Source: Sphaerisporangium siamense (GTDB lineage Bacteria; Actinomycetota; Actinomycetes; Streptosporangiales; Streptosporangiaceae). Taken from it: 64,000 bases of DNA. The notes beneath the pieces are model-generated. The model made no database searches and was not told the DNA's origin. It worked only from the letters and a program-made list of their open reading frames with translations. The stretch's first letter is position 1, and every line of letters begins with the position of its first letter. The stretch is taken from contig NZ_JACHND010000001.1 of NCBI RefSeq assembly GCF_014205275.1, positions 3,348,001-3,412,000 on the forward strand, read 5' to 3'. This document shows, in pieces, positions 1 to 64,000 of this stretch. The position numbers and the translations under genes were made by a program.

Positions 1-1670
1 TCCCGGCACATCGCGGCCGCATCCTCGGCACGCCCCCGCAGGACCAGGGCCTTCGCCAGCAGGCTCGTCGCGCCCGCGTAGCCGTGCGCCGCGCCCATCT
101 CGCCGAAGATCTCGCGGGCCCGGACGAGCTCCTCGCACGCCTCGTCCACGCGGCCCTGCGGCATGAGGACGTACCCGCGCGCCCAGTGGCACTGCGCGAT
201 CTCGAAGCGCATACCGAGGTCGGCGAAGACCTCCAGCGCCTCGGTCAGCGCGCGCTCGGCCTCCCGCGCCTCGCCCCGCACCTCCCACACCTGGGCCGCC
301 TGCATGGCGAAGTTGGCCACGGCCTCCCTGTCGGTCGCGCGCGGAACCAGCGCGGCCCCCTCGTTCACCAGCCGCCAGGCGCGTTCCAGCTCGCCCAACT
401 CCATCGACGGGTGGATCAACGCGGTGAGGAGCCACAACTCGGCGTCCGGGTAGGAGCGGCCGGTGGCGCGCAGCGCGCCGAGCGCGGGCTCCAGCTCGGC
501 CACGGCGGCGCCGAGCCTGCCGGACACGAACAGACACGTCGCGATACGCGCCCGCACACGCGCCCCCAGAACCCCGCCGTCGCCGTCCACCACCCCGCCG
601 TCGCCCAGAACGCCGCCATCGCCCAGCACTCCGTTGTCGTTCAGCAGCCCGCCGTGGTCGAGCACGCCGCCCTCGTCCCGCCCGGCGGCCCGGCGCAGTA
701 TCGCCAGCGCGCCGGAGACGTCGCTCGCGCGCAGCAACGCCTCCCCCTGGCAGAACCGCGCGTAACACACCAGATCCGGCAGCCGGTAGCGGGCGGCCCT
801 CGCCTCGGCGTCGGCCGCCATCGCCGCCGCCTCGGCGTGGTCGCCGAGCCAGGAACGGCGCCGGGCCTCGTCCAGCTCGGCCCGCAGCGCCTCGGCGGCC
901 CCCGGCGGCCGGCCGAACCGCAGCTCGTCCGGCCCGACCCCGAGGCGCTCCGCCAGGTAGGCCAGCAGGTCCGCCGTCGCCGCCCTGGTCCCGGCCTCGA
1001 CGGCGGCCAGCAGGGCCCGGCTGTAACGGTCCCCGGCCAGCTCGCGCTGGGTCAGACCGCGGGCGGTCCGCAGCTCGCGGATCCGGGCGCCGATCTCGGC
1101 CCGATCCGTCCCCGTGGCGCCTTCCTGGGCGGACGGCGCCTGCGGGGGAGGGAACGGCGCGGGCGGGACGGGAGACGGGGAGCCAGGGGATGCCATGGGG
1201 AGGGCGGGGGACGGCGCGGGCGGGGCCAGCAGGGACTCCAGCAGGGCGTGCGCGGCGGCCAGATCGCCGAGCACGGCGCCGATCCGGTCCCGCTCACCCT
1301 CCAGCGCGGACACCAGCTCCGCGGGCGGCGCGGGCGAAGGCACGGTCGCCACGGCAGGCGCGGAGGTCGGCAACGAGGGCGTCGGCGTGGTAGGGCCGGC
1401 GGGCACGGTCGGCACGGCGGGCGCCCGCTGTTCCCGGGGGTTCGGCGGTGGTTCGTGCTGATCCAGGAGCCGGACGATCCGCGCGATCATCGGGGTGCCG
1501 ACGCCGGCGGCCAGCAGCGTCCTGATCCGCCGCACCCTGCTCACGTCGTGCTCGCCGTACTCGCGGTAGCCGCTCGGGCGGCGGGCCGGTTCGAGGAGGC
1601 CCTGCTCCTCGTAGTACCGCAGCGCCCGCTCGCTGACCCCGGTCCGCCGGGACAGCTCCCCGATGCGCAT
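1..1670 (-). CDS. MerR-XRE-TPR fusion regulator (3' end beyond window)
   Basis: Starts at ATG 1670 and stays open to the left edge (about 556 codons visible), so the C-terminus is missing. Residues 1-75 are a classic MerR winged helix (begins MRIGELSRRTGVSERALRYY). A Pro/Ala/Thr linker and a short helical stretch (about 120-150) follow, then a second DNA-binding domain, an XRE/Cro-type HTH, at about 190-245, then TPR-like helices to the edge. Residues about 333-370 are a low-complexity run of GDGGVL-type units inserted in the TPR region. MerR proteins normally bind DNA as dimers and sense a ligand C-terminally; the TPR part would be the sensing or protein-contact half. A palindrome 15 bases upstream of the start suggests autoregulation. 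The domain order is clear; the target is unknown. Confidence 0.85.
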   Translation of the reverse strand, partial: MRIGELSRRTGVSERALRYYEEQGLLEPARRPSGYREYGEHDVSRVRRIRTLLAAGVGTPMIARIVRLLDQHEPPPNPREQRAPAVPTVPAGPTTPTPSLPTSAPAVATVPSPAPPAELVSALEGERDRIGAVLGDLAAAHALLESLLAPPAPSPALPMASPGSPSPVPPAPFPPPQAPSAQEGATGTDRAEIGARIRELRTARGLTQRELAGDRYSRALLAAVEAGTRAATADLLAYLAERLGVGPDELRFGRPPGAAEALRAELDEARRRSWLGDHAEAAAMAADAEARAARYRLPDLVCYARFCQGEALLRASDVSGALAILRRAAGRDEGGVLDHGGLLNDNGVLGDGGVLGDGGVVDGDGGVLGARVRARIATCLFVSGRLGAAVAELEPALGALRATGRSYPDAELWLLTALIHPSMELGELERAWRLVNEGAALVPRATDREAVANFAMQAAQVWEVRGEAREAERALTEALEVFADLGMRFEIAQCHWARGYVLMPQGRVDEACEELVRAREIFGEMGAAHGYAGATSLLAKALVLRGRAEDAAAMCR

Positions 1671-1684
1671 GCGTCCCTCCAAGT

Positions 1685-1694
1685 TTGACGTCAA
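1685..1694. promoter_or_regulatory. Palindromic operator upstream of MerR-type gene
   Basis: A perfect 10-bp palindrome TTGACGTCAA lies 14 bases upstream of the MerR-fusion start codon and is followed by ACGTAAG, giving a longer imperfect dyad. MerR regulators usually bind such elements in their own promoters. Inference from position only. Confidence 0.4.
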
Positions 1695-1939
1695 CGTAAG
1701 AGTTGAGAATAGTGCCAGGTGTCGACATGGCCGGCTGGTCGCGACGATACGCTTTTTGACCAGCATGGCGTCCGCGTCGGCCATCGCTCAGGGCCGCTCT
1801 GACGGGCGGAACGCGGGTCGGAGGGATCGCCTGCGTCGCGGCGAGAGACTTCCTCCGGGGCCGTGTCGATGCGTGGGCCGCTCGTTCGACGTGTGGGTGC
1901 GAGGGCCGAATGGCGGTCCCGCCGGACGAGGAGAACGCG

Positions 1940-2311
1940 ATGCCGAAGTACCTGCTGATCATGCGGGGCACCGACGAGTCGAACGCGGCCATGATGGCCG
2001 ACATCGACGAGATGATGGCCACGACCCGCCAGTTCATCGAGGAGATGGTCAAGGCCGGCGTTCTCCTCGCGGCGGAAGGGCTGGACGATCCGGGCCAGGG
2101 CGTCGTGGTCGACTTCAGCGGCGAGGCCCCGGTGGTGACGGACGGGCCGTACGGCGAGACCAAGGAACTGTTCGGGGGCTTCTTCCTGCTCGACGTCGCC
2201 TCGAAACAGGAGGCGGTCGAGTGGGCCAAGCGGGTCCCGGCGGCCCCCGGGGCGAAGGTCGAGGTCCGGCGGGTGCCCGGGAGCGACGAGGTCCCGCAGG
2301 TCGAGAGGTGA
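1940..2311 (+). CDS. YCII-related DGPF-motif protein
   Basis: A 123-residue protein starting MPKYLLIMRG, preceded by a good ribosome binding site (GGACGAGGAG, 7 bases before ATG 1940); an in-frame ATG at 1910 lacks one. It carries the motif DGPYGETKE near residue 70, the equivalent of the DGPF signature of this YCII-like family, and the usual ferredoxin-like alternation. DGPF proteins are the standard genomic partners of ECF42 sigma factors, and an ECF42-type sigma gene begins 43 bases downstream, so the two are probably co-transcribed. The biochemical role of DGPF proteins is not settled; a YCII-like small-molecule enzyme or sensor is possible. Confidence 0.85.
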   Translation: MPKYLLIMRGTDESNAAMMADIDEMMATTRQFIEEMVKAGVLLAAEGLDDPGQGVVVDFSGEAPVVTDGPYGETKELFGGFFLLDVASKQEAVEWAKRVPAAPGAKVEVRRVPGSDEVPQVER

Positions 2312-2354
2312 TCACCAAGGACTGGGCCGGGCGCGAGAGCAACGGCCGGATGTG

Positions 2355-3581
2355 ATGGTCACGGCCGATGTCGAGGCCGTCTGGCGGATCGAGTCGGCGC
2401 GGATCGTCGCCGCGCTGACCCGGTTCACCGGCGATTTCGGGCTGGCCGAGGACGCGGCCCAGGAGGCGGTGGCCGAGGCGCTGGTGTCGTGGCCGCTCGC
2501 CTCTCCGGCGAATCCGGCCGGCTGGCTGATGGCGACGGCCCGGCGGCGGGCGATCGACGCGATCCGCCGCCGGACCGCCCTCCAGGACCGATACGCCCTG
2601 CTGGCGGCCGACCTGGCGGCCGACTCGGCGGTTGACGAAGCAATCGATCCCGACAAGATCGATGACGACGTGCTGGCGCTGATGTTCGTCAGCTGCCACC
2701 CCGTGCTCTCCCCCGAGGCCCGGGTGGCGCTGACCCTGCGCGTGGTCGGCGGCCTGTCCAGCGAGGAGATCGCCCGCGCGTTCCTCGTACCCGTGCCGAC
2801 CGTGCAGGCCCGCATCACCCGGGGCAAGAAGACGATCGCGGCGGCCGGGGTGCCGTTCGAGCTGCCGCCGGCCGCCGAGCGGCGGGAGCGGCTGGGCGGC
2901 GTGCTCAGCGTCCTCTACGTGATCTTCACCGAGGGGTCGACGGCCACGTCCGGCGACCGGCTGCTGCGCCCCGACGTCGCGTACGAGGCGATCCGGCTGG
3001 CCCGCACGCTGGCCGCGCTGCAGCCGGACGAGCCGGAGGTGCACGGCCTGCTGGCGTTGTGCGAGCTGACGGCCGCGCGTTTCCCGGCCCGGACCGGCCC
3101 GGACGGTTCGCCGGTCCTACTCGACGAGCAGGACCGGCGGCTGTGGGACTTCTCGGCGATCCGCCGTGGGCTGGCCGCGCTGGCCAAGGCATCGACCCGC
3201 GGCCTCGGCCCCTACGGCCTGCAGGCCGCGATCGCCGCCACCCACGCCTCGGCGCCCTCGGTCGAGGCGACCGACTGGGACCGGATCGTGGTGCTCTACG
3301 AGGCACTCGGCCGGGTCGCGCCCTCGCCGGTGGTCGAGCTCAACCGGGCCGTCGCCGTCGCCATGGCCTCGGGCCCCGCGCAAGCCCTGGCCATCGTGGA
3401 CGAGCTGATCGCCTCGAACCGGCTCCCCGGTTCGCATCTGGTCCCGACCGTACGCGGTGAACTGCTCGCCCGGCTCGGACGACGACCGGAAGCCCGCGCC
3501 GAACTGGAGCTGGCGGCCCGGCTGTGCGCCAACCGGCGCGAACGCTCAGTGCTCCTGCGCAAGGCGGCCACGCTGAGCTGA
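2355..3581 (+). CDS. ECF42-type RNA polymerase sigma factor with C-terminal extension
   Basis: A 408-residue sigma-70 family protein, about twice the length of a minimal ECF sigma factor. Sigma2 is visible at about residues 10-80 (DFGLAEDAAQEAVAEALVSW) and sigma4 at about 130-165 (GLSSEEIARAFLVPVPTVQ). The remaining 240 residues are the helical DUF6596/TPR-like extension typical of the ECF42 group, which works without a classical anti-sigma factor; none is encoded here. The preceding gene is the DGPF partner. ATG 2355 is taken as start; GTG 2352 directly before it is equally possible, and neither has a strong SD. The extension probably controls sigma activity (family knowledge). Confidence 0.9.
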   Translation: MVTADVEAVWRIESARIVAALTRFTGDFGLAEDAAQEAVAEALVSWPLASPANPAGWLMATARRRAIDAIRRRTALQDRYALLAADLAADSAVDEAIDPDKIDDDVLALMFVSCHPVLSPEARVALTLRVVGGLSSEEIARAFLVPVPTVQARITRGKKTIAAAGVPFELPPAAERRERLGGVLSVLYVIFTEGSTATSGDRLLRPDVAYEAIRLARTLAALQPDEPEVHGLLALCELTAARFPARTGPDGSPVLLDEQDRRLWDFSAIRRGLAALAKASTRGLGPYGLQAAIAATHASAPSVEATDWDRIVVLYEALGRVAPSPVVELNRAVAVAMASGPAQALAIVDELIASNRLPGSHLVPTVRGELLARLGRRPEARAELELAARLCANRRERSVLLRKAATLS

Positions 3582-3696
3582 CTTCTCCAACTCGCCCGGC
3601 CGGGACTCGGGCGCGGTGAGATCACTGGCGTACGGTGCCGTAGACCCCGTACAAAGGGCATCGGTGGGCTCGGCGGACAAGAACGGGGGAATCGGG

Positions 3697-4386
3697 ATGG
3701 GCGTGGAGAGAGGTTTCGAGCAGGCGAAGCTGTCCTATGAACGTGCTGTTTTCGTCGGCGACCTCGATGGGCTGGCAGAGGCGGCGCGGGAGTTGGACAA
3801 GGTCGAAGCCGATCTGGCGTTGGCTCGTGGTCGGATCTTGCACGCGCGGTTTCTGCATGATCGGCACGAGGATCCGCGGGAGCTGGGGCTGTTCGAGCAG
3901 GCCACGCGGTTGTATCGGATGCTCGGTGATTCGACGGGTGAGGCTGAGTCGGTGTTCTGGCTGGGCTGTTTTCACCAGGTCGTACGGAATGATCTTGACA
4001 GTGCCCTACCCCTTCTTGAGCAGTCATACGACCTGGCCACGCTGGCGGGAGACCGGTACACCCAGGCGGAGGCGCTTCGACATCTGGGGATCGCGGACCA
4101 CTCGGCAGGTCGGTTGGACGCGGCCCGGGAGCGTCTGGAGGAAGCGGCGCGACTGCGTGGAGAAATCGGGCTATTGGCCGGTGTTGCCGCAGACCAGGTC
4201 GGACTAATCTACATCGCTGCTGCACAAGACCGGCGTGACGACGCGCTGGCACTGGCCGATGAGGCGTATGCCACCGCCGAAGCCTGCGGGGCTCAACGCA
4301 TCCTGAGTCAGATCACGGAAGCGCGTTCCCAGATCATGGCGCCGGACGCTGATCAGAGCGAGACCCGCGATCAAAGGGCGCCATGA
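3697..4386 (+). CDS. Tetratricopeptide repeat protein
   Basis: A 229-residue protein. ATG 3697 is chosen because GGGGGA lies 6 bases upstream; an in-frame upstream ATG at 3616 would add 27 unconserved-looking residues. The sequence is almost entirely helical, with TPR-like units such as AEALRHLGIADHSAGRLDAA, and resembles the sensor halves of actinobacterial TPR regulators, but no DNA-binding domain is present. G+C and GC3 are visibly lower than in the flanking genes, which may mean more recent acquisition. A strong bidirectional hairpin follows. The role is not predictable beyond protein-protein contact. Confidence 0.7.
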   Translation: MGVERGFEQAKLSYERAVFVGDLDGLAEAARELDKVEADLALARGRILHARFLHDRHEDPRELGLFEQATRLYRMLGDSTGEAESVFWLGCFHQVVRNDLDSALPLLEQSYDLATLAGDRYTQAEALRHLGIADHSAGRLDAARERLEEAARLRGEIGLLAGVAADQVGLIYIAAAQDRRDDALALADEAYATAEACGAQRILSQITEARSQIMAPDADQSETRDQRAP

Positions 4387-4428
4387 GCCGCTGAAGCTTC
4401 GATTCACGCCGGAGGCATGGACGCGCAA

Positions 4429-4468
4429 GATGCCGCCGGCGGGGTGGGCGCACCCCGCCGGCGGCGTC
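4429..4468. terminator. Bidirectional hairpin terminator
   Basis: A perfect 15-bp GC stem (arms 4432-4446 and 4451-4465) closes on a 4-base loop and can be extended by three more pairs. It lies between the convergent TPR gene and the metalloprotease gene and is the expected shared terminator. Confidence 0.8.
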
Positions 4469-4494
4469 GTGTTCTCAGGGTCCTGTCGTGAGGG

Positions 4495-5451
4495 TCAGCG
4501 GTCGATGGAGTAGACCTGGGCGAGAAGTGCCGGGTTCTCGCCGCCGATGTCCTCTCTGGTCGCGACGTATTCGTACATGACATCACCGGACCACTGGTTG
4601 TGGCCCAATCCGAGCACGTGGCCGAGTTCATGCGTGACGGCGGCGTTGCGGGTGAACGTGGTGGGCGCGTACCAGTCGTTCATGTCGACCACCGCGTCGA
4701 GGATTCTGCCGTAATTCGGGGGGATGTAATAGTGCGTGGTCAGCCCGACCCATCCGGTCTCGCCGAAGTCGGCCGATCGGACGTCGACACAATGGACATT
4801 ACTGGGGTTGCAGTTGTTCCAGGTGTACCAGCTGTCGATGTTGGGGGTCTGGTTCCACTTGTAAACGGCGTTGGTAACGGGCCAGGCCGCACTGGAGTGG
4901 TCGTTGAACAGGACCACGGGGTTGCTCCGGGTCTGGTTGGACCACCACGAGTTCGGGCAGGTGACCGTCCGCGCGCTTCCGTACGCGCAGTCGTTCGAGC
5001 CCAAGGTCCCGACGCCGGATGACGGCGCCGGGCCGTGCCGGACGAGTCGGACGTCGCTCTTTCCCTGCCTGCGCAGGGAGTCGGCGACCTTGGCGGGGTC
5101 GGCCCCCGGCGCGAGCGTGTAGGTACTCACGGCCACCCGCCCGTCGTCGAGCGTCTCCGTGCTGGTCAGCTCCGTGACGGCCTGTTCCACGGACGGGCCG
5201 CGGGCCGCTTTCCCGCGGTCCTCGGCGACCCTGGCGGCGAGCTGGCCGGGGGTCAGCTTGGGATACTCGGCGAGGTTCGTCAGCGGGCTGCCGGCCTTGG
5301 GCGAGCGCTCCACGCCGCCCCCGGGCGTGGTGATCACCGCCCCCGGCTGGGCCGCCGCGGGCGCCGCGGTGCCGAGGCCCCCGGTGAGGGCGGACACGGC
5401 GACCAGAACGGCTAAGAAGTATTTCCGTCGGCTGTACGTTTTGACTGCCAT
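4495..5451 (-). CDS. Secreted matrixin-like zinc metalloprotease
   Basis: A 318-residue precursor with an N-terminal signal peptide (basic KTYSRRKY, hydrophobic core, likely cleavage after AAPAAAQ near residue 35). Residues about 35-140 look like a propeptide. The catalytic domain contains the full zinc motif HELGHVLGLGH (HExxHxxGxxH) near residue 275, followed by a methionine (DVMYEY) that can serve as the Met-turn of metzincins. This makes it a matrixin/snapalysin-type extracellular endopeptidase. Four cysteines around residues 152-220 may form disulfides. It is alone on its strand and shares a terminator with the TPR gene. Confidence 0.88.
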   Translation of the reverse strand: MAVKTYSRRKYFLAVLVAVSALTGGLGTAAPAAAQPGAVITTPGGGVERSPKAGSPLTNLAEYPKLTPGQLAARVAEDRGKAARGPSVEQAVTELTSTETLDDGRVAVSTYTLAPGADPAKVADSLRRQGKSDVRLVRHGPAPSSGVGTLGSNDCAYGSARTVTCPNSWWSNQTRSNPVVLFNDHSSAAWPVTNAVYKWNQTPNIDSWYTWNNCNPSNVHCVDVRSADFGETGWVGLTTHYYIPPNYGRILDAVVDMNDWYAPTTFTRNAAVTHELGHVLGLGHNQWSGDVMYEYVATREDIGGENPALLAQVYSIDR

Positions 5452-5653
5452 GGGAGGCAGCTAAACGCACGGATACCGAGGTGGACAATGCCTGAAGGCG
5501 CGGTATGGATTGAATGGCAGGAGTACGGCGCTTTTTGGCGTGGATAAATCGGTTGCACGGGCGTGCGCCGCCTGATAGCGGCTCGGGAGGAGACGATCGG
5601 CGGGTTACTGGGATGCGGGCGGATAAGCGGCCGGCACGCCCAGGCACCGCCCG

Positions 5654-6028
5654 GTGCCATGCGGTAACGGAACCCTCTTGGAGAGAGCACACCGATCTCA
5701 TCGACGGAGAAAAAGCAGTCGTGGATGTCTTCGGCCGTGCTGTCGTGGCGCGACGATTACGCCTGTGCTCCTGCCCGCGGAGCAAGAAGGGGTTGGCCGT
5801 CGAGGGGCACGCGCCGATCACCTCGAACTGCGGGCCGAGTGGTCCGGCGCGTACGAGGCGGCTCTGGCCGAGGTGGCCGTCCTGGCCGCGAACGGGTTCC
5901 TCCCGGCCGCGATCGAGCTGGGCGAGCACGCCGTCGACCTGCTCGTGGGCCGGAACGGCCCGAGAGGTGCGGTGCCGGGAGGCGGGGACGCCCCTGAAGA
6001 GAGGACGGCCGAGAAGGATCTAGGGTGA
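5654..6028 (+). pseudogene. Possible coding remnant in a 655-bp gap
   Basis: The gap between the protease start and the sulfotransferase start holds no complete recognisable gene. From about 5790 to 5960 one forward frame shows strong GC3 bias and a helical, alanine-rich peptide (for example AYEAALAEVAVLAANGFLPA), while the upstream part of the same frame is Arg/Cys-rich and non-coding in character. This looks like the 3' fragment of a decayed or frameshifted gene. I do not recognise the family. Confidence 0.3.
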
Positions 6029-6106
6029 TCGTTTCGATTCACCTGTCATTCATTATTGGATCACCTCTCATATTTTTGCCAGGAACGCTGGGTAACCTCC
6101 CTCTGC

Positions 6107-6988
6107 ATGACATGGCAGGGCAAGTTGCACAACGCATTCGGTAGATATACCGGATTTCAGATAAAGCGAGTAGGAAATACGGGACGCGTTACGGAGAAGG
6201 CCGCTCCGGCCCCCGACGCTCTGGTGCGCCCGCCCGCCGATCCCGCCGCCGACCGGTTGCTGACCGCGCCCGTCTTCGTCATGTCCCCGGTGCGATCCGG
6301 CTCGACGCTGCTGCGCGCGATGCTCAACGCGCACTCGGCCCTGCACGCCCCCCACGAGCTGCACGTCCGCAGGCTGACCGTCGGGTTCGGCACGGCCCTC
6401 GCCGAGAAGGCCATGGCCGAGCTCGGGCACAACCGGGCCGACCTGGAACACCTGCTGTGGGACCGGGTGCTGCACCGCGAGCTGGTGCGCAGCGGAAAGC
6501 GGTACATCGTCGACAAGACCCCCGCCAACGCCTTCGCCTACAAGCGGATCGCCGCCTGCTGGCCGGACGCCCGGTTCGTCTTCCTGCTGCGCCACCCGGC
6601 GTCCATCGCGGCCTCCTGGTTCGAGGCCGGCGCGGGCTCGCGCACGCCGGAGGAGGCCGCCGCCGACGCGCTGCGCTACATGAAGGCGGTGCAGCGGGCC
6701 AGGACGGCGCTGCCCGGCCCGACCGTCCGCTACGAGGACCTGACCGCCGACCCGGAGAAGGAGACCCGCGCCATCTGCGCCTTCCTGGACCTCCCCTGGG
6801 AGCCCGCGATGCTCGCGTACGGCAGGCCCGACGTGGTGGTCAAGGGCCTCGGGGACTGGAAGGACAAGATCCGCTCCGGCAGCGTGCAGCCGGGCAGGGA
6901 CCTGCCCCAGGCCGAGGAGGTCCCCGAGATCCTGCGGCCGATGTGCGAGACCTGGGGCTACCTGCCCGGAACGGCGGCCTCCGCGTGA
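6107..6988 (+). CDS. PAPS-dependent sulfotransferase family protein
   Basis: A 293-residue protein. The 5'-phosphosulfate-binding loop is at about residues 57-70 (SPVRSGSTLLRAML) and the 3'-phosphate motif at about 158-176 (FVFLLRHPASIAASWFE). The amphipathic start MTWQGKLHNAFGRYTGFQ resembles the N-termini of glycan-modifying transferases, so ATG 6107 is preferred over ATG 6056; no clear SD is present and the upstream bases are AT-richer than the rest, possibly a promoter. Members transfer sulfate from PAPS to sugars, lipids or small molecules. The stop overlaps the start of the glycosyltransferase, so the two products probably act on the same substrate. Confidence 0.85.
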   Translation: MTWQGKLHNAFGRYTGFQIKRVGNTGRVTEKAAPAPDALVRPPADPAADRLLTAPVFVMSPVRSGSTLLRAMLNAHSALHAPHELHVRRLTVGFGTALAEKAMAELGHNRADLEHLLWDRVLHRELVRSGKRYIVDKTPANAFAYKRIAACWPDARFVFLLRHPASIAASWFEAGAGSRTPEEAAADALRYMKAVQRARTALPGPTVRYEDLTADPEKETRAICAFLDLPWEPAMLAYGRPDVVVKGLGDWKDKIRSGSVQPGRDLPQAEEVPEILRPMCETWGYLPGTAASA

Positions 6989-8157
6989 AGATCCGCTACA
7001 TGCTCCTGCACGCCTACGGCATGGGAGGCACCATACGAACGGTGATCAGCCAGGCCAACGCGATGGCGTCCCTCGGCCACGAGGTCGAGATCGTCAGCGT
7101 CGTGCGCCGCCGCGACGAGCCCCAGTTCGCGGTCGACCCGCGCGTGACCCTCAGCACGCTGGCCGACCAGCGCGAGAGCGTCCCCGAGGACGGCCTCGGC
7201 CGCCGCGCGTGGCGGAGGATCCGCGGCAAGATCGTCCCGCATGGGGAGTTCGCCGCGCGCTACTTCACCGAGGCGGTCGAACGGGCCGCCATCGGCTACG
7301 TCGCCTCCCTGCGCGACGGCGTCCTCGTCACCACCCGCCCGGCGCTCAACCTCATCGCCGCGCGGCGCGGCCACAAGAGCGTCGTCCGTGTGGCGCAGGA
7401 GCACATGAGCCTGGACGCCTACCGCGAGGGCGTGCGCCACGACATCGCCAGGTACTACGGCGCCTTCGACACGATCGCCGTCCTGACCAGGACGAACCTG
7501 CGCGAGTTCCGCCGGCTGTTCCCCCGCGGGCCCATCGTGCGCGTCCCGAACGCCGTCGAGGCCGGGGACGGCAGGCACTCCGGCCAGCGGAACCCGGTCG
7601 TGGCCGCCGCGGGCAGGCTCGTCGCGCAGAAGGGCTTCGACCTGCTGATCCCGGCGTTCGCCCAGGTGGCGCTGCGGCACCCGGAGTGGCGGCTGCGCGT
7701 GTTCGGCACCGGGCCGAAGAAGGCCGCGCTCGCCGCGCTGATCGAGGAGCACGGCCTCGGCGACCACGTCACGCTGATGGGCCGCAGCACCACCCTGCAG
7801 GACGAGCTGGCCGACGCGTCCGTCTACGCGCTCAGCTCGCGCTTCGAGGGCCTGCCGATGGTCATGATCGAGGCGATGACGCACGCGCTGCCCGTCGTCG
7901 CCTTCGACTGCCCGACCGGCCCCGCCGACGTCCTCACCCACGGCCGGGACGGGCTGCTCGTCCCGCCCGGCGACGTCGACGCGCTGGCCGCCGCGCTCGA
8001 CCGGCTCATCGCCGACCGCGACCTGCGGGTCCGCATGGGCGCCGCCGCCGCGGCCACGGCCGCCGACTACGCCCCCGAGATCGTCATGCCGCTCTGGGAG
8101 CACCTGTTCGAGGAACTGCTCGCCGGCAACCCCGTCGGAGGCTCGCGCTGGGCGTGA
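6985..8157 (+). CDS. GT4-family glycosyltransferase
   Basis: A 390-residue GT-B fold protein starting at GTG 6985, which overlaps the sulfotransferase stop (GTGA), indicating translational coupling. The N-terminal half shows a Gly-rich acceptor-site loop (LLHAYGMGGTIRTV) and the C-terminal half the nucleotide-sugar site with AAGRLVAQKGFDLLIPAF and the retaining E-x7-E motif in SSRFEGLPMVMIEAM. This is a retaining glycosyltransferase that uses an NDP-sugar. With the upstream sulfotransferase and the convergent acyltransferase it suggests synthesis of a decorated glycan or glycolipid; the acceptor cannot be read from sequence. Confidence 0.9.
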   Translation: MKIRYMLLHAYGMGGTIRTVISQANAMASLGHEVEIVSVVRRRDEPQFAVDPRVTLSTLADQRESVPEDGLGRRAWRRIRGKIVPHGEFAARYFTEAVERAAIGYVASLRDGVLVTTRPALNLIAARRGHKSVVRVAQEHMSLDAYREGVRHDIARYYGAFDTIAVLTRTNLREFRRLFPRGPIVRVPNAVEAGDGRHSGQRNPVVAAAGRLVAQKGFDLLIPAFAQVALRHPEWRLRVFGTGPKKAALAALIEEHGLGDHVTLMGRSTTLQDELADASVYALSSRFEGLPMVMIEAMTHALPVVAFDCPTGPADVLTHGRDGLLVPPGDVDALAAALDRLIADRDLRVRMGAAAAATAADYAPEIVMPLWEHLFEELLAGNPVGGSRWA

Positions 8158-8168
8158 CGCTCAGCCCT

Positions 8169-9557
8169 TCACCGGGACTTCACCGGGACGGGGGTGGTGG
8201 CGGCGCGGGCGCGCCGGGCCGCGAGGCGGCGTCCGAGGTTCTGCGCCGGCCTCTCGACGTACCGGTAGGACAGGGCGCTGACCACGAGGATCAGCGTCAG
8301 GAAGGCCACGGCGGCGGGGATCTGCACGGACGGCGGCGACCAGCGCAGGTCCCCGGTGATCTGGACGCACAGCTTCAGCAGCGGGTGGTGGACCAGGTAG
8401 AGCGAATAGCTGACCAGGCCCAGCCAGAGCAGCGCCCGGGGCATCCGCCGGCCGCGCAGCGCCATCGCCCCCGCGAACGTCGCCCCGGCCAGCGCCACGG
8501 TGGTGAGCCACACCTGCGGGCGCACCCACCACCAGCCGCCCTGGACCGCCCACACCGGCGCGACCGCCACCAGCGCCGCCGTCACCCACACCGGCCACAG
8601 GCGCCCGGCGCCCTGCTCCCACCGGCGGATCGCCGTCCCGGCGAACATGACCGCGACGATCGCCATGCCCAGCCAGGGGACCCTGCTGCCCGCCGCCACC
8701 AGCACCAGCGCCATGGCCCCCAGCGCGCACGCCGCCGCCGTGCGGAACCGGCCGGCGAGCAGGCACGCCATGCCCGCGAGGAAGACCCCGCACGACGCCC
8801 ACGCGACCCACGTGCCCGTCAGGAACGCGGCGCCGACCAGCAGCCCCTCCACTACGGCCGCCACGCCGAACGCCACGGCCGGCACCCAGGCGCGGGTGTG
8901 CGTCCCCGTCGTGAACAACGCGGTCACCAGCAGGTAGAACACCATCTCGTACGACAGCGTCCACATCGTGTCGGTGACCCCGCCCACGCCGACCACGTCC
9001 AGCAGCATCGTCGCGTGCGCGGCCACCGCGGACGGGTCGCGCGGCACCGCGTCCCGGATCGCGACCCACGGGCTCAGCGCCAGCACGAACGCGGCGACCG
9101 CCAGGTAGAGCGGGTAGAGGCGGAACGCGCGCCCGATCCAGAACGCGCGGACGTCGCCGTGCCGTTCCAGCGAGCTCGGGATGATGTACCCGCTGACCAG
9201 GAAGAATACCAGGACGCCGTAGATGCCCAGGTTGAACCAGTACGGCCGCAGCCAGGGCACGACCCACGGCAGCAGATGCTCCGCGACCACCGCGATGGCG
9301 CCGATCCCGCGCAGCGCGTCAAGCCACGCCAGCCGTGAACCGTCCCTCACGAGGCACGCCCCGCCGCCGCGACCTTGATCAGCACCGCCGCCGGGACTGC
9401 GATCTGGACCACCGCTGCCACCTTGGCCGGGATCTTGCCCAGGACCGCCGCCGAGACCTTGCCCGGGACCTTGGCCGAGACCGCCGGTGGACGCCCGCGC
9501 CGTGCCGCGCCCCGTGCCGGGCCGTGCGAAATGGCGCGATGATCCATGGTTGCCCAC
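8169..9557 (-). CDS. Acyltransferase 3 family membrane protein
   Basis: The core (from LAWLDALRGIGAIAVVAEHL) is a typical acyltransferase-3 domain with about ten membrane helices, the catalytic-type histidine in that first motif, and the later SLYLVHHPLLKL motif. These enzymes O-acylate surface polysaccharides, peptidoglycan or antibiotics. The ATG at 9557 adds about 69 residues of Gly/Gln-rich repeats (units like GQGPGQG), while GTG 9350 would start just before the conserved domain and may be the true start. The stop lies 11 bases from the convergent glycosyltransferase stop. The family is certain, the start is not. Confidence 0.85.
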   Translation of the reverse strand: MGNHGSSRHFARPGTGRGTARASTGGLGQGPGQGLGGGPGQDPGQGGSGGPDRSPGGGADQGRGGGACLVRDGSRLAWLDALRGIGAIAVVAEHLLPWVVPWLRPYWFNLGIYGVLVFFLVSGYIIPSSLERHGDVRAFWIGRAFRLYPLYLAVAAFVLALSPWVAIRDAVPRDPSAVAAHATMLLDVVGVGGVTDTMWTLSYEMVFYLLVTALFTTGTHTRAWVPAVAFGVAAVVEGLLVGAAFLTGTWVAWASCGVFLAGMACLLAGRFRTAAACALGAMALVLVAAGSRVPWLGMAIVAVMFAGTAIRRWEQGAGRLWPVWVTAALVAVAPVWAVQGGWWWVRPQVWLTTVALAGATFAGAMALRGRRMPRALLWLGLVSYSLYLVHHPLLKLCVQITGDLRWSPPSVQIPAAVAFLTLILVVSALSYRYVERPAQNLGRRLAARRARAATTPVPVKSR

Positions 9558-9664
9558 GGTAGCAACCCGGCCCTCCCCTCATGCCGGGCACCCAGCATGA
9601 TCTACCACCAGAGGCCGCATCAGGCCATCTTCCGGTCATCGGGCAGCAGTCAGGGGCGTGCGAG

Positions 9665-9739
9665 CCCGGACGGTGCGGCTTCGGGGCGGCGTGAGGTGGC
9701 CGGGGGTGCGTCGGCCCGGACGGTGCGGCTTCGGGGCGG
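9665..9739. repeat. 25-bp direct repeat, two copies
   Basis: Two identical 25-bp copies (9665-9689 and 9715-9739, core GGACGGTGCGGCTTCGG) are spaced exactly 50 bp start to start, directly upstream of the membrane-protein gene at 9772. They may be a duplicated regulatory site or a slippage product. Confidence 0.8.
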
Positions 9740-9771
9740 TCGGGATGGGGTGTGAGAGCATTCGTTGTGTT

Positions 9772-10344
9772 ATGGAGGCAAGCCTGGCGTTGCGGCTCGC
9801 GCGGTCGGCGGTGTTCACGGTCGTCTGCGTAGGGCTTGCCGCCGGGGCACACCGCTTCGCGGGCGCCGACGGCCCCGGCGTGGGGGCGCTGGCCTCCGGC
9901 GGGCTCGTCGTCATGGCCGCCACGACGCTCCTCGCCCGGCGCGAGCGCTCACCCGCGACTGTGGTCGCCTGGCTGCTGGCCGGGCAGCTCCTCCTGCACG
10001 AATGGTTCGGCGTCGCGGCCCCGGTTCACGGGCACGGCATGCCCGCGGCGCACGGGCAGGGGCTCGGCGTCGGCGTCGGCATGCTGGTGGCCCACCTCAC
10101 GGCCGCGCTCCTCACCGGCTGGTGGCTCGCCCGCGGGGAGTCGGCGCTGTGGTCGCTGCTCCGCACGGCCGGAGCCCGCGCGGCCCGGCGCCTCGGCGTG
10201 CCGCTCGCCTTGCTCCGCCGCGAGACGGCCCCGCCGCCGCGCCCCGTCCGCGTCCGGGCCGCCCACGCCGTACGGATCCCGGCCGGCCGGGTCCTGCGGC
10301 ACGCCCTCGCGCGGCGCGGCCCGCCGCCGGTCACGGTGTTCTGA
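9772..10344 (+). CDS. Multi-spanning membrane protein next to copC
   Basis: A 190-residue protein with four predicted membrane segments in residues 5-120 and a basic, Arg/Pro-rich C-terminal tail. Between the third and fourth segments is a His/Gly-rich loop (VHGHGMPAAHGQG) that could bind metal. Small membrane proteins of this shape often sit before CopC in actinobacteria, and copC begins 95 bases downstream, so a role in copper handling is likely by association. ATG 9772 lacks an SD and the message may be leaderless; an upstream GTG in the same frame is an alternative. Confidence 0.65.
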   Translation: MEASLALRLARSAVFTVVCVGLAAGAHRFAGADGPGVGALASGGLVVMAATTLLARRERSPATVVAWLLAGQLLLHEWFGVAAPVHGHGMPAAHGQGLGVGVGMLVAHLTAALLTGWWLARGESALWSLLRTAGARAARRLGVPLALLRRETAPPPRPVRVRAAHAVRIPAGRVLRHALARRGPPPVTVF

Positions 10345-10380
10345 GCTCTCGTCCGTTCCGACACCTTTCCGCGGCGAGCA

Positions 10381-10419
10381 CGCGTGCCATGCCTGGCGGG
10401 CACGCGAGCCCCGCGTGCC
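10381..10419. repeat. Inverted repeat cluster before copC
   Basis: CGCGTGCC (10381-10388) pairs with GGCACGCG (10399-10406) and the first half-site recurs at 10412-10419, just upstream of the copC ribosome binding site. It could be a regulator site or an attenuating hairpin. Confidence 0.45.
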
Positions 10420-10439
10420 CGCGCTTGGAGTGCCCTTCC

Positions 10440-11009
10440 GTGAAAACGTCTTTCTTCCGACCGCTGCTCGTGCTCTGCCTGTCCGGGGTCCTCCTCGGGC
10501 TCGCGGCCCCGTCCGCGCTGGCGCACGACAGCCTGAAAAGCAGCTCCCCGGCGAAGAACGCCGTCGTATCCGGCCTCGACAAGATAGAGCTGGAGTTCAG
10601 CGCCCGCGCGAGCTTCCCCGCGGTCGTCCTGACCGACGCGAGCGGGAAGCGGTACGAGGCCGGGCCCCCGCACGCCGAGGGCCCGAAGGTCGTGCAGAAC
10701 GTCAACGGGCCGCTTCCGTCCGGCGATTACGTCATCGCCTGGAGGATCGTGTCCTCCGACGGGCACCCGGTCGAGGGGGAGATCCCGTTCAAGGTGAACG
10801 CGCCGGGCGGCGCTCCGGCGCCCTCCGCCGCGCAGGCGGCCCCCGTGGTCTCGGCGACCCCCGCCGCCGAGACGTCCCGGGGAGGGTTCCCGGTGTGGAT
10901 CCTGGTCGTCGCCGTCCTCGTTGTGATCGCGGTGGTGGTGCTCTTCCGCCTCCGCGGCGGGTCCTCCTCCGACCCCGCCACGCCCGTCGCCACGCCCGAG
11001 AAGGAATGA
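10440..11009 (+). CDS. CopC-domain copper-binding protein
   Basis: A 189-residue exported protein from GTG 10440, with GGAG 9 bases upstream. The signal peptide ends ...PSALA, and the mature protein begins with histidine (HDSLKSSSPAKNAVV), the CopC Cu(II) site that uses the N-terminal His. The second conserved His is in SSDGHPVEGEIPF. After the CopC beta-sandwich (about residues 30-122) come a Pro/Ala linker and a C-terminal membrane anchor (VWILVVAVLVVIAVVVLF), so it is held on the outer face of the membrane. Probably acts with the preceding membrane protein in copper uptake or tolerance. Confidence 0.92.
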   Translation: MKTSFFRPLLVLCLSGVLLGLAAPSALAHDSLKSSSPAKNAVVSGLDKIELEFSARASFPAVVLTDASGKRYEAGPPHAEGPKVVQNVNGPLPSGDYVIAWRIVSSDGHPVEGEIPFKVNAPGGAPAPSAAQAAPVVSATPAAETSRGGFPVWILVVAVLVVIAVVVLFRLRGGSSSDPATPVATPEKE

Positions 11010-11104
11010 GCCGGGCGGAACCGGCCTATTCGCGGGACACCTTCCACGTCACGGACCCGGTGAGCGCGTCGGCCCGGTAGGCAGGGTCGCGGAGGAACCG
11101 GGCC

Positions 11105-11156
11105 GGTACCCGGCCCCGCCGTACCTGGGGCTGTCGGCCGGCGGGGCGCGGGTACC
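11105..11156. promoter_or_regulatory. Long stem-loop abutting a ribosome binding site
   Basis: Arms 11105-11121 and 11139-11156 pair over 17 bp with a single bulged G; a smaller perfect hairpin (11100-11116) overlaps the left arm and would compete with it. The right arm ends one base before the AGAGGGG ribosome binding site of the next gene. It may end copC transcription, or act as a leader structure for the next gene. Confidence 0.6.
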
Positions 11157-11164
11157 AGAGGGGT

Positions 11165-12220
11165 GTGGATTTATCTGCTGCGGCGGACGAGCTGTACGGC
11201 GGCACGCCCGAGGACTTCGTCGAAACGCGCAAGCGCCTGGCGGCCGAGGCGAAGCGGTCCGGGGACGCCGGCCTGGCCCGGCGGATCGGCGGGCTCCGGC
11301 GGCCGACCGTGTCGGCGTGGGCGGTCAACCGGCTGGCCAGGTCGGCGCCCGACGAGCTCGGCCGGCTGCTCGACCTGGGCGACGAGCTGCGGTCGGCGTG
11401 GGCGGCGGGCGGGCAGATCGGCGACCTCGACCGGCGGCGCGGCGAACTGGTCGCCCGCCTGCTCCGCGCGGCCCGGCGGTCGGCGGACGAGGCCGGCCGC
11501 CCCCTGCGCGAGCCCGCCGTACGTGAGGTCGAGGACACCCTGCACGCCGCCACCATGGACCCGGCCGTCGCCGAAGAGGTACGTGCAGGCCACCTCCCCC
11601 AACCCCGAACCTACGCCGGCTTCGCCCCGGCCGGCCCCCTCCCCGAACCCGCGCCAGAAAAGCGGGGAGAGAGCGAGAAAGAGCAGCAACTCAAGCCACC
11701 CCGCACTCCGGAAAAGCCTCAACAGAACCAGAAACCCAAGCCCAAGAAACCCCCGAAGCCAGACCGCGAAGCCGGGAAGGAGCGGCGGAAGCCAGATCGC
11801 GATGCCAAGAAGCGGCAGAAAGCCGACCGCGAGGCGGAGAAGGCGCGGCAGAGGTCAGAGCGTGAGGCCGAGAAGGCGCGGCGTAAACGCGAGCGGGCTG
11901 AGAAGGAGCGGCGAGAGCGGGAGCGGGCCGAGGAGGAGCGGCGGCGCAGGCGGGCCGAGCTGGTGGAGGCCGCCGAGCGTGAGGCGCGCGACGCCGAACG
12001 GACGGCCGCCGAATGGGAGTCCGAGACCCGCGACGCCCGGCGCGCCCACGAGACCGTCACCGCCGAAGTGGACCGCCTCCACGAGGAACTCACCGCCGCC
12101 CGGACCCGCCAGGAGGCCGCCGCCCGCCGCCTGGCCACAGCAGAACACGAACACGCCACCGCCACCCGCCACGCCTCCGCCGCCCACCACCACGCCGACT
12201 CCCTCCGCGAAGACGGCTGA
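11165..12220 (+). CDS. Conserved actinobacterial protein with charged coiled coil
   Basis: A 351-residue protein from GTG 11165, SD AGAGGGG. The N-terminal 140 residues form a conserved-looking helical domain (for example ADELYGGTPEDFVETRKRL and LRRPTVSAWAVNRLAR) typical of an uncharacterised actinobacterial family. Residues about 160-215 are a Pro/Lys-rich linker with unusually A-rich DNA. Residues about 215-345 are a very long Glu/Arg/Ala coiled coil. No signal peptide or membrane segment is present, so it is cytosolic, perhaps structural or nucleoid-associated. No enzymatic motif is visible. Confidence 0.75.
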   Translation: MDLSAAADELYGGTPEDFVETRKRLAAEAKRSGDAGLARRIGGLRRPTVSAWAVNRLARSAPDELGRLLDLGDELRSAWAAGGQIGDLDRRRGELVARLLRAARRSADEAGRPLREPAVREVEDTLHAATMDPAVAEEVRAGHLPQPRTYAGFAPAGPLPEPAPEKRGESEKEQQLKPPRTPEKPQQNQKPKPKKPPKPDREAGKERRKPDRDAKKRQKADREAEKARQRSEREAEKARRKRERAEKERRERERAEEERRRRRAELVEAAEREARDAERTAAEWESETRDARRAHETVTAEVDRLHEELTAARTRQEAAARRLATAEHEHATATRHASAAHHHADSLREDG

Positions 12221-12771
12221 CCCGCCTGCTCTGTTCACGAGGCCGAAGTGATCGTATGGGCGCGTTTTCCGGCACGCTGACGCTGGTCGGAGGTGGGGTG
12301 TGCGGTGGTGGCGAGTTCTTCGGGGGCCGGGTACGGCCGAGCGGGGGTGCGTACGTCCGTCGGGGGCTTCTGGTGGCGCGGTGATCGGCTTTGTCGAGGT
12401 GTCTGGCCCCGGGCCGCTCTTCATCGGGGAGGCGGGTTCGGTGGGTGTCCGGACTTGGCTCCCGGTTTCCGGAGCCGGAGGGGAGACGGCGGTGGCGGTG
12501 GGGAGATCGGCGGGGGTGGGTGCGTTAGCCTTTTGGGGATGTCGGGTGGGGGTGGGAGGTAGGTATGCGGCAGGGCAAGGTGACGGCTACCGTCTCGACG
12601 CGAGGGCGCGCCCGCTGAACGAGCAGGTCGGCGCTTCTCGCGGCGAAGCGGTCCCCCTCTCATGACCGTTCCCTCGATGAGGAGCCTTCTTTTGCATGCC
12701 CTCACGTCCGCGCGTCCCGCCGCGGACCTCACCCGCGCGGACTTCTCCGGCCCGTGTGGTTCGGAGAAGCG
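12221..12771. other. 551-bp intergenic region with G-quadruplex motifs
   Basis: No convincing gene is present. The + strand is strikingly G-rich from 12280 to 12560. At 12535-12556 there are four G-runs of 3-5 separated by loops of 5, 1 and 1 bases, a canonical G-quadruplex pattern; a second candidate is at about 12479-12520. The rest is the leader of the downstream methyltransferase gene. Confidence 0.5.
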
Positions 12772-13731
12772 ATGATCACTCTGCCTGACGAGCTCAGGGA
12801 CGCCCTGGACGACATGATCGGCGGCTACCGCGAGCAGGACCTGGCCCGCTCGGCGGGCCGGCTCACCGCCCGCTACCGGGAGACGGGCCCCGACCCGGCG
12901 CTCCGGTCGGAGACCGACGTGGCGGCCTACACGGCCACCCGCATGCCCGCCACGTACGCGGCCGTCACCACGGCGCTCACGCAGGCCGCCGCGGCCATGC
13001 CCGAAGTATGGCCGGTGAGCCACCTGGACGTCGGCGGCGGCACGGGCGCGGCCGTCTGGGCGGCGAGCGCCGTCTGGCCGTCCCTGCGGCACGTCTCGGT
13101 GATCGAACGCGAGCCGGCCGTCATCGCGGTCGGCCGCCGCCTCGCCGCCGCCGCGGCCCACCCGGGGGTCAAGAACGCCACGTGGCAGCGGTCCGCCATC
13201 AGGACCGACCTGACGCCGCCTCCCGCCGACCTGGTCACGATCTCCTACGTGCTGGCGGAGCTGCCGGCCGCCGCGCAGGAGCCGGTCGTGCGGTGGCTGG
13301 CCGGGCGGGGCACGACGGTCGCCATCGTGGAACCCGGCACGCCGCAGGGGTACGCCCGCGTCCTCGCCGCCCGCGACCTGCTGGTCGATCTCGGGATGCG
13401 GGTCGCGGCGCCGTGCCCGCACACGTCCGCCTGCCCGCTCCCGGCGGGCGACTGGTGCCATTTCTCGGCCCGCCTGCCCCGCATGGGGCTGCACCGCCGT
13501 CTCAAGGCGGCGGAGCTGGGGTTCGAGGACGAGAAGTTCTCCTACGTCGTCGCGACCTCCGCGCCGGTCGCGCCCGCGGAGGGCAGGATCCTCCGGCATC
13601 CGCGCACCCGCAAGGGCCTGGTCACGCTGACCCTGTGCGCGGACGGGGTGACCGAGCGGAACGTGTCCAAGCGGCACGGCGACGCCTACCGCGCCGCGAG
13701 GGACGCCACCTGGGGCGACCCCTGGCCGTAG
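12772..13731 (+). CDS. Rsm22/METTL17-like methyltransferase family protein
   Basis: A 319-residue protein from ATG 12772 (SD GGAGAA). The SAM-binding loop is HLDVGGGTGAAVWAA at about residues 83-97. The C-terminal half contains the cysteine cluster CPHTSACPLPAGDWCHF characteristic of Rsm22 proteins, plus a later Cys in TLTLCADG; in the mitochondrial homologue METTL17 such cysteines bind an iron-sulfur cluster. Rsm22 proteins associate with the small ribosomal subunit, and their methyltransferase activity is not well established in bacteria. It is followed by a convergent gene after 66 bases. Confidence 0.85.
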   Translation: MITLPDELRDALDDMIGGYREQDLARSAGRLTARYRETGPDPALRSETDVAAYTATRMPATYAAVTTALTQAAAAMPEVWPVSHLDVGGGTGAAVWAASAVWPSLRHVSVIEREPAVIAVGRRLAAAAAHPGVKNATWQRSAIRTDLTPPPADLVTISYVLAELPAAAQEPVVRWLAGRGTTVAIVEPGTPQGYARVLAARDLLVDLGMRVAAPCPHTSACPLPAGDWCHFSARLPRMGLHRRLKAAELGFEDEKFSYVVATSAPVAPAEGRILRHPRTRKGLVTLTLCADGVTERNVSKRHGDAYRAARDATWGDPWP

Positions 13732-13797
13732 CACGGCCGTCCGCCCATGGCCGGTCGCCGGGGAGACGCCTCGGTGGCCGGCCCCGGGGCTCGCGGC

Positions 13798-14676
13798 TCA
13801 GCGTTCGGCGGCCGGAGGCTCGGACGGCGGGGGGGTCTCGGGGGTCTCGGGGGTGAGGTCCGGGGTGTGGCGCATGAGCTTGAACGGCATGAGCGCCGAC
13901 TCGAACTGGACGCCGAGGCTCATCTTGCTGCGCCCGTCGCGCCGCTCCTCGAACCGGATCGGCACTTCCACGATCTTGAGCCCGCGCCTGATCGTGCGGT
14001 AGTTCATCTCGACCTGGAAGGCGTACCCGTTGCTCGTCACCCCGGCGACGTCGATCGCGTGCAGGGTCTCGCGCCGCCACAGCTTGAACCCGGCGGTGAC
14101 GTCCCGCACGCGCATGTGCAGCAGCACGCGGACGTAGAAGTTCGCCCAGGCCGACAGCGCCTTGCGGTGCAGCGACCAGTCCTCGGCGAGCGCGCCTCCG
14201 GTGGCGTACCGGCTGCCGATCACGACGTCGGCCTCGGTCGACAGGAGCGTGCCGAGCATCTGCGGGACGGCCTCGGGCGGATGGGACAGGTCGGCGTCCA
14301 TCTGGACGACGTACGCGGCCCCCTCGTCCAGCGCGTGGCTGATGCCGTGGACGTAGGCGCGGCCGAGTCCCTGCTTGCCGGGGCGGTGCAGCACCGACAG
14401 GCGGTCGGCCCCGTACTTGTCCTTGGCGAGGGTTTCCGCCAGCTCGCCGGTGCCGTCGGGCGAGTTGTCGTCGACGACGAGCACGCGCAGCGCCGGCAGG
14501 GGCAGCGCGAACAGGGCGTCCAGGATCGCGGGGAGGTTCGTGGCCTCGTTGTAGGTGGGCAGCACCACCGTCACGGCCGCCGACGCCCATGGCTCGGGCA
14601 GACGTACGGCGTTGGCGGCGCGCGCACCCGTCGCGGTGTCGCCCTCTGATATTGCTCGTGAGTCACGTTGAGTCAT
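13798..14676 (-). CDS. Polyprenol monophosphomannose synthase
   Basis: A 292-residue GT2-family glycosyltransferase, start ATG 14676 (MTQRDSRAIS). It shows the nucleotide-binding VVDDNSPDGTGELA (about residues 78-91) and the metal motif QMDADLSHPPEAVP. The sequence matches the catalytic domain of dolichol/polyprenol-phosphate mannose synthases (Ppm1/DPM1 type) without the membrane domain, which in many actinobacteria is fused to the apolipoprotein N-acyltransferase Lnt; no Lnt is seen here. It would make polyprenyl-phosphate mannose, the donor for lipoglycans and O-mannosylation. A Pro/Glu-rich tail is unconserved. Confidence 0.85.
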   Translation of the reverse strand: MTQRDSRAISEGDTATGARAANAVRLPEPWASAAVTVVLPTYNEATNLPAILDALFALPLPALRVLVVDDNSPDGTGELAETLAKDKYGADRLSVLHRPGKQGLGRAYVHGISHALDEGAAYVVQMDADLSHPPEAVPQMLGTLLSTEADVVIGSRYATGGALAEDWSLHRKALSAWANFYVRVLLHMRVRDVTAGFKLWRRETLHAIDVAGVTSNGYAFQVEMNYRTIRRGLKIVEVPIRFEERRDGRSKMSLGVQFESALMPFKLMRHTPDLTPETPETPPPSEPPAAER

Positions 14677-14894
14677 GGATTCCGGATTTCTGTTCGGCGG
14701 CGTGGAGGACTCACGGGCGGTCCCATCGCGGGGTGGTAGTTCAGGACCAACCGGTACCGGACGAAGCCTATCCGGCTCTACCCACCGAGTCCTTCCCTCC
14801 CGCCTCCCCGGCTTACTTCTCGCTAATCCCGGGCTCCGTAGACATGGAGCTTGTCCGCCAGGCGTCGTGCCTGGGGATCGAGGAGGAGGACGAG

Positions 14895-15419
14895 ATGAGG
14901 TTCCGGCGGCTTGCCCTGGTGATCGGCGCGGCCCCCGTGCTCGCGGTGGCCGGATGCGGCACCGCTCAGGAGGCGCCCGGGGTCGCCTCGGCCGGGAAGG
15001 GGACGGGCGCGGCGAGCCCGTCGGCGTCCCCGGCCGTGTCAAGCGACCCGGTCAAGTTCGCGGAGTGCATGCGCGGGCACGGGATCGACATCAAGGATCC
15101 CGAGCCCGGCGGCAAGGTCCAGATCAGGATCAGGTCCGGGGACAGGGGCAAGGTGGAGGCGGCCCAGAAGGAGTGCGGCAAGTACCTGCAAGGGGGAGGG
15201 CTGCTGGGCAAGGGGAACGACCCCAAAATGCGGGACGCCGTCCTGAAGTTCACCGCCTGCATGCGCGAGCACGGCGTGGACATGCCCGACCCCAAGCCCG
15301 GCGAGGGCGCCGTGATCAAGATGCCGAAGGGCGCCGACCCGGACGGCAAGAAGTTCAAGGAGGCGCACAAGGCGTGCGAGAAGCTGCTCCCCGGCGCCCC
15401 GGGCGGCCCGGCGGAGTGA
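14895..15419 (+). CDS. Lipoprotein with two Cys-containing repeats
   Basis: A 174-residue lipoprotein precursor from ATG 14895 with a strong SD (AGGAGGAGGACGAG). The lipobox is LAVAGC, followed by a Ser/Ala-rich linker. The mature part is a tandem duplication: KFAECMRGHGIDIKDPEPGG... and KFTACMREHGVDMPDPKPGE..., each ending in a second cysteine (KECGKYL and KACEKLL), so two disulfide-bonded units are likely. Lipoproteins of this kind are commonly found beside HlyD/ABC exporters with a two-component system in actinobacteria, which is the context here; it may be the extracytoplasmic sensor or a component of the exporter. Confidence 0.8.
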   Translation: MRFRRLALVIGAAPVLAVAGCGTAQEAPGVASAGKGTGAASPSASPAVSSDPVKFAECMRGHGIDIKDPEPGGKVQIRIRSGDRGKVEAAQKECGKYLQGGGLLGKGNDPKMRDAVLKFTACMREHGVDMPDPKPGEGAVIKMPKGADPDGKKFKEAHKACEKLLPGAPGGPAE

Positions 15420-15594
15420 CCCGGCCGGGCCTCGCCGCGGAGGGCCGGGTGCGCGCTGAGGGGCGCGTATCCGGCCCCGAGCGGGGATCCGCGGACCTGG
15501 CCGCCGGCTCGGCCCGTCCTTCCCTGCACCCGCGCACGTGATCAGCGGTCGCGTGGTGGGGGTTCGCGATCCCGGGGGGTCTCGCGCGCGAGGA

Positions 15595-16803
15595 TCAGCG
15601 GGCCTGGAGGAGGGTGCGGGGCGCGGCGGGCAGGCGTACGGTGATCGTCAGGCCGCCCTCGGCGCGTGGCGACGCCTCGACCGTGCCGCCGTGGGCGTTG
15701 ACGATGGCGCGGACGATCGACAGGCCGAGCCCCGAGCCCTGGGCGGAGCCGACGCGCTCGCGCAGCCGGTGGAACGGCTCGAACAGGTCGGCGACCTCGT
15801 GCCCCGGGATCAGCGGCCCGGTGTTCTCCACGCGGATCAGCACGTTCCCGCCGTCGGCGGCGACCTCCACCGCGACCGTGCCGTCCTTGACGTTGTACTT
15901 CAGCGCGTTCTCCACCAGGTTGAACACGCAGCGCTCGATCAGCACGGGATCGCCGCCCGCCGTCGCCGGGCCCAGCCGCTCGGTGACGGTGATCCGCCTG
16001 CGCCGGGCGGTCGGCTCCAGCAGCTCGACCACCCCTTGCGCGAGGTCCCTGACGTCCACCGGCCTGCGGGTGACCAGCTCGTGCTCGGACCGGGTGAGCA
16101 GCAGGAGGCCCTCGATGAGCCGCTCGTGCCGGGCGTTGGTGGCGAGCAGCGCCTTGCCGAGCCGGGTGAGGTCCTCCGAGGCGTCCGGCTCCTCCAGGGC
16201 GACCTCCAGCAGGGTCCGGTTGATCGCCAGCGGCGTGCGCAGCTCGTGGGAGGCGTTGAGCGCGAAGCGGCGCTGGGCGTCGAAGGCCCGTTGCAGCCGG
16301 TCCAGCATCGCGTCGAAGGTGTCGGCCAGCCGCTTGACGTCGTCGTGCGGCCCGGCCAGCGCGATGCGCTCGTGCAAGGTGCTCTCGGACAGCCGTTCGG
16401 CGGCGTCGGTGACGCGGTGCAGCGGACGCAGCGCGCGGTCGGCGACCATGTGGCCGAGGATGATCGCCAGGATCCCGATCCCGGCCATGACCAGCGCCGA
16501 GTTCTGCAAAAGATCCTGGAGCACCTGCTGCTTGCTCTGCTCGATCTGCGAGAGGTAGTCCTTGCCGATCTGGAAGGCCAGGAACTTGCGGTCCCGTCCC
16601 GGGGACGGCGCCTCCAGCGGGGGCAGGCGTATGACGAACTGACGGTTCAGCGCGCGGGCCGTCATCAGGTTCGTCGCCAGCAGCAGGGCCGTGCCCGCCG
16701 CGAAGAACAGGCCGGTGTAGATCAGCGTTAGCCGCGCCCGCAGACCGGGCCCGCGCCGCAGCGCTCTGACCCCGCGCGGCACCGCGCCGAACCATCCCGT
16801 CAT
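15595..16803 (-). CDS. Sensor histidine kinase
   Basis: A 402-residue kinase starting at ATG 16803 (SD GGAGGGCGACG); an ATG at 16863 would overlap the response regulator gene. Two membrane segments (about 26-47 and 103-122) bracket a small extracellular domain of roughly 55 residues, then HAMP, the phospho-acceptor in NASHELRTPLA (His186), and a complete ATPase domain (N box LVENALKYN, G2 box QGSGLGLSIVRAI). It pairs with the response regulator encoded just upstream, and probably senses envelope stress or an antibiotic and controls the divergent HlyD-ABC operon. Confidence 0.93.
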   Translation of the reverse strand: MTGWFGAVPRGVRALRRGPGLRARLTLIYTGLFFAAGTALLLATNLMTARALNRQFVIRLPPLEAPSPGRDRKFLAFQIGKDYLSQIEQSKQQVLQDLLQNSALVMAGIGILAIILGHMVADRALRPLHRVTDAAERLSESTLHERIALAGPHDDVKRLADTFDAMLDRLQRAFDAQRRFALNASHELRTPLAINRTLLEVALEEPDASEDLTRLGKALLATNARHERLIEGLLLLTRSEHELVTRRPVDVRDLAQGVVELLEPTARRRRITVTERLGPATAGGDPVLIERCVFNLVENALKYNVKDGTVAVEVAADGGNVLIRVENTGPLIPGHEVADLFEPFHRLRERVGSAQGSGLGLSIVRAIVNAHGGTVEASPRAEGGLTITVRLPAAPRTLLQAR

Positions 16804-16843
16804 CGTCGCCCTCCACCGCGCGGCACCGTGGCCGGCCGTCCCG

Positions 16844-17608
16844 TCATCGCCGCCCTCCGCCATGCCGCTCCCGCTCTCCGCTCCGGCCGTGCGGCTCCGG
16901 TCCGCCGCCCGTGTCCTCCGCCGTGGACGGCGCCGCGTCTCGCGGTTCTGACGGCCGGTCCACCCGGTACCCCACCCCCGGCACGGTCTCGATCACGGCC
17001 GCGCCGAGCTTCCTGCGCAGCGTGGTGATCGTGACCCGCAGCGCCCCGGTCCCCGTCTCGGCGTTCTCGTCCCACGCCCGCGCCACCACCTCGCGCGGCG
17101 CCAGCGTGGCGCCCTCGGCCCGCATCAGCTCGGCCAGCACCGCGAACTCCTTGCGGGTGAGCGCCACGGGCTCCCCGTCCCGCGTGGCCGTCCGCGCCGC
17201 CAGGTCCAGCCGGACGCCCGCGCGTTCCAGGACGGCGGGGCGCGCGGGAGCGGTCCTGCGGGCCAGCGCGCGGATCCGCGCGGCCAGCTCGGCGAACGCG
17301 AACGGCTTGGTCAGGTAGTCGTCGGCGCCGAGGGACAACCCCCGCACCCGGTCACCGACGCGGGCGGCGGCGGTGAGCATCAGCACCCGGCACGACGCGC
17401 CCGCCTCCGCCAGCCCCCGGCACACCTCGTCCCCGTGCAGCTCCGGCAGGTCGCGGTCCAGGACGACGACGTCGTACTGCACGTAGCCGAGCCGGTCCAC
17501 CGCCTCGGCGCCGTCGTAGGCCACGTCCACGGCCATCGCACGGCGCCGCAGCCCGTGGGCGATGGCGTCGGCGAGCTCCTCTTCGTCCTCGACGACGAGC
17601 ACCCGCAT
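16844..17608 (-). CDS. OmpR/PhoB-family response regulator
   Basis: A 254-residue protein. The receiver domain (1-118) has the acidic pocket VVEDEEE, phospho-acceptor Asp51 (VVVLDRDLP), and Lys in LTKPF. The winged-helix output domain ends at ETVPGVGYRVDRP, followed by a 35-residue polar tail that overlaps nothing of known function. Order is regulator first, kinase second. Its likely target is the divergent promoter region 17609-17783 that drives the HlyD-ABC-permease operon. Confidence 0.93.
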   Translation of the reverse strand: MRVLVVEDEEELADAIAHGLRRRAMAVDVAYDGAEAVDRLGYVQYDVVVLDRDLPELHGDEVCRGLAEAGASCRVLMLTAAARVGDRVRGLSLGADDYLTKPFAFAELAARIRALARRTAPARPAVLERAGVRLDLAARTATRDGEPVALTRKEFAVLAELMRAEGATLAPREVVARAWDENAETGTGALRVTITTLRRKLGAAVIETVPGVGYRVDRPSEPRDAAPSTAEDTGGGPEPHGRSGERERHGGGRR

Positions 17609-17783
17609 CTCACACCCTTTCCGCGCGTTTCCTCCTGCGGCTGACCAGCGTGGTCCATCGGACGTTAGGCACCGGTAAGCGCGCCCGGCCTCGCTCTCCG
17701 CTTATCCGCCGCTAATCGGCGCGCGGCTAGAAAACCGCCTGTGCTGACGGGCGTGGGACCCGTGGCGCGCGGAGGTGACACTG
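17609..17783. promoter_or_regulatory. Divergent promoter region, response regulator / export operon
   Basis: The 175-bp gap contains paired elements GTTAGGCACCGGTAAGCG (17663-17680) and CTTATCCGCCGCTAATCGG (17701-17719), each built of TTA/TAA half-sites about one helical turn apart, as expected for OmpR-type regulators. The operon SD (GCGGAGG) lies before ATG 17784. Confidence 0.45.
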
Positions 17784-18857
17784 ATGGGAGTTCGGCGCCT
17801 GGCCGCCGTGTCGGCCGGGGTGACCGCCGTCCTGGCCGGGGCGGCGACGGCGGCGGTGATGAGCACGGGCACGGGCACGGCCGAGGCGCCGCCCAAGGCC
17901 GCGCCGTCCCGTACGGCCGAGGTCACGCGCGGCGACCTGGTGGACACCACCACGGTCGACGGCAGCCTGACCTACACCGGGGAGCGCCGGGTGTACGCCG
18001 GCGCGGCGGGCACCGTGACGGCGGTCGCGGGGGAGGGCACGACGATCAGCCGCGGCCGTGCCCTGCTGAAGGTGGACCGCAGGCCGCTCGTGCTCATGTA
18101 CGGCGCGCTGCCCCTCTACCGGCCGCTGTCCATCGGGGTGTCCGACGGGCCGGACGTGCGGCAGCTCGAACGCAACCTGAAGGCGCTCGGCTACGGGGAC
18201 GACATGACGGTGGACGACGAGTTCACCTACGCCACCCGGCGCGCGGTCCTGGACTGGCAGGAGGACCGGGGGCTGGTCGAGACCGGGCAGGTGGACGCGG
18301 GCCAGGTGGTCTTCCTGCCCGGGCCCGTGCGCGTGTCCCGCGCCGACGTGGAGGTCGGCGACCCGGTGAACCCGGGCAGGCGGGTCCTGGCGGTGACCTC
18401 GACCCGCCGCACCGTGCACGTCGACCTGGACACCGACGACCAGTCCATGGCCAGGAAGGGGGCCCCGGTGACGATCGAGCTGCCGGGAGGCGCCCGGGTC
18501 AAGGGCACGATCAGCGAGGTCGGCACGGTGGCCCGGGCCTCGGGCGACGACGCGGGGCAGGGCGGCGGCGACGCGACCATCGACGTGGAGATCTCGCTCC
18601 GCTCGGCCGCGAAGGTGGGCCGGCTGGACCAGGCGCCGGTCAGCGTCGCCATGGAGAGCGAGCGCGTGAAGGACGTCCTGTCCGTGCCGGTCGAGGCGCT
18701 GCTCGCCCTGGCCGAGGGCGGGTTCGGCGTCGAGGTCGCCGAAGGGTCCGGCACGCGGGTCGTCGCGGTCGAGACCGGGGCGTACGGCGGCGGCAGGGTC
18801 GAGGTCTCCGGCGACGGGCTCGCCGCGGGCATGAAGGTCGGGGTGCCGGACCGGTGA
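17784..18857 (+). CDS. HlyD-like periplasmic adaptor with peptidoglycan-binding domain
   Basis: A 357-residue protein starting at ATG 17784 (SD GGAGG, 9 bases). An N-terminal membrane anchor/signal (about 8-28) is followed by a biotinyl-lipoyl-like barrel, then a PG_binding_1 domain ([15 protein letters not shown] ... [12 protein letters not shown], about 125-170), a second barrel and a C-terminal domain ending ...GMKVGVPDR. This is the usual actinobacterial adaptor for MacB-type exporters, anchoring the complex to the cell wall. Its stop overlaps the ATPase start. Regulated probably by the adjacent two-component system. Confidence 0.88.
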
Positions 18858-19696
18858 CCGCCATCGTTCGGCTCGCCGACGTCCGCAAGACCTACGCCGG
18901 GCACGTGGAGGCGCTGCGCGGGGTGAGCCTGACCGTCGAGCCCGGCGAGCTGCTGGCCATCGTGGGGCCGTCAGGGTCGGGCAAGTCCACGCTGCTCCAC
19001 ATGATCGGCACGCTGGACCGGCCGACGTCGGGCAGCGTCCGCATCGCCGGGTACGAGGTCGGGGACTTGTCGGACCGCGAGCTGTCCGCGCTGCGCGCCC
19101 GCCGTCTCGGCTTCGTCTTCCAGCAGTTCCACCTGGCCCCCGGGACGAGCGCGCTCGACAACGTGGCCGACGGCCTGCTCTACGGCGGCCCCGGGCTGCG
19201 GGAGCGGCGCGAGAGGGCCGCCGCCGCGCTGGAACGGGTGGGGCTCGGGCACCGGCTCGGGCACCGGCCGCACCAGATGTCGGGCGGTGAGCAGCAGCGG
19301 GTGGCCGTGGCCCGCGCGGTCGTCGGTGACCCTCCGCTGCTGCTGGCCGACGAGCCGACCGGCAACCTGGACTCCGCGGCGGGGGCCGAGGTGCTGGAGG
19401 TCCTCGGCGCGCTGCACGCCTCGGGCACGACCGTGGCGATCATCACGCACGACGCGGAGATCGCCGCCTGGACGCCCCGCCGGGTCCGGGTCAGGGACGG
19501 CCTGATCGCCGCCGACGACGGCCCGGGCACCGGCCGCCGCACACCCGCGGCGGCATCGGGCACGGCATCGGGCACGGCATCGGGCACGGCATCGGGCACG
19601 GCGCCGGGCACGGCATCGGACACGGCGTCCGGCGTCGCGCCGGGCAGGGCATCCGGCACGGCGTCGGGTGCGGCGACCGGACGGGGGCCGGCGTGA
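18854..19696 (+). CDS. ABC transporter ATP-binding protein (MacB/LolD type)
   Basis: A 280-residue ATPase from GTG 18854 (GTGA overlap with the adaptor). Complete motifs: Walker [10 protein letters not shown] (about 36-44), Q-loop VFQQFHLAP, signature MSGGEQQR, Walker [14 protein letters not shown] and the H-loop IITHDAE. The ATPase core ends near residue 225; the last 45 residues are an odd low-complexity tail of SGTA units produced by a 12-bp tandem repeat. The stop overlaps the permease start. It powers the adjacent permease. Confidence 0.93.
19552..19680 (+). repeat. 12-bp tandem repeat inside the ABC ATPase gene
   Basis: About eleven units of a 12-bp motif (consensus GGCATCGGGCAC), the first four identical, the rest increasingly diverged. 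They keep the reading frame and encode repeats of S/A-G-T-A at the C-terminus of the ATPase. Copy number is likely to vary between strains. Confidence 0.9.
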
Positions 19697-20892
19697 GGGG
19701 GCAGGCGGGGCTGGTCCCGGCCCGGCTGGGGGCGCGGGACGTGCTGCGGGTCGGCGCGGCGGGGCTGCGCACCCGCCCGGCCCGGGTCGTGCTGTCGGCC
19801 CTCGGCATCGCGATCGGCATCGCCACGATGGTCGCGGTCATCGGCATCTCCTCCTCCTCGCGGGAGGAGCTGCTGCGGCAACTCGACCGGCTCGGCACGA
19901 ACCTGCTCACCGTGGCGCCCGGCCAGACCATGTTCGGCGACCGGGCCGAGCTGCCCGAGGAGTCGGTCGAGATGGTCCGCAGGATCGGCCCGGTGACGAC
20001 GGCCGCCGCGACGGGGAGCACGGACGCCGCCGTCCGCAGGACCGACCGCATCCCCAAGGAGGTCACCGGCGGCATCGCCGTCCAGGCGGCCACCGAGGAG
20101 CTCGCCACGACGCTGGAGGGCACCGTCCGGCAGGGCACCTGGCTGAACGCGGCCAACGCCGACAAGCCCGCCGTGGTGCTGGGCTCGGTCGCCGCCGAGC
20201 GGCTCGGCGTCCACCGGGTGGGGCCGCGGGTGTGGATCGGGAACCGCTGGTTCACCGTGGTCGGCATCCTGGACGCGATGCCGCTCGCCCCCGAGATCGA
20301 GCGGTCCGCGCTCGTGGGCTGGCCGGCCGCCGAGCGCTACCTGGGCTTCGACGGGCACCCCACCAAGATCTACGAGCGCTCGGACGACGCGGCGGTGGAG
20401 GCGGTGCGCCAGGTGCTGCCGCGCACGGTCAACCCCGAGAACCCCGGCGAGGTGGACGTCAGCCGTCCCTCGGACGCGCTCGCCGCCCGTGCCGCGGCGG
20501 CGGGGGCGTTCACGAACCTGCTGCTCGGCCTCGGCGCGGTGGCGCTGCTGGTCGGCGGCGTGGGCGTGGCCAACACGATGGTGATCTCGGTGCTGGAGCG
20601 CCGCCGCGAGATCGGCCTGCGCCGCTCGCTGGGCGCGACCCGGGGGCAGGTGCGGCTGCAGTTCCTGTCGGAGTCGCTGCTGCTGTCCGCGCTCGGCGGC
20701 GCGGTGGGCACCGTGCTCGGCGCCGCCGCCACGCTCGGGTACGCGCTGCTCAAGGACTGGCCGGCCGTCGTGCCCGCGTGGGCGGCGGGCGGGGCACTGC
20801 TGGCGACGCTGGCCATCGGCACGGTCGCGGGGATCTACCCGGCGATGCGCGCGGCCCGGCTGTCCCCGACCGTCGCGCTCGCCACGACGTGA
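19693..20892 (+). CDS. MacB-like ABC transporter permease
   Basis: A 399-residue FtsX/MacB permease from GTG 19693, overlapping the ATPase stop. One membrane helix near residue 35-60, a large extracytoplasmic MacB_PCD domain (about 65-270), then three helices (about 278-300, 325-350, 360-385) with the coupling motif [15 protein letters not shown] and terminal [11 protein letters not shown]. Together with the adaptor and ATPase it forms a tripartite-like exporter for peptides, antibiotics or lipoproteins. Last gene of the operon. Confidence 0.93.
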
Positions 20893-21011
20893 TCGCGGGT
20901 AAACGGCGTGACAGGGGTAGTCATCTCGGCGAGGGGCGCCGCGACGCGCCCGCTTCGCCGCCAGGCCGCGCAGGGGCCAAGGGGACCAGGGGACCACGAA
21001 GGGGATACGTC

Positions 21012-21344
21012 ATGCAGAAGTTCTCTCTCGTAGCACTAGGCCGCGTGCAGCTCGACCGCGCGGCGGAATCCTCCGGCGGGCACGCGGCGGAGACCGTGGT
21101 CGGCGGCCACGAGCGCGTGCTGCGCCAGACGGTGATCGCCCTGCTGAAGGGCTCGGTGATGAGCGAGTTCGAGAATCCCGGCGAAGGCTCCTTCCACGTC
21201 CTCGAAGGGCGGATCCGCGTGACCTCGGCCGGGGCGACCTGGGACGTCCTGGCCGGTGACCTGCTGGAGCTGCCCGACGCCCGCCAGCGCGTGGAGGCGC
21301 TGGAGGAGTCGGTGCTGTTGTTCACGGTCGCCAAGACCCTCTGA
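21012..21344 (+). CDS. Cupin-domain protein
   Basis: A 110-residue single-domain cupin (ATG 21012, SD AAGGGGA). It has the cupin beta pattern with FHVLEGRIRV and WDVLAGDLLELPDARQRVEAL, but the first-motif metal ligands are poorly conserved, so metal binding is uncertain. Small cupins of this kind act as dioxygenase-like enzymes or sugar/quercetin sensors; in this family (LuxR-associated and stress-linked cupins) function is unknown. It stands alone after the exporter operon. Confidence 0.75.
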   Translation: MQKFSLVALGRVQLDRAAESSGGHAAETVVGGHERVLRQTVIALLKGSVMSEFENPGEGSFHVLEGRIRVTSAGATWDVLAGDLLELPDARQRVEALEESVLLFTVAKTL

Positions 21345-21388
21345 CGCGGCGGGCGGGCGGCGCGGGGGAGCGGCGCACGCCCGCCGCG

Positions 21389-22492
21389 TCAGCCGAGCGT
21401 GGCCTCGTGGGGGTCCCAGCCCACGGGCAGCGGCTCGGGGGCCGGCACGGTCGTGCGCAGGTGGCGGAACTCGGCGTGCCGGGCGGAGCCGATGATCGAG
21501 GCCATCGTCTCCAGCACGTGCAGCGCGAGGATGCCCGTGGCGCGGTGCGGCACCCCGGCGCGCAGCGCGCGGGCCATGTCCAGCACGCCGATGCCGCGCC
21601 CCACCGTCGTCCCCTCCACCGGCAGCTCCCGCCAGCCGCCGTCGCGGGGGCCGCGCACGCACAGGGGCCCGCCGAAGGTGTTGGGATCGGGCAGCGACAG
21701 CGAGCCGTCGGTGCCGATGACCTCGATCGCGGCCATGTAGGCGGGGGAGTCGAAGCTGAACGTCGCCGACGCGGCCGCGCCGCCGACGAAGTCCAGCAGC
21801 GCCATGACGTGCGTCGGCACCTCGACGGCGAAGCTCGTCCCGCCGCGCGGCCCCGAGCCGATCACCCGGTGCGGGCGGGCCTGCCGCGCGCTCGCCGCCA
21901 CCTTCGACAGCGGGCCGAGCGTCGCGACCAGCGCGGTCAGGTAGTACGGGCCCATGTCGTACAGCGGGCCCGCCCCGCCCTGGTACAGCCACTCCGGGTT
22001 GGGGTGCCAGGACTCCGGTCCGGGGCTCTGCATCACGGCGGTCGCCGCGACCGGCGTGCCGATCATGCCGGAGGCGATGGCGCGCCTGGCCGACTGCAGG
22101 CCCGCGCCGAGGAAGGTGTCCGGGGCGTTGCCGACGCGCAGCCCGCGCGTGGCGGCCTCGGCGAGCAGCTTCTCGCCCTCGCCCGGGTCGAGCGTCAGCG
22201 GCTTCTCGCCGTACACGTGCTTGCCGGCGCGCAGGGCCGCCATCGCGACGGCCGCGTGCGCCGCCGGGATCGTCAGGTTGACGACGATCTCGACCTCCGG
22301 CACCCCGAGGATGGTGTCGACGTCCCCGGACAGGGGCACGCGGTGCATCCGCGCCTTGACGTGGGCGCGCTCCTCGTCCAGGTCGGCGACGCCGAGCACC
22401 CGCACGTCGGGGAAGGTCCTCAGGTTGCGCAGGTACGCCTCGCTGATCGCGCCCGCCCCGATGACCGCGACCCCGACGGGCCCGGCCGTCAC
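21389..22492 (-). CDS. Gfo/Idh/MocA-family oxidoreductase
   Basis: A 367-residue NAD(P)-dependent dehydrogenase from GTG 22492, which overlaps the stop of the upstream isomerase gene. The Rossmann loop is VAVIGAGAISEAYL (about 7-20) and the family catalytic motif is GKHVYGEKPLTLD (about 90-102). The C-terminal domain is the usual open beta-sheet. Such enzymes oxidise sugars or inositols; pairing with a TIM-barrel sugar isomerase suggests a catabolic pathway for inositol, a rare sugar or a glycoside. No transporter for it is adjacent. Confidence 0.92.
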   Translation of the reverse strand: MTAGPVGVAVIGAGAISEAYLRNLRTFPDVRVLGVADLDEERAHVKARMHRVPLSGDVDTILGVPEVEIVVNLTIPAAHAAVAMAALRAGKHVYGEKPLTLDPGEGEKLLAEAATRGLRVGNAPDTFLGAGLQSARRAIASGMIGTPVAATAVMQSPGPESWHPNPEWLYQGGAGPLYDMGPYYLTALVATLGPLSKVAASARQARPHRVIGSGPRGGTSFAVEVPTHVMALLDFVGGAAASATFSFDSPAYMAAIEVIGTDGSLSLPDPNTFGGPLCVRGPRDGGWRELPVEGTTVGRGIGVLDMARALRAGVPHRATGILALHVLETMASIIGSARHAEFRHLRTTVPAPEPLPVGWDPHEATLG

Positions 22493-23301
22493 GCGCGCTC
22501 CAGACGGGAGACGCCGGTGGCGGGGGATGCCTTCGAGGGGCCGGAGGGGCCAGGGGGGCCGGAGTCGGCGAGGCCGGAGAGGTAGGCGTGGCTCGCGGCC
22601 AGCGCGTCGAAGACGTCGGTGGCGCAGTGGTCCAGTTCGACGATCCGCCAGGCGTCCGGCGCGGCGGCCAGGACGGCGGGGACGTTCATCACCCCCTCTC
22701 CGACGGCGGTGTGCGGTGCGTCCCTGACGCCGGGGCCGTCCTTGACGTGCAGGGCGAGCACCCGCCCGCCGAGACGCCCGAGCAGGGCGGGCACGTCGGC
22801 GCCGCCCACGGCGGCCCAGTAGGTGTCGATCTCCAGGAAGACCTCCGGGACCAGGGCGCGGGCCAGCGCCTCGACGGCGTGCGCGCCGTCCACGCGCGGC
22901 TCGATCTCCCACCAGTGGTTGTGGTAGCCGAGCCGCATGCCGTACCCGGCGGCGCGCTCGGCGAGCCCGTTGAGCAGGTCGGCGGTCCTGGCGATCCCGT
23001 CCCGGGTGGTGAACTCCTCGTGCGGTATCCCGGCCGGGACGACGAGCAGGCCGGCGCCGAGGACGGCGGCGGCGTCGAACACGGCGTCCGGGTCGCCGGT
23101 CAGCAGCGCGTGGGCGTGTGTGGCGGGGACGGCCAGCCCCAGGTCGTCGGCCGACCGCCGGAGTCCCTTGGGGTCGTCGGCGGGGTCGAACGCCTCGACG
23201 GCGCCGTACCCGATCTCCGCGATACGCCGGAGGACCTCGTCGCGGCCGGATCTCATGTGATCTCGCACTGTGTACAGCTGCACGCCCAGCGGCTTCGCCA
23301 T
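22489..23301 (-). CDS. Sugar phosphate isomerase/epimerase (TIM barrel)
   Basis: A 270-residue AP-endonuclease-2/xylose-isomerase-like TIM barrel. Metal-ligand stations can be seen in GYHNHWWEIEP, EVFLEIDTYWA, LALHVKDG and RIVELDHC. Starts MAKPLGVQLYTVRD, the standard start of this family. First gene of a two-gene operon with the oxidoreductase. A 20-residue Pro/Gly/Ser tail is unconserved. An operator-like dyad with direct repeats lies about 65-90 bases upstream, so it is probably repressed by a LacI-type regulator encoded elsewhere. Confidence 0.9.
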   Translation of the reverse strand: MAKPLGVQLYTVRDHMRSGRDEVLRRIAEIGYGAVEAFDPADDPKGLRRSADDLGLAVPATHAHALLTGDPDAVFDAAAVLGAGLLVVPAGIPHEEFTTRDGIARTADLLNGLAERAAGYGMRLGYHNHWWEIEPRVDGAHAVEALARALVPEVFLEIDTYWAAVGGADVPALLGRLGGRVLALHVKDGPGVRDAPHTAVGEGVMNVPAVLAAAPDAWRIVELDHCATDVFDALAASHAYLSGLADSGPPGPSGPSKASPATGVSRLERA

Positions 23302-23342
23302 GGGGGTATGGCCTCCCGTTTTTCCGGTCCCCGAAATCAGTC

Positions 23343-23390
23343 GCTAAAACGCTAAAACGGGTTATTAGCAATGACAACGGGTTCATTGCT
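23343..23390 (-). promoter_or_regulatory. Promoter/operator of the isomerase-oxidoreductase operon
   Basis: Three nested signals: AACGGGTT twice at a 20-bp period (23356, 23376); GCTAAAAC twice in tandem (23343, 23351); and a perfect dyad AGCAATGA-N8-TCATTGCT (23367-23390). On the minus strand TTGTCA (23377-23372) with a 17-base spacer to TAGCGT (23354-23349) is a fair promoter lying under these sites. Confidence 0.55.
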
Positions 23391-23598
23391 TTCCGAGGGA
23401 AGGACGGCACGGCGCGGGACGGGGGCGGCGCCCGGGGGCGTGGTGACGGGCGGTGACCGGCGACGCGGCACGGGACGGTTCCCGGCCATGGTGTGGCAAT
23501 TTCCGGGGGACCGCTCATAATCAGGAAGGGTGATCGGCCTGGCGTCCCAGAGCAGCCGGACGCATTCCACCATGTCCGCACTTAGCGGCAAAAAATCC

Positions 23599-23680
23599 TT
23601 GACCCCATCGCGGACGCGGCTTTCGCCGCCGCGGACGCGGTATCGGTGCAGGCCACGGCCGCATCGATGGGAGCGCTCCC
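23599..23680 (+). promoter_or_regulatory. Leader region of glpF with repeats
   Basis: The glpF upstream region holds an 11-bp direct repeat CGCGGACGCGG (23609, 23630; period 21) after a possible -35 TTGACC (23599), and a perfect 12-bp palindrome GGGAGCGCTCCC (23669-23680) 40 bases before the start codon. These are candidate sites for a GylR/IclR-type glycerol regulator. No clear -10 element is seen. Confidence 0.4.
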
Positions 23681-23720
23681 CCCTCACGGCAGGTGGCCCG
23701 CGTGGAGAGGAAGGCAGGAC

Positions 23721-24575
23721 ATGCCAAGCAGCGCAAGCACGACAAGCGGGGTGGGTGGCGCGAAAAGCGCCAGAGAGGCCCCCGTCCTGGTCGGCGAGTT
23801 CGCCGCGGAGTTCGCGGGCACGCTGATCCTCATCCTGTTCGGCACCGCGGTCGTGGCCCAGGTGGTCGCGGGCGGGATCGGCGGGCACGACAGCATCACC
23901 TGGGCCTGGGGCCTCGGCGTCACGCTCGGTGTCTACACCGCGGGCCGGATCAGCGGCGCGCACCTCAACCCGGCCGTCACGGTCGCCCTGGCCGTCTTCA
24001 AGGGCTTCGCGTGGCGCAAGGTGCTGCCGTACGCGGCCGCGCAGCTCCTCGGCGCGTTCGCGGCCGCGCTGCTCGTCCGCTGGAACTACGCCGAGGTGCT
24101 CGCCGCGGCCGACCCCGGCCTCACCATCAAGACCCAAGGGGTGTTCTCCACGCTGCCGGGCAACGGCACGCTGCCCGTGCACCAGTGGGGCGCCTTCCGC
24201 GACCAGGTGATCGGCACGGCGATCCTGCTGTTCCTCGTCCTCGCCGTCACCGACCTCGCCAACAGCGCGCCCGCCGCGAACCTGGCGCCGTTCGTCGTCG
24301 GGCTCATCGTCGTCGGCATCGGCATGGCCTGGGGCACCAACGCCGGGTACGCCATCAACCCCGCCCGCGACCTCGGCCCGCGGCTGGCCTCGTGGCTCAC
24401 GGGGTACGAGACCGCGTGGCGAGATCAGTACGGTGGCCTGTACTTCTGGGTGCCGATCGTGGCGCCCTTGATCGGCGGCGTGGCCGGCGCGGGGCTGTAC
24501 CAGGCGCTCATCGCCCGCTACCTGCCGAGGCCGGGCGAGCCCGAGCCGGGGAGGATCCCCACCGAAGCCGTCTGA
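23721..24575 (+). CDS. glpF: Glycerol uptake facilitator (aquaglyceroporin)
   Basis: A 284-residue MIP-family channel from ATG 23721 (SD GGAAGG, upstream). Six membrane helices and both half-helix motifs are present: [12 protein letters not shown] and [12 protein letters not shown]. The Asp after the second NPAR is the hallmark of glycerol-conducting members as opposed to water-only aquaporins. The N-terminal 20 residues are a polar Ser-rich extension. It is 10 bases upstream of glpK and clearly in the same operon: glycerol enters through this channel and is trapped by phosphorylation. Confidence 0.95.
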
Positions 24576-24585
24576 GGAGGAGACC

Positions 24586-26103
24586 ATGGCTGACTTCGTC
24601 GGAGCAGTCGACCAGGGCACGACCAGCACCCGATTCATGATCTTCGACCACGGCGGCGACGAGGTCGCCCGGCACCAGCTCGAACACGAGCAGATCCTGC
24701 CGCGGGCGGGCTGGGTGGAGCACAACCCGGTGGAGATCTGGGAGCGCACCCGCGCGGTGATCGAGACCGCGCTCGGCGCGGCGAACCTCACCGCGGCCGA
24801 CCTCGTCGCGCTCGGCGTCACCAACCAGCGCGAGACCACCGTCGTCTGGGACCGCAGGACCGGCCGCCCGTACCACAACGCGATCGTCTGGCAGGACACC
24901 CGCACCGACCGCATCGCCGCCGCGCTGGAGCGCGAGGGCAAGGGCGACGTCATCCGCCGCAAGGCGGGCCTTCCCCCGGCGACGTACTTCTCGGGCGGCA
25001 AGATCCAGTGGATTCTGGAGAACGTCGAGGGCGTGCGGGCCGCCGCCGAGGCCGGGCACGCGGTGTTCGGCACCACCGACACCTGGCTGCTGTGGAACCT
25101 CACCGGCGGCGCCGCGGGCGGCGCGCACGTCACCGACCCCACCAACGCCAGCCGCACGATGCTGATGAACCTGGAGACGCTCGACTGGGACGACGAGCTG
25201 CTGTCGTTCTTCGGCATCCCCCGCGCGATGCTGCCCGAGATCCGTCCATCCTCCAACCCGGACCTGTACGGGGTGACGCGCGGCGACGGGCCGCTGCGCG
25301 GCGAGGTGCCGCTGTCCGGCGACCTCGGCGACCAGCAGGCCGCGACCGTCGGCCAGGTGTGCTTCGGCGTCGGCGAGGCCAAGAACACCTACGGCACCGG
25401 CAACTTCCTGCTGCTCAACACCGGCCACGAGCCGGTGCGTTCCCGCCACGGCCTGCTCACCACGGTCTGCTACCAGTTCGGCGACGACAAGCCCGTGTAC
25501 GCGCTGGAGGGTTCGATCGCCGTGACCGGCTCGGCGGTGCAGTGGCTGCGCGACCAGCTCGGCATCATCTCCGGCGCGGCGCAGAGCGAGGCGCTGGCGC
25601 GCCAGGCCCCCGACAACGGGGGCGTGTACTTCGTGCCGGCCTTCTCGGGCCTGTTCGCGCCGTACTGGCGCTCCGACGCGCGCGGCGCGATCGTCGGGCT
25701 GTCGCGGTACAACACCAACGCGCACATCGCCCGCGCCACGCTGGAGGCGATCTGCTACCAGAGCAGGGACGTCGTCGAGGCCATGGCCGGCGACTCCGGG
25801 GTGCGCCTGGACGTACTGCGCGTCGACGGCGGGGTCACGGCGAACGACCTGTGCATGCAGATCCAGGCGGACGTCCTCGGGGTGCCGGTGTCCAAGCCGG
25901 TCGTGGCCGAGACCACGGCCCTCGGCGCGGCGTACGCGGCCGGGCTGGCGCTCGGCTTCTGGTCCTCCACCGAGGAGCTGAAGCGCAACTGGAACGAGGA
26001 CAGGCGCTGGCTTCCCGCCTGGTCGGAGGAGCAGCGCGCGGCGGGCTACGCCGGCTGGAAGAAGGCCGTCCAGCGCACGCTCGACTGGGTCGAGGTCGAC
26101 TGA
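24586..26103 (+). CDS. glpK: Glycerol kinase
   Basis: A 505-residue FGGY-family kinase of normal length, SD GAGGAG 6 bases upstream of ATG 24586. Diagnostic stretches: [16 protein letters not shown] (phosphate 1 loop), [14 protein letters not shown] (glycerol-site region), [12 protein letters not shown], and [16 protein letters not shown] (adenosine site). It converts glycerol and ATP to sn-glycerol 3-phosphate. No glpD or regulator is adjacent; the operon ends in a strong terminator. Confidence 0.97.
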
Positions 26104-26125
26104 GCGCCGCGAGGGCGTCCGACCC

Positions 26126-26165
26126 GCCGAAGGCCCGGCCAGGTTCACCCGGCCGGGCCTTCGGC
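26126..26165 (+). terminator. Terminator after glpFK
   Basis: A perfect 15-bp stem (26126-26140 with 26151-26165) and 10-base loop lie 23 bases after the glpK stop. The remaining approximately 310 bp to the next gene hold no gene that I can support. Confidence 0.8.
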
Positions 26166-26477
26166 GTTCCTGGGGAGAGCCGGGCCCTCGGCCGTCGGCG
26201 GGGAGCGCCGGGCCTGGTACGACGGGGGTTCACCGTGATTTCGCCGGGACGTTCCCCGGCCCGGTGAGCGCCCGGCGGATCTTCGCCGCGGGGTCGCCGC
26301 TGCTCGGCGCGCGATGCCCGGATTGCCAGCGCATCTCCTGACCAAGCCGGAGGAATCCCGTCAGCAAAGGCTGATATTTCTCGACAATCGGTGCGGTGTA
26401 ATCGTCCGTTCTGTCTCGTCAACCCCGTGGCCCGCGGCCGCACGCCGAGCCGGGCCCGGAGACAGAAGGAGAGACTC

Positions 26478-27110
26478 GTGAGACGAGTCCCGTTCCTCGC
26501 CGCCGCCACCGCCCTCGCTCTTGCCGCCGCCACCTTGGCGACCGCCCCCGCCCACGCCTTCACCCCGCCGAACATTCCCTCCCTCAGCACGGCCACCGCC
26601 GAGCTGAACGCGCTCACCGTGGACATCGAGCGCAACGCCGGCACCTACGACCGCGCCCTGTTCCCGCACTGGATCACGATCTCGGGCGCCTGCAACACCC
26701 GCGAGACCGTGCTGAAGCGCGACGGCACCGGCGTGGTCACCAACTCCGGTTGCGCGGCCACCTCGGGCCAGTGGTACTCCCCGTACGACGGCGGCACCTG
26801 GACCGCCGCCTCCGACGTGGACATCGACCACATGGTGCCGCTGGCGGAGGCGTGGCGCTCCGGCGCGCACGCCTGGACCACCTCGCGGCGCCAGGCGTTC
26901 GCCAACGACCTCGGCAACCCGCAGCTGTGGGCCGTGACCGACAACGTCAACCAGGCCAAGGGCGACGACGACCCCGCGCTCTGGAAGCCCCCGCTCACCT
27001 CGTTCTGGTGCACCTACGCCAAGGCGTACATCGACGTGAAGTACGAGTGGAGCCTGACCGTGGACGGCGCGGAGAAGTCGGCCCTGGCCGGCATGCTCGG
27101 CCGCTGCTGA
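26478..27110 (+). CDS. Secreted HNH-family nuclease
   Basis: A 210-residue precursor from GTG 26478 (SD AGAAGGAGA). Signal peptide to about residue 28 (cleavage after ATAPAHA). The nuclease core has DIDHMVPLAEAW (catalytic DH), then WAVTDNVNQAKGDDDPALW, the Asn/His-side of the HNH (DUF1524/GmrSD C-terminal-like) family of extracellular nucleases; four cysteines (CNTRE, CAATS, FWCTY, terminal LGRC) can form two disulfides. Likely degrades external DNA for nutrition or competition. It stands alone with its own terminator. Confidence 0.88.
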   Translation: MRRVPFLAAATALALAAATLATAPAHAFTPPNIPSLSTATAELNALTVDIERNAGTYDRALFPHWITISGACNTRETVLKRDGTGVVTNSGCAATSGQWYSPYDGGTWTAASDVDIDHMVPLAEAWRSGAHAWTTSRRQAFANDLGNPQLWAVTDNVNQAKGDDDPALWKPPLTSFWCTYAKAYIDVKYEWSLTVDGAEKSALAGMLGRC

Positions 27111-27130
27111 CCTCTCGCCCACTCCGCGCG

Positions 27131-27160
27131 CCGGCCGCCGTCCGAGGGGAGGGCGGCCGG
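27131..27160 (+). terminator. Hairpin terminator after the nuclease gene
   Basis: CCGGCCGCC (27131-27139) pairs perfectly with GGCGGCCGG (27152-27160) around a 12-base loop, 20 bases after the stop codon; CGCGC sequences on both sides can extend the stem. Confidence 0.65.
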
Positions 27161-27168
27161 TTACGCGC

Positions 27169-27220
27169 TTGACAACCGGAGTGATCTCTCCGCATGCTAG
27201 GAATCGGAGTTTTCACTCCG
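27169..27220 (+). promoter_or_regulatory. Promoter with two repressor-type dyads
   Basis: A -35 TTGACA (27169-27174) and a weak -10 CATGCT (27193-27198, 18-base spacer) flank dyad 1, CGGAGTGATCTCTCCG (27177-27192), which fills the spacer exactly. Dyad 2, CGGAGTTTTCACTCCG (27205-27220), lies just downstream of the -10, centres 28 bp apart. This is a classic repressor arrangement for a TetR/MarR-type protein; no regulator gene is adjacent. Confidence 0.7.
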
Positions 27221-27251
27221 GTTACCCGTGTCTTCTGGAGGGGGTTTCTTC

Positions 27252-27692
27252 ATGCCCGCATCGGATTCGCCCACGTCCATCCGCACGCCGCGCGAGGTCT
27301 TCGAGCGCCTCGCCGCCGGAATCTCGGCCGGCGAGTGGGAGGGCCTCGCCGAGCTGTACGCCGAGGACGTCGTCGTGGAGATCCCCTTGGCCATCCCCGC
27401 CCCGATGCGCATCGAGGGCAGGAAGGAGGTCGCCCGCCACTTCCACGACAGGATCGGCCTGCTGAAGCTCCGCGTCCTGGACCAGGTGGTGCACGAGACC
27501 GCCGACCCCGAGGTCGTCATCGCCGAGTTCACCCACCAGGGAGAGGTCCTCGCCACCGGCCGCACGTGGACGTCCAGGAACATCCAGGTGCTGCGCGTCC
27601 GCGACGGCCTCATCGTGTCCTCGCGCGACTACCACGACCACGTCCAGATCAACCAGGCGTTCGGCCGGCTGCCCGAGCTGCTCGGCGGCTGA
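27252..27692 (+). CDS. SnoaL-like / NTF2-fold protein
   Basis: A 146-residue single-domain NTF2-fold protein (ATG 27252, SD GGAGGGGG). The pattern TPREVFERLAAGISAGEWEGLAELYAEDVVVEIP and the later VLRVRDGLIVSSRDYHDHV are typical of SnoaL-like ketosteroid-isomerase relatives, which act as small-molecule isomerases, cyclases or hydrolases. It has its own promoter with a two-dyad operator, so it is probably induced by a ligand or xenobiotic. Substrate unknown. Confidence 0.85.
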   Translation: MPASDSPTSIRTPREVFERLAAGISAGEWEGLAELYAEDVVVEIPLAIPAPMRIEGRKEVARHFHDRIGLLKLRVLDQVVHETADPEVVIAEFTHQGEVLATGRTWTSRNIQVLRVRDGLIVSSRDYHDHVQINQAFGRLPELLGG

Positions 27693-27698
27693 GCGGCG

Positions 27699-28559
27699 TC
27701 ACGACGCGCGCAGGTGGTCCACCGCCGCGCGGGCGACGGTGCCGATGGACGCGTCCGCCCGCGGCTGGTGCTGGGCGGTGCCGATCGAGCGGGTGAACAC
27801 CGCCACCGCGTACCGCCCGCCGTCGGGGTACTCCACGACGCCGACCTCGTTGCGTATCGTCGGCAGCGACCCGGTCTTGCCGCTGACCACCACGTCGTCG
27901 TACGGGAACCCCGACGCCAGGCGGTGCGGCCAGACCTGCAGCCCGAGCAGGCGGCGGATCGCGGCGCACGACTCCGGCCCGGCCGCCTCGTCCCGCCACA
28001 CCATGCCGAGCAGCCGGGTCATCTCGCGCGGGGTGCTCCGGTTGGTGCGCGCGGGGTCGAGCACCCGCAGGCGGCCGAGCGTCCGGGGGTCCAGAGGGGC
28101 GGCGGCGTCGCCCAGGTCGGCGGCGAGCGCCGCCAGAAGCCCGCGGCAGTCGTGCTCGACCCAGGTGCGCGTCAACCCGAACGCCGCCAGCATCCCGTTG
28201 ACCGCGTCCAGCCCGACCCGGGCCGCCAGGACGTCCGCGGCGGCGTTGTCGCTCACGGTGATCATCAGGAACGCCAGGTCCCGCAGGGACAGGCTGGCCG
28301 CGTCCCGCATGGCCGCCAGCCCCGTGGGGCCCTCCGTACGGCCCTCGGCCGCGACCTCGCACCGCTCCGCGGGGTCGAGCAGCCCCGCCTCGGCCTGCCG
28401 GTAGAACTCCACCAGCAGCGGCAGCTTGAACACCGACGACAGCACCACCGGCTCGTCGGACCCGACGCCGACCTCCGCGCCGGTGTCCAGGTCGACCGCG
28501 TGCACCACGCCGGTGACGGCCGCCGCACGGAAGACGGCGGCCAGGTCGGGCCGCCTCAT
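27699..28559 (-). CDS. Class A beta-lactamase-like serine hydrolase
   Basis: A 286-residue protein of the serine beta-lactamase/DD-peptidase fold. Motifs: Ser42-V-F-Lys45 (SxxK), Ser103-Asp-Asn105 (SDN), and Lys228-Thr-Gly (KTG). The expected omega-loop glutamate (ExxLN, Glu166 of class A enzymes) is not recognisable; the equivalent stretch reads EHDCRGLLAALAADLGDA. There is also no signal peptide, although beta-lactamases normally act outside the cytoplasm. ATG 28559 overlaps the LysR stop (ATGA), so the two are co-expressed, opposite a MecA-type PBP gene. It may be a beta-lactam-processing or sensing enzyme, or an esterase of the fold. Confidence 0.8.
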   Translation of the reverse strand: MRRPDLAAVFRAAAVTGVVHAVDLDTGAEVGVGSDEPVVLSSVFKLPLLVEFYRQAEAGLLDPAERCEVAAEGRTEGPTGLAAMRDAASLSLRDLAFLMITVSDNAAADVLAARVGLDAVNGMLAAFGLTRTWVEHDCRGLLAALAADLGDAAAPLDPRTLGRLRVLDPARTNRSTPREMTRLLGMVWRDEAAGPESCAAIRRLLGLQVWPHRLASGFPYDDVVVSGKTGSLPTIRNEVGVVEYPDGGRYAVAVFTRSIGTAQHQPRADASIGTVARAAVDHLRAS

Positions 28560-29500
28560 GCCAGCAGCCCGGAGGCGGGGCGGTGGGCGATCCTGCGCGC
28601 CCGCGCGGCACCGTCGTCGATCATCCCGGCATTCTCCCGCAGCACCCGCACGGCCACCGCGCCGAACTCCTCCACCGCCGGGCCCGGCCGGCGCCAGGCC
28701 GCCGACACCCGCCACGCCAGCGGGTCGCCCAGCAAGGGCCGCCAGACCACGCCCGGCTGCTCCGCCCGGGGGCCGAACGCGACGGCCGTGCCCGACATCA
28801 CCAGGCCCAGCGTGAACTGGGGGTGCGCCGCGGGATGCACCTCGCCGGGCACGTACCCGTGGCGGCGGCAGTCGGTCAGCGTCTCCTCGTGCAGGCCAGG
28901 CTCGCTCTCGCGCGGCAGCAGCACGAGCGGCCGGGTGGCGAGGTCGGCCAGGTGCACCGAGGAGAACTCGGCCAGCGGATCGTCCGCCGGCAGCAGCACC
29001 CCCGGATGCTGCACGAGCATGGGCCCGTACGTCAGCCCGGCCGCGCCGGCCGGGTGGCGGATCACCCCGCCGTCGAGCTCGCCGTCGGCCAGCGCCCGCA
29101 CCTGGTCGGCGGTGCACATCTCCGTCAGCGCGGGACGCAGGGGAGGGTCGGCCTCGCGCAGCGCGGCGAGCAGGGCCGCGACGGCCGTGCCGCCGAGGTC
29201 GGGCGGCACCCCGATGCGCAGGCCCGCCGCGCCGTCGCCGCCGGCCCGCGCCATGAGCTCGCGGACCCGGTCGGCCCGCGCCACGAGGTCGCGGGCCTCG
29301 GTGAGCAGCAGCCTGCCCGCCTCGGTCAGGCGGACCTGGCGGCTCGACCGGTCGAACAGCCGCACGCCGAGCTCCTCCTCCAGCCGCTTGACGCGCTGGC
29401 TGAGCGGCGGCTGCGCCATGCCGAGCCGGGCCGCCGCGTTGCCGAAGTGCAGCTCTTCCGCGACGACGACGAAGAGGCGCAGGTGCCTGATCAGGTCCAT
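28556..29500 (-). CDS. LysR-family transcriptional regulator
   Basis: A 314-residue regulator from ATG 29500. The N-terminal HTH (MDLIRHLRLFVVVAEELHFG ... RLGMAQPPLSQRVKRLEEEL) is textbook LysR, followed by a linker helix and a two-lobed periplasmic-binding-like effector domain. It is divergent from the penicillin-binding protein gene and overlaps the beta-lactamase-like gene, the arrangement of AmpR-type regulators. A TATC-N11-GATA site in the divergent gap is its likely operator. Confidence 0.93.
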   Translation of the reverse strand: MDLIRHLRLFVVVAEELHFGNAAARLGMAQPPLSQRVKRLEEELGVRLFDRSSRQVRLTEAGRLLLTEARDLVARADRVRELMARAGGDGAAGLRIGVPPDLGGTAVAALLAALREADPPLRPALTEMCTADQVRALADGELDGGVIRHPAGAAGLTYGPMLVQHPGVLLPADDPLAEFSSVHLADLATRPLVLLPRESEPGLHEETLTDCRRHGYVPGEVHPAAHPQFTLGLVMSGTAVAFGPRAEQPGVVWRPLLGDPLAWRVSAAWRRPGPAVEEFGAVAVRVLRENAGMIDDGAARARRIAHRPASGLLA

Positions 29501-29524
29501 CACCAGCGAGGATATCCAAACAAG

Positions 29525-29543
29525 TATCAAATGCGACGAGATA
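29525..29543. promoter_or_regulatory. LysR box in the LysR/PBP divergent promoter
   Basis: TATC-N11-GATA (29525-29543) fits the T-N11-A LysR box. A flanking TCCAA...TTGGA pair (29514 and 29549) gives a wider dyad. The 109-bp gap is noticeably AT-richer than the neighbouring genes. Confidence 0.6.
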
Positions 29544-29609
29544 TCAGTATTGGACATGAACCCAGGCCATCTGCTGTCCTCTTCACTCCTGAACCGAACG
29601 GGGGATCGG

Positions 29610-31163
29610 ATGAGGCGAACAGCGGTCGTCACGGTCGCGGTGGCCACGGTGGTGCCGCTGGCCGTGGCGGGCGGCGTCATATGGGCGCTGCGCACGCAAG
29701 GATCGGCCGAGGAGACGGCCGCGCGGTACCTGGAGGGCTGGGCGAAGGGCGACTACGCCGCGATGCGCGCCCTGACCGCCGACCCGCCCGGCGACTTCGA
29801 GCGGTGGTACCGCGACTTCCGCGCCGACCTCAAGCTCACCTCGGCGGCCTTCACGCCCGCGCGGCCGCGTGAGGGGAAGGACGCGACGACCGTCGACTTC
29901 CGCGCCGCCCTGCGCGGCCCCGTCGACTTCTCCTACACCGGCAGGCTGACGCTGGTGAAGCGCGACCGCGCCTGGCGCGTGGACTTCTCTCCGCAGGCGA
30001 TCCACCGCGACCTGAAGCCCGGCAGGCGCTTCCGGGTCGCCGAGGTGCCCGCCGAGTCCGCGCCCGTCCGCGCCGCGGACGGCACGCGCATCGACACCGC
30101 CGACGCGCCCGGCTCGGTGCTGCAACTCGTCGACGCCCTGAAGGAACGCTACGGCGCCCGGCTGAAGGGCAAGCCGTCGGCCCGCGTCGAGATCGTCACG
30201 GGCGGCGGCACCGGCAAGCCCGTCAAGACGGTCGCGACCGGGGAGCGGGTGCCCGGCTCACCCCTGACCACCACCGTCGACCTGCGGGTCCACCGGGCGG
30301 GTGCGGCGGCGCTCGAAAGGATCGGCAAGCCCGCCTCGCTGGTGGCGCTGCGGCCCTCCACGGGTGAGGTGCTGGCCGTCGTCAACAAGCCCGGCGGGTT
30401 CAACCGGGCGCTGCTCGGCAAGTACCCGCCGGGTTCGACGTTCAAGGTCGTCACGGCCTCGGCGCTGGTGGCCGACGGCGTGGCCCCGGACGACGTGGTG
30501 ACGTGCCCGCCCGAGCAGACGATCGGCGGGTTCGCCTTCCACAACGCCGAGTTCCACGACTACGGGCGGCTGTCGTTCCGCGACGCGTTCGCCCACTCCT
30601 GCAACACGACCTTCGCCGGCCTCGCCGTGGAGCGGCTCGGCGCCGACCGGCTCGCCGAGGTCGCGCGCGGCTTCGGGTTCGGTGCGCCGGTCACCCCCGG
30701 CGTGCCCGCCGTGCGCGCGGAGTTCCCCACGCCGCGCGACGACACCGACCTGGCCTCGGCCGCCATCGGGCAGGGCCGGGTGCTGGCCAGCCCGCTCAAC
30801 ATGGCCACCGTCGCCGCGGCCATCGCCTCGGGCATCTGGCGCGAGCCCCGGCTCGTGCCCGAGTCCCTGGTCCCGGACGGCGGCGCCCCGCCGCGCCGCC
30901 TGGAGCCCGCCGTCGCCGCGGCGCTGCGCGAGCTCATGCCCGCGGTGGTCAGCGAGGGCACGGCGAGCGCGGTCGCGTTCCCGCCGGGCACCGCGGGCAA
31001 GACGGGCACCGCCGAGTACGGGTCCGGCGAGGAGCCGCCGACGCACTCCTGGTTCATCGGCTACAAGGGCGACCTCGCGTTCGCGGTGATCGTGGAGGGC
31101 GGGGGCACCGGCGCGGCGGTCGCGGCGCCCATCGCGGCCCGCTTCCTGTCCGGCCTCGGCTGA
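29610..31163 (+). CDS. MecA-type class B penicillin-binding protein
   Basis: A 517-residue membrane-anchored transpeptidase (ATG 29610, upstream GGGGGAT). One N-terminal membrane helix (5-27), then an NTF2-like MecA N-terminal domain (about 34-130), a linker, and the transpeptidase with Ser276-T-F-Lys279 (SxxK in PPGSTFKV), Ser330-Cys-Asn332 (SxN) and KTGTAE near residue 453. It cross-links cell-wall peptides at the outer membrane face. The MecA-like N-domain is also found in low-affinity PBPs, and the LysR/beta-lactamase-like pair beside it suggests a beta-lactam response module. Confidence 0.92.
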   Translation: MRRTAVVTVAVATVVPLAVAGGVIWALRTQGSAEETAARYLEGWAKGDYAAMRALTADPPGDFERWYRDFRADLKLTSAAFTPARPREGKDATTVDFRAALRGPVDFSYTGRLTLVKRDRAWRVDFSPQAIHRDLKPGRRFRVAEVPAESAPVRAADGTRIDTADAPGSVLQLVDALKERYGARLKGKPSARVEIVTGGGTGKPVKTVATGERVPGSPLTTTVDLRVHRAGAAALERIGKPASLVALRPSTGEVLAVVNKPGGFNRALLGKYPPGSTFKVVTASALVADGVAPDDVVTCPPEQTIGGFAFHNAEFHDYGRLSFRDAFAHSCNTTFAGLAVERLGADRLAEVARGFGFGAPVTPGVPAVRAEFPTPRDDTDLASAAIGQGRVLASPLNMATVAAAIASGIWREPRLVPESLVPDGGAPPRRLEPAVAAALRELMPAVVSEGTASAVAFPPGTAGKTGTAEYGSGEEPPTHSWFIGYKGDLAFAVIVEGGGTGAAVAAPIAARFLSGLG

Positions 31164-31175
31164 CCGCCTTCTCAC

Positions 31176-31193
31176 CCGGGGCGTCCGCCCCGG
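31176..31193. terminator. Terminator between PBP and hemerythrin genes
   Basis: CCGGGGC (31176-31182) pairs with GCCCCGG (31187-31193) over a 4-base loop, between two convergent genes. Confidence 0.6.
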
Positions 31194-31265
31194 TCGCCCC
31201 CTCTTGCGGCGTCCGCCCCTGCTCGGCCCTCCTCGTGGCGCCCGCTCCCGGGCGGCGCGGCAGGG

Positions 31266-31838
31266 TCAGTGGTGCCGGCCGGTCACCAGGTCGCGGATGC
31301 GGTCGGCGGTGCCCACGAGCGGGCTCGCGGCCTTGAGCAGCCCCGGCCTGGGCGGCGTGCGCGGGTGCGGGCGGGTGGGCGCGATCTTCTTGGCGCGCTC
31401 CATCTTCGACCCGAGCTCGTCCGCCCGCTCGGGGCTGATGACCAGGCGCAGCTCCGGCCAGACGTGCTCCTCCTCGTAGGCGATGTGCTCGCGCGCCTCG
31501 CTGATGAAGCCCATCAGCGTGTCCTCGCACCGGGGCTCGCCCGGCTGGTAGCCGATCAGCTCGTCCAGCGCGTACTTCCCGCGCTGCTCCTGGGCGATGG
31601 CGTGGTCGGCCATCGCGTCGCCGCCGGGCACCAGCTCCCGCACGACCGGCCAGAAGTACTCCTCCTCGACCGCCTCGTGCTTGGACTCCTCGGTGATGAG
31701 CCGGTCCACCTGCTGCTTGCGGGCCGACATGTGGGCGTCCCCGGCGCGCCCGGACATCGGGGGCCCGGACTCCAGCTCCGTCATCAGGCGCTTGACCATG
31801 TCGTGATCTCGTTCCAGGATTGCGAACACGTTCGCCAT
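31266..31838 (-). CDS. Hemerythrin HHE-domain protein
   Basis: A 190-residue protein from ATG 31838 with SD GGGAGGAA. Diiron-ligand stations of the four-helix bundle are visible: LERDHDMVKRLM, SKHEAVEEEYFWP, ADHAIAQEQ, and EAREHIAYEEEHVWPEL. The C-terminal 50 residues are basic and Pro-rich with no clear fold. Hemerythrin-like proteins bind oxygen or NO, or act in iron/redox sensing; in actinobacteria many are linked to oxidative stress. Its upstream gap (about 200 bp) is shared with the divergent WGR gene. Confidence 0.9.
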   Translation of the reverse strand: MANVFAILERDHDMVKRLMTELESGPPMSGRAGDAHMSARKQQVDRLITEESKHEAVEEEYFWPVVRELVPGGDAMADHAIAQEQRGKYALDELIGYQPGEPRCEDTLMGFISEAREHIAYEEEHVWPELRLVISPERADELGSKMERAKKIAPTRPHPRTPPRPGLLKAASPLVGTADRIRDLVTGRHH

Positions 31839-32040
31839 GGCGTTCCTCCCCCTGCCGCCGGCGTGTTCCCTCCTTTGGGCGTTGCCCGCTTCGTCCCAGG
31901 TAAACATCGGTTTCGGATCGGCCGGCCCTGTTGCGGCGCCCTGGCGGTGCCAGGACGGCGGACCGGAAGTCGGGAAATGCCGGGATTTGTCGTACGACTC
32001 CCGTACGCTCCGGGGCATTCGATCAAGAAGGGACGTCGCG

Positions 32041-33534
32041 ATGCCGCCGCGAAGCACATATCTGGAGCTGTCCGAGGACGCCGGGAGCGCGCACAAGTTC
32101 TACGAGGTGGTGGTCGCCGACACCGAGGTCACCATCACCTACGGCAGGATCGGCGAACGCGGCCAGACCAAGGTGACCGCCTTCGCCACCGCCGGCAAGG
32201 CCGAGGCGGCCGCGGCCAAGAAGATCGCCGAGAAGGTGCGCAAGGGATACGCGCCCGCCGTGCGCGGCGTGCGGCAGCGGCGCACCGTCACCCGGCGCAC
32301 CATGCTCGTGAGCTCCGTGGGCTCCGCGGGCTCAGGGTCCGGCGGCTCGGTCACGCGCGCGCACGTCCCCTCCGCGCGCAGGGCCCCGGTGCTCTGGCGG
32401 TTCTCCAGCGGCGCCGCCGCGTTCGGCATCTTCGTGGACGACCAGCGCGCCTGGGTCGGCAACCAGAACGGCGACGTCTACACCGTCGCCCACGACGGCA
32501 CCGTCACCGGCCACTTCCGGCTCCCCGACGGCGTCAAGTGCATCGTCGCCGACGACTTCTGGATCTACGCGGGCGCCGACGACGGCAACGTGTACGACCT
32601 GAGCGGCAAGGTGCCGCGCCTGGCGTACGAGATCGCCGACGACGTGGACATCTACTGGCTGGACATCCACGACGGCGTGCTCGGCGTCTCCGACCGCGCC
32701 GGGCGCATCACCATGATCGACCACGAGGACGAGTTCCAGTGGGCCAGGAAGAGCGACGGCGACTCCGCCTGGATGGTCCGCTGCGACCGCGACGCCGTCT
32801 ACCACGGCCACTCGCGCGGCGTCGCCCGCTACGACACCGCCGACGGCGCCCCGGTCTGGCACACCAAGGTCCGTGGGCAGGTGCTGTTCGGCTGGCAGGA
32901 GCGCGACGACGTCTACGCGGGCACCAGCCACAACCAGGTGTACCGGCTCGACAAGGCCGACGGCGCCATCGGCGCGGTCTACGACTGCGACGGCGCCGTC
33001 TTCTCCTGCGCCGCCGCCCCCGACGGCCGCTTCGTGTTCGCCGGCGACAACCACTCCTCGATCTACTGCTTCGATCGCGGCGGCGCCCGCCTGTGGAAAC
33101 TCGACACCGGCTGCGGCTCGGCGTTCTCCATGCAGTACCTGGACGACCGGCTCTACATCGTGACGACCAACGGCACACTGGCCTGCGTGGACGCCAGCGA
33201 GGAGGCCATCAGGGCCGCCCAGGAGGGCAGCGTCCCCGAGCCGGTGGACGTCAAGGCGGCGGCGGGCCTGGCCGTGGTCGAACCGTCGGTCGTGCTCGAC
33301 AGCGTCACCGAGAGCACCCTGATCACCGACGGCGACGGCGTCGTGGTCGAATGCGTCCGCGACGGCGACCGCCTGCGCGTCCGCGTCGTCACCCCCGGCT
33401 ACGAGCCCCTGTGGAACGTCCAGTTCCCCAAGAACGTCCGCGAACCCGGCGCCCGCTACGTGGTCCAGGAAGTCCGCTCCTCCGAACGCGGCGGCTTCTA
33501 CCGCGCCTACGGCGAAATCCGCCGCCTCCTCTAA
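32041..33534 (+). CDS. WGR domain - beta-propeller fusion protein
   Basis: A 497-residue cytosolic protein (ATG 32041, SD AAGGGA). Residues 1-80 form a WGR domain with the core YGRIGERGQTKVTAF (Tyr replacing the eponymous Trp), followed by a Ser/Gly-rich linker. Residues about 115-385 contain repeated blades ending in W/Y-x-aspartate patterns (WVGNQNGDVYTV, YAGADDGNVYDL, YAGTSHNQVYRL, FAGDNHSSIYCF), typical of PQQ/quinoprotein-like seven- or eight-bladed propellers. The C-terminal 110 residues are a separate beta-rich domain. WGR domains bind nucleic acid ends in PARPs; here a nucleic-acid-linked sensor or scaffold is possible. No catalytic motif is seen. Confidence 0.85.
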   Translation: MPPRSTYLELSEDAGSAHKFYEVVVADTEVTITYGRIGERGQTKVTAFATAGKAEAAAAKKIAEKVRKGYAPAVRGVRQRRTVTRRTMLVSSVGSAGSGSGGSVTRAHVPSARRAPVLWRFSSGAAAFGIFVDDQRAWVGNQNGDVYTVAHDGTVTGHFRLPDGVKCIVADDFWIYAGADDGNVYDLSGKVPRLAYEIADDVDIYWLDIHDGVLGVSDRAGRITMIDHEDEFQWARKSDGDSAWMVRCDRDAVYHGHSRGVARYDTADGAPVWHTKVRGQVLFGWQERDDVYAGTSHNQVYRLDKADGAIGAVYDCDGAVFSCAAAPDGRFVFAGDNHSSIYCFDRGGARLWKLDTGCGSAFSMQYLDDRLYIVTTNGTLACVDASEEAIRAAQEGSVPEPVDVKAAAGLAVVEPSVVLDSVTESTLITDGDGVVVECVRDGDRLRVRVVTPGYEPLWNVQFPKNVREPGARYVVQEVRSSERGGFYRAYGEIRRLL

Positions 33535-33950
33535 CCCTCGCGCACATGACCACTGCCATGGACACCCATGCACATGACCGACCGTGCATACGGATAGTGC
33601 GCGCGCTGATCGCGCGCGCAGGGTGCCCGGCGCCTCTGCGGGTCCGCGTTCGCTGTTCGCCCGTTCGGCGGTCGCGCGCATGGGCCTGGCTGATCCCCTC
33701 GCGTGGGTCGACAGGCTGGGGAGGGTATGCCCGCGCGGTTGGAGTCGTTCGGTGACGAGGTGATCTGAGTGGCTGGGGTGTGTTGAGCCCACCCGTACAG
33801 CACCGTCGTGGCTGGGCACCGCGATCCCACCCGACGAATCCGCGCACGCCGAGCTCGCCGGACACCCCGAAGCTCCAGCAGCCTCGGGTGTTCAAGGCCG
33901 GCCCACGGCCAACAGTGCCACGGGCGGGGTGGGCGTTGGCGTGCGCCGGA
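33535..33950. other. 416-bp intergenic region with a hairpin
   Basis: No gene can be supported between the convergent WGR and IMPase-like genes. A 9-bp GC hairpin (33598-33606 with 33612-33620) is a likely terminator for the WGR gene. Codon-position bias is absent in the rest. Confidence 0.6.
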
Positions 33951-34832
33951 TCACCGTGCGCCGATGAGGTCCAGTAACGCGGTGTGGGTGGGCTGGTCGG
34001 CGGCGATGAGGAGGCCGCCCGTGCCGGTGTGCGGGGGGAGGCCGTCGAGGCCGGTGACCACGCAGCCTGCGGCCTGGCACAGGGCGATGCCTGCGGCGAA
34101 GTGGACGCTGTCGTACTGGTGGCCGTCGGTGACGTAGGCGGCGCGGCGTCCGGCCGCCACCCATGCCACCGCCAGGGTGGTGGAGACGACGCGCGGGCGG
34201 AACCGCGCGGCGAAGCCCGGGTCGGCCAGGAGGGCGGTGGGATGGAAGGCGGGGGCGTTGGGGAACGGCGGGTCGAGGTTGACGTCGACCAGCCGTGACT
34301 CGGCCGACGGGCGCAGCGGCGTGTCCACCCCGCCACGGCGGGCGTGGGCGCGGACGCCGTCGGTCCAGAACACCTCGTCGCTGAACGGGTCGGCCACGGC
34401 CGCCGCCGTGAGGCTCTCGCCGACGCGGAGGGCGACGTTCACGGAGGCCAGCATGGTGTGCACGGCGTAGTTGAGCGTGCCGCACAGCGGGTCGACCAGC
34501 CACCCGCGCTCTGCCTCCGCAGGACCGGTGTGCCCTGCCCCCGCCGACCCGGTGTGTCTGATCTCCGCAGGTCCGGTATGCCCTGCCTCGGCTGGTCCGG
34601 TGCGCTCGGCCTCGGCCGGGCCGGTGCGGCCGGTTTCTTCGCCGGTCACCGTGTCGCCGGGGCGGGCCGTGCGGATCACGTCAAGGATCGCCTTTTCGGC
34701 CGCGACGTCGGCGGCCGTGGCGAAGTCGCCTTCGCCCTTCTCCACGCGTGGCAGGGACTCGCCGAACATGCGCCGGACGACCGCGGCTCCGGCCTCGGCC
34801 GCCGTCCGGGCCACCTCGACGTCCGTGATCAT
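33951..34832 (-). CDS. Inositol monophosphatase-family protein with altered metal site
   Basis: A 293-residue IMPase-fold protein, start ATG 34832 (ATG 34844 is possible). The first metal-site Glu motif is TVTGEETG (about residues 62-69). Next, five 8-residue repeats (consensus H/R-T-G-P-A-E-A-x) are inserted, then the second motif GWLVDPLCGTLNYAV. In IMPases this reads W-x-D-P-x-D-G-T; here the second Asp, a metal ligand, is Cys. The C-terminal station GHQYDSVHFAAGIALC differs from the usual WDxAAG, again lacking Trp but keeping Asp. It may be a phosphatase subfamily with changed metal binding, or a non-catalytic relative. Read with caution. Confidence 0.75.
   Translation of the reverse strand: MITDVEVARTAAEAGAAVVRRMFGESLPRVEKGEGDFATAADVAAEKAILDVIRTARPGDTVTGEETGRTGPAEAERTGPAEAGHTGPAEIRHTGSAGAGHTGPAEAERGWLVDPLCGTLNYAVHTMLASVNVALRVGESLTAAAVADPFSDEVFWTDGVRAHARRGGVDTPLRPSAESRLVDVNLDPPFPNAPAFHPTALLADPGFAARFRPRVVSTTLAVAWVAAGRRAAYVTDGHQYDSVHFAAGIALCQAAGCVVTGLDGLPPHTGTGGLLIAADQPTHTALLDLIGAR
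34507..34628 (-). repeat. 24-bp tandem repeat (5 copies) in the IMPase-like gene
   Basis: Five diverged 24-bp units in frame encode TGPAEA-type octapeptides placed between the two metal-binding motifs of the IMPase-like protein. Likely length-variable among strains. Confidence 0.8.
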
Positions 34833-34934
34833 GGAATGCAGCATAGCGGCGGCGGCCGGGAAGCTGGAGGCCGGGCTGTTGCGGGCGGGCGCGATGGGTA
34901 GGAGGTGAGCGTCGTCGTCCCGTGAGGAGTGCCG

Positions 34935-36251
34935 GTGGCCGGGTCGGGTCATGCGCGAGGGGACCGCACGCCGTGGAAGGCGGTGGTCGGGGGATCCATC
35001 GGGAACATGGTGGAGTGGTATGACTGGTTCGCCTACGCGAGCTTCGCCACCTACTTCGCCGCGTCGTTCTTCCCCAAGGGGAACGCGACGGCGCAACTGC
35101 TCAACGCGGCGGGTGTGTTCGCGGTCGGGTTCTTCATGCGGCCGGTCGGCGGCTGGCTGCTCGGGCGGTACGCCGACAGGAAGGGCCGCAAGGCGGCGCT
35201 GGCGCTCACCGTCACGATGATGTCGCTGAGCGCCCTGCTCATCGCCGTCGCGCCGACCTACGCCCAGGTGGGCTACTTCGGCGCGGTGGTGCTGGTCGTG
35301 GCGCGGCTGCTGCAGGGGCTGTCGGTGGGCGGCGAGTACGCCGCGAGCGCCACCTACCTCACCGAGGCGTCCCCTCCGCGCAGGCGCGGGTTCTCCTCCA
35401 GCTTCCAGTACGTCTCGATGACCGCCGGCCAGCTCGTCGGCCTCGGCCTGCAGATGCTGCTCCAGCGCACGCTGAGCGACGCGGCCCTGCACGCCTGGGG
35501 CTGGCGTATCCCGTTCGTGGTCGGCGCGGTCGGGGCCGCCGTGGTCTTCTACATCCGCCGCGGCCTGCTGGAGACCGAGGCGTACGAAGAGGAGCGGGTG
35601 GACGAGCGGCGCGGCACGGTGCGGCTGCTGCTGGAGCACAAGCGCGAGGCGGCGCTGGTCATGGCCCTGACCATGGGCGGCACACTCGCGTACTACACCT
35701 ACACCACCTATCTCACCAAGTACCTGTCCAATTCCGCCGGCCTGTCGAAGGCGGACGCCACGCTGGTCGGCTTCCTCGCGCTGTCGATCTTCTGCCTGCT
35801 GCAGCCGCTGGCCGGCGCCCTGTCGGACCGTATCGGCCGCCGGCCCCTGCTGATCATGTTCGGCGTCGGCGCCACGCTCGGCACCGTGCCCCTGCTGACC
35901 GCGCTGCGCGGCGTCACGACCGTGGGCGCGGCGCTGGCGCTGTCGCTGGTGGCGCTGGTGATCGTCACCGGCTACACCTCGGTCAACGCGTGCGTGAAGG
36001 CCGAGCTGTTCCCGACGCGGGTGCGCGCCCTCGGCGTCGCCCTGCCGTACGCGCTGGCCAACGCCCTGTTCGGCGGCACGGCCGAGTACGTGGCGCTGTG
36101 GTTCAAGAACGCCGGCGCCGAGTCCGGCTTCTATTGGTACGTCGCCGGCTGCGCGGCCGTGTCGCTGGCCGTCTACGTGACCATGCGCGAGACCCGCGAC
36201 GCCGCGCTCAGCCGCGCCGAGCGCGACGGAGACGTGACCCAGCCCGCCTGA
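34935..36251 (+). CDS. MHS-family MFS transporter (metabolite:H+ symporter)
   Basis: A 438-residue transporter with twelve membrane helices. GTG 34935 is preferred over GTG 34929 because GAGGAG is then 5 bases away. The start TPWKAVVGGSIGNMVEWYDWFAYA is the signature of the MHS group (ProP, KgtP, ShiA), and loop motif GRYADRKGRKAAL is present between helices 2 and 3. These symporters carry dicarboxylates, shikimate, betaine/proline or related anions into the cell. No metabolic gene that would tell the substrate is adjacent. Confidence 0.93.
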   Translation: MAGSGHARGDRTPWKAVVGGSIGNMVEWYDWFAYASFATYFAASFFPKGNATAQLLNAAGVFAVGFFMRPVGGWLLGRYADRKGRKAALALTVTMMSLSALLIAVAPTYAQVGYFGAVVLVVARLLQGLSVGGEYAASATYLTEASPPRRRGFSSSFQYVSMTAGQLVGLGLQMLLQRTLSDAALHAWGWRIPFVVGAVGAAVVFYIRRGLLETEAYEEERVDERRGTVRLLLEHKREAALVMALTMGGTLAYYTYTTYLTKYLSNSAGLSKADATLVGFLALSIFCLLQPLAGALSDRIGRRPLLIMFGVGATLGTVPLLTALRGVTTVGAALALSLVALVIVTGYTSVNACVKAELFPTRVRALGVALPYALANALFGGTAEYVALWFKNAGAESGFYWYVAGCAAVSLAVYVTMRETRDAALSRAERDGDVTQPA

Positions 36252-36321
36252 CCCGGCCCGCCGACCCGGCTCGCCCGACGGAGCCCGCTCGACCCGGTCC
36301 GGCCTGGCCGTGCCCGCCTGG

Positions 36322-36349
36322 CCGTGCCCGCCTGGCCGGGCGGGCACGG
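36322..36349. terminator. Terminator between two convergent MFS genes
   Basis: An 11-bp perfect stem (36322-36332 with 36339-36349) and 6-base loop lie against the stop codon of the minus-strand gene. The left arm is part of a 15-bp imperfect repeat (CCTGGCCGTGCCCG, two copies). Confidence 0.75.
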
Positions 36350-38140
36350 TCAGGCGGCGGTGCCGGAGGCGTCCAGCGGGGCGAGGGCCGGGTTGACGAT
36401 CAGCAGATGGCCGTGGGCGTGCCGGGCCAGCTCGCGTCCCGCGCTGGCGTCCATCAGGGCCGCGACGCCGCCGTGGGACGGCGCGCCGATCACGATCAGT
36501 CGCGCGCCGAGCTGGTTGGCGTGCTCGGCGACCATGCGTCCCGCCGCCCCGTGCCCGGCGGCGGTGAGCAGCACGTGCCCGACCGCGGGGACGTCCTGGT
36601 CGGCGAGCCGCCGCAGGTGCCGCCGGACGGCGGCGCGCGCCGCGTCGACGCTCTCGACGTCCGCCGCGGCCTCGCCGGTCACGACGCCCTCCCGCGCGTG
36701 CAGGACGTGGACGGCGCGCCCGCTCAGCGCGGCGAGCCGGGCCGCGGCGGCGGTCACCCGCTCGGCGGCGGGGGAGTCGTCGACGGCGGCCACGATCGGC
36801 GTCCCGGCGCCCTGGCCCGCCAAGGGCGGCGCGGGGTGCCCGTTGCCCTCCAGCGTGACCACCGCGACGTAGGAGGACGGCGCCTCCGCAGGCCGCGCGT
36901 CCGGCCCGGCCACCGGCCCGCTCATCGGCTCGGTCTCGTCCACCCCGGCCGCCTGGACCCGCTCGGCGTGCCGGAGGTGGCCGTGCGCGGTGGCCAGGAT
37001 CGCGATGCCGAGGACCAGCGTGCCCGCGCCGATGTAGAACGGCACGTGGATGTTGGTGTGCTCGACGAGCTTGCCCGCCACGAAGGGCGCGAGCCCGCCG
37101 CCGATGAAGCGGACGAACCCGTACGCGGCCGAGGCGATCGGCCGTTCGACCGACGAGACGGTCATCACCGCCTGCGTGGTGACGGTGTTGTTCACGCCGA
37201 TGAAGACGCCCGCGACGATGACGGCGGTGATCAGCACGGGAGGGTGCGTCGTCCAGATGGCGATGACCAGCACCGTGACGGCGAACAGGGCCAGGTTGAC
37301 GTACAGGGTGCGGGCGATGCCGAAGCGGTTCTGCAGCCACGGCGCCCCGAACACCGCGAAGATCGCGACCAGCGCGCCCCAGCCGGTGAACACGAAGCCC
37401 AGCTGGATCGCGTCCAGCTCCATGGGGAAGGGCGCGTAGCCGAGCACGGTGAAGAACGCCCAGTTGTAGCAGAGGGCGGTGAGCGACATCGTGAGCAGAC
37501 CGCGGTGCCGCAGCGCGCGCAGCGGCTCCATGATCCCGGTCTTGCGCTCCGGGCGCGGGGTGGGCTGGACGAGCACGAGGGTGGCGAGGAGGGCGAGGGC
37601 CATCAGCGCCGCGACGCCGAAGAACGGCCCGCGCCAGCTGACGTGCCCGAGCAGGCCGCCGAGCAGCGGTCCGACCGCGATGCCGACCCCGAGCGCCGCC
37701 TCGTACAGGATGATCGCGCCCACGAACCCGCCGCTGGCCGAGGCGACGATGACGGCCAGCGAGGTGGCGATGAACAGAGCGTTGCCGACGCCCCACCCGG
37801 CGCGGAACCCGACGATCGCCCCGATGCCCGGCGAGGCGCCCGCGAGCGCGCTGAACACGACGATCAGCGTGAGGCCCGCGAGCAGCGTGTTCTTGGCGCC
37901 GATCCGGCTGGACACCCAGCCGGTGATGAGCATGGCGACCGCGGTGACGACGAGGTAGCTCGTGAAGAGCAGCGTGACCTGGCTCGGCGTGGCGTTCAGC
38001 TCGTGGGAGATCGCGGGCAGGATCGGGTCCACGAGGCCGATCCCCATGAACGAGACCACGCAGGCGAAGGCGACGGCGAAGACGGCCTTGGGCTGCTTGA
38101 AGGGGCTCACGCTCGCGCCGCCGGCAGGGTGGCTGCTCAT
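36350..38140 (-). CDS. MFS exporter fused to a C-terminal UspA domain
   Basis: A 596-residue protein. Residues about 15-400 are a 12-helix MFS drug-exporter (start SPFKQPKAVFAVAFACVVSFMGIGLVDP is typical of the DHA1 arabinose/drug class). After a 50-residue polar linker, residues about 455-590 form a universal-stress-protein domain (PIVAAVDDSPAAERVTAAAARL ... ARLIVIGAPSHGG ... HLLIVNPA). The usual UspA ATP motif G-x2-G-x9-G-S/T is degenerate. The gene follows a MarR gene by 34 bases in the same direction, so it is probably a MarR-controlled efflux pump. The Usp domain may sense nucleotide or stress and gate the transporter (inference). Confidence 0.9.
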   Translation of the reverse strand: MSSHPAGGASVSPFKQPKAVFAVAFACVVSFMGIGLVDPILPAISHELNATPSQVTLLFTSYLVVTAVAMLITGWVSSRIGAKNTLLAGLTLIVVFSALAGASPGIGAIVGFRAGWGVGNALFIATSLAVIVASASGGFVGAIILYEAALGVGIAVGPLLGGLLGHVSWRGPFFGVAALMALALLATLVLVQPTPRPERKTGIMEPLRALRHRGLLTMSLTALCYNWAFFTVLGYAPFPMELDAIQLGFVFTGWGALVAIFAVFGAPWLQNRFGIARTLYVNLALFAVTVLVIAIWTTHPPVLITAVIVAGVFIGVNNTVTTQAVMTVSSVERPIASAAYGFVRFIGGGLAPFVAGKLVEHTNIHVPFYIGAGTLVLGIAILATAHGHLRHAERVQAAGVDETEPMSGPVAGPDARPAEAPSSYVAVVTLEGNGHPAPPLAGQGAGTPIVAAVDDSPAAERVTAAAARLAALSGRAVHVLHAREGVVTGEAAADVESVDAARAAVRRHLRRLADQDVPAVGHVLLTAAGHGAAGRMVAEHANQLGARLIVIGAPSHGGVAALMDASAGRELARHAHGHLLIVNPALAPLDASGTAA

Positions 38141-38174
38141 CGGTACCTCGGATTTCGCGCTGGTCGGACGGGGG

Positions 38175-38645
38175 TCACAGGGGGCGGCGGACGGTCCAGC
38201 GGTCCTCGGGGACGAGCCGCGTGAGGCGGTCGATGGCGGGGACGGCCGCGAGCAGGGAGGCGCGGTCGTCCTCGCCGAGCCGGTCCATCAGCTCGGCGAG
38301 CATGCCGGCGCGGGTGCCGCGGCGCTCCGCCAGGGCGGCGCGGCCCGCGTCGGTGATGTGGACCTGGACGACCCGCCGGTCCTCGGGGTCGCCCGCGCGG
38401 GCGACCAGGCCGGACTCCTGCAGGCGGGACACGAGCTGGGTCATCGCGGGCTGGGTGACGCCCTCGCGGGCGGCCAGCTCGGTCAGGCGGCACGGCCCCG
38501 AGCGCTCCAGGGTGCCGAGGGCGGCGACCGCGGTGAGGGACAGGTCGCCGCGCGCGCCGAGCCGGACCAGGAAGCGGGTCAGCCGTTCGAAGGCCGCCGT
38601 GACGTCGGTGGCGGGGAAGCCGGAGGCCGAACCGGAAATTTCCAT
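38175..38645 (-). CDS. MarR-family transcriptional regulator
   Basis: A 156-residue winged-helix protein: helices and recognition helix LAAREGVTQPAMTQLVSRLQESGLV and the wing with GDPEDRRVVQVHITDAGR. Start ATG 38645 sits where transcription is predicted to begin, so it appears leaderless. It precedes the MFS-UspA gene in one operon and most likely represses it, with induction by a phenolic or drug ligand. Confidence 0.93.
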   Translation of the reverse strand: MEISGSASGFPATDVTAAFERLTRFLVRLGARGDLSLTAVAALGTLERSGPCRLTELAAREGVTQPAMTQLVSRLQESGLVARAGDPEDRRVVQVHITDAGRAALAERRGTRAGMLAELMDRLGEDDRASLLAAVPAIDRLTRLVPEDRWTVRRPL

Positions 38646-38651
38646 AACACG

Positions 38652-38681
38652 CTTATATCACCGCATTATGCAACTTTCCAA
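38652..38681 (-). promoter_or_regulatory. Promoter of the marR-efflux operon, apparently leaderless
   Basis: On the minus strand -35 TTGGAA (38681-38676), 18-base spacer, -10 TATAAG (38657-38652). A start 7 bases further is the A of the marR ATG (38645). GCATTATGC, a 9-bp palindrome in the spacer, is a candidate MarR site. Confidence 0.65.
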
Positions 38682-38777
38682 TCGCCGGAACCGGCACGTC
38701 AGATGTGGACATTCCTTCTATGGCGGAGCTGATGGACAGGGATGCCGATCCGTCCGGGTCTCCGTACCTTAGAGATC

Positions 38778-39734
38778 ATGGCCGGGGGCGCGGGACAGGA
38801 TGGGCGGTTGTGCGGTACGACGGAAGGTGTGACCGATCCCCCTCGCACTACCATCTCGCGTGACCGGAATGCTTTTGGTGTGGTCGGTACCGGAACGGTG
38901 GAGATGGACGACGGTGAACGCCGCATGCTGCCGGCCGCCGTGCGCCCGTTGTTCGGCGACGGCGGCGGTGGCGGACGCTCCCTCTCCGTGGAGCTGCCTC
39001 CCGGAGCACTGGTGTGGCCCGACCCCACCTACGCCCGCTTCCCCTCGCGACGCCGTCCCGCGTTCTGGCTCAGCGAGGAGCCCGCGTCGGGGGCGCTGTG
39101 GGCACGGCTGCGCGCCGAGCACCCGAGATCGGGCCTGTGGCCGGTCCTGCTGGAGGAGTCGGTGCAGCCCTGGTCGGTCGGGCAGATCGCCCCGGACGCC
39201 GCCGCCGAGATCGACAACTACAACGTCGGCGCGTTCATGGCCGAGGTCTGGGACGACTGGGTCGCGCGGGCGCACATCGAGCAGATCGAGACCCTGGAGC
39301 CGTTCGGCCCGGTCTGTCCGGGCCCGGCGGACCCCGGCGTGCTGCGCACCGACCCCGACGCCCTGGCCGACCAGTACGCGGCCATGCTCGCCGAACAGGG
39401 CATGCCCCTCGGCCTCGCGGCCGTCCAGCGCGGGGCGGACGCGCTGGCCGTCATGGGATGGCAGGGAGCCCTGCACCACAACGAGTGGAACGTCCCGCTG
39501 GCCGCCGTCGTGCGAAGCTGGGAGGACCGCTTCGCGGCCCGCCTGGTGAGCATGGGGTTCAACACGCTGGAGCTGAGCGTCGCCGCGCCCCCGCAGACCC
39601 CGGCGCACGCCGTGCAGGTGGCCGCCGAGCACTGGGCGTTCTGCCCCGACGCGATCGTCCAGGGCGCGGGCACGCTCGCCGACTACGCCGAGCAGATCGT
39701 CGGGAAGTACACCTGGTCCTTCTGGTGGGACTGA
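38778..39734 (+). CDS. DUF4253-domain protein
   Basis: A 318-residue cytosolic protein with ATG 38778 as probable start; ATG 38742 and 38904 are alternatives and none has a convincing SD. The C-terminal third (VAAEHWAFCPDAIVQG ... YTWSFWWD) is the DUF4253 signature with its terminal tryptophan cluster, and the middle part includes the acidic YNVGAFMAEVWDDWVARAH. This family is widespread in actinobacteria but uncharacterised; it is often seen near stress or contact-dependent systems. The gene is alone on its strand. Confidence 0.8.
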   Translation: MAGGAGQDGRLCGTTEGVTDPPRTTISRDRNAFGVVGTGTVEMDDGERRMLPAAVRPLFGDGGGGGRSLSVELPPGALVWPDPTYARFPSRRRPAFWLSEEPASGALWARLRAEHPRSGLWPVLLEESVQPWSVGQIAPDAAAEIDNYNVGAFMAEVWDDWVARAHIEQIETLEPFGPVCPGPADPGVLRTDPDALADQYAAMLAEQGMPLGLAAVQRGADALAVMGWQGALHHNEWNVPLAAVVRSWEDRFAARLVSMGFNTLELSVAAPPQTPAHAVQVAAEHWAFCPDAIVQGAGTLADYAEQIVGKYTWSFWWD

Positions 39735-39930
39735 GCGGCGTTCGCGCTCATGAAGTCAGGCGATGTCACGACACACGTATGAACCCGAACGATGGCGCGT
39801 GAGATGATGTCCGCGGTGCTTCGCCGGATCTCGGCGTGACCGAATCGGGGGCGGGGGCCACCGTCGTCGGGCGTGCGGTCGCGTGCGTGCGAGGCCCAGT
39901 GGTTGCCCGTCCATGAGCAGGAGGTGCCGC

Positions 39931-40134
39931 ATGTCCGCCAACGCACCGGAGCCCGAGTCGGAGTCCAAGGCTCCCGACGACGAGTTGAAGCGCAAGTTCC
40001 GCGAGGCCCTCGAACGCAAGCGCCGCACCCAGGCCGAATCCAACGCCGCCGCCCGCGGCAAGAACGGCTCCAAGATCGCCGGCGCCCACGGCCCCGTGGC
40101 CGGCAAGCGCTCCTTCCGCCGCAAGAGCGGCTGA
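39931..40134 (+). CDS. Small DUF5302-family protein
   Basis: A 67-residue, highly charged protein with a strong SD (AGGAGGTGCCGC). The core DDELKRKFREALERK followed by a basic Gly/Ser tail (KRSFRRKSG) is typical of DUF5302, a short helical actinobacterial family of unknown function, often co-expressed with ribosome-associated genes. Reliable as a gene because of its SD and conserved pattern. Confidence 0.85.
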   Translation: MSANAPEPESESKAPDDELKRKFREALERKRRTQAESNAAARGKNGSKIAGAHGPVAGKRSFRRKSG

Positions 40135-40252
40135 TCCCCGACGAGGCCGCCCCTGACCGGGCCCGCCTGCCGCGGCCTCCGGGCCCGCCGGGCGTGGCCG
40201 GGGCGGCCGCCGGGCGGCGAGTCGCGGGCGCCGGGGCAGGGCGGGGCGGGGG

Positions 40253-41416
40253 TCAGCGGAAGGCGTCCAGGCCGGTGAGGGTGCGGCCGAGGGTGAGGGC
40301 GTGGACCTCGTCGGTGCCCTCGTAGGTCGCGACCGTCTCCAGGTTCACCATGTGCCGCATCACCGGGTATTCGAGGGTGATCCCGTTCGCGCCGAGGACG
40401 CTCCGCGCCGTCGCCGCGACCCGCTGCGCGGCGCGCACGTTGGCGAGCTTGCCGAAGCTGATGTGCGCGTGCGTGGCCCGCCCCTCGTCCTTCAGGTGGC
40501 CGACGCGCAGCGCCGTCATCATCGCGTGGTTGACGTCCACCAGCATGTCGGCGAGCTTGGCCTGCGTGAGCTGGAAGCCGGCGATGGGCCGGCCGAACTG
40601 CACCCGGTGCCCGGCGTAGTCGAGCGCGTCCGCCAGGCACGCCCGCGCCGCCCCCGCGGCCCCCCACACGATGCCGTACCGCGCCTCCGACAGGCACGAC
40701 AGCGGAGCCTTGAGCCCCTCCGCGCCCGGCAGCAGCGCGTCCCCGGGCAGCCGCACGCCGTCCAGGACCAGCTCGGAGGTGATCGACGCGCGCAGCGACA
40801 GCTTCCTGTGCACGACGTTCGCCGTGAAGCCCGGCGTGGAGGTGGGCACCAGGAACCCGCGGACGCCCTCGTCGGTCGCCGCCCAGACGATCGCGACGTC
40901 GGCCACCGAGCCGTTGGTGATCCACATCTTCGTGCCGTCCAGCACCCAGTCGCCGCCTTCGCGGCGCGCGCGGGTGCGCATCGAGCCCGGGTCGCTGCCG
41001 GAGTCCGGCTCGGTCAGGCCGAAGCAGCCGAGCACGTCGCCCGTCGTCATGCGCGGCAGCCACTCGTCCTTCTGCGCGGGCGAGCCGTACTTGTGGATCG
41101 CCGTCATCGCCAGCGACCCCTGCACGGACACGAAGCTGCGCAGCCCGCTGTCCACGGCCTCCAGCTCCCGGCACGCCAGGCCGTAGCTGACCGCGTTCGT
41201 GCCCGCGCAGCCGTACCCGGTCAGGTGCATGCCGAAGACGCCCAGCTTGCCGAACCCTTTGGCCAGGCCGCGCGGGTCGGGGAGGGTTCCGGCGTCGAAC
41301 CAGTCGGCGACGTGCGGCAGGAGCTCGGCGCTCGCGTAGTCCCGCACCGCGTCGCGGATCGCGCGCTCCTCGTCCGAGAGCTGCCGGTCCACTTCGAGAA
41401 AGTCATGCGAATCCAT
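40253..41416 (-). CDS. Glutaryl-CoA dehydrogenase-like acyl-CoA dehydrogenase
   Basis: A 387-residue flavoprotein of the acyl-CoA dehydrogenase family, start ATG 41416 (MDSHDFLEVDRQLSDEE). FAD and substrate motifs: CFGLTEPDSGSDPGSM, KMWITNGSVADVAIVWA, and the catalytic-base station ATYEGTDEVHALTLGR. The Glu in YEGT is the position used by glutaryl-CoA dehydrogenase, and the overall sequence is closest to that branch (lysine/tryptophan catabolism, glutaryl-CoA to crotonyl-CoA and CO2). The gene stands alone with no coupled CoA transferase. Confidence 0.88.
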   Translation of the reverse strand: MDSHDFLEVDRQLSDEERAIRDAVRDYASAELLPHVADWFDAGTLPDPRGLAKGFGKLGVFGMHLTGYGCAGTNAVSYGLACRELEAVDSGLRSFVSVQGSLAMTAIHKYGSPAQKDEWLPRMTTGDVLGCFGLTEPDSGSDPGSMRTRARREGGDWVLDGTKMWITNGSVADVAIVWAATDEGVRGFLVPTSTPGFTANVVHRKLSLRASITSELVLDGVRLPGDALLPGAEGLKAPLSCLSEARYGIVWGAAGAARACLADALDYAGHRVQFGRPIAGFQLTQAKLADMLVDVNHAMMTALRVGHLKDEGRATHAHISFGKLANVRAAQRVAATARSVLGANGITLEYPVMRHMVNLETVATYEGTDEVHALTLGRTLTGLDAFR

Positions 41417-41529
41417 ACCGTCACCGTGAGAAAGGGTCGCGGAGGTGCCCGTCTGCGCCGCTCCTGTTACCAGCAGCCAATCACAGCCGCTCCCGGCACC
41501 TCCAACGTCCCCGACCCGGGGCGACGGCC

Positions 41530-41751
41530 TCACCCGCCGGCGCCGTCCCCGGTCTGCCAGCGCAGCAGGTCGCCCGGCTGGCATTCCAGCGCCTCGCAGA
41601 GGGCGGCCAGCGTCGTGAACCGCACCGCCTTGGCACGGCCGTTCTTCAGCACCGCCAGGTTGGCGGGTGTGATCCCGACGCGGTCCGCGAGCTCGCCCAC
41701 GGACATCTTCCGTTTGGCCAGCATCACGTCGATGTCGACGACGATCGGCAT
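41530..41751 (-). CDS. Small XRE/Cro-type regulator paired with DUF2975
   Basis: A 73-residue HTH protein: VMLAKRKMSVGELADRVGITPANLAVLKNGRAKAVRF is a full XRE domain. Start ATG 41751 overlaps the stop of the DUF2975 membrane gene (ATGA). XRE/DUF2975 pairs are recurrent in Gram-positive bacteria; the membrane partner may control the regulator. Two dyads before the operon suggest autoregulation. Confidence 0.92.
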   Translation of the reverse strand: MPIVVDIDVMLAKRKMSVGELADRVGITPANLAVLKNGRAKAVRFTTLAALCEALECQPGDLLRWQTGDGAGG

Positions 41752-42248
41752 CAGATCACCTCGTCCAGCTCGGCCCGCATCCGCGTCGCCTCGATGTCGC
41801 GCGCGACGGCCTGGGCGAGCAGCATGCGCAGCACGAGCACGATGAGGGCGACCCCGAAGATCGCCACCATGGCCCCGCCCATCATGAGGATCATGCCAGG
41901 GGGGACGGCCTCGCCCGGCGCCAGGAGGAACGCGAGCGCGGCCATCAGGAGGGCCGCCGCCACGACCGCGCCGATCACGATGTCCACGTACCGGAAGGCG
42001 GCGTGGGAGAAGACCGTGCCGCGCGCCACCATCGACACCAGCCGCCACACGCAGAACAGGACGACCTCGACCATGACGATGCCCAGCACCGCGATCACCA
42101 GGAACGGGACGCGCAGCGGCGCGAACGCGGGGTCGATCTCCTCCAGGTCGGTGGCCATCAGCGGCGCCATCACCGCCTGCATGAACACCGAACCGGCGAG
42201 CAGCGCCACGAGCACGGCGCGCAGCACGAGCACTGTCAGCTTCCCCAT
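41751..42248 (-). CDS. DUF2975 membrane protein
   Basis: A 165-residue protein with four membrane helices (about 8-28, 45-68, 90-110, 120-145) and a charged C-terminal tail (RMLLAQAVARDIEATRMRAEL). SD is GGGAGAGA before ATG 42248. First gene of the DUF2975-XRE operon. The role of the family is unknown; a membrane sensor for the downstream HTH protein is the plausible guess. Confidence 0.88.
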   Translation of the reverse strand: MGKLTVLVLRAVLVALLAGSVFMQAVMAPLMATDLEEIDPAFAPLRVPFLVIAVLGIVMVEVVLFCVWRLVSMVARGTVFSHAAFRYVDIVIGAVVAAALLMAALAFLLAPGEAVPPGMILMMGGAMVAIFGVALIVLVLRMLLAQAVARDIEATRMRAELDEVI

Positions 42249-42261
42249 CGTCTCTCCCTCT

Positions 42262-42297
42262 ATCGCTTAGCGATGGAAATCTATCGAGAATCGATAG
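42262..42297. promoter_or_regulatory. Two dyads upstream of the DUF2975-XRE operon
   Basis: ATCGCTTAGCGAT (42262-42274) and CTATCGAGAATCGATAG (42281-42297) are perfect dyads with centres 21 bp apart (two helical turns), 14-49 bases before the start codon. Both share ATCG half-sites. Probable autoregulatory operators. Confidence 0.65.
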
Positions 42298-42476
42298 CCA
42301 AGGCTAGAGGTCGAGCCGGACGACAAGGGCAAGGTGTTCATCTGCGGACATCCCCGGGTCCGTCGCCGGTCGGCGGACCCGGCCCCCGTCGCGGTCGTGG
42401 ACGAGCCGCGCGGCATCGAGGGGCCGGGTCCGCGCGTCCCCCGGGCATCCGGGCTCCCGCAGTCTCCGGGCTTGGT

Positions 42477-43043
42477 CTAGCGCGCGCCGCCCGGGGTCGC
42501 GCCGGGCCCGCCAGGCGCCTGCGGGCCCTGCGCCTGCTGGGCCTGGGCCGGCGGCTGCCCGTCAACGGCCGCCGGCTGCGTCATGGGCCGGTCGTGGTGC
42601 GGGTGCGGGTGCGGGTGGGGATGCGGCCTGGGCAGGGGTGTCGGCAGGGGGACCGGCCGTGGGTAGTGGACATGGGGAGTGCCGCCGTACCACCAGTAAG
42701 GCGGGTACTGCGGTGTGGGATACGGCCACCCCGGGACGACGACCGGCGGATACGTCGGCGGGATGGGAGTGCCGCCGTTGGCCGGGACACACTCGTACTG
42801 AGGACACGGCGTGGTGAAGCACTGCTTGGGCGAGTACACGCAGACATAGCCGGCCGGGCACTGCACGGACCCGCAGCCCCCCGGCGCGCACGCGGCCTGC
42901 TGAGCCGCGGCCGGGGCGGACCGCGGGGCCGTGACCTGTGTCGCGGCGGCCGGCGCGGGGCGCGCCGCGTTGGCGGGCACGGTCGCCGCGGAGAACGACA
43001 GCCCGATCAGGGCGGTCGCGATGACGATTGCTGTTCGGAACAT
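42477..43043 (-). CDS. Secreted Cys-rich, Pro/His-rich protein
   Basis: A 188-residue precursor starting MFRTAIVIATALIG (ATG 43043), with a signal peptide ending near VPANAA. The mature N-terminal part holds eight cysteines in about 50 residues (ACAPGGCGSVQC..., then YVCVYSPKQCFTTPCPQYEC), a knot-like pattern resembling small protease-inhibitor modules. The remainder is Pro/Tyr-rich and ends in a His-Pro run (PHPHPHPHPHH) and a Gln/Pro/Gly tail. The His run could bind metal. This may be a cell-surface or extracellular inhibitor/metal-binding protein. No family is confidently assigned. Confidence 0.75.
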   Translation of the reverse strand: MFRTAIVIATALIGLSFSAATVPANAARPAPAAATQVTAPRSAPAAAQQAACAPGGCGSVQCPAGYVCVYSPKQCFTTPCPQYECVPANGGTPIPPTYPPVVVPGWPYPTPQYPPYWWYGGTPHVHYPRPVPLPTPLPRPHPHPHPHPHHDRPMTQPAAVDGQPPAQAQQAQGPQAPGGPGATPGGAR

Positions 43044-43481
43044 ACGGAACTCCGAATCCTTTTTCCGTGCCGACTCCGTGGGCCCCACATCGGAAATCTG
43101 CACGATTGTAAGCCAGGTGGGGCACAGGCCTTTCGACCTGCTTAGATGGTCGCATTATGCGACCGTCCTCCACCGGAGATGACGGGATCGTCAAGGCCAG
43201 GAATTGGCAACGATGACGGCGATCTCGCCGCTCTGGCAGTCCCTGACCACCTGCGGCCCCACCCAATGCCAGGCAATTTACCGCAAATATCCGACATTCG
43301 GCCCGGGGAGCCCATTGTCAGCAGATTATGTAAATCGCGGTGCGGCGCCGGCCATCCGTAGGCCGCCCATTCTGTCGCCATTGTTAGTATCGACGGTGGC
43401 CGTCGATATGAAAATCTCCGGCCGGGCGGAAAAGCGTCCGGCGACGGGTCGGTCGTCCGCGCCGGAGACGTCCGGGTGCTG
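43044..43481. other. 438-bp intergenic region with palindromes
   Basis: Lower G+C than the surroundings and no gene seen. GGTCGCATTATGCGACC (43148-43164) is a perfect 17-bp palindrome in the presumed promoter region of the Cys-rich gene. TATCGACGG/CCGTCGATA (43388-43408) is a hairpin that may terminate the hydrolase gene. Confidence 0.5.
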
Positions 43482-44318
43482 TCAGGCTCCGTGGGACGGC
43501 TGCCCGGCGAGGTCCTCGATGACGCGGGCCACGGTCTTCGGCGACTTCAGGTCGGCGCCGTGGTCGTACCCGGGCATGACGACCCGCTCGGCCTCCGGCA
43601 TCACGCGGGCGAGGGCGTCGAGGCGTTCGGCGAGGTGGGACGGGCTGCGGTCGCCGCCGAGCAGCACCGTGCGGACGTGGATCCGTTCGTAGGCGTCGAG
43701 GCGCACGCCGAGCGCGTCGATCGCCTCCAGGTCGTCGAGCTGGCACGGGACCAGGGCGCGGTAGCGCGGGATCATCGCCGTCAGCGCGGCGGCCGGCCAC
43801 GCCTGCCAGGACGGCAGGCCGACGGTGTGGCGGAAGACGAGCGCCATCGCCGTGCCCGGCCTGCCCGCGGCGACGGCGGCCCGGGCCCGCCCGAGGATCT
43901 CGCCGTTCTCTCCGCTGAGGGGCGTACCGGTCACGGACGGCGGCTCGAAGACGACCGCTCCGGTGAACGAGGACGGGGACGCGGCCAGCGCCTCCAGCGC
44001 CACGACCGCGCCCGAGGAGTGCCCGTACACGACGACCGGCCCGCCGAGGGCGGCGACGACCGCGAGGACGTCTCCGGCCTCCTGGGCGACGGCGCACGGC
44101 GCGGGGTTCGCGCGCTTGAGGTCGTTCCGGTACTGGCGGCGGTGCAGGCGGATCACGCGGAAGCGCGGCGTGAGGCACCCGGCGAGCCTTGCTGTCCGGC
44201 GTCCGTCGTCCAGCCCCGGTCCGATCACCACGACGACGGGACCACGGCCCTCGTCGTAGCCGCGGACCTCGGTCCCGTCGGTCGCGGTCGCCAGGGACCG
44301 CTCAGGTGTGGCGGACAT
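43482..44318 (-). CDS. Alpha/beta-hydrolase
   Basis: A 278-residue alpha/beta-hydrolase fold protein. Oxyanion region VVVVIGPGLDDGRRTAR, nucleophile elbow VVYGHSSGAVVALEAL (Ser in GHSSG, about residue 107), an acidic residue in VRTVLLGGDRSP, and catalytic His in VMPGYDHGADL. No signal peptide. Likely an esterase or epoxide/lactone hydrolase. It is divergent from a TetR gene with an operator that covers both starts, so it is probably under TetR control. Confidence 0.9.
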   Translation of the reverse strand: MSATPERSLATATDGTEVRGYDEGRGPVVVVIGPGLDDGRRTARLAGCLTPRFRVIRLHRRQYRNDLKRANPAPCAVAQEAGDVLAVVAALGGPVVVYGHSSGAVVALEALAASPSSFTGAVVFEPPSVTGTPLSGENGEILGRARAAVAAGRPGTAMALVFRHTVGLPSWQAWPAAALTAMIPRYRALVPCQLDDLEAIDALGVRLDAYERIHVRTVLLGGDRSPSHLAERLDALARVMPEAERVVMPGYDHGADLKSPKTVARVIEDLAGQPSHGA

Positions 44319-44364
44319 ACGTCCTCCTGTTCGTCCGCACGCCGGGACGCGCGCCGAAAAGCTT

Positions 44365-44401
44365 CCTTAGCAGCGCTAAATTAGACTTAGCGCTGCTAAG
44401 G
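44365..44401. promoter_or_regulatory. Large TetR operator, nested dyads
   Basis: A 15-bp perfect inverted repeat (44365-44379 with 44387-44401) with a 7-base centre. Each arm contains its own smaller dyad, TTAGC-N3-GCTAA. It lies between the TetR and hydrolase starts and touches the GTG at 44401. Confidence 0.85.
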
Positions 44402-44409
44402 TGTCAACG

Positions 44410-45081
44410 GTGCGGACGAACAAGAGGCCAGGGCTCACCCGGCGCGTCCTGGTCGAGACGGCGCTGCGACTGCTCGACGAGACGGGCCTGGAAGGGCTGA
44501 CCGTGCGGCGCCTCGCCGCCGAGCTGGGCGTCCAGTCACCGGCCCTGTACTGGCACATCCGCACCAAGCAAGAGCTGCTCGACGAGATGGCCGACGCCAT
44601 CATCCAGGCCGCCGGCATGGGGCCGCCCCGCGAGGGCGAGTCCTGGCAGAACTGGCTGTGCCGCCGCGCGACCGCCTACCGCGCCTCCCTGCTCGCCCAC
44701 CGGGACGGCGCCCGCATCGTCGCCACCGCCCGCCGCCTGAGCCCCGAGACGGTCAAGCTCTTCGAGGCCGAACTGGCCGCCATGACGTCCCACGGCTTCA
44801 CCCCGGCCCTGGCCCTCCGCACGATCACGACCGTGACGTACTACGTGAACGGCTTCGTCCTCCAGGAACAGTCCCAGCCGCAGGCCCAGGACGAATCCCG
44901 GCCCGAGGCCCCCTCGCCGTCGGCAGGCTCGTCCCCCGACCTCCCGGACCCCGCCGCCACGCCCACCCTGCTCGCGGCCGTCCACGAAGGCGGACCGGCC
45001 CTGGGTGACCAGGCTTTCACCCATGGCCTCCAAACCATGATCAAAGGCACCGAAGCGTCCATGAACAGCACAACACGCTGA
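44410..45081 (+). CDS. TetR-family regulator (TetR_C class)
   Basis: A 223-residue regulator, start GTG 44410 with AAGG 8 bases upstream; GTG 44401 is an alternative. The HTH is VRRLAAELGVQSPALYWHIRTKQELLDEMADAI, as in tetracycline-repressor-like members, whose C-terminal domain (TetR_C) binds tetracycline-type ligands. A polar insert of about 35 residues (QSQPQAQDESRPE) lies before the last helices. It should repress itself and the divergent hydrolase through the operator at 44365-44401. Confidence 0.92.
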   Translation: MRTNKRPGLTRRVLVETALRLLDETGLEGLTVRRLAAELGVQSPALYWHIRTKQELLDEMADAIIQAAGMGPPREGESWQNWLCRRATAYRASLLAHRDGARIVATARRLSPETVKLFEAELAAMTSHGFTPALALRTITTVTYYVNGFVLQEQSQPQAQDESRPEAPSPSAGSSPDLPDPAATPTLLAAVHEGGPALGDQAFTHGLQTMIKGTEASMNSTTR

Positions 45082-45158
45082 CTTGTGCGGGCTTGTACCT
45101 TCCGCCCTTACCTCGGTGGTAATCGACGTCTCGCGCGGGGACCGACAGAGTCTGCGGT

Positions 45159-45581
45159 ATGAGCAGGGACACCCGTGACGTCGTAGAAGAGCTGTTGCGC
45201 AGGTTGGCCGAGGGCGATCATCGGCGCACCGCCGAACTGTTCGCCGAGCCGGTCGACTGGCAGCTCGCCTGGCCTGCCGAGGGATATGCGGCCGTACCGT
45301 GGATCCGGCCTCGGTCCAGCCGCTCCGATGTGGCGGACCATTTCCGGTCCCTGGAGGCCTGTCACGTACGCGAGTCGAACGGCACCTCGGTGGCGCGAAT
45401 CCTCGTCGACGGAATTCACGCTGTGGTGTTCGGCGAGATCGCCCAAACGGTGAAAGCAAGCGGCACCGCCTACACCTCACCGTTCGCCCTGCACCTCACC
45501 ATCGAGGACGGCCTCATCACCCGCTACCACATCTACGAGGACAGCCTCACAGTCGCACGCGCCCTCACCGCACAAGCCTGA
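45159..45581 (+). CDS. NTF2-like (SnoaL-type) protein
   Basis: A 140-residue NTF2-fold protein starting MSRDTRDVVEELLRRLAEGD, with FAEPVDWQLAWPAEG and LTIEDGLITRYHIYEDSLTV at the usual strand positions. Family includes isomerases, dehydratases and small hydrolases; no catalytic residue set is decisive. The gene is alone, 77 bases after the TetR gene, with a hairpin 10 bases after its stop. Confidence 0.85.
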   Translation: MSRDTRDVVEELLRRLAEGDHRRTAELFAEPVDWQLAWPAEGYAAVPWIRPRSSRSDVADHFRSLEACHVRESNGTSVARILVDGIHAVVFGEIAQTVKASGTAYTSPFALHLTIEDGLITRYHIYEDSLTVARALTAQA

Positions 45582-45590
45582 TCGCCGAGG

Positions 45591-45620
45591 ACCGGCTCAT
45601 TCCATCTCAGAAGAGCCGGT
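45591..45620. terminator. Hairpin after the NTF2-like gene
   Basis: ACCGGCTC (45591-45598) pairs with GAGCCGGT (45613-45620) with a 14-base loop, 9 bases after the stop; the opposite gene ends at 45788. Confidence 0.5.
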
Positions 45621-45787
45621 CATTTCCAAGCCGGCTGGTCATCTCCAGGGAACGGTCCTCACCTCCGGCTCGGGCTGCTATTCCGAAGAACTGTCGAACC
45701 GTCCATCCCGCCATTCATAGCAGGATCACCTCGCATGATCGCGTGGAAGATCACGAGAATACGGGCGGATCGTTACTCGGAGGCGTG

Positions 45788-46159
45788 TCACTCCTCGCCG
45801 GAGAACCGCTCCCATGCGGACTGGCGGGTGATGCCGAGAGACTCGCCGATCCTGCTCCAGGTGACACCGCGCCGGCGCAGTTCCTGCACCCACGAGCGCA
45901 GGTCGGCCTCGGCCTGGTCGATGTGCGCGGCGACCCGCGGAATGTGCACCAGCATCTCCTCGTCGGTCAGCGCGTCCCAGACGAGCATCTCCGACTGCGC
46001 GGGCTTCTCAGGGGTGCTCTCGATGACCGCCGCGGCGAGAGCCACACACTCGTTACAGATGTACACACCGGCGCCGGCCACGAGCTTGCCGACTTCGCTG
46101 CTCGGCTTACCGCAGAAGGAGCACTGGGCGATGTCGGCCAGCGTTTCAGGGGATGTCAC
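45788..46159 (-). CDS. ClpX-type zinc finger / HTH protein
   Basis: A 123-residue protein from GTG 46159 (SD GAGGAG, 6 bases upstream). Residues 10-45 are a ClpX-like C4 zinc finger: C13-x2-C16 ... C35-x2-C38 (CSFCGK and CNEC). The C-terminal part is an [22 protein letters not shown], as in actinobacterial proteins of this architecture. It probably binds DNA; two dyads 16-60 bases upstream fit autoregulation. It lies 146 bases beyond the DUF4276 stop, in the same direction as the ATPase/TOPRIM pair, and may belong to the same locus. A longer in-frame extension exists (see findings). Confidence 0.88.
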
Positions 46160-46174
46160 AGAACACTCCTCGTC

Positions 46175-46219
46175 TGTCAGGGCGTCCCTGACAGGATAGC
46201 TCGTCAGGGTACCCCTGAC
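46175..46219. promoter_or_regulatory. Two TGTCAGGG-type dyads before the zinc-finger gene
   Basis: TGTCAGGG-CGT-CCCTGACA (46175-46193) and GTCAGGG-TAC-CCCTGAC (46203-46219) share one consensus, with centres 27 bp apart. They lie right before the SD, the place for an autoregulatory site of the zinc-finger/HTH protein. Confidence 0.75.
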
Positions 46220-46305
46220 AACCTGTATGCGGTCCCACTGTGCGAGGCCGAAGGGGGCGGGAGTCACGTGGGAAGAACAGTCCGAGCCGGAGGCGAGGGC
46301 CGTTG

Positions 46306-46935
46306 TCAGAGACCGCCTCGGAGGAGACGTTCGACGTCACGCCAGAATTTGTCGAAGGACGGCGCGAGTTTACGGGCCTGATCCATATCGAAGGCGTCGG
46401 CCAGGCTCGCCTGGTCCACGGTCGGTCGGTACGGCGTGCCGTCGGTCTTTCGTGCGGAAAGCCATTCCTTGGCGCCACGGATCTCCTCCGGGGCGGTGGG
46501 TGGCTCCAGCGGATCGGCAAGGGCCCGGTGTCCGGACAGGGAGGCGGCGGCTGCCAGGAACCATGCTTCGAACTCGCGATGAGCGAGGACCACCGACATG
46601 TTCTTGTCCCCGCGAGCCTGCCGGGCACGCCGTAGCAGGTCGGGCCCCAGCGAGGCCGGGCAGTCGTCGTCAGAGTCGATGAGAAGCAGAATGCCGCCCG
46701 CGCCGCTGAGCTGATAGGAGGCCTGAAGCACGGCGCTCTCGACGCCACCAGGGGCGATGAGCCTGCTTCGCGGAATTCGCCGGGGCGGGGTCGTGCGCAG
46801 GTTCCAGATCGAGAGCGCCGTGGCGATCCTGCGGAGCAGCACGGGAAGCGCGGACACCTCTCCGTCGCCCTCGACGATGGAAGCGATGGTCACGGGGCCG
46901 GTCACCTGGGAGGAGGTGGTGATCGGGTGGTTCAT
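46306..46935 (-). CDS. DUF4276 TOPRIM-like protein
   Basis: A 209-residue protein. TOPRIM-like features: acidic [16 protein letters not shown] (residues 21-36, the catalytic-Glu region) and [12 protein letters not shown] (residues 86-97, DxD-type metal site). The family (DUF4276) is predicted to be a metal-dependent nuclease and is frequently paired with an AAA ATPase. Start ATG 46935 overlaps the ATPase stop (ATGA), so the two are translated together. With the ATPase it resembles OLD-, AbiL- or PARIS-like two-component anti-phage systems in layout. Function inferred, not shown. Confidence 0.85.
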
Positions 46936-48089
46936 TCGCCTGCCTTCGGCTGGAGTTGGCCGCCGCGCATGAGCTCACCGAGGGTGGTCCGTTCGTCCTC
47001 GACCAGGCGACGGCTGATCTCGTCGACATCCGCGATCGTGGTGAGCCCATTGGCCATCTTCACCACCCGGACGCAGGACGGATCGATGTCGTCGCGGTCG
47101 AGCAGGTCGGCGCTCTGCGTGGTGGTCACCACCTGGACGCGTTCGCCTGCCTCGGTCAACGCGTCGAACAGCGCGCCGGCCGCGGCCGGATGGAGAGCCG
47201 TCTCGGGTTCCTCGATGGCGATCAGCTTGGCACGCCGGTCCAGGACGGCGGGCTGGAACAGCGCGGCCAGGACGCCCGCCGCGTGCAGCGTGCCCACCGA
47301 GATGGCCTCGGGACCGAACTTCCCGTCACGGGTACGGAGTTCCACGGTCGAGAACTTGTCGATGACGCGCTCGTCCACGCCGAGTGCCTCCGGCACGATC
47401 GCCCCGAGATAGTCGTCGACCCGTGCCTTCAGCGCCGGAAACCTGCTCGCCAGCTCACCCAGCACGGGGCCGAGGTGTTCTCCGGAGTAGCCCATGCTCC
47501 CGGTCCGCTGGCCGGGCTGGAGCCGCCGCATCTCATCGACGGCCAGATGATGGAAAAGCATGTCGCGCAGATCACGGTACACATCGCTGAAGGCTTGCCG
47601 GGTGGCGGCGAGAGGCAGGTAGAGCCGATCCCGCTCGATGCCGCCTCCGTTCAGGACCAGCCCGCCCGTCACGTCGAACCGAGTCGTCGCGGACCCGGGT
47701 TCTCCGGAAGTCCCATGGACGACGCAGTTCTCCTGTCTGACGACCAGCGGTCGGCGTCCGTTTGGGTCGCGCGCGATGGTGAATCCGTACTCGACCGAAG
47801 ACGGCTCACCCGCCGCCTCGGTCACGAACTCCAGCCGCACCGAGAACTGGTCCGCGGCCTCGGGCGCCTGCCGGAGCACGCCGGCGAGCCCACCGCGTCT
47901 GGCGACGGCGTCGGCCGGTGTCGTGTTCAGCGCGTCGGCGACGAACCGTAGCGCGTCCACGAAATTGCTCTTCCCCGCTCCGTTGGGGCCCAGCAGGACC
48001 GTCAAGGGGGCGAGGCGCACGTCACAGGAGGCGATGCTCTTGTAGTTCGTCACCTGTACGCGCCGGAGAAACGGCACGGCGACCGCCAT
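46932..48089 (-). CDS. AAA family ATPase (SMC/ABC-like) paired with DUF4276
   Basis: A 385-residue OLD/SMC-like ATPase. Walker A VLLGPNGAGKSNFVDA (about 31-46), an ABC-like signature region SVGTLHAAGVLAAL, Walker B KLIAIEEPETALHP, and a final QSADLLDRDDIDPSCVRV segment. The lengthy middle region is typical of AAA_21/AAA_15 ATPases that partner with TOPRIM nucleases. ATG 48089 is preferred; GTG 48092 is possible. No other genes of known defence or R-M systems are present, so a two-gene toxin/defence module is plausible. Confidence 0.88.
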   Translation of the reverse strand: MAVAVPFLRRVQVTNYKSIASCDVRLAPLTVLLGPNGAGKSNFVDALRFVADALNTTPADAVARRGGLAGVLRQAPEAADQFSVRLEFVTEAAGEPSSVEYGFTIARDPNGRRPLVVRQENCVVHGTSGEPGSATTRFDVTGGLVLNGGGIERDRLYLPLAATRQAFSDVYRDLRDMLFHHLAVDEMRRLQPGQRTGSMGYSGEHLGPVLGELASRFPALKARVDDYLGAIVPEALGVDERVIDKFSTVELRTRDGKFGPEAISVGTLHAAGVLAALFQPAVLDRRAKLIAIEEPETALHPAAAGALFDALTEAGERVQVVTTTQSADLLDRDDIDPSCVRVVKMANGLTTIADVDEISRRLVEDERTTLGELMRGGQLQPKAGE

Positions 48090-48328
48090 CACACGCCCCT
48101 CGTGGCCGTTATGTCGGTGTCCTCCGCCGTCACCATGATCGCCTGATCGCGGGGACGACCGGGGAAGCCACGCACCGCCACCTCGCTCATCGCCACATGA
48201 ACTCCCCACCCGCTGATCGACGTCAGCACGAGGATAGGCGTCCCCGCGCGTCATGGGGGCCGATCAGGCTGTGGCGGCGGGGAGCGGGTCTCTGGGAGAG
48301 TGCCGAGCAGAGCGGCCGGGGAGCTGTG

Positions 48329-49273
48329 TCAGGGCCAGGACCAGCGGATGCCGATGAGGCCGGGGTGGAGGGTGGCCGCGGCCAGGTGGACGGCGTGTTG
48401 GGTGTTGAGGGTCAGTTCGGTGGCGGTGAGTTCGCCGAGGGAGGGGCCGCGGCGGGCGAAGCGGTGGATGCGGACCGGGAGTTCGTCGGGGTCGAAGGCC
48501 ACGCGGAGCACGTACTGTCCGGCGGGGTGGCGGAAGCCGCGTTCGTAGTCGTGCGCCTCGACGCCGCTCAGGTCGCTGATCTCGTAGCGCATCACGTGCG
48601 TGTCGCCGACCCGCAGCACCCGGTCGAAGAGCAGCTCGGCGACGACCAGCCCGGTCGGCGCGTCGCGCCGGATCCGTCCCACCCGGCAGTCCTGCACGGC
48701 CCGGATCGTCACGAGCGCGACGTCGCACCCCGCGTCGCCCTGGTAGATCATGATGTACCGGTCGGCGCCGTCCTCGTGCGCCTGCACGACCTGCAGCGTC
48801 TCGCGGGCGGCGGTGCTGCGGTCCGGGCCGATGCGCACCGACTCGTACATGCCGAGGATGTGCAGCCGCCGGTCGTCGGCGACGGCGCCCAGCTCGCCGA
48901 GGATGTCCGCCAGCGCCCGCGCGGGCCGCAGCAGCGTCGCGTACGCCACGCCGGGGGCCCGCCCGCGCGGCCTGGGCGGGCCGAGGAGCTGGATCAGCGA
49001 GCGGGGCGGCAGCTCCAGGATCTCCTCCAGCGCGAGGACGGCCCGCAGTGACTCCGGCCGCTCGGGCCGGCGCAGTCCTTGCTGCCAGTAGCTGAGGGTG
49101 CTCACCGCGACCTGGAGCCCGCGCTGCGCGAGCCGGTGCCGCAGGCGTTCCAGGGTCAGCCCACGCGCTTCGACCGCGGCGCGCAGGGCCGCGTGAAAGG
49201 GTCCGGCGCGAAGCGCGGTTTGGAGCTCGTCCGCCACGTTGTGAATGTTCACAGATTTCCACAGATTCGGCAT
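48329..49273 (-). CDS. XRE-like HTH protein, actinobacterial family
   Basis: A 314-residue protein. ATG 49273 (MPNLWKSVNIHNVADELQTA) is preferred; an upstream ATG at 49387 runs into a divergent promoter. Residues about 25-85 are an HTH domain (GLTLERLRHRLAQRGLQVAV ... LSYWQQGLRRPERPES), followed by a mainly beta domain of about 190 residues with no catalytic motif. Such proteins are common in actinobacteria and are annotated as regulators; the beta-rich part could be a sensory domain. The gene is divergent from the papain-like peptidase gene, with 125 bases between starts, and may control it. Confidence 0.8.
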   Translation of the reverse strand: MPNLWKSVNIHNVADELQTALRAGPFHAALRAAVEARGLTLERLRHRLAQRGLQVAVSTLSYWQQGLRRPERPESLRAVLALEEILELPPRSLIQLLGPPRPRGRAPGVAYATLLRPARALADILGELGAVADDRRLHILGMYESVRIGPDRSTAARETLQVVQAHEDGADRYIMIYQGDAGCDVALVTIRAVQDCRVGRIRRDAPTGLVVAELLFDRVLRVGDTHVMRYEISDLSGVEAHDYERGFRHPAGQYVLRVAFDPDELPVRIHRFARRGPSLGELTATELTLNTQHAVHLAAATLHPGLIGIRWSWP

Positions 49274-49398
49274 CTGGGGGAGAGCGTCACGAATACCGGT
49301 TTCCACAGCGATTCGTCCAGGGACTTTGACGGCACTTGTCCGCCTATCGCCGCAGGTCGAGGATCCGATGCAGCATCCCCCCAGCAAGAGGAGCTCTT

Positions 49399-49953
49399 AT
49401 GTTCCGCCTAGCCGTGGCCCTCGCTCTGGCGGCGGTCGCCTGGATCTCGACCAGCGCCCCCGCCAACGCCTACACCTGGTACAAGCTCAACTTCACCGAA
49501 CAGGCCCAGCAGTACTCGAACTGGTGCTGGGCGGCCACCGGCAACTCCGTCGCCGCCTACTACGGCTACAACTACAGCCAGAACCAGTTCTGCAACCTGG
49601 CCTTCAACCGCGGCGTCAACACGACCTGCCCCAACAACCAGGCCACCCTCGCCAACGACCAGACGGCGTTCCGCCAGATCGGCATCAACCCCGGCAGCTA
49701 CGTCTCCAGCTACCTGACGTACGCGGCGATCGTCAGGGAGATCGACGCCGAGCGCCCGATCATGGCCCGCATCCAGTGGACCAGCGGCGGCGGCCACATG
49801 GAGGTGATCTACGGCTACGACAAGAGCCAGTCGTGGGTCTACTGGGCCAACCCGTGGCCGTCGAGCACCCGCTACAACTGGACGACTTACAACTACTACG
49901 TCTCGAACGGTTCGTTCTTCTGGACGCACTCACTCGACTACATCGGCGCGTGA
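49399..49953 (+). CDS. Secreted papain-like cysteine peptidase (C39/AvrRpt2-like)
   Basis: A 184-residue precursor (ATG 49399, SD AGAGGAG). Signal peptide to about residue 24 (APANA). The catalytic triad is visible: Cys43 in SNWCWAATGNSVAAYYG, His133 in SGGGHMEVIYGYD, and Asn151 in VYWANPWP. This is the C39-type/AvrRpt2-like papain fold (clan CA). Two further cysteines (FCNLAF and TTCPNN) may form a disulfide. It is translationally followed by a second exported protein 14 bases downstream; the two most likely form a functional pair on the surface. Confidence 0.9.
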   Translation: MFRLAVALALAAVAWISTSAPANAYTWYKLNFTEQAQQYSNWCWAATGNSVAAYYGYNYSQNQFCNLAFNRGVNTTCPNNQATLANDQTAFRQIGINPGSYVSSYLTYAAIVREIDAERPIMARIQWTSGGGHMEVIYGYDKSQSWVYWANPWPSSTRYNWTTYNYYVSNGSFFWTHSLDYIGA

Positions 49954-49967
49954 GGGAGGCCACCGAC

Positions 49968-50765
49968 ATGAAACTCATCGCCTCGGCCGCGGTCCTGGCC
50001 GCGCTGTTCCTGTCCGTGCCGTCCGCCGCGATGGCGGAGCCCGGCCCGCCCGCCCAGGCCCCCGCCGCGGGCTCCTCCGCCCAGCCCGCCGTCCCCGCCG
50101 CGCCGGGCCCGGACGACCTCGCCGCCGCCAAGGCCGCGGCCGCGAACGCCCGGGACACGGTCGGGCGCTTCTTCGCCACCAAGGGCCGGCAGGCCAAGAC
50201 CCAGGTGGCCCCGATGGCCGCCCAGGTCGACGGCCCCACGGTCGCCGTCAACGACCTCAACCCCGACTTCGTCGCCGGACGTTCCCCGCAGATCGCCCGC
50301 TTCTCGTTCCTCGCCACCCAGGCCAACGCCTCCGACGGCCAGACGGCCTCCGTCTGGACCACCCGCGCCCCGTCGGGCGGCTGGGTCGTCACCAACATCG
50401 CGAGCGGCGCCGACGAGCAGCGGTACGCCGCCCAGCCCGGCACCGTCTTCCGTGAACCGCAGATCAACGCCTGGTACGCCCTGCGTGACGGCAGGGTCGT
50501 GCCCCTGAACCCGGAGGCCACCCAGTCGATCGGCGCGGCCGGGATCGCGGCGGCCGACTACCAGCGGCTGGTCCGGCAGCGCTACGCGGCCAAGCTCCCC
50601 GGCTCGGCCTACGCCAGGGACGGCTACGCGGGCGGCTACGGCTCCTCTTCCCAGGGCCACGGCACCGCCCCGCGGGCGGCCACCACCTTCCCGTTGGCCG
50701 CGGGCGGCGCCGTCCTCGTGTTCGCCCTCGGCACGATCGGCCTGCTCCGCCGCCGCGCCACCTGA
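49968..50765 (+). CDS. Exported, tail-anchored partner of the papain-like peptidase
   Basis: A 265-residue protein (ATG 49968, SD GGGAGG). Signal peptide to about residue 22 (AAMAEP), an Ala/Pro-rich linker, then a mixed alpha/beta domain (about 75-190; contains NDLNPDFVAG and VFREPQINAWYALRDGRVVPL) and a C-terminal membrane helix (LAAGGAVLVFALGTIGLL) with a positively charged end, so it is anchored with the bulk outside. Its gene sits 14 bases after the peptidase gene. It may be a substrate-binding partner, inhibitor or activation factor for the peptidase; I do not recognise the fold. Confidence 0.8.
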   Translation: MKLIASAAVLAALFLSVPSAAMAEPGPPAQAPAAGSSAQPAVPAAPGPDDLAAAKAAAANARDTVGRFFATKGRQAKTQVAPMAAQVDGPTVAVNDLNPDFVAGRSPQIARFSFLATQANASDGQTASVWTTRAPSGGWVVTNIASGADEQRYAAQPGTVFREPQINAWYALRDGRVVPLNPEATQSIGAAGIAAADYQRLVRQRYAAKLPGSAYARDGYAGGYGSSSQGHGTAPRAATTFPLAAGGAVLVFALGTIGLLRRRAT

Positions 50766-50802
50766 CGCCGTACCGCCTGACAGGGCCGGATACGGTCATC
50801 CG

Positions 50803-50839
50803 CCCGCGTCCTCGGGGCCACGAACCCCGGGGGCGCGGG
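50803..50839 (+). terminator. Terminator of the peptidase operon
   Basis: A 15-bp stem (50803-50817 with 50825-50839) containing two G-U pairs and a 7-base loop, 37 bases after the last stop. Confidence 0.75.
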
Positions 50840-50971
50840 CTTCGGCGCCGGGCGGTCAGCTCTGGACGGCGTAGGCCCGGGTGACGGCGCGGGCCGGATC
50901 GAGATCCGGGGCGGCCGGCCGCCGGGCCACGCCGCACTGGGACCCCAGGACGGGGGCGCGCTTGGAGGGGC

Positions 50972-51004
50972 TTGACGGCACTTAGATAGTGACTGTTTAC
51001 TATC
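50972..51004 (+). promoter_or_regulatory. Autoregulated promoter of the TetR gene, apparently leaderless
   Basis: -35 TTGACG (50972-50977), 18-base spacer, -10 TTTACT (50996-51001). Transcription would begin at about 51008, at the GTG start. The dyad GATAGTGA-N4-TTACTATC (50985-51004) covers the spacer and the -10. Confidence 0.7.
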
Positions 51005-51008
51005 AATT

Positions 51009-51551
51009 GTGGCGAACGGACGACGCCCGCGGGTGGGCGCGCAGCAGCGGCGTGAGGAGGTCCTCGCGGCCGCTCTGCAGGAGTTCAGCCACAAAGGGTT
51101 GCACGGCGGTTCGACGATGACGATCGCGCGTGCGGCCGATCTGTCGCACCCGAACCTCTTCCGGCTCTTCTCCACGAAGAAGGAACTGTTCATGGAGGTG
51201 CTCGTGCGCGCCTTCGAGATGATCGAGCGCGAGATGCTGCCCCGGGGCGCCACCGGGACGGATCCGACGAAGGCGATGGCGGACGCGTGGTGTGAGCTGA
51301 TGGCTCATCGCGAGCTGATGCTCGTGCTCCTGCAGGGGTACGCGGCGAGCGACGACCCCGACATCCGTGACCTGATGCAGCGCGCGACCCAGGGAATCTT
51401 CGAGCGGGTCGAGGCGATGCCGGGCGTGGGCACGGACAAGGCGCACACCTTCGTCGCGGAGGGAACCCTCTACATGATCGCGGCGGCCATGGACCTGCCC
51501 GCTCGCGCGGCCGGCGACCCCTGGGCGGACCGTTTCCTCACCTCCGGCTGA
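51009..51551 (+). CDS. TetR-family regulator of the DUF2306 gene
   Basis: A 180-residue TetR protein from GTG 51009, without any SD, consistent with a leaderless transcript. The HTH is TMTIARAADLSHPNLFRLFSTKKELFMEVL. The C-terminal ligand domain is helical and unremarkable. A matching dyad lies both before this gene (50985-51004) and before the next gene (51568-51587), so it should repress itself and the DUF2306 membrane gene. Confidence 0.93.
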   Translation: MANGRRPRVGAQQRREEVLAAALQEFSHKGLHGGSTMTIARAADLSHPNLFRLFSTKKELFMEVLVRAFEMIEREMLPRGATGTDPTKAMADAWCELMAHRELMLVLLQGYAASDDPDIRDLMQRATQGIFERVEAMPGVGTDKAHTFVAEGTLYMIAAAMDLPARAAGDPWADRFLTSG

Positions 51552-51567
51552 TTTTTTTTGCCGTTTT

Positions 51568-51587
51568 GATAGTGACCACTCACTAGC
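51568..51587 (+). promoter_or_regulatory. Second TetR operator, before DUF2306 gene
   Basis: GATAGTGA-N4-TCACTAGC (51568-51587) matches the dyad in the TetR promoter at 50985-51004 with near-identical left arm. A run of eight T (51552-51559) just upstream may help end the tetR transcript. Confidence 0.75.
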
Positions 51588-51600
51588 AAAGGAGTCCGAC

Positions 51601-52293
51601 ATGACCACCACGTCCCGGACCGTCCGCTCCCGCCGATGGTGGCCGCTGTGGGGCCTGATGGCCTTATCCGCGATCGGCATCGCGGGCTACGCGGTACCCC
51701 GCTATCTCACCGGGGATCCGGCCGACGTCAGCCTGCCGCTCAATCCCGAGGTCCCGCTGCACTACCTGTCCCTGGTGATGCACGCCCTCCCGGGCGGCCT
51801 GGCCCTGGTCATCGGCCCGTTCCAGTTCCTCGCCCGGCTACGCGCCGGCCGTCCCGGGCTGCACAGGATCATGGGCCGGATCTACATGATCAGCGTCCTG
51901 GCCGCCTCGGTCGCGTCGATCTTCGCCGCCACGTTCACGCTCGACGGCTTTCCGGTGCAGGTCGCGTTCTACCTGCTCGTGGCGGCCTGGCTGTACTCGC
52001 TGGTCCAGGCGTACCGCAGCATCCGCCGCGGCGACGTGCGCCTGCACCGCATCTGGATGATCCGCAACTACGCCCTGACCTTCGCCGCGGTGACCCTGCG
52101 CGTCTACCTGATGGCCGGCCTGCTGTTGCGGCCGGTCACCGGGCTGACGTTCGACGACGTGTACACCGCCAGCGCGTGGGCCTCCTTCCTGATCAACGCG
52201 GTCGTGGCCGAGTACTTCATCGTCCAGCGCACGCTCGCGCCGGCGGGCCGCCTTAGGAGCGGCGAGCCCGCCCCGGCCACCACGACCGGATGA
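51601..52293 (+). CDS. DUF2306 membrane protein
   Basis: A 230-residue protein with six predicted membrane helices (SD AAAGGAG 8 bases before ATG 51601). The conserved histidines of this heme-oxidoreductase-like family are seen in VMHALPGGLALVIGPFQF, GRPGLHRIMGRIYM and RLHRIWMIRNYALT. DUF2306 proteins are uncharacterised, but the spaced His residues in helices suggest cofactor binding. It is probably induced when the adjacent TetR is released. Confidence 0.9.
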   Translation: MTTTSRTVRSRRWWPLWGLMALSAIGIAGYAVPRYLTGDPADVSLPLNPEVPLHYLSLVMHALPGGLALVIGPFQFLARLRAGRPGLHRIMGRIYMISVLAASVASIFAATFTLDGFPVQVAFYLLVAAWLYSLVQAYRSIRRGDVRLHRIWMIRNYALTFAAVTLRVYLMAGLLLRPVTGLTFDDVYTASAWASFLINAVVAEYFIVQRTLAPAGRLRSGEPAPATTTG

Positions 52294-52329
52294 GAGGGGC
52301 GACGAGCCGTGTGGGAGCTCGTCCGGCGG

Positions 52330-54594
52330 TCAGTCGTCCAGGGATCGAAGTCGCTTGGACTTCGGGGTCATCAAATTCTTCAGGGCGCGGTCGAAGGCGC
52401 TGCCGAAGGGGTTGTCCTGGACGAGGTAGGTCCAGGTGGCGGTGGGGCGTTTGAGGCCGTTGTCCAGGGCGTCGAAGCCGTCGGCGGTGATGGTGGCGCT
52501 CTCGAAGGTCTCGACCGAGCGGCGTTCGACCTCCTCCAGCAACTGCCGGTAGGCGGCGACGCCCTCGCGGTGGAACTCGTCGAGGGGCTGGAGGCGGTGG
52601 CCGAGGCCGCGCAGGTGGATGCCCTCGCGGACGTCGGACATGAAACCGAGGTGCTCGGTCCAGCCGCGGTCGAGGTGGTAGAGGACGATCTGCCGCGCGG
52701 CGTCGCGCAGGACCTGCTCGCCGGCCTGCTCGCGCAGCTCGTCCCAGCGTTCGGGGCGGGCGGCGGCGAGGGCGTCGGCGGCGGCCTCGCCGCGCAGGAC
52801 CTTGTCGCGCTGTTCCAGCACCTGGGCGCGCTGCCGTTCGAGCAGGCGGGTGTAGCGCCAGGTGTTGCGGTGGATCTCCAGGTGGGCGCCCTCGGCGACG
52901 CGCTGGGCGTGGCCGACGATGTACCCGGCGCGCTTGCTGCGCACGACGCCGGTCTCGTCGTCGGCGGACGGCAGGGACTCGTGCGGCGCGTAGTGGGTGA
53001 TCAGGTCGTCTTCGAGGCTCACGTAGAACACCGACCCGCCGGGGTCGCCCTGGCGTCCGGCGCGGCCGCGGAGCTGGTCGTCCAGGCGGCTGCTGGCGTG
53101 CCGGCCCGCGCCGATGACGTACAGGCCGCCGAGTTCGGCGACGCCCTCGCCGAGCCGGATGTCGGTGCCGCGCCCGGCCATCTGGGTGGACACGGTGATC
53201 GTGCCCTTCTGCCCGGCGTCGGCGATGATCGCGGCCTCTTCCGCGTCGTTCTTGGCGTTGAGGACGACGCACTCCAGGCCCTCGTGGTGCAGGTCCGCGG
53301 CGAGGCGCTCGGACTCGGAGACGTCGAGGGTGCCGATGAGGATGGGACGGCCGGTCTCGTGGACGCGGGCGATCTCTTCGACCAGGGCCATGCGCATGTC
53401 CACGACGGCGCCGAAGACGCGGTCGGGCTCGTCGACGCGGACGCAGGGACGGTTGGGCGGGATGACCGCGACCTTGAGGTTGTAGAACTCGCGGAGCTGG
53501 TCCTCCACCGCGACCGCCGTACCCGTCATGCCGCATATTTCGGGATACCGGCTGAGCAGTCCCTGAATGGTGATCGAGTCCAGCACCTCGCCGGTCTGGC
53601 TCGCCGGGAGCGCCTCCTTGGCCTCGACGGCCGCCTGCAGGCCGTCCGGCCACCGCTGCAGCGTGGCCACCCGCCCGCGCGACTGGTTGACGAGCTGGAT
53701 GCGCCCGTCGCGCACGAGGTAGTCGACGTCCCGGGTGAGCAGGGCATGGGCGTGCAGGGCCAGGTTGATCTGGGTCAGGGCCTCGGGCGTCTCGTACAGG
53801 TTGATGTCGCCCATGGCCTTCTCGACCGCGTCGGTGCCCTTGGCGGTGAGGTAGACGTTGAGCCCCTGGTCGTCCACCTCGTAGTGGTAGCCGCGGGACA
53901 GGCGCCGCACCAGCTCGGCGGCCTCGGGCGCGTCGAGGCCCGGGTCGGCGGCGCCGGCGAGGACGAGCGGGACGCGCGCCTCGTCCACCAGCACCGAGTC
54001 GGCCTCGTCGATCAGCGCGACCTGCGGCTCGGGGACGATGACGTCGTCGGGGGAGGTGGCGATGCGGTCGCGCAGCACGTCGAAGCCGATCTCGCTCACC
54101 GAGGCGTAGACGACGTCCTTGGCGTAGGCGTCGCGGCGCTCGCCGGGGGTCGAGGACTGGCTGATCCAGCCGGCGGACACTCCGAGCGCCTCGTACAGCG
54201 GCCCCATCCACTCGGCGTCGCGGCGGGCGAGGTAGTCGTTGACGGAGATGACGTGGACGCGCCGGCCGCGCAGGGCGTACCCGGCGGCGGCGATCGCGCC
54301 GGAGAGGGTCTTGCCCTCACCGGTGGCCATCTCGGCCACCTGCCCGTGCAGCAGGGCCAGGGCGCCGACGAGCTGCACGTCGAACGGGCGCATGTCGATC
54401 GTGCGGCGGGCGGCCTCGCGGGCTATCGCGCAGAACTCGGCGAGATCGTCCATGCGTGGCGCGGGGAGTTCGTCGACCTCCCTGAGCCGGTCCTCATGCG
54501 TGGCGGCCTGGGTGGCCACACGCTGAAAAGGGCTGATGTTCGCGCTCCCGGGACGATCCAGGAGGTTTCTTATCAACTGCGATATCGAGGCCAC
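52330..54594 (-). CDS. secA2: Accessory Sec translocase ATPase
   Basis: About 754 residues (from GTG 54594, with GGAGGG 4 bases upstream); GTG 54615 and GTG 54642 would add up to 16 residues. DEAD-type helicase motifs: EMATGEGKT (Walker A), ALIDEADSVLVDEARVPLVL, ATVSTQMAGRGTDIRLG-like TVSTQMAGRGTDI, and QLRGRAGRQGDPG. It has the shorter actinobacterial SecA2 organisation without the zinc-binding tail of SecA1 and closely follows mycobacterial SecA2 in its motifs (for example LYHLDRGWTEHL). It drives export of a subset of proteins through SecYEG. No SecY2 or Asp is present. It lies 48 bases after a DHA2 exporter gene. Confidence 0.93.
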   Translation of the reverse strand: MASISQLIRNLLDRPGSANISPFQRVATQAATHEDRLREVDELPAPRMDDLAEFCAIAREAARRTIDMRPFDVQLVGALALLHGQVAEMATGEGKTLSGAIAAAGYALRGRRVHVISVNDYLARRDAEWMGPLYEALGVSAGWISQSSTPGERRDAYAKDVVYASVSEIGFDVLRDRIATSPDDVIVPEPQVALIDEADSVLVDEARVPLVLAGAADPGLDAPEAAELVRRLSRGYHYEVDDQGLNVYLTAKGTDAVEKAMGDINLYETPEALTQINLALHAHALLTRDVDYLVRDGRIQLVNQSRGRVATLQRWPDGLQAAVEAKEALPASQTGEVLDSITIQGLLSRYPEICGMTGTAVAVEDQLREFYNLKVAVIPPNRPCVRVDEPDRVFGAVVDMRMALVEEIARVHETGRPILIGTLDVSESERLAADLHHEGLECVVLNAKNDAEEAAIIADAGQKGTITVSTQMAGRGTDIRLGEGVAELGGLYVIGAGRHASSRLDDQLRGRAGRQGDPGGSVFYVSLEDDLITHYAPHESLPSADDETGVVRSKRAGYIVGHAQRVAEGAHLEIHRNTWRYTRLLERQRAQVLEQRDKVLRGEAAADALAAARPERWDELREQAGEQVLRDAARQIVLYHLDRGWTEHLGFMSDVREGIHLRGLGHRLQPLDEFHREGVAAYRQLLEEVERRSVETFESATITADGFDALDNGLKRPTATWTYLVQDNPFGSAFDRALKNLMTPKSKRLRSLDD

Positions 54595-54642
54595 ATTCCC
54601 TCCAACGGCTTCCACTGTAGCGGCGTTCCCGCCGTAGATCAC

Positions 54643-56172
54643 TCAGGTGCTGTGCGCGGCGATGTCCTGACGCGCCGGGCCCTGGCGGGTGGAGAGCGGG
54701 ACCTCCTTGATGAAGAAGGCGAGGACGAGGCCGATCGCGACGATCGGCGCGACGTACAGGAAGATCGGCGGCAGCGCCTGGGCGTACGCGCGGGCGATCG
54801 CCGTGCGCACCGGCGGGGGCAGGTGCTGCACCATCTGGGGCGTGATCGCGTTGACGTCGCGCACCGGCAGTCGCGCGCCGCCGGCCGCGATGGCGTCCGA
54901 CAGGCGGTTGATGAACACCGCGCCCACCAGCGAGGTGCCGAGGGACGCCCCGGTCTGCCGGAAATAGTTGACCGCCGAGGTGGCGGCGCCCACGTCGCGG
55001 TGGACGACCGAGTTCTGCACGATCAGCACGAGCGTCTGCAGGACCATGCCGAGCCCGAACCCGGCGACGAACATGTAGACGCCGTTGAGCACCATCGAGG
55101 AGCCGGCCGTCATGCGCGACAGCAGCACCAGGCCCACCACCAGCAGCGCGAGGCCGAGGATGGGGAACAGGCGGTAGCGGCCCGTGGAGGAGATGATCCG
55201 GCCGGAGCCGATCGAGGTGATCGTCATCCCGGCCACCATGGGCAGCATCAGCAGGCCGGACTGCGTGGCGCTGGCGCCGTTCACCATCTGCAGGAACGTC
55301 GGCAGGTAGGCGATCATGGCGAACATGCCGATGCCGACGAACACCGACACGGCGGCCGGCAGCGTGAACAGGTTCTCGCGGAACAGCCGCAGCGGGATGA
55401 TCGGCTCCTCGGCCGCCCGCTCGGCCAGCACGAACATCGCCCCCAGCGCGACCGCGCCCACCGCGAGGCCGATGATCATGGGCGAGCCCCAGGCGTACTC
55501 CGTGCCGCCCCAGCTCGTCACGAGGACGACGCAGGTGGACGTGCCCGCGAGCAGCGCCGTCCCGAGGACGTCCAGCTTCGGCCGCACCTTGGGCTTGGGG
55601 AGCTTCAGCACGACCGCGGTGAGGGCCAGCGCCACCAGGCCGACCGGCAGGTTGACGTAGAAGCACCAGCGCCAGCTCGCGTGGTCGGTGAAGAAGCCGC
55701 CGATCAGCGGGCCGATCACCGACGACAGGCCCCAGACGGCGCCGATGATGCCCATGTACCTGCCGCGGTCGCGGGGCGGGACGAGGTCGGCCACGATCGC
55801 CTGGACGCCGATCATGAGGCCGCCCCCGCCCAGCCCTTGCAGGGCGCGGAAGATGATCAACTGGGGCATGTTCCGGGAGAGGCCGCACAGCGCCGAGGCG
55901 ACCAGGAAGATCACGATGGCGGCCTGGAAGACGATCTTCCTGCCGAACAGGTCGCCGAGCTTCCCGTAGATCGGCAGGCCGATGGTCGAGGCCAGGATGT
56001 ACGCCGTCACGATCCAGCCGATGTGCCGCAGGCCGTTCAGGTCGCCCACGATCGTCGGCAGCGCCGTCGAGACGATCGTCTGGTCCAGGGCGGCGAGCAG
56101 CAGGGCGACCATGAGGCCCACGAACACGAGGTTCGCCTGCCTGGGGCTGAGCCGTGACCCTTCGACGTTCAT
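54643..56172 (-). CDS. DHA2-family (14-helix) multidrug MFS exporter
   Basis: A 509-residue EmrB/QacA-type transporter. The helix-1 motif C LDQTIVSTALPTIVGDL and loop motif GKLGDLFGRKIVFQ are present, as is motif C-like GLSSVIGPLIGGFF, and 14 membrane helices can be counted. Drug:H+ antiporters of this class export antibiotics and dyes. It lies directly before the SecA2 gene, in the same orientation, and may be co-transcribed, with no evident functional link. No regulator is adjacent. Confidence 0.93.
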   Translation of the reverse strand: MNVEGSRLSPRQANLVFVGLMVALLLAALDQTIVSTALPTIVGDLNGLRHIGWIVTAYILASTIGLPIYGKLGDLFGRKIVFQAAIVIFLVASALCGLSRNMPQLIIFRALQGLGGGGLMIGVQAIVADLVPPRDRGRYMGIIGAVWGLSSVIGPLIGGFFTDHASWRWCFYVNLPVGLVALALTAVVLKLPKPKVRPKLDVLGTALLAGTSTCVVLVTSWGGTEYAWGSPMIIGLAVGAVALGAMFVLAERAAEEPIIPLRLFRENLFTLPAAVSVFVGIGMFAMIAYLPTFLQMVNGASATQSGLLMLPMVAGMTITSIGSGRIISSTGRYRLFPILGLALLVVGLVLLSRMTAGSSMVLNGVYMFVAGFGLGMVLQTLVLIVQNSVVHRDVGAATSAVNYFRQTGASLGTSLVGAVFINRLSDAIAAGGARLPVRDVNAITPQMVQHLPPPVRTAIARAYAQALPPIFLYVAPIVAIGLVLAFFIKEVPLSTRQGPARQDIAAHST

Positions 56173-56348
56173 CCACGCCGCCTTTCGTCCAGGCTGGATG
56201 GCCTTCCCAGCGTATGCAGCTTAGAGACCCTCAGGTGTGGTTCACCCCCGGTTGCGCGGGAGAGCCCTCCGGGTCGCTTTCCTCTCGTGGGGGCTGCCCG
56301 GGAGGCCCCGCCGCAACCCGGGCGGCGACCGCGCCCGCGCGCGGGCAC

Positions 56349-57230
56349 TCACCCTGCCCGCCGTGACTCGCCGAGCGCCAGGAACGCCACCGAGCCGAGC
56401 AGCACCGCCGCGCCCCCCGCCACCGCAGGGGTCAGTCGCTCGCCGAGGAGCAGGACGCCGATCGCCGTCGCCGCCGCCGGCTCCAGCAGCGCCACCACCG
56501 ACGCCGTGGTGGCCCGGACGGCCGACAGGCCGGTGAAGAACAGGCCGTAGGCGACGGCCGTGGGCATCACCCCCAGGTACGCGAGCAGCGCCAGCGTCGT
56601 GGCCTGGCCCCCGCCGGGCAGCAGGCCCTCGGCCGCGGCGATCGGGGACAGCAGCAGGCCCCCGGCGGCGAACCCCCACATCGCCGTACCCCAGGAATCG
56701 CTCCCCGCCGCCCCGACGGCGCGGGGGAGCAGCGTGACGGCGGCGTAGGCGACCGCCGACAGCATCGACAGCGCCAGCCCGGCGGGCGACACCGCCGCCA
56801 GGTCGCCCGCCATCAACAGCAGCCCCGCCGGCGCGAGGACCATGCCGCCCGCCGCGGCCCGGCCGGGCCGCTCGCCCAGCCACAGCCGCGCCCCGAGCGC
56901 CACCAGCGCCGGGCTCGCGCCGAGCGTGATCACCGTGGCCATGGCGACCCCGATCTCGGCCACGGCCCCGAAGTAGGCGGCCTGCGAGACGGCCAGCCCG
57001 CACCCGGCCAGCCCCACCGTGCTCCAGCGGGGCCGCGCCGCGGCGACCCGCAGTGCCCGCGCCGCGGCGAACATCACCGCGGCCCCGAACACGAACCGCC
57101 AGAACGACACCGCGACCGGCCCGAGGCCGCTGACCTGATAGAGGACGGCCGCCGCCGGCCCGCCCGTGCCCCAGATGACGGCGGCGACGGTGACGTACAG
57201 CAGACCCCGCGGTACGGAGACATGCGTCAT
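56349..57230 (-). CDS. EamA/DMT-family exporter
   Basis: A 293-residue transporter with ten membrane helices in two EamA repeats (first AAVIWGTGGPAAAVLY; second LSMLSAVAYAAVTLLP). Start ATG 57230 has SD GGAGAG. EamA proteins export amino acids, nucleobases, drugs or metabolites. Its 200-base leader contains a short peptide reading frame ending inside a perfect hairpin and a possible anti-SD, so expression may depend on ribosome behaviour. Confidence 0.92.
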   Translation of the reverse strand: MTHVSVPRGLLYVTVAAVIWGTGGPAAAVLYQVSGLGPVAVSFWRFVFGAAVMFAAARALRVAAARPRWSTVGLAGCGLAVSQAAYFGAVAEIGVAMATVITLGASPALVALGARLWLGERPGRAAAGGMVLAPAGLLLMAGDLAAVSPAGLALSMLSAVAYAAVTLLPRAVGAAGSDSWGTAMWGFAAGGLLLSPIAAAEGLLPGGGQATTLALLAYLGVMPTAVAYGLFFTGLSAVRATTASVVALLEPAAATAIGVLLLGERLTPAVAGGAAVLLGSVAFLALGESRRAG

Positions 57231-57323
57231 GAAGGTCTCTCCAAGGAAGTGGTTGGAAATGTCCCGCGAAAGCAGGCAGCAACCACCCACCGAGCCGCGC
57301 AGAGCCCGGTTGTCCGGAGAGGA

Positions 57324-57343
57324 ACCGCCCGCTAGCGGGCGGT
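57324..57343 (-). promoter_or_regulatory. Perfect hairpin in the EamA leader
   Basis: ACCGCCCGCT/AGCGGGCGGT is a perfect 20-bp palindrome, 94 bases upstream of the exporter start; the stop codon of the leader peptide (TAG, 57334-57332) is in its apex. CTCTCC (just 3') is complementary to the exporter SD GGAGAG. Confidence 0.7.
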
Positions 57344-57373
57344 CGGGGGAGAGACGATCAGAGTCGGACGCAT
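57332..57373 (-). CDS. Predicted 13-residue leader peptide of EamA exporter
   Basis: ATG 57373 to TAG 57332 encodes MRPTLIVSPPTAR, with consecutive Leu-Ile-Val codons. There is no good SD, so the transcript may begin near the ATG. It is not listed by length-based ORF calling but its end inside a perfect hairpin and its position suggest attenuation: a stalled or terminating ribosome would block the hairpin and free or mask the CTCTCC anti-SD. Pure inference from position; only the reading frame and structure are seen. Confidence 0.45.
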   Translation of the reverse strand: MRPTLIVSPPTAR

Positions 57374-57481
57374 GGCGGCAGGGTAACCACCCGCCCGCCC
57401 CCGGGCCATCGGTTATCGCGCCGGAAGAACTCGTTCCTTACCTGACGGCGGCTGACAGGTATGGGGGGCAGGATGGGCGCC

Positions 57482-57841
57482 ATGACAACGAAAGCACAGT
57501 TCGTCGCGGTGACGCTCGACTGCGCCGAGCCCAAGAGGCTGGCGGACTTCTACGCGAAGATCACCGGATATGAGAGCCAGTACGCGGACGAGAACTACGC
57601 GTACATCGGGGACGGGACGCACGCGATCGGGTTCCAGCGGGTCGATGAGCGGGTGCCCGCCTCGTGGCCGGGGCCGGCGAAGCAGTTCCACCTGGACTTC
57701 CGGGTGCCGGACGTCGACAAGGCCGTGCGCGAGTACGTGGAGCTCGGGGCCGTCAAGCCCGAGTTCCAGCCGGGGGACGGCTGGGTCGTCCTCGCCGACC
57801 CCGAGGGACACCTGTTCTGCGTCTGCCCCGAACGCTCCTGA
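57482..57841 (+). CDS. VOC-fold (glyoxalase-like) protein
   Basis: A 119-residue single-domain protein (ATG 57482). The VOC beta-alpha pattern is clear: FVAVTLDCAEPKRLADFYAKITGYE and HLDFRVPDVDKAVREYVELGA followed by VVLADPEGHLFCVCP, the usual end. Metal ligands are not fully conserved (His in KQFHLDFRV and Glu in DPEGHLF are candidates). Such proteins act as bleomycin-resistance, dioxygenase or isomerase-type proteins; the substrate is unknown. Confidence 0.9.
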   Translation: MTTKAQFVAVTLDCAEPKRLADFYAKITGYESQYADENYAYIGDGTHAIGFQRVDERVPASWPGPAKQFHLDFRVPDVDKAVREYVELGAVKPEFQPGDGWVVLADPEGHLFCVCPERS

Positions 57842-57855
57842 TCTCCTGGTGCCAC

Positions 57856-58010
57856 CCGCGCACGGGCGGACGTGTGCACCGTGAGGTGGGCGTCGGCGGC
57901 GGCGCTGCCGGTCGCACCGCGTACGGGTGGACGCGTGGACCGTGGGGTGGAAGTCGGCGGCACTGCCGGTCGCACCGCGTACGGGCGGATATGCGTGGAG
58001 CTCCGCCGGG
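57856..58010. repeat. Approximately 60-bp tandem repeat, 2.5 copies
   Basis: Copies begin at 57856, 57917 and 57975 (61 and 58 bp apart; each starts CCGCG-AC-GGG and contains GTCGGCGG and CTGCCGGTCGCAC). This lies between the VOC gene and the DMT exporter gene in a 400-bp gap in which no other gene is supported. Confidence 0.7.
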
Positions 58011-58240
58011 ACACGGGGCCCGGGCGGAGGCGCCGTCCACGTCGTCGCCGAGCGTGCCCGTGCGGGGGCTGGGGGTCGCGTCGCGCGCCGCCTCACCGAT
58101 CCGGTGGGGTTCCATGACCGTCATCGCGATTGGGGAACGAGGTACCCGGTTTGTCCCTAAGCTGACGGGGTGCTCCCTGTGATGCCCTCCAAGACCCCCA
58201 GCCCCGTCCGTTCGGAACCCGTCGCGGGCGGTCGCCCGTG

Positions 58241-59122
58241 ATGTGGCTGGGCGTGTCGATCGCGCTGGTCGGCGCGCTCGGGTACGCCGGAGGCGCGGCG
58301 ATCCAGCAGTACGAGGCGGTCCGGGGTGGCGCCACGTTCAAGCTGGTCAGGCGGCCGCGGTGGTGGATCGGCGGGGCCATCGGCTTCGCCGGCGCCTCCC
58401 TGCACGCGCTGGCCCTCAGCTTCGCCCCGCTGGTGCTGGTGCAGCCGGTCAGCGTGACGACGCTGGTCTTCGCCGTCCCGCTCGCCGCGGTGCTGCACGG
58501 CAGGCGTCCGCACCGGGCGGAGATCCTCGGCTCGATCGCCGTGTCCGCCGGGCTCCTCGGCATCATGCTGCTCGTCCCGCAGAGCCATACCCGCCCCGAG
58601 CTGTCCACGCGGGGCGCGCTGTGGTTCCTGGCGTGCATCGGCGTCGTCGTGGCCCTGTGCGAGCTGTTCGCGCGGCGTCGGGCGCGGGGCACCACCGCCA
58701 AGGCGCTGGTCACCGCGATCGGCGCCGGGGCCGTGACGGCGGCGGTGTCCACGTTCGTCCGGGTCGTCGGCGGCGGCCTCGACGGTGACCTCTCCCGTCT
58801 GTTCCACTGGTTCACGCTGGTGATCCCGGTGCTGCTGGTCGTCGCCGTCATCCTGCTGCAGAAGTCGTACGCGGTCGGGCACTTCAGCGTCGCGTACGCG
58901 GGCGTGCAGGTCATCGACCCGGTCACGTCCGTGCTGGCGGGCGTGATCCTGCTCGGCGAGCCGGTGCCGACCGACCCGGCGAGCATCATCCCCGCCCTGA
59001 TCTCCGCCGCGGTGCTGATCGGCGGCACGATCACGCTCGGGCGTCTCAGCCCCGACCCGTCCACCCTCCCGTGTCACGTGGAGGCGCCCGTGCCCGTCAC
59101 GACGCGGGCGGCCGCCAGGTGA
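58241..59122 (+). CDS. DMT-superfamily (EamA-like) transporter
   Basis: A 293-residue protein from ATG 58241 (overlapping GTG 58238). Nine to ten membrane helices in an EamA-like layout (WLGVSIALVGALGYAGGAAI; ... FSVAYAGVQVIDPVTSVLAGVILLGEPV). The second repeat ends in the standard DPxxSVxxGxxxLGE motif. Substrate unknown. Its 3' end overlaps the 3' end of the convergent monooxygenase gene by 26 bp. A long GC-rich gap with tandem repeats precedes it. Confidence 0.88.
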   Translation: MWLGVSIALVGALGYAGGAAIQQYEAVRGGATFKLVRRPRWWIGGAIGFAGASLHALALSFAPLVLVQPVSVTTLVFAVPLAAVLHGRRPHRAEILGSIAVSAGLLGIMLLVPQSHTRPELSTRGALWFLACIGVVVALCELFARRRARGTTAKALVTAIGAGAVTAAVSTFVRVVGGGLDGDLSRLFHWFTLVIPVLLVVAVILLQKSYAVGHFSVAYAGVQVIDPVTSVLAGVILLGEPVPTDPASIIPALISAAVLIGGTITLGRLSPDPSTLPCHVEAPVPVTTRAAAR

Positions 59123-60236
59123 ACACGTCCTCGAACTGACGCAGGCTCGCGTCCCCGGCGAGGCGGCCGGCCAGCGCCATCGCGGCGTCGCGGGCGCGGA
59201 CGGCGAGCGGGTTCGACCACTTGGTGAGACGGCAGAGCGTCCAGGACCTGCGCATGACGCCCGCCGCGCGGGCCAGCCGGGCGGCGGTGTAGGGCGCGAG
59301 GTCCACGGGCGCCGCGCCGACGGCGACGTGGGCGAGCACCACGGCGTCCTCGATCGCCTGGCAGGCGCCCTGGCCCATGTTGGGGGTCATGGCGTGCGCC
59401 GCGTCGCCGAGCAGCGCCACCCGTCCGGCGTGGAAGGCCGGGGGAGGAGAGGGCAGGGCGAAGACGTCGTGTTCGAGGATCTCGTCCTCCCGCGCCGCGG
59501 CCAGCAGCCGGGGGATCGGGTCGTGCCAGCCGGAGAACAGGGCGGTCAGCCGCCGCTTCCGGCCCGGCACGCCGGCCGCCCGGCCCGCCGGGGCGGTGGC
59601 GTAGCAGTACACCAGGCCGTCGGCCAGCGGCATGACGCCGAAGACCTGGCCGCGCCCCCACGTCTCGCTGCTCCGCAGGTCCCCCTCGGGCCTCGGCACG
59701 ACGACGCGCCAGCTCGTCACGCCCGAATGGACCGGGGCCGGGTGTGAGGGGAACAGGGCGCGGCGGACCGCCGAGTTGATGCCGTCGGCGGCCACGATCA
59801 GGTCGGCGTCCAGCTCCCCGTCGCCGGTGACGACCCGGCCGGTGCGCGGGTCCGCGGCCTGGACGGCCGTGCCGAGGCGCAGGGCGCCCGCGGGGAGCCT
59901 GCTCGCCAGCAGGTCCACGAGCGTGGCGCGCAGCAGCAGCACCGTGGGGTCGCCGAAGCGGGCCGTCACGGCCTCGGCGCTCGTGCGGAGCAGCCACCGG
60001 CCGTCCGCGGCGCGCACCCCGGCCTGGCCCTGCATGGCGGCGAGCTCGCGCACCTCGTCGCCCGCGCCGATCGTGTCCAGCGCCTTGAGGGCGTTCGGCG
60101 CGACGGCGAGGCCGGACCCGACGGGTTCCAGCGAGGCCGCCCGCTCACAGACCGTGACGTCCCATCCCTTGAGGGACAGGGCCACGGCGGCGGTGAGCCC
60201 GCCGATCCCTCCGCCGATGACGACCGCGTGGGACAT
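59097..60236 (-). CDS. FAD-dependent monooxygenase (PHBH type)
   Basis: A 379-residue flavoprotein monooxygenase from ATG 60236. The dinucleotide motif GGGIGGLTAAVALSLKGWDV is at residues 8-27, the middle DADLIVAADGINSAVR carries the DG motif, and GRVALLGDAAHAMTPNMGQG is the second FAD/GD motif. It hydroxylates an aromatic or polyketide-type substrate at the expense of NAD(P)H. Divergent from a TetR gene with three operator copies between them; likely induced by its substrate. Confidence 0.94.
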   Translation of the reverse strand: MSHAVVIGGGIGGLTAAVALSLKGWDVTVCERAASLEPVGSGLAVAPNALKALDTIGAGDEVRELAAMQGQAGVRAADGRWLLRTSAEAVTARFGDPTVLLLRATLVDLLASRLPAGALRLGTAVQAADPRTGRVVTGDGELDADLIVAADGINSAVRRALFPSHPAPVHSGVTSWRVVVPRPEGDLRSSETWGRGQVFGVMPLADGLVYCYATAPAGRAAGVPGRKRRLTALFSGWHDPIPRLLAAAREDEILEHDVFALPSPPPAFHAGRVALLGDAAHAMTPNMGQGACQAIEDAVVLAHVAVGAAPVDLAPYTAARLARAAGVMRRSWTLCRLTKWSNPLAVRARDAAMALAGRLAGDASLRQFEDVFTWRPPAS

Positions 60237-60249
60237 CGCCGCCTCCTTG

Positions 60250-60298
60250 ACTACATCTGTAGTAACTACGGATGTAGTGATGCTACTACAGCTGTAGT
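60250..60298. promoter_or_regulatory. Three TetR operator copies
   Basis: Three 14-bp dyads of consensus ACTACA-N2-TGTAGT: 60250-60263 (perfect), 60265-60278 (one arm mismatch) and 60285-60298 (perfect). They fill the 70-bp gap between divergent TetR and monooxygenase genes. Confidence 0.9.
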
Positions 60299-60306
60299 CT
60301 GGGGCC

Positions 60307-60921
60307 ATGCGCAGGGAGGAAGTCGTCGCGGACGCGGCCATCACGCTGCTGGTCGAAAGGGGAATGCGCGGGCTCACCCACCGCGCGGTGGACGAACAGG
60401 CCGGGCTGCCCCTCGGCTCCACGTCCAACCTGGCCCGCACCCGCGCGGCCCTGCTCGCCCTCACCCTCGCCCGTCTCACGGAGCTGGAGGAACGCCAGTT
60501 CGCCCCGCTTTCCCCCGGGACGGCCCAGGCGATCCCTCTGCCCGACGGCCCCCACCAGCTCGCCGACCTGGCCGCCCGCGTCCTCCACGCCCAGCTCACC
60601 GAGGGCCGCCGCACCACGCTGGCCCGCTACGAACTGGCCCTGGAGGCCACCCGCCGCCCCGAACTGCGCGAGGTGTACGACAAGGCGGGCACCCGCTTCC
60701 GCGACCTGGCCGTCGCCGTCCTCACCGCCGCCGGCTCCCCGGACGCGGCGCGCCAGGGGCACCGTCTCGTCGCCTACGCCGAGGGCCTCCTCTTCGACGC
60801 GATCGCCGGCGCCGGGACGACCCCCGGCCTCGACGACCTCCGCACGGCGATGCGCGAGATCCTCCACGGCATGCTGAACTCCCAGGGCATGCCGCCCGAA
60901 CCTCTCCAGCGGCACGCGTGA
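60307..60921 (+). CDS. TetR-family regulator of the monooxygenase
   Basis: A 204-residue TetR protein: N-terminal HTH with VVADAAITLLVERGMRGLTHRAVDEQAGLPLGSTSNLARTR-type pattern, then a helical ligand domain. ATG 60307 is 8 bases past the last operator, without a strong SD, so the message may be leaderless. The three ACTACA dyads in the gap are its likely targets, giving joint repression of itself and the divergent monooxygenase. Confidence 0.92.
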   Translation: MRREEVVADAAITLLVERGMRGLTHRAVDEQAGLPLGSTSNLARTRAALLALTLARLTELEERQFAPLSPGTAQAIPLPDGPHQLADLAARVLHAQLTEGRRTTLARYELALEATRRPELREVYDKAGTRFRDLAVAVLTAAGSPDAARQGHRLVAYAEGLLFDAIAGAGTTPGLDDLRTAMREILHGMLNSQGMPPEPLQRHA

Positions 60922-60949
60922 GAGCGTGCCGAAGGTCGTGCGGTAGGTA

Positions 60950-60979
60950 CTGACAGGCGTACCGGCCGGTCGGTACACT
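60950..60979 (+). promoter_or_regulatory. Promoter-operator of the kinase/ACAD operon
   Basis: -35 CTGACA (60950-60955), 18-base spacer, -10 TACACT (60974-60979), overlain by the dyad GTACCG-N6-CGGTAC (60959-60976), a pattern like TetR-type (for example PaaR-like) operators. Confidence 0.7.
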
Positions 60980-61006
60980 CCGGGCGTCGGACAAGTAGGG
61001 AGCGCT

Positions 61007-61992
61007 ATGCCCGCGAACATCGGGACGAGCCCGCCGGGGCTGCACCTCGGACGTCTGGGGGAGCGGCTCGCCGCGCACGGACTGGCCGCGGGGCCGCTCA
61101 CGGCGGAGGTCATTCACGGCGGGAAGTCCAACCTGACCTACCTCGTGCGCGACGGGGACCGCGGCTACGTCGTGCGCAGGCCGCCCCTCGGGCACGTGCT
61201 CGCCACGGCGCACGACATGGGCCGCGAGTTCCGCGTGATGACGGCGCTGCGCGACACCGGCGTGCCGGTCCCGCGCACCTACCACCTCTGCGAGGACCCG
61301 GACGTCATCGGCGCCCCGTTCTACGTGATGGAGTACGTCGAGGGCGACCGTCCCCCGGCCACGCCCGCGATCGACGCGGAGCTGGTGGCCGTCCTGGCCC
61401 GCCTGCACGAGGTGGATCCCGGGGCCGTCGGACTGGACGGGTTCGGCCGCCCCGAGGGCTTCCTGGAGCGCCAGGTGCGCCGGTGGAAGCGCCAGCTCGA
61501 CGCCTCCCGCGGCCGTGACCTGCCGGGCATGGACGCCCTGCACGACCGGCTGGCCGGCACGGTGCCCGTCACCCAGCGGCACGCGATCGTGCACGGCGAC
61601 TTCAAGCTCGGCAACACCATCATCTCCGCCGGCAGGGTCCGCGCCGTCCTGGACTGGGAGATGTCCACCCTCGGCGACCCCCTGACCGACCTGGCCCTGT
61701 TCCTGCTGTACGCCGAGTTCGAGGCCCTGGACATGGGCGAGGCGGCGCGGGCGGGCGAGCACATGCCCGGCGCCGAACTGGCCCGCCGGTACGCGCACGG
61801 CACCGGCCTGGACCTGTCGCGCCTCGGCTGGTACGTCGCCCTGGCCTGCTTCAAGCTCGCGGTGATCGCCGAGGGCATCCACGTCCGCCACGCGCGCGGT
61901 CTCACGGTCGGGGACGGCTTCGACGGGATCGGCGGGCACGTCGCCCCGCTGGTGTCCCACGGGCTGCGCGCGCTGGAGTCCGGGGAGGGCTG

Positions 61993-61993
<1 letters not shown>
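61007..61993 (+). CDS. APH-family kinase, ACAD10/11 or LvaA type
   Basis: A 328-residue aminoglycoside-phosphotransferase-fold protein (ATG 61007, SD AGGGAG). ATP-site IHGGKSNLTYLVRDG, catalytic-loop IVHGDFKLGNTII and metal-site VLDWEMSTLGDPLTDLAL are conserved. It is directly followed (TGATG overlap) by an acyl-CoA dehydrogenase. In mammals the same pair is fused as ACAD10/ACAD11, and in Pseudomonas putida the related LvaA kinase phosphorylates 4-hydroxyacyl-CoA for beta-oxidation. So it probably phosphorylates a 4-hydroxyacyl-CoA, not an antibiotic. Confidence 0.85.
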
Positions 61994-63204
<1,211 letters not shown>

Positions 63205-63232
63205 GGTCCCCGAGCGATTGGAAGGGATTCCC

Positions 63233-64000
63233 GTGACACTGGATGAGGCGGGCCTCGCCGCGCGGGCCCGCGCGTTCCTCGCGGAGCACGACCCGGAAAG
63301 CATGACCCCCGTGGAGTTCCTGAGGGCGCGCTTCGACGCGGGCATGGCCTGGGTCCACTTCCCCGAGGGCCTCGGCGGGCTCGGCGCGCCCCGTGGCGCG
63401 CAGGCCGTCGTCGACCGCGAGCTCGCCGGGACCCCGCAGCACGACGTGGGACGGCTGGCCATCGGCCTCGGCATGGCCGCGCCCACGATCCTCGCCTTCG
63501 GCACCGGCGAACAGCGCGAGCGTTTCCTGCGCCCGCTGTGGACGGGCGAGGAGATCTGGTGCCAGCTCTTCAGCGAGCCCGGCGCCGGATCCGACCTCGC
63601 CACCCTGGCCACCCGCGCGGTACGCGACGGGGACGAATGGGTGGTGGACGGGCAGAAGGTGTGGACGTCGTCCGCCCACCACGCCCGCTGGGCCCTCCTC
63701 GTGGCCCGCACCGACCCCGACGTGCCCAAACACCGGGGCCTCACCTACTTCGTGTGCGACATGCGGGCGCCGGGCGTCGAGGTGCGCCCGTTGCGCCAGA
63801 TCACCGGCGAGGCCGAGTTCAACGAGGTCTTCCTCACCGGGGTGCGGCTCCCGGACTCGCTGCGGCTGGGCGAGGCCGGCGACGGCTGGCGGGTCGCGCA
63901 GGCGACGCTGATGAACGAACGCGTGGCGATCAGCGGGTCGGCGGGACGCGGCGGCGGCGTCATGGGCGCGATCCTCGACGCCTGGCGGGCACGCCCCGAG
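63233..64000 (+). CDS. Second acyl-CoA dehydrogenase (truncated by window)
   Basis: From GTG 63233 (SD GGAAGGGA) the frame runs off the right edge after 256 codons. It shows ACAD motifs: AIGLGMAAPTILAFGTGEQRERFL, CQLFSEPGAGSDLATLATRA, GQKVWTSSAHHARWALLVART and the later AEFNEVFLTGVRLPD. It lies 28 bases after the preceding gene and belongs to the same operon, which is thus a three-or-more-gene fatty- or hydroxy-acid catabolic unit. Confidence 0.92.
   Translation, partial: MTLDEAGLAARARAFLAEHDPESMTPVEFLRARFDAGMAWVHFPEGLGGLGAPRGAQAVVDRELAGTPQHDVGRLAIGLGMAAPTILAFGTGEQRERFLRPLWTGEEIWCQLFSEPGAGSDLATLATRAVRDGDEWVVDGQKVWTSSAHHARWALLVARTDPDVPKHRGLTYFVCDMRAPGVEVRPLRQITGEAEFNEVFLTGVRLPDSLRLGEAGDGWRVAQATLMNERVAISGSAGRGGGVMGAILDAWRARPE

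Follow-up and report, generated by a model that had tools for sequence, protein, structure and literature searches.

How is the EamA exporter gene of this locus controlled, and to what would its control respond? In the window, i.e., the whole stretch of 64,000 nucleotides of Sphaerisporangium siamense DNA that was analysed, a sequence-only reading had recognized a leader peptide and a hairpin upstream of the exporter, and it had named branched-chain amino acids, or else drug-induced stalling, as possible signals. The gene under study is the following:

56349 to 57230, minus strand: EamA transporter of the DMT superfamily, 293 amino acids (PF00892, E 8.3e-29)

The coding sequence starts at position 57230 of the minus strand. 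Comparison of the protein with TIGR00950 (carboxylate/amino acid/amine transporter) yielded a score below the threshold (94 bits versus a cut-off of 230), and the exporter is near curated subfamilies, not within any of them. Relatives with a solved structure were not found by sequence comparison. A glyoxalase-like gene (PF18029, window positions 57461-57841, plus strand) is oriented divergently from the leader. By reading, similar sequence was also recognized before the leaders of loci L002, L006, L008, and L015, and thus some of the family may have inherited the divergent arrangement from an old ancestor.

The short frame and its putative promoter are located directly upstream of the exporter:

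57380 to 57385, minus strand: -10 box TACCCT, 6 nt upstream of the leader ATG
57332 to 57373, minus strand: leader frame MRPTLIVSPPTAR including its stop codon, with the conserved core [LF]-[IVPF]-[VIL]-[ST]-P-P-(P)-(P)-x-x-stop

The frame comprises 13 codons from the ATG (57373-57371) to the TAG (57334-57332). The 13-codon minus-strand frame with its stop in the apex of a palindrome had been described correctly before, but its start had been placed at 57375 instead of 57373. The hexamer TACCCT (57385-57380) is a canonical actinobacterial -10 box of the TANNNT type. Because it is only 6 nt away from the ATG, the transcript probably begins at the ATG and the leader frame would be read without a Shine-Dalgarno (SD) sequence; the 5′-end of the exporter mRNA is thus predicted at or next to the leader ATG, and the mRNA is probably leaderless. 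As a background, 688,000 strand-bases of the same genome were searched, made up of the window plus 14 stretches with a length of 20 kb each. Just seven short frames begin 6-7 nt past a TANNNT motif, and the leader MRPTLIVSPPTAR was the sole one of them with Pro-Pro near the stop codon.

In a first genome set such a leader was present ahead of nearly all EamA orthologues. A scan of 84,980 species genomes then yielded 80 EamA loci, 75 of them actinobacterial and five from Marinomonas. Conservation among homologues, on which the sequence-only reading had made its proposal depend, was clearly present: the leader was carried by 73 of the 75 actinobacterial loci. An automatic rule detected 71 of these, and L057 and L098 (MRSIMSPPAAR before the stop), which have a 9-nt spacing, were added. 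The two exceptions were L065, which has no leader, and L093, in which it is degenerate. On comparison of the sequences, carriers of the leader include Streptosporangiaceae, Streptomyces, Micromonosporaceae, and members of further families, and distant clades have versions with other nucleotides and other N-termini, i.e., MQLFLTPPPPAA, TVLPPPAA, LSPPAA, MHRxFPITPPPAL, and LFVTPPPYAS, each followed by the stop. In the genome of Streptomyces B-S-A12, two EamA genes are present (L065 and L106); one has the leader, and the leader region of the other is an unrelated sequence.

A maximum-likelihood tree was calculated for 105 EamA proteins. The supported clade that includes the window contains 59 rows, 55 with and four without the leader, and the latter are all from Marinomonas and nested among actinobacteria. 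A second, more distant clade contains 15 proteins with the leader and six without it. In the scan the leader was absent from all five loci of Marinomonas (Gammaproteobacteria). The EamA proteins of these loci (L036, L037, L046, L051, and L053) are 45-48% identical and are nested in the actinobacterial ones in the tree, and a gene transfer without the regulator is likely. With a covariance model of the leader, 35 of 120 family genomes gave a single strong match each, which was located ahead of EamA in every case with comparable coordinates. Three weak matches (G019:C26, G460:C14, and G058:C12) were rejected as leaders; they have no leader frame and were thus considered to be chance matches.

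Altogether 131 distinct leaders were collected with a rule that demanded Pro-Pro and a TANNNT motif 5-9 nt before the start, and therefore these two features follow from the way in which the set was built. Conservation is measured independently by the presence at 73 of 75 loci versus almost nothing in the background. The TANNNT motif, found at 5-9 nt in 131/131 leaders as the rule required, had a spacing of 6-7 nt in 123/131. The frames start with ATG or GTG and have a length of 10-16 codons. The proline run is two to four residues long (just two in 35/131 leaders), it is directly preceded by Ser, Thr, or Ala in 110/131 leaders (84%), and it is followed by two residues in 106 and by three residues in 24 of the 131. 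The distance from the first Pro codon to the end of the stop codon is 18 nt in 95/131 leaders and 15-21 nt in all of them. All four Pro codons (CCG, CCT, CCC, and CCA) and each of the three stop codons occur, showing that the peptide itself is kept, and not the RNA alone. Judged from these leaders, the conserved motif is [ST]-Pro-Pro-(Pro)-(Pro)-x-x-stop, not Leu-Ile-Val. The positions of the Leu-Ile-Val run are hydrophobic but variable in relatives (Phe, Pro, Thr, Cys, Met, and others), and Pro-Pro, which the rule required, is present in all 131 leaders. The earlier suggestion of a branched-chain amino acid signal was therefore abandoned, because codons for Leu, Ile, and Val are not conserved, and Pro-Pro is found instead.

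Between the leader frame and the exporter start, several RNA elements were identified, two of which lie within the frame:

57348 to 57355, minus strand: anti-SD 1, GTCTCTCC, within the leader frame (codons Val-Ser-Pro)
57335 to 57343, minus strand: segment 1, ACCGCCCGC, 5′ arm of the stop hairpin (codons Thr-Ala-Arg)
57324 to 57332, minus strand: segment 2, GCGGGCGGT, 3′ arm of the stop hairpin, partner of either segment 1 or segment 3
57316 to 57321, minus strand: anti-SD 2, CTCTCC, directly 3′ of the stop hairpin
57290 to 57309, minus strand: P3 hairpin, CCGGGCTC...GGCTCGG, with compensatory A-U/G-C changes in columns 83:94 of alignment A3
57272 to 57280, minus strand: segment 3, GCTGCCTGC, inside the 5′ arm of P4 (GCTGCCCGC in most relatives)
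57249 to 57286, minus strand: P4 hairpin, GTGGTTG...CAACCAC, with compensatory changes in A3
57237 to 57242, minus strand: SD sequence GGAGAG of the exporter, from reading the sequence

A perfect 20-bp palindrome, ACCGCCCGCTAGCGGGCGGT (57343-57324), has the leader stop codon at its apex, as had been noticed before; as RNA it would form an 8-bp stem with a CUAG loop. Two further pairings of the sequence-only reading were verified, namely that of CTCTCC (57321-57316) with GGAGAG (57242-57237) and that of GTGGTTG (57286-57280) with CAACCAC (57255-57249). The longer complement of the SD region, which it had not included, is anti-SD 1: GTCTCTCC (57355-57348) can form 8 bp with GGAGAGAC (57242-57235), and the corresponding helix, P1 in alignment A3, has 85% of its cells paired. 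Anti-SD 2 is retained in many Streptosporangiaceae leaders. The 176-nt leader RNA has a predicted folding energy of -82.4 kcal/mol (z = -4.43; none of 200 shuffles was as good), and in the predicted fold the SD helix closes a junction of three hairpins, i.e., the stop hairpin, P3, and P4. Rfam covariance models gave no relevant match to the leader up to E = 1, and in the window sequence a T-run was not found after any of the leader hairpins.

Segment 2 has two possible partners. It forms the stop hairpin with segment 1 (helix 1:2, mean z of -3.2 over 89 leaders), and it is also complementary to segment 3, about 50-60 nt downstream (helix 2:3, mean z of -1.5). As the two helices share segment 2 they are mutually exclusive, and helix 1:2 overlaps the leader frame. 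Covariation in homologous leaders, which had been proposed as a check, was found for helix 2:3: in 30 Streptosporangiaceae leaders, 96.3% of the cells are paired, versus at most 70% when the segments are slid against each other, and two pairs have changed on both sides. L021 and L022 also differ in helix 2:3 by a compensating change (GGGGCG x CGCCCC versus GGGGUG x CACCCC). Helix 1:2 is less well kept: columns 47:55 are mismatched in 10 of the 30 leaders, and the inner pairs of the stop hairpin are mismatched in about a third of the sequences, indicating that segment 3 constrains segment 2 more strongly than segment 1 does. In L013 helix 2:3 has an A-U pair instead of G-C, and the partner in 1:2 is lost there. 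Leaders of the Streptomyces TVLPPPAA type likewise have a nearly invariant GCTGCCCGC as segment 3. Segment 3 of the f21 clade can pair with segment 2, AGCGGGGCG, and otherwise folds onto the SD sequence (GCTCC x GGAGC). Most pairs of P1 and P2 are invariant, and thus covariation is uninformative there.

It is likely that the leader is a cis-acting ribosome-mediated attenuator, most likely a translational one, in which a pause at Pro-Pro switches the exporter ON. The layout of ribosome-mediated attenuation proposed by the earlier reading is supported, as many genera have conserved the leader peptide together with the stop hairpin and an alternative helix. Ribosomes would enter the leader frame at the leaderless 5′-end of the mRNA. 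A ribosome that runs through would reach the stop codon and depart, and the stop hairpin 1:2 would re-form; the exporter start would be folded, with one of the two anti-SDs or, in the f21 clade, segment 3 bound to its SD, and expression would be OFF. A ribosome pausing with the first Pro codon in its P site would instead mask segment 1 and anti-SD 1 with its leading edge at the stop codon; segment 2, left free, would form helix 2:3, and the start of the exporter would become accessible (ON). The sequence data show that the frame, a fixed distance between Pro-Pro and the stop codon, the spacing of the -10 box, and the helices 1:2 and 2:3 are conserved and that there is complementarity to the SD; pausing at Pro-Pro, the ON/OFF logic, and control of translation rather than of transcription are inferred. 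As no T-run follows any of the hairpins, intrinsic termination is less likely than translational control.

The leading edge of a ribosome is about +16 nt, as established from toeprinting. With the first Pro in the P site it thus coincides with the stop codon, so that the ribosome covers both segment 1 and anti-SD 1 but leaves segment 2 free, and this geometry is that of a classical attenuator whose ON state requires helix 2:3. The Pro-Pro-paused ribosome was mimicked by folding 126 leaders with the RNA covered up to the stop codon (masking). Helix 2:3, with a predicted probability of just 0.04 (f21 clade) and 0.03 (FVTPPP clade) in the free RNA, reached 0.83 and 0.72, respectively, under the mask, and the effect was smaller in the remaining clades. 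The mean unpairedness of the SD increased from 0.27 to 0.36 over the 126 leaders, with a rise in 83 of them. Sequestration of the SD is favored by complementarity and fold, but its predicted release upon pausing is small on average. For the window RNA, equilibrium folding predicted no release of the SD (unpairedness of 0.20 in the free and 0.16 in the paused state), with a probability of 0.01 for helix 2:3, whereas the start codon became much more accessible under the pause (0.27 to 0.92). The switch may escape a nested-fold calculation, or else the position from which the ribosome acts is nearer to the stop codon. In the Streptosporangiaceae clade the SD opened more when anti-SD 2 was covered as well (0.52, edge at stop+15), as would be expected if the ribosome were held on the stop codon or close to it.

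What could cause the pause? A contribution of the nascent chain to pausing is suggested by the fixed [ST] and the hydrophobic residues ahead of Pro-Pro, and such a role would point to a condition that slows Pro-Pro bond formation, such as a low EF-P activity or a peptidyl transferase inhibitor, rather than to the lack of one amino acid. Candidate signals are a low EF-P activity, scarcity of charged tRNA-Pro, or a drug acting on the peptidyl transferase. In E. coli, pausing is weak at TPPP, intermediate at FPPP, and strong at RPPP (PMC8129111), and therefore an extra condition must strengthen the pause at Thr-Pro-Pro-Pro. A weak pause suits a switch that is off by default and responds once Pro-Pro bonding slows.

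Induction of the exporter by a drug, i.e., by a phenicol- or oxazolidinone-type peptidyl transferase inhibitor that stalls the ribosome at a penultimate Ser, Thr, or Ala with Pro in the P site, is possible, albeit somewhat unlikely. The carriers of the leader are antibiotic producers and their neighbours, and the three residues precede the first Pro in 110/131 leaders; arrest by chloramphenicol and linezolid is best with penultimate Ala and less with Ser or Thr (PMC8987054), the position at which 84% of the leaders carry one of these residues. However, Ala, with which these drugs arrest best, is found in just 3/131 leaders and thus less often than Ser or Thr, and in 17 leaders the Pro run is preceded by Leu.

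Proline starvation, in which uncharged tRNA-Pro would slow the ribosome at the two to four Pro codons and the exporter would follow the amino acid balance, is rather improbable. Each leader has two to four consecutive Pro codons with variable synonyms, and the Salmonella mgtP leader, which is rich in proline codons, is a precedent (PMC3641672). On the other hand, merely two Pro codons are present in 35/131 leaders, a sensor of codon starvation has no need of the Ser/Thr/Ala (84%) and mostly hydrophobic residues before the run, and the exporter has no known link to proline.

It is doubtful whether the stall occurs at termination, as in TnaC, with a Pro-Pro-x-x chain slowing release and a ribosome at the stop codon covering the anti-SDs and exposing the SD. 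The Pro run has a fixed short distance to the stop codon, and in the Streptosporangiaceae clade the predicted opening of the SD is maximal once the covered part extends to at least stop+12, but such a ribosome would also cover segment 2 and prevent the best-kept helix, 2:3, and the last residues before the stop vary widely. A function as DNA operator or terminator, with the small frame as a by-product, is very improbable for the palindrome: it is perfect over 20 bp and lies within a divergent intergenic region, but no T-run follows it, frame and Pro-Pro persist with different nucleotides in other clades, and this reading was rejected because the palindrome is imperfect in relatives, in which segment 2 is still complementary to segment 3.

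Compared with known systems, the Pro-Pro-paused attenuator of the EamA exporter appears to be a variant of ribosome-mediated attenuation by mechanism, and an undescribed one as a family; in open-licence papers no EamA leader, no Streptomyces polyproline leader, and no EamA-linked conserved uORF was found. Translation attenuators of the ermC/cat type combine a short leader frame, alternative helices, complementarity to the SD, and a downstream resistance gene. These and the ribosome-mediated attenuators of ARE-ABCF genes in Gram-positives (the latter according to PMC12421871) share with the EamA leader the short frame, the alternative helices, the SD complementarity, and a resistance or export gene downstream, whereas the EamA leader is predicted to be leaderless, has Pro-Pro beside the stop codon, and occurs class-wide before one transporter clade. 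The mgtP frame of the Salmonella mgtCBR leader likewise uses Pro codons to govern alternative RNA structures (PMC3641672), but it belongs to a transcription attenuator of a Mg2+ transporter operon. The whiB7/wblC leader is also an actinobacterial frame with attenuation and responds to translation inhibitors (PMC12421871, PMC13236596), but it controls a transcription factor, and the accessible parts of these papers mention no Pro-Pro-stop motif in it. The actinobacterial ilvB/leu attenuators have a leader frame with regulatory codons (for ilvB1, PMC13236596), and the peptide of the window does contain Leu, Ile, and Val codons; unlike them, the EamA leader has no conserved branched-chain residues and no intrinsic terminator, and its target is a transporter.

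It is tempting to speculate, as a quite possible though still tentative reading, that the leader is a new, class-wide type of actinobacterial conditional arrest leader that senses the rate of Pro-Pro bond formation (the EF-P state or a compound targeting the peptidyl transferase) via a weak S/T-Pro-Pro motif in exact register with an RNA switch, and thereby couples the state of the ribosome to small-molecule export. It would be a widespread actinobacterial regulatory leader found neither in Rfam nor in the open-licence literature, as well as a natural, ready-made reporter of Pro-Pro pausing in antibiotic-producing bacteria, and its inducer would give a clue to what a common exporter transports.

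Two minor observations concern the frame itself. In the f21-clade locus L162 the leader reads MHRLFPITPPPLPSGARPSAPAAL up to its stop; TPPP is retained, but the usual stop codon is lost and the frame continues. The first Pro codon of the run is CCT in 27/131 leaders, versus 32 of 822 Pro codons in the EamA genes of the same loci, an excess that is perhaps explained by the complementarity of CCTCC to the SD.
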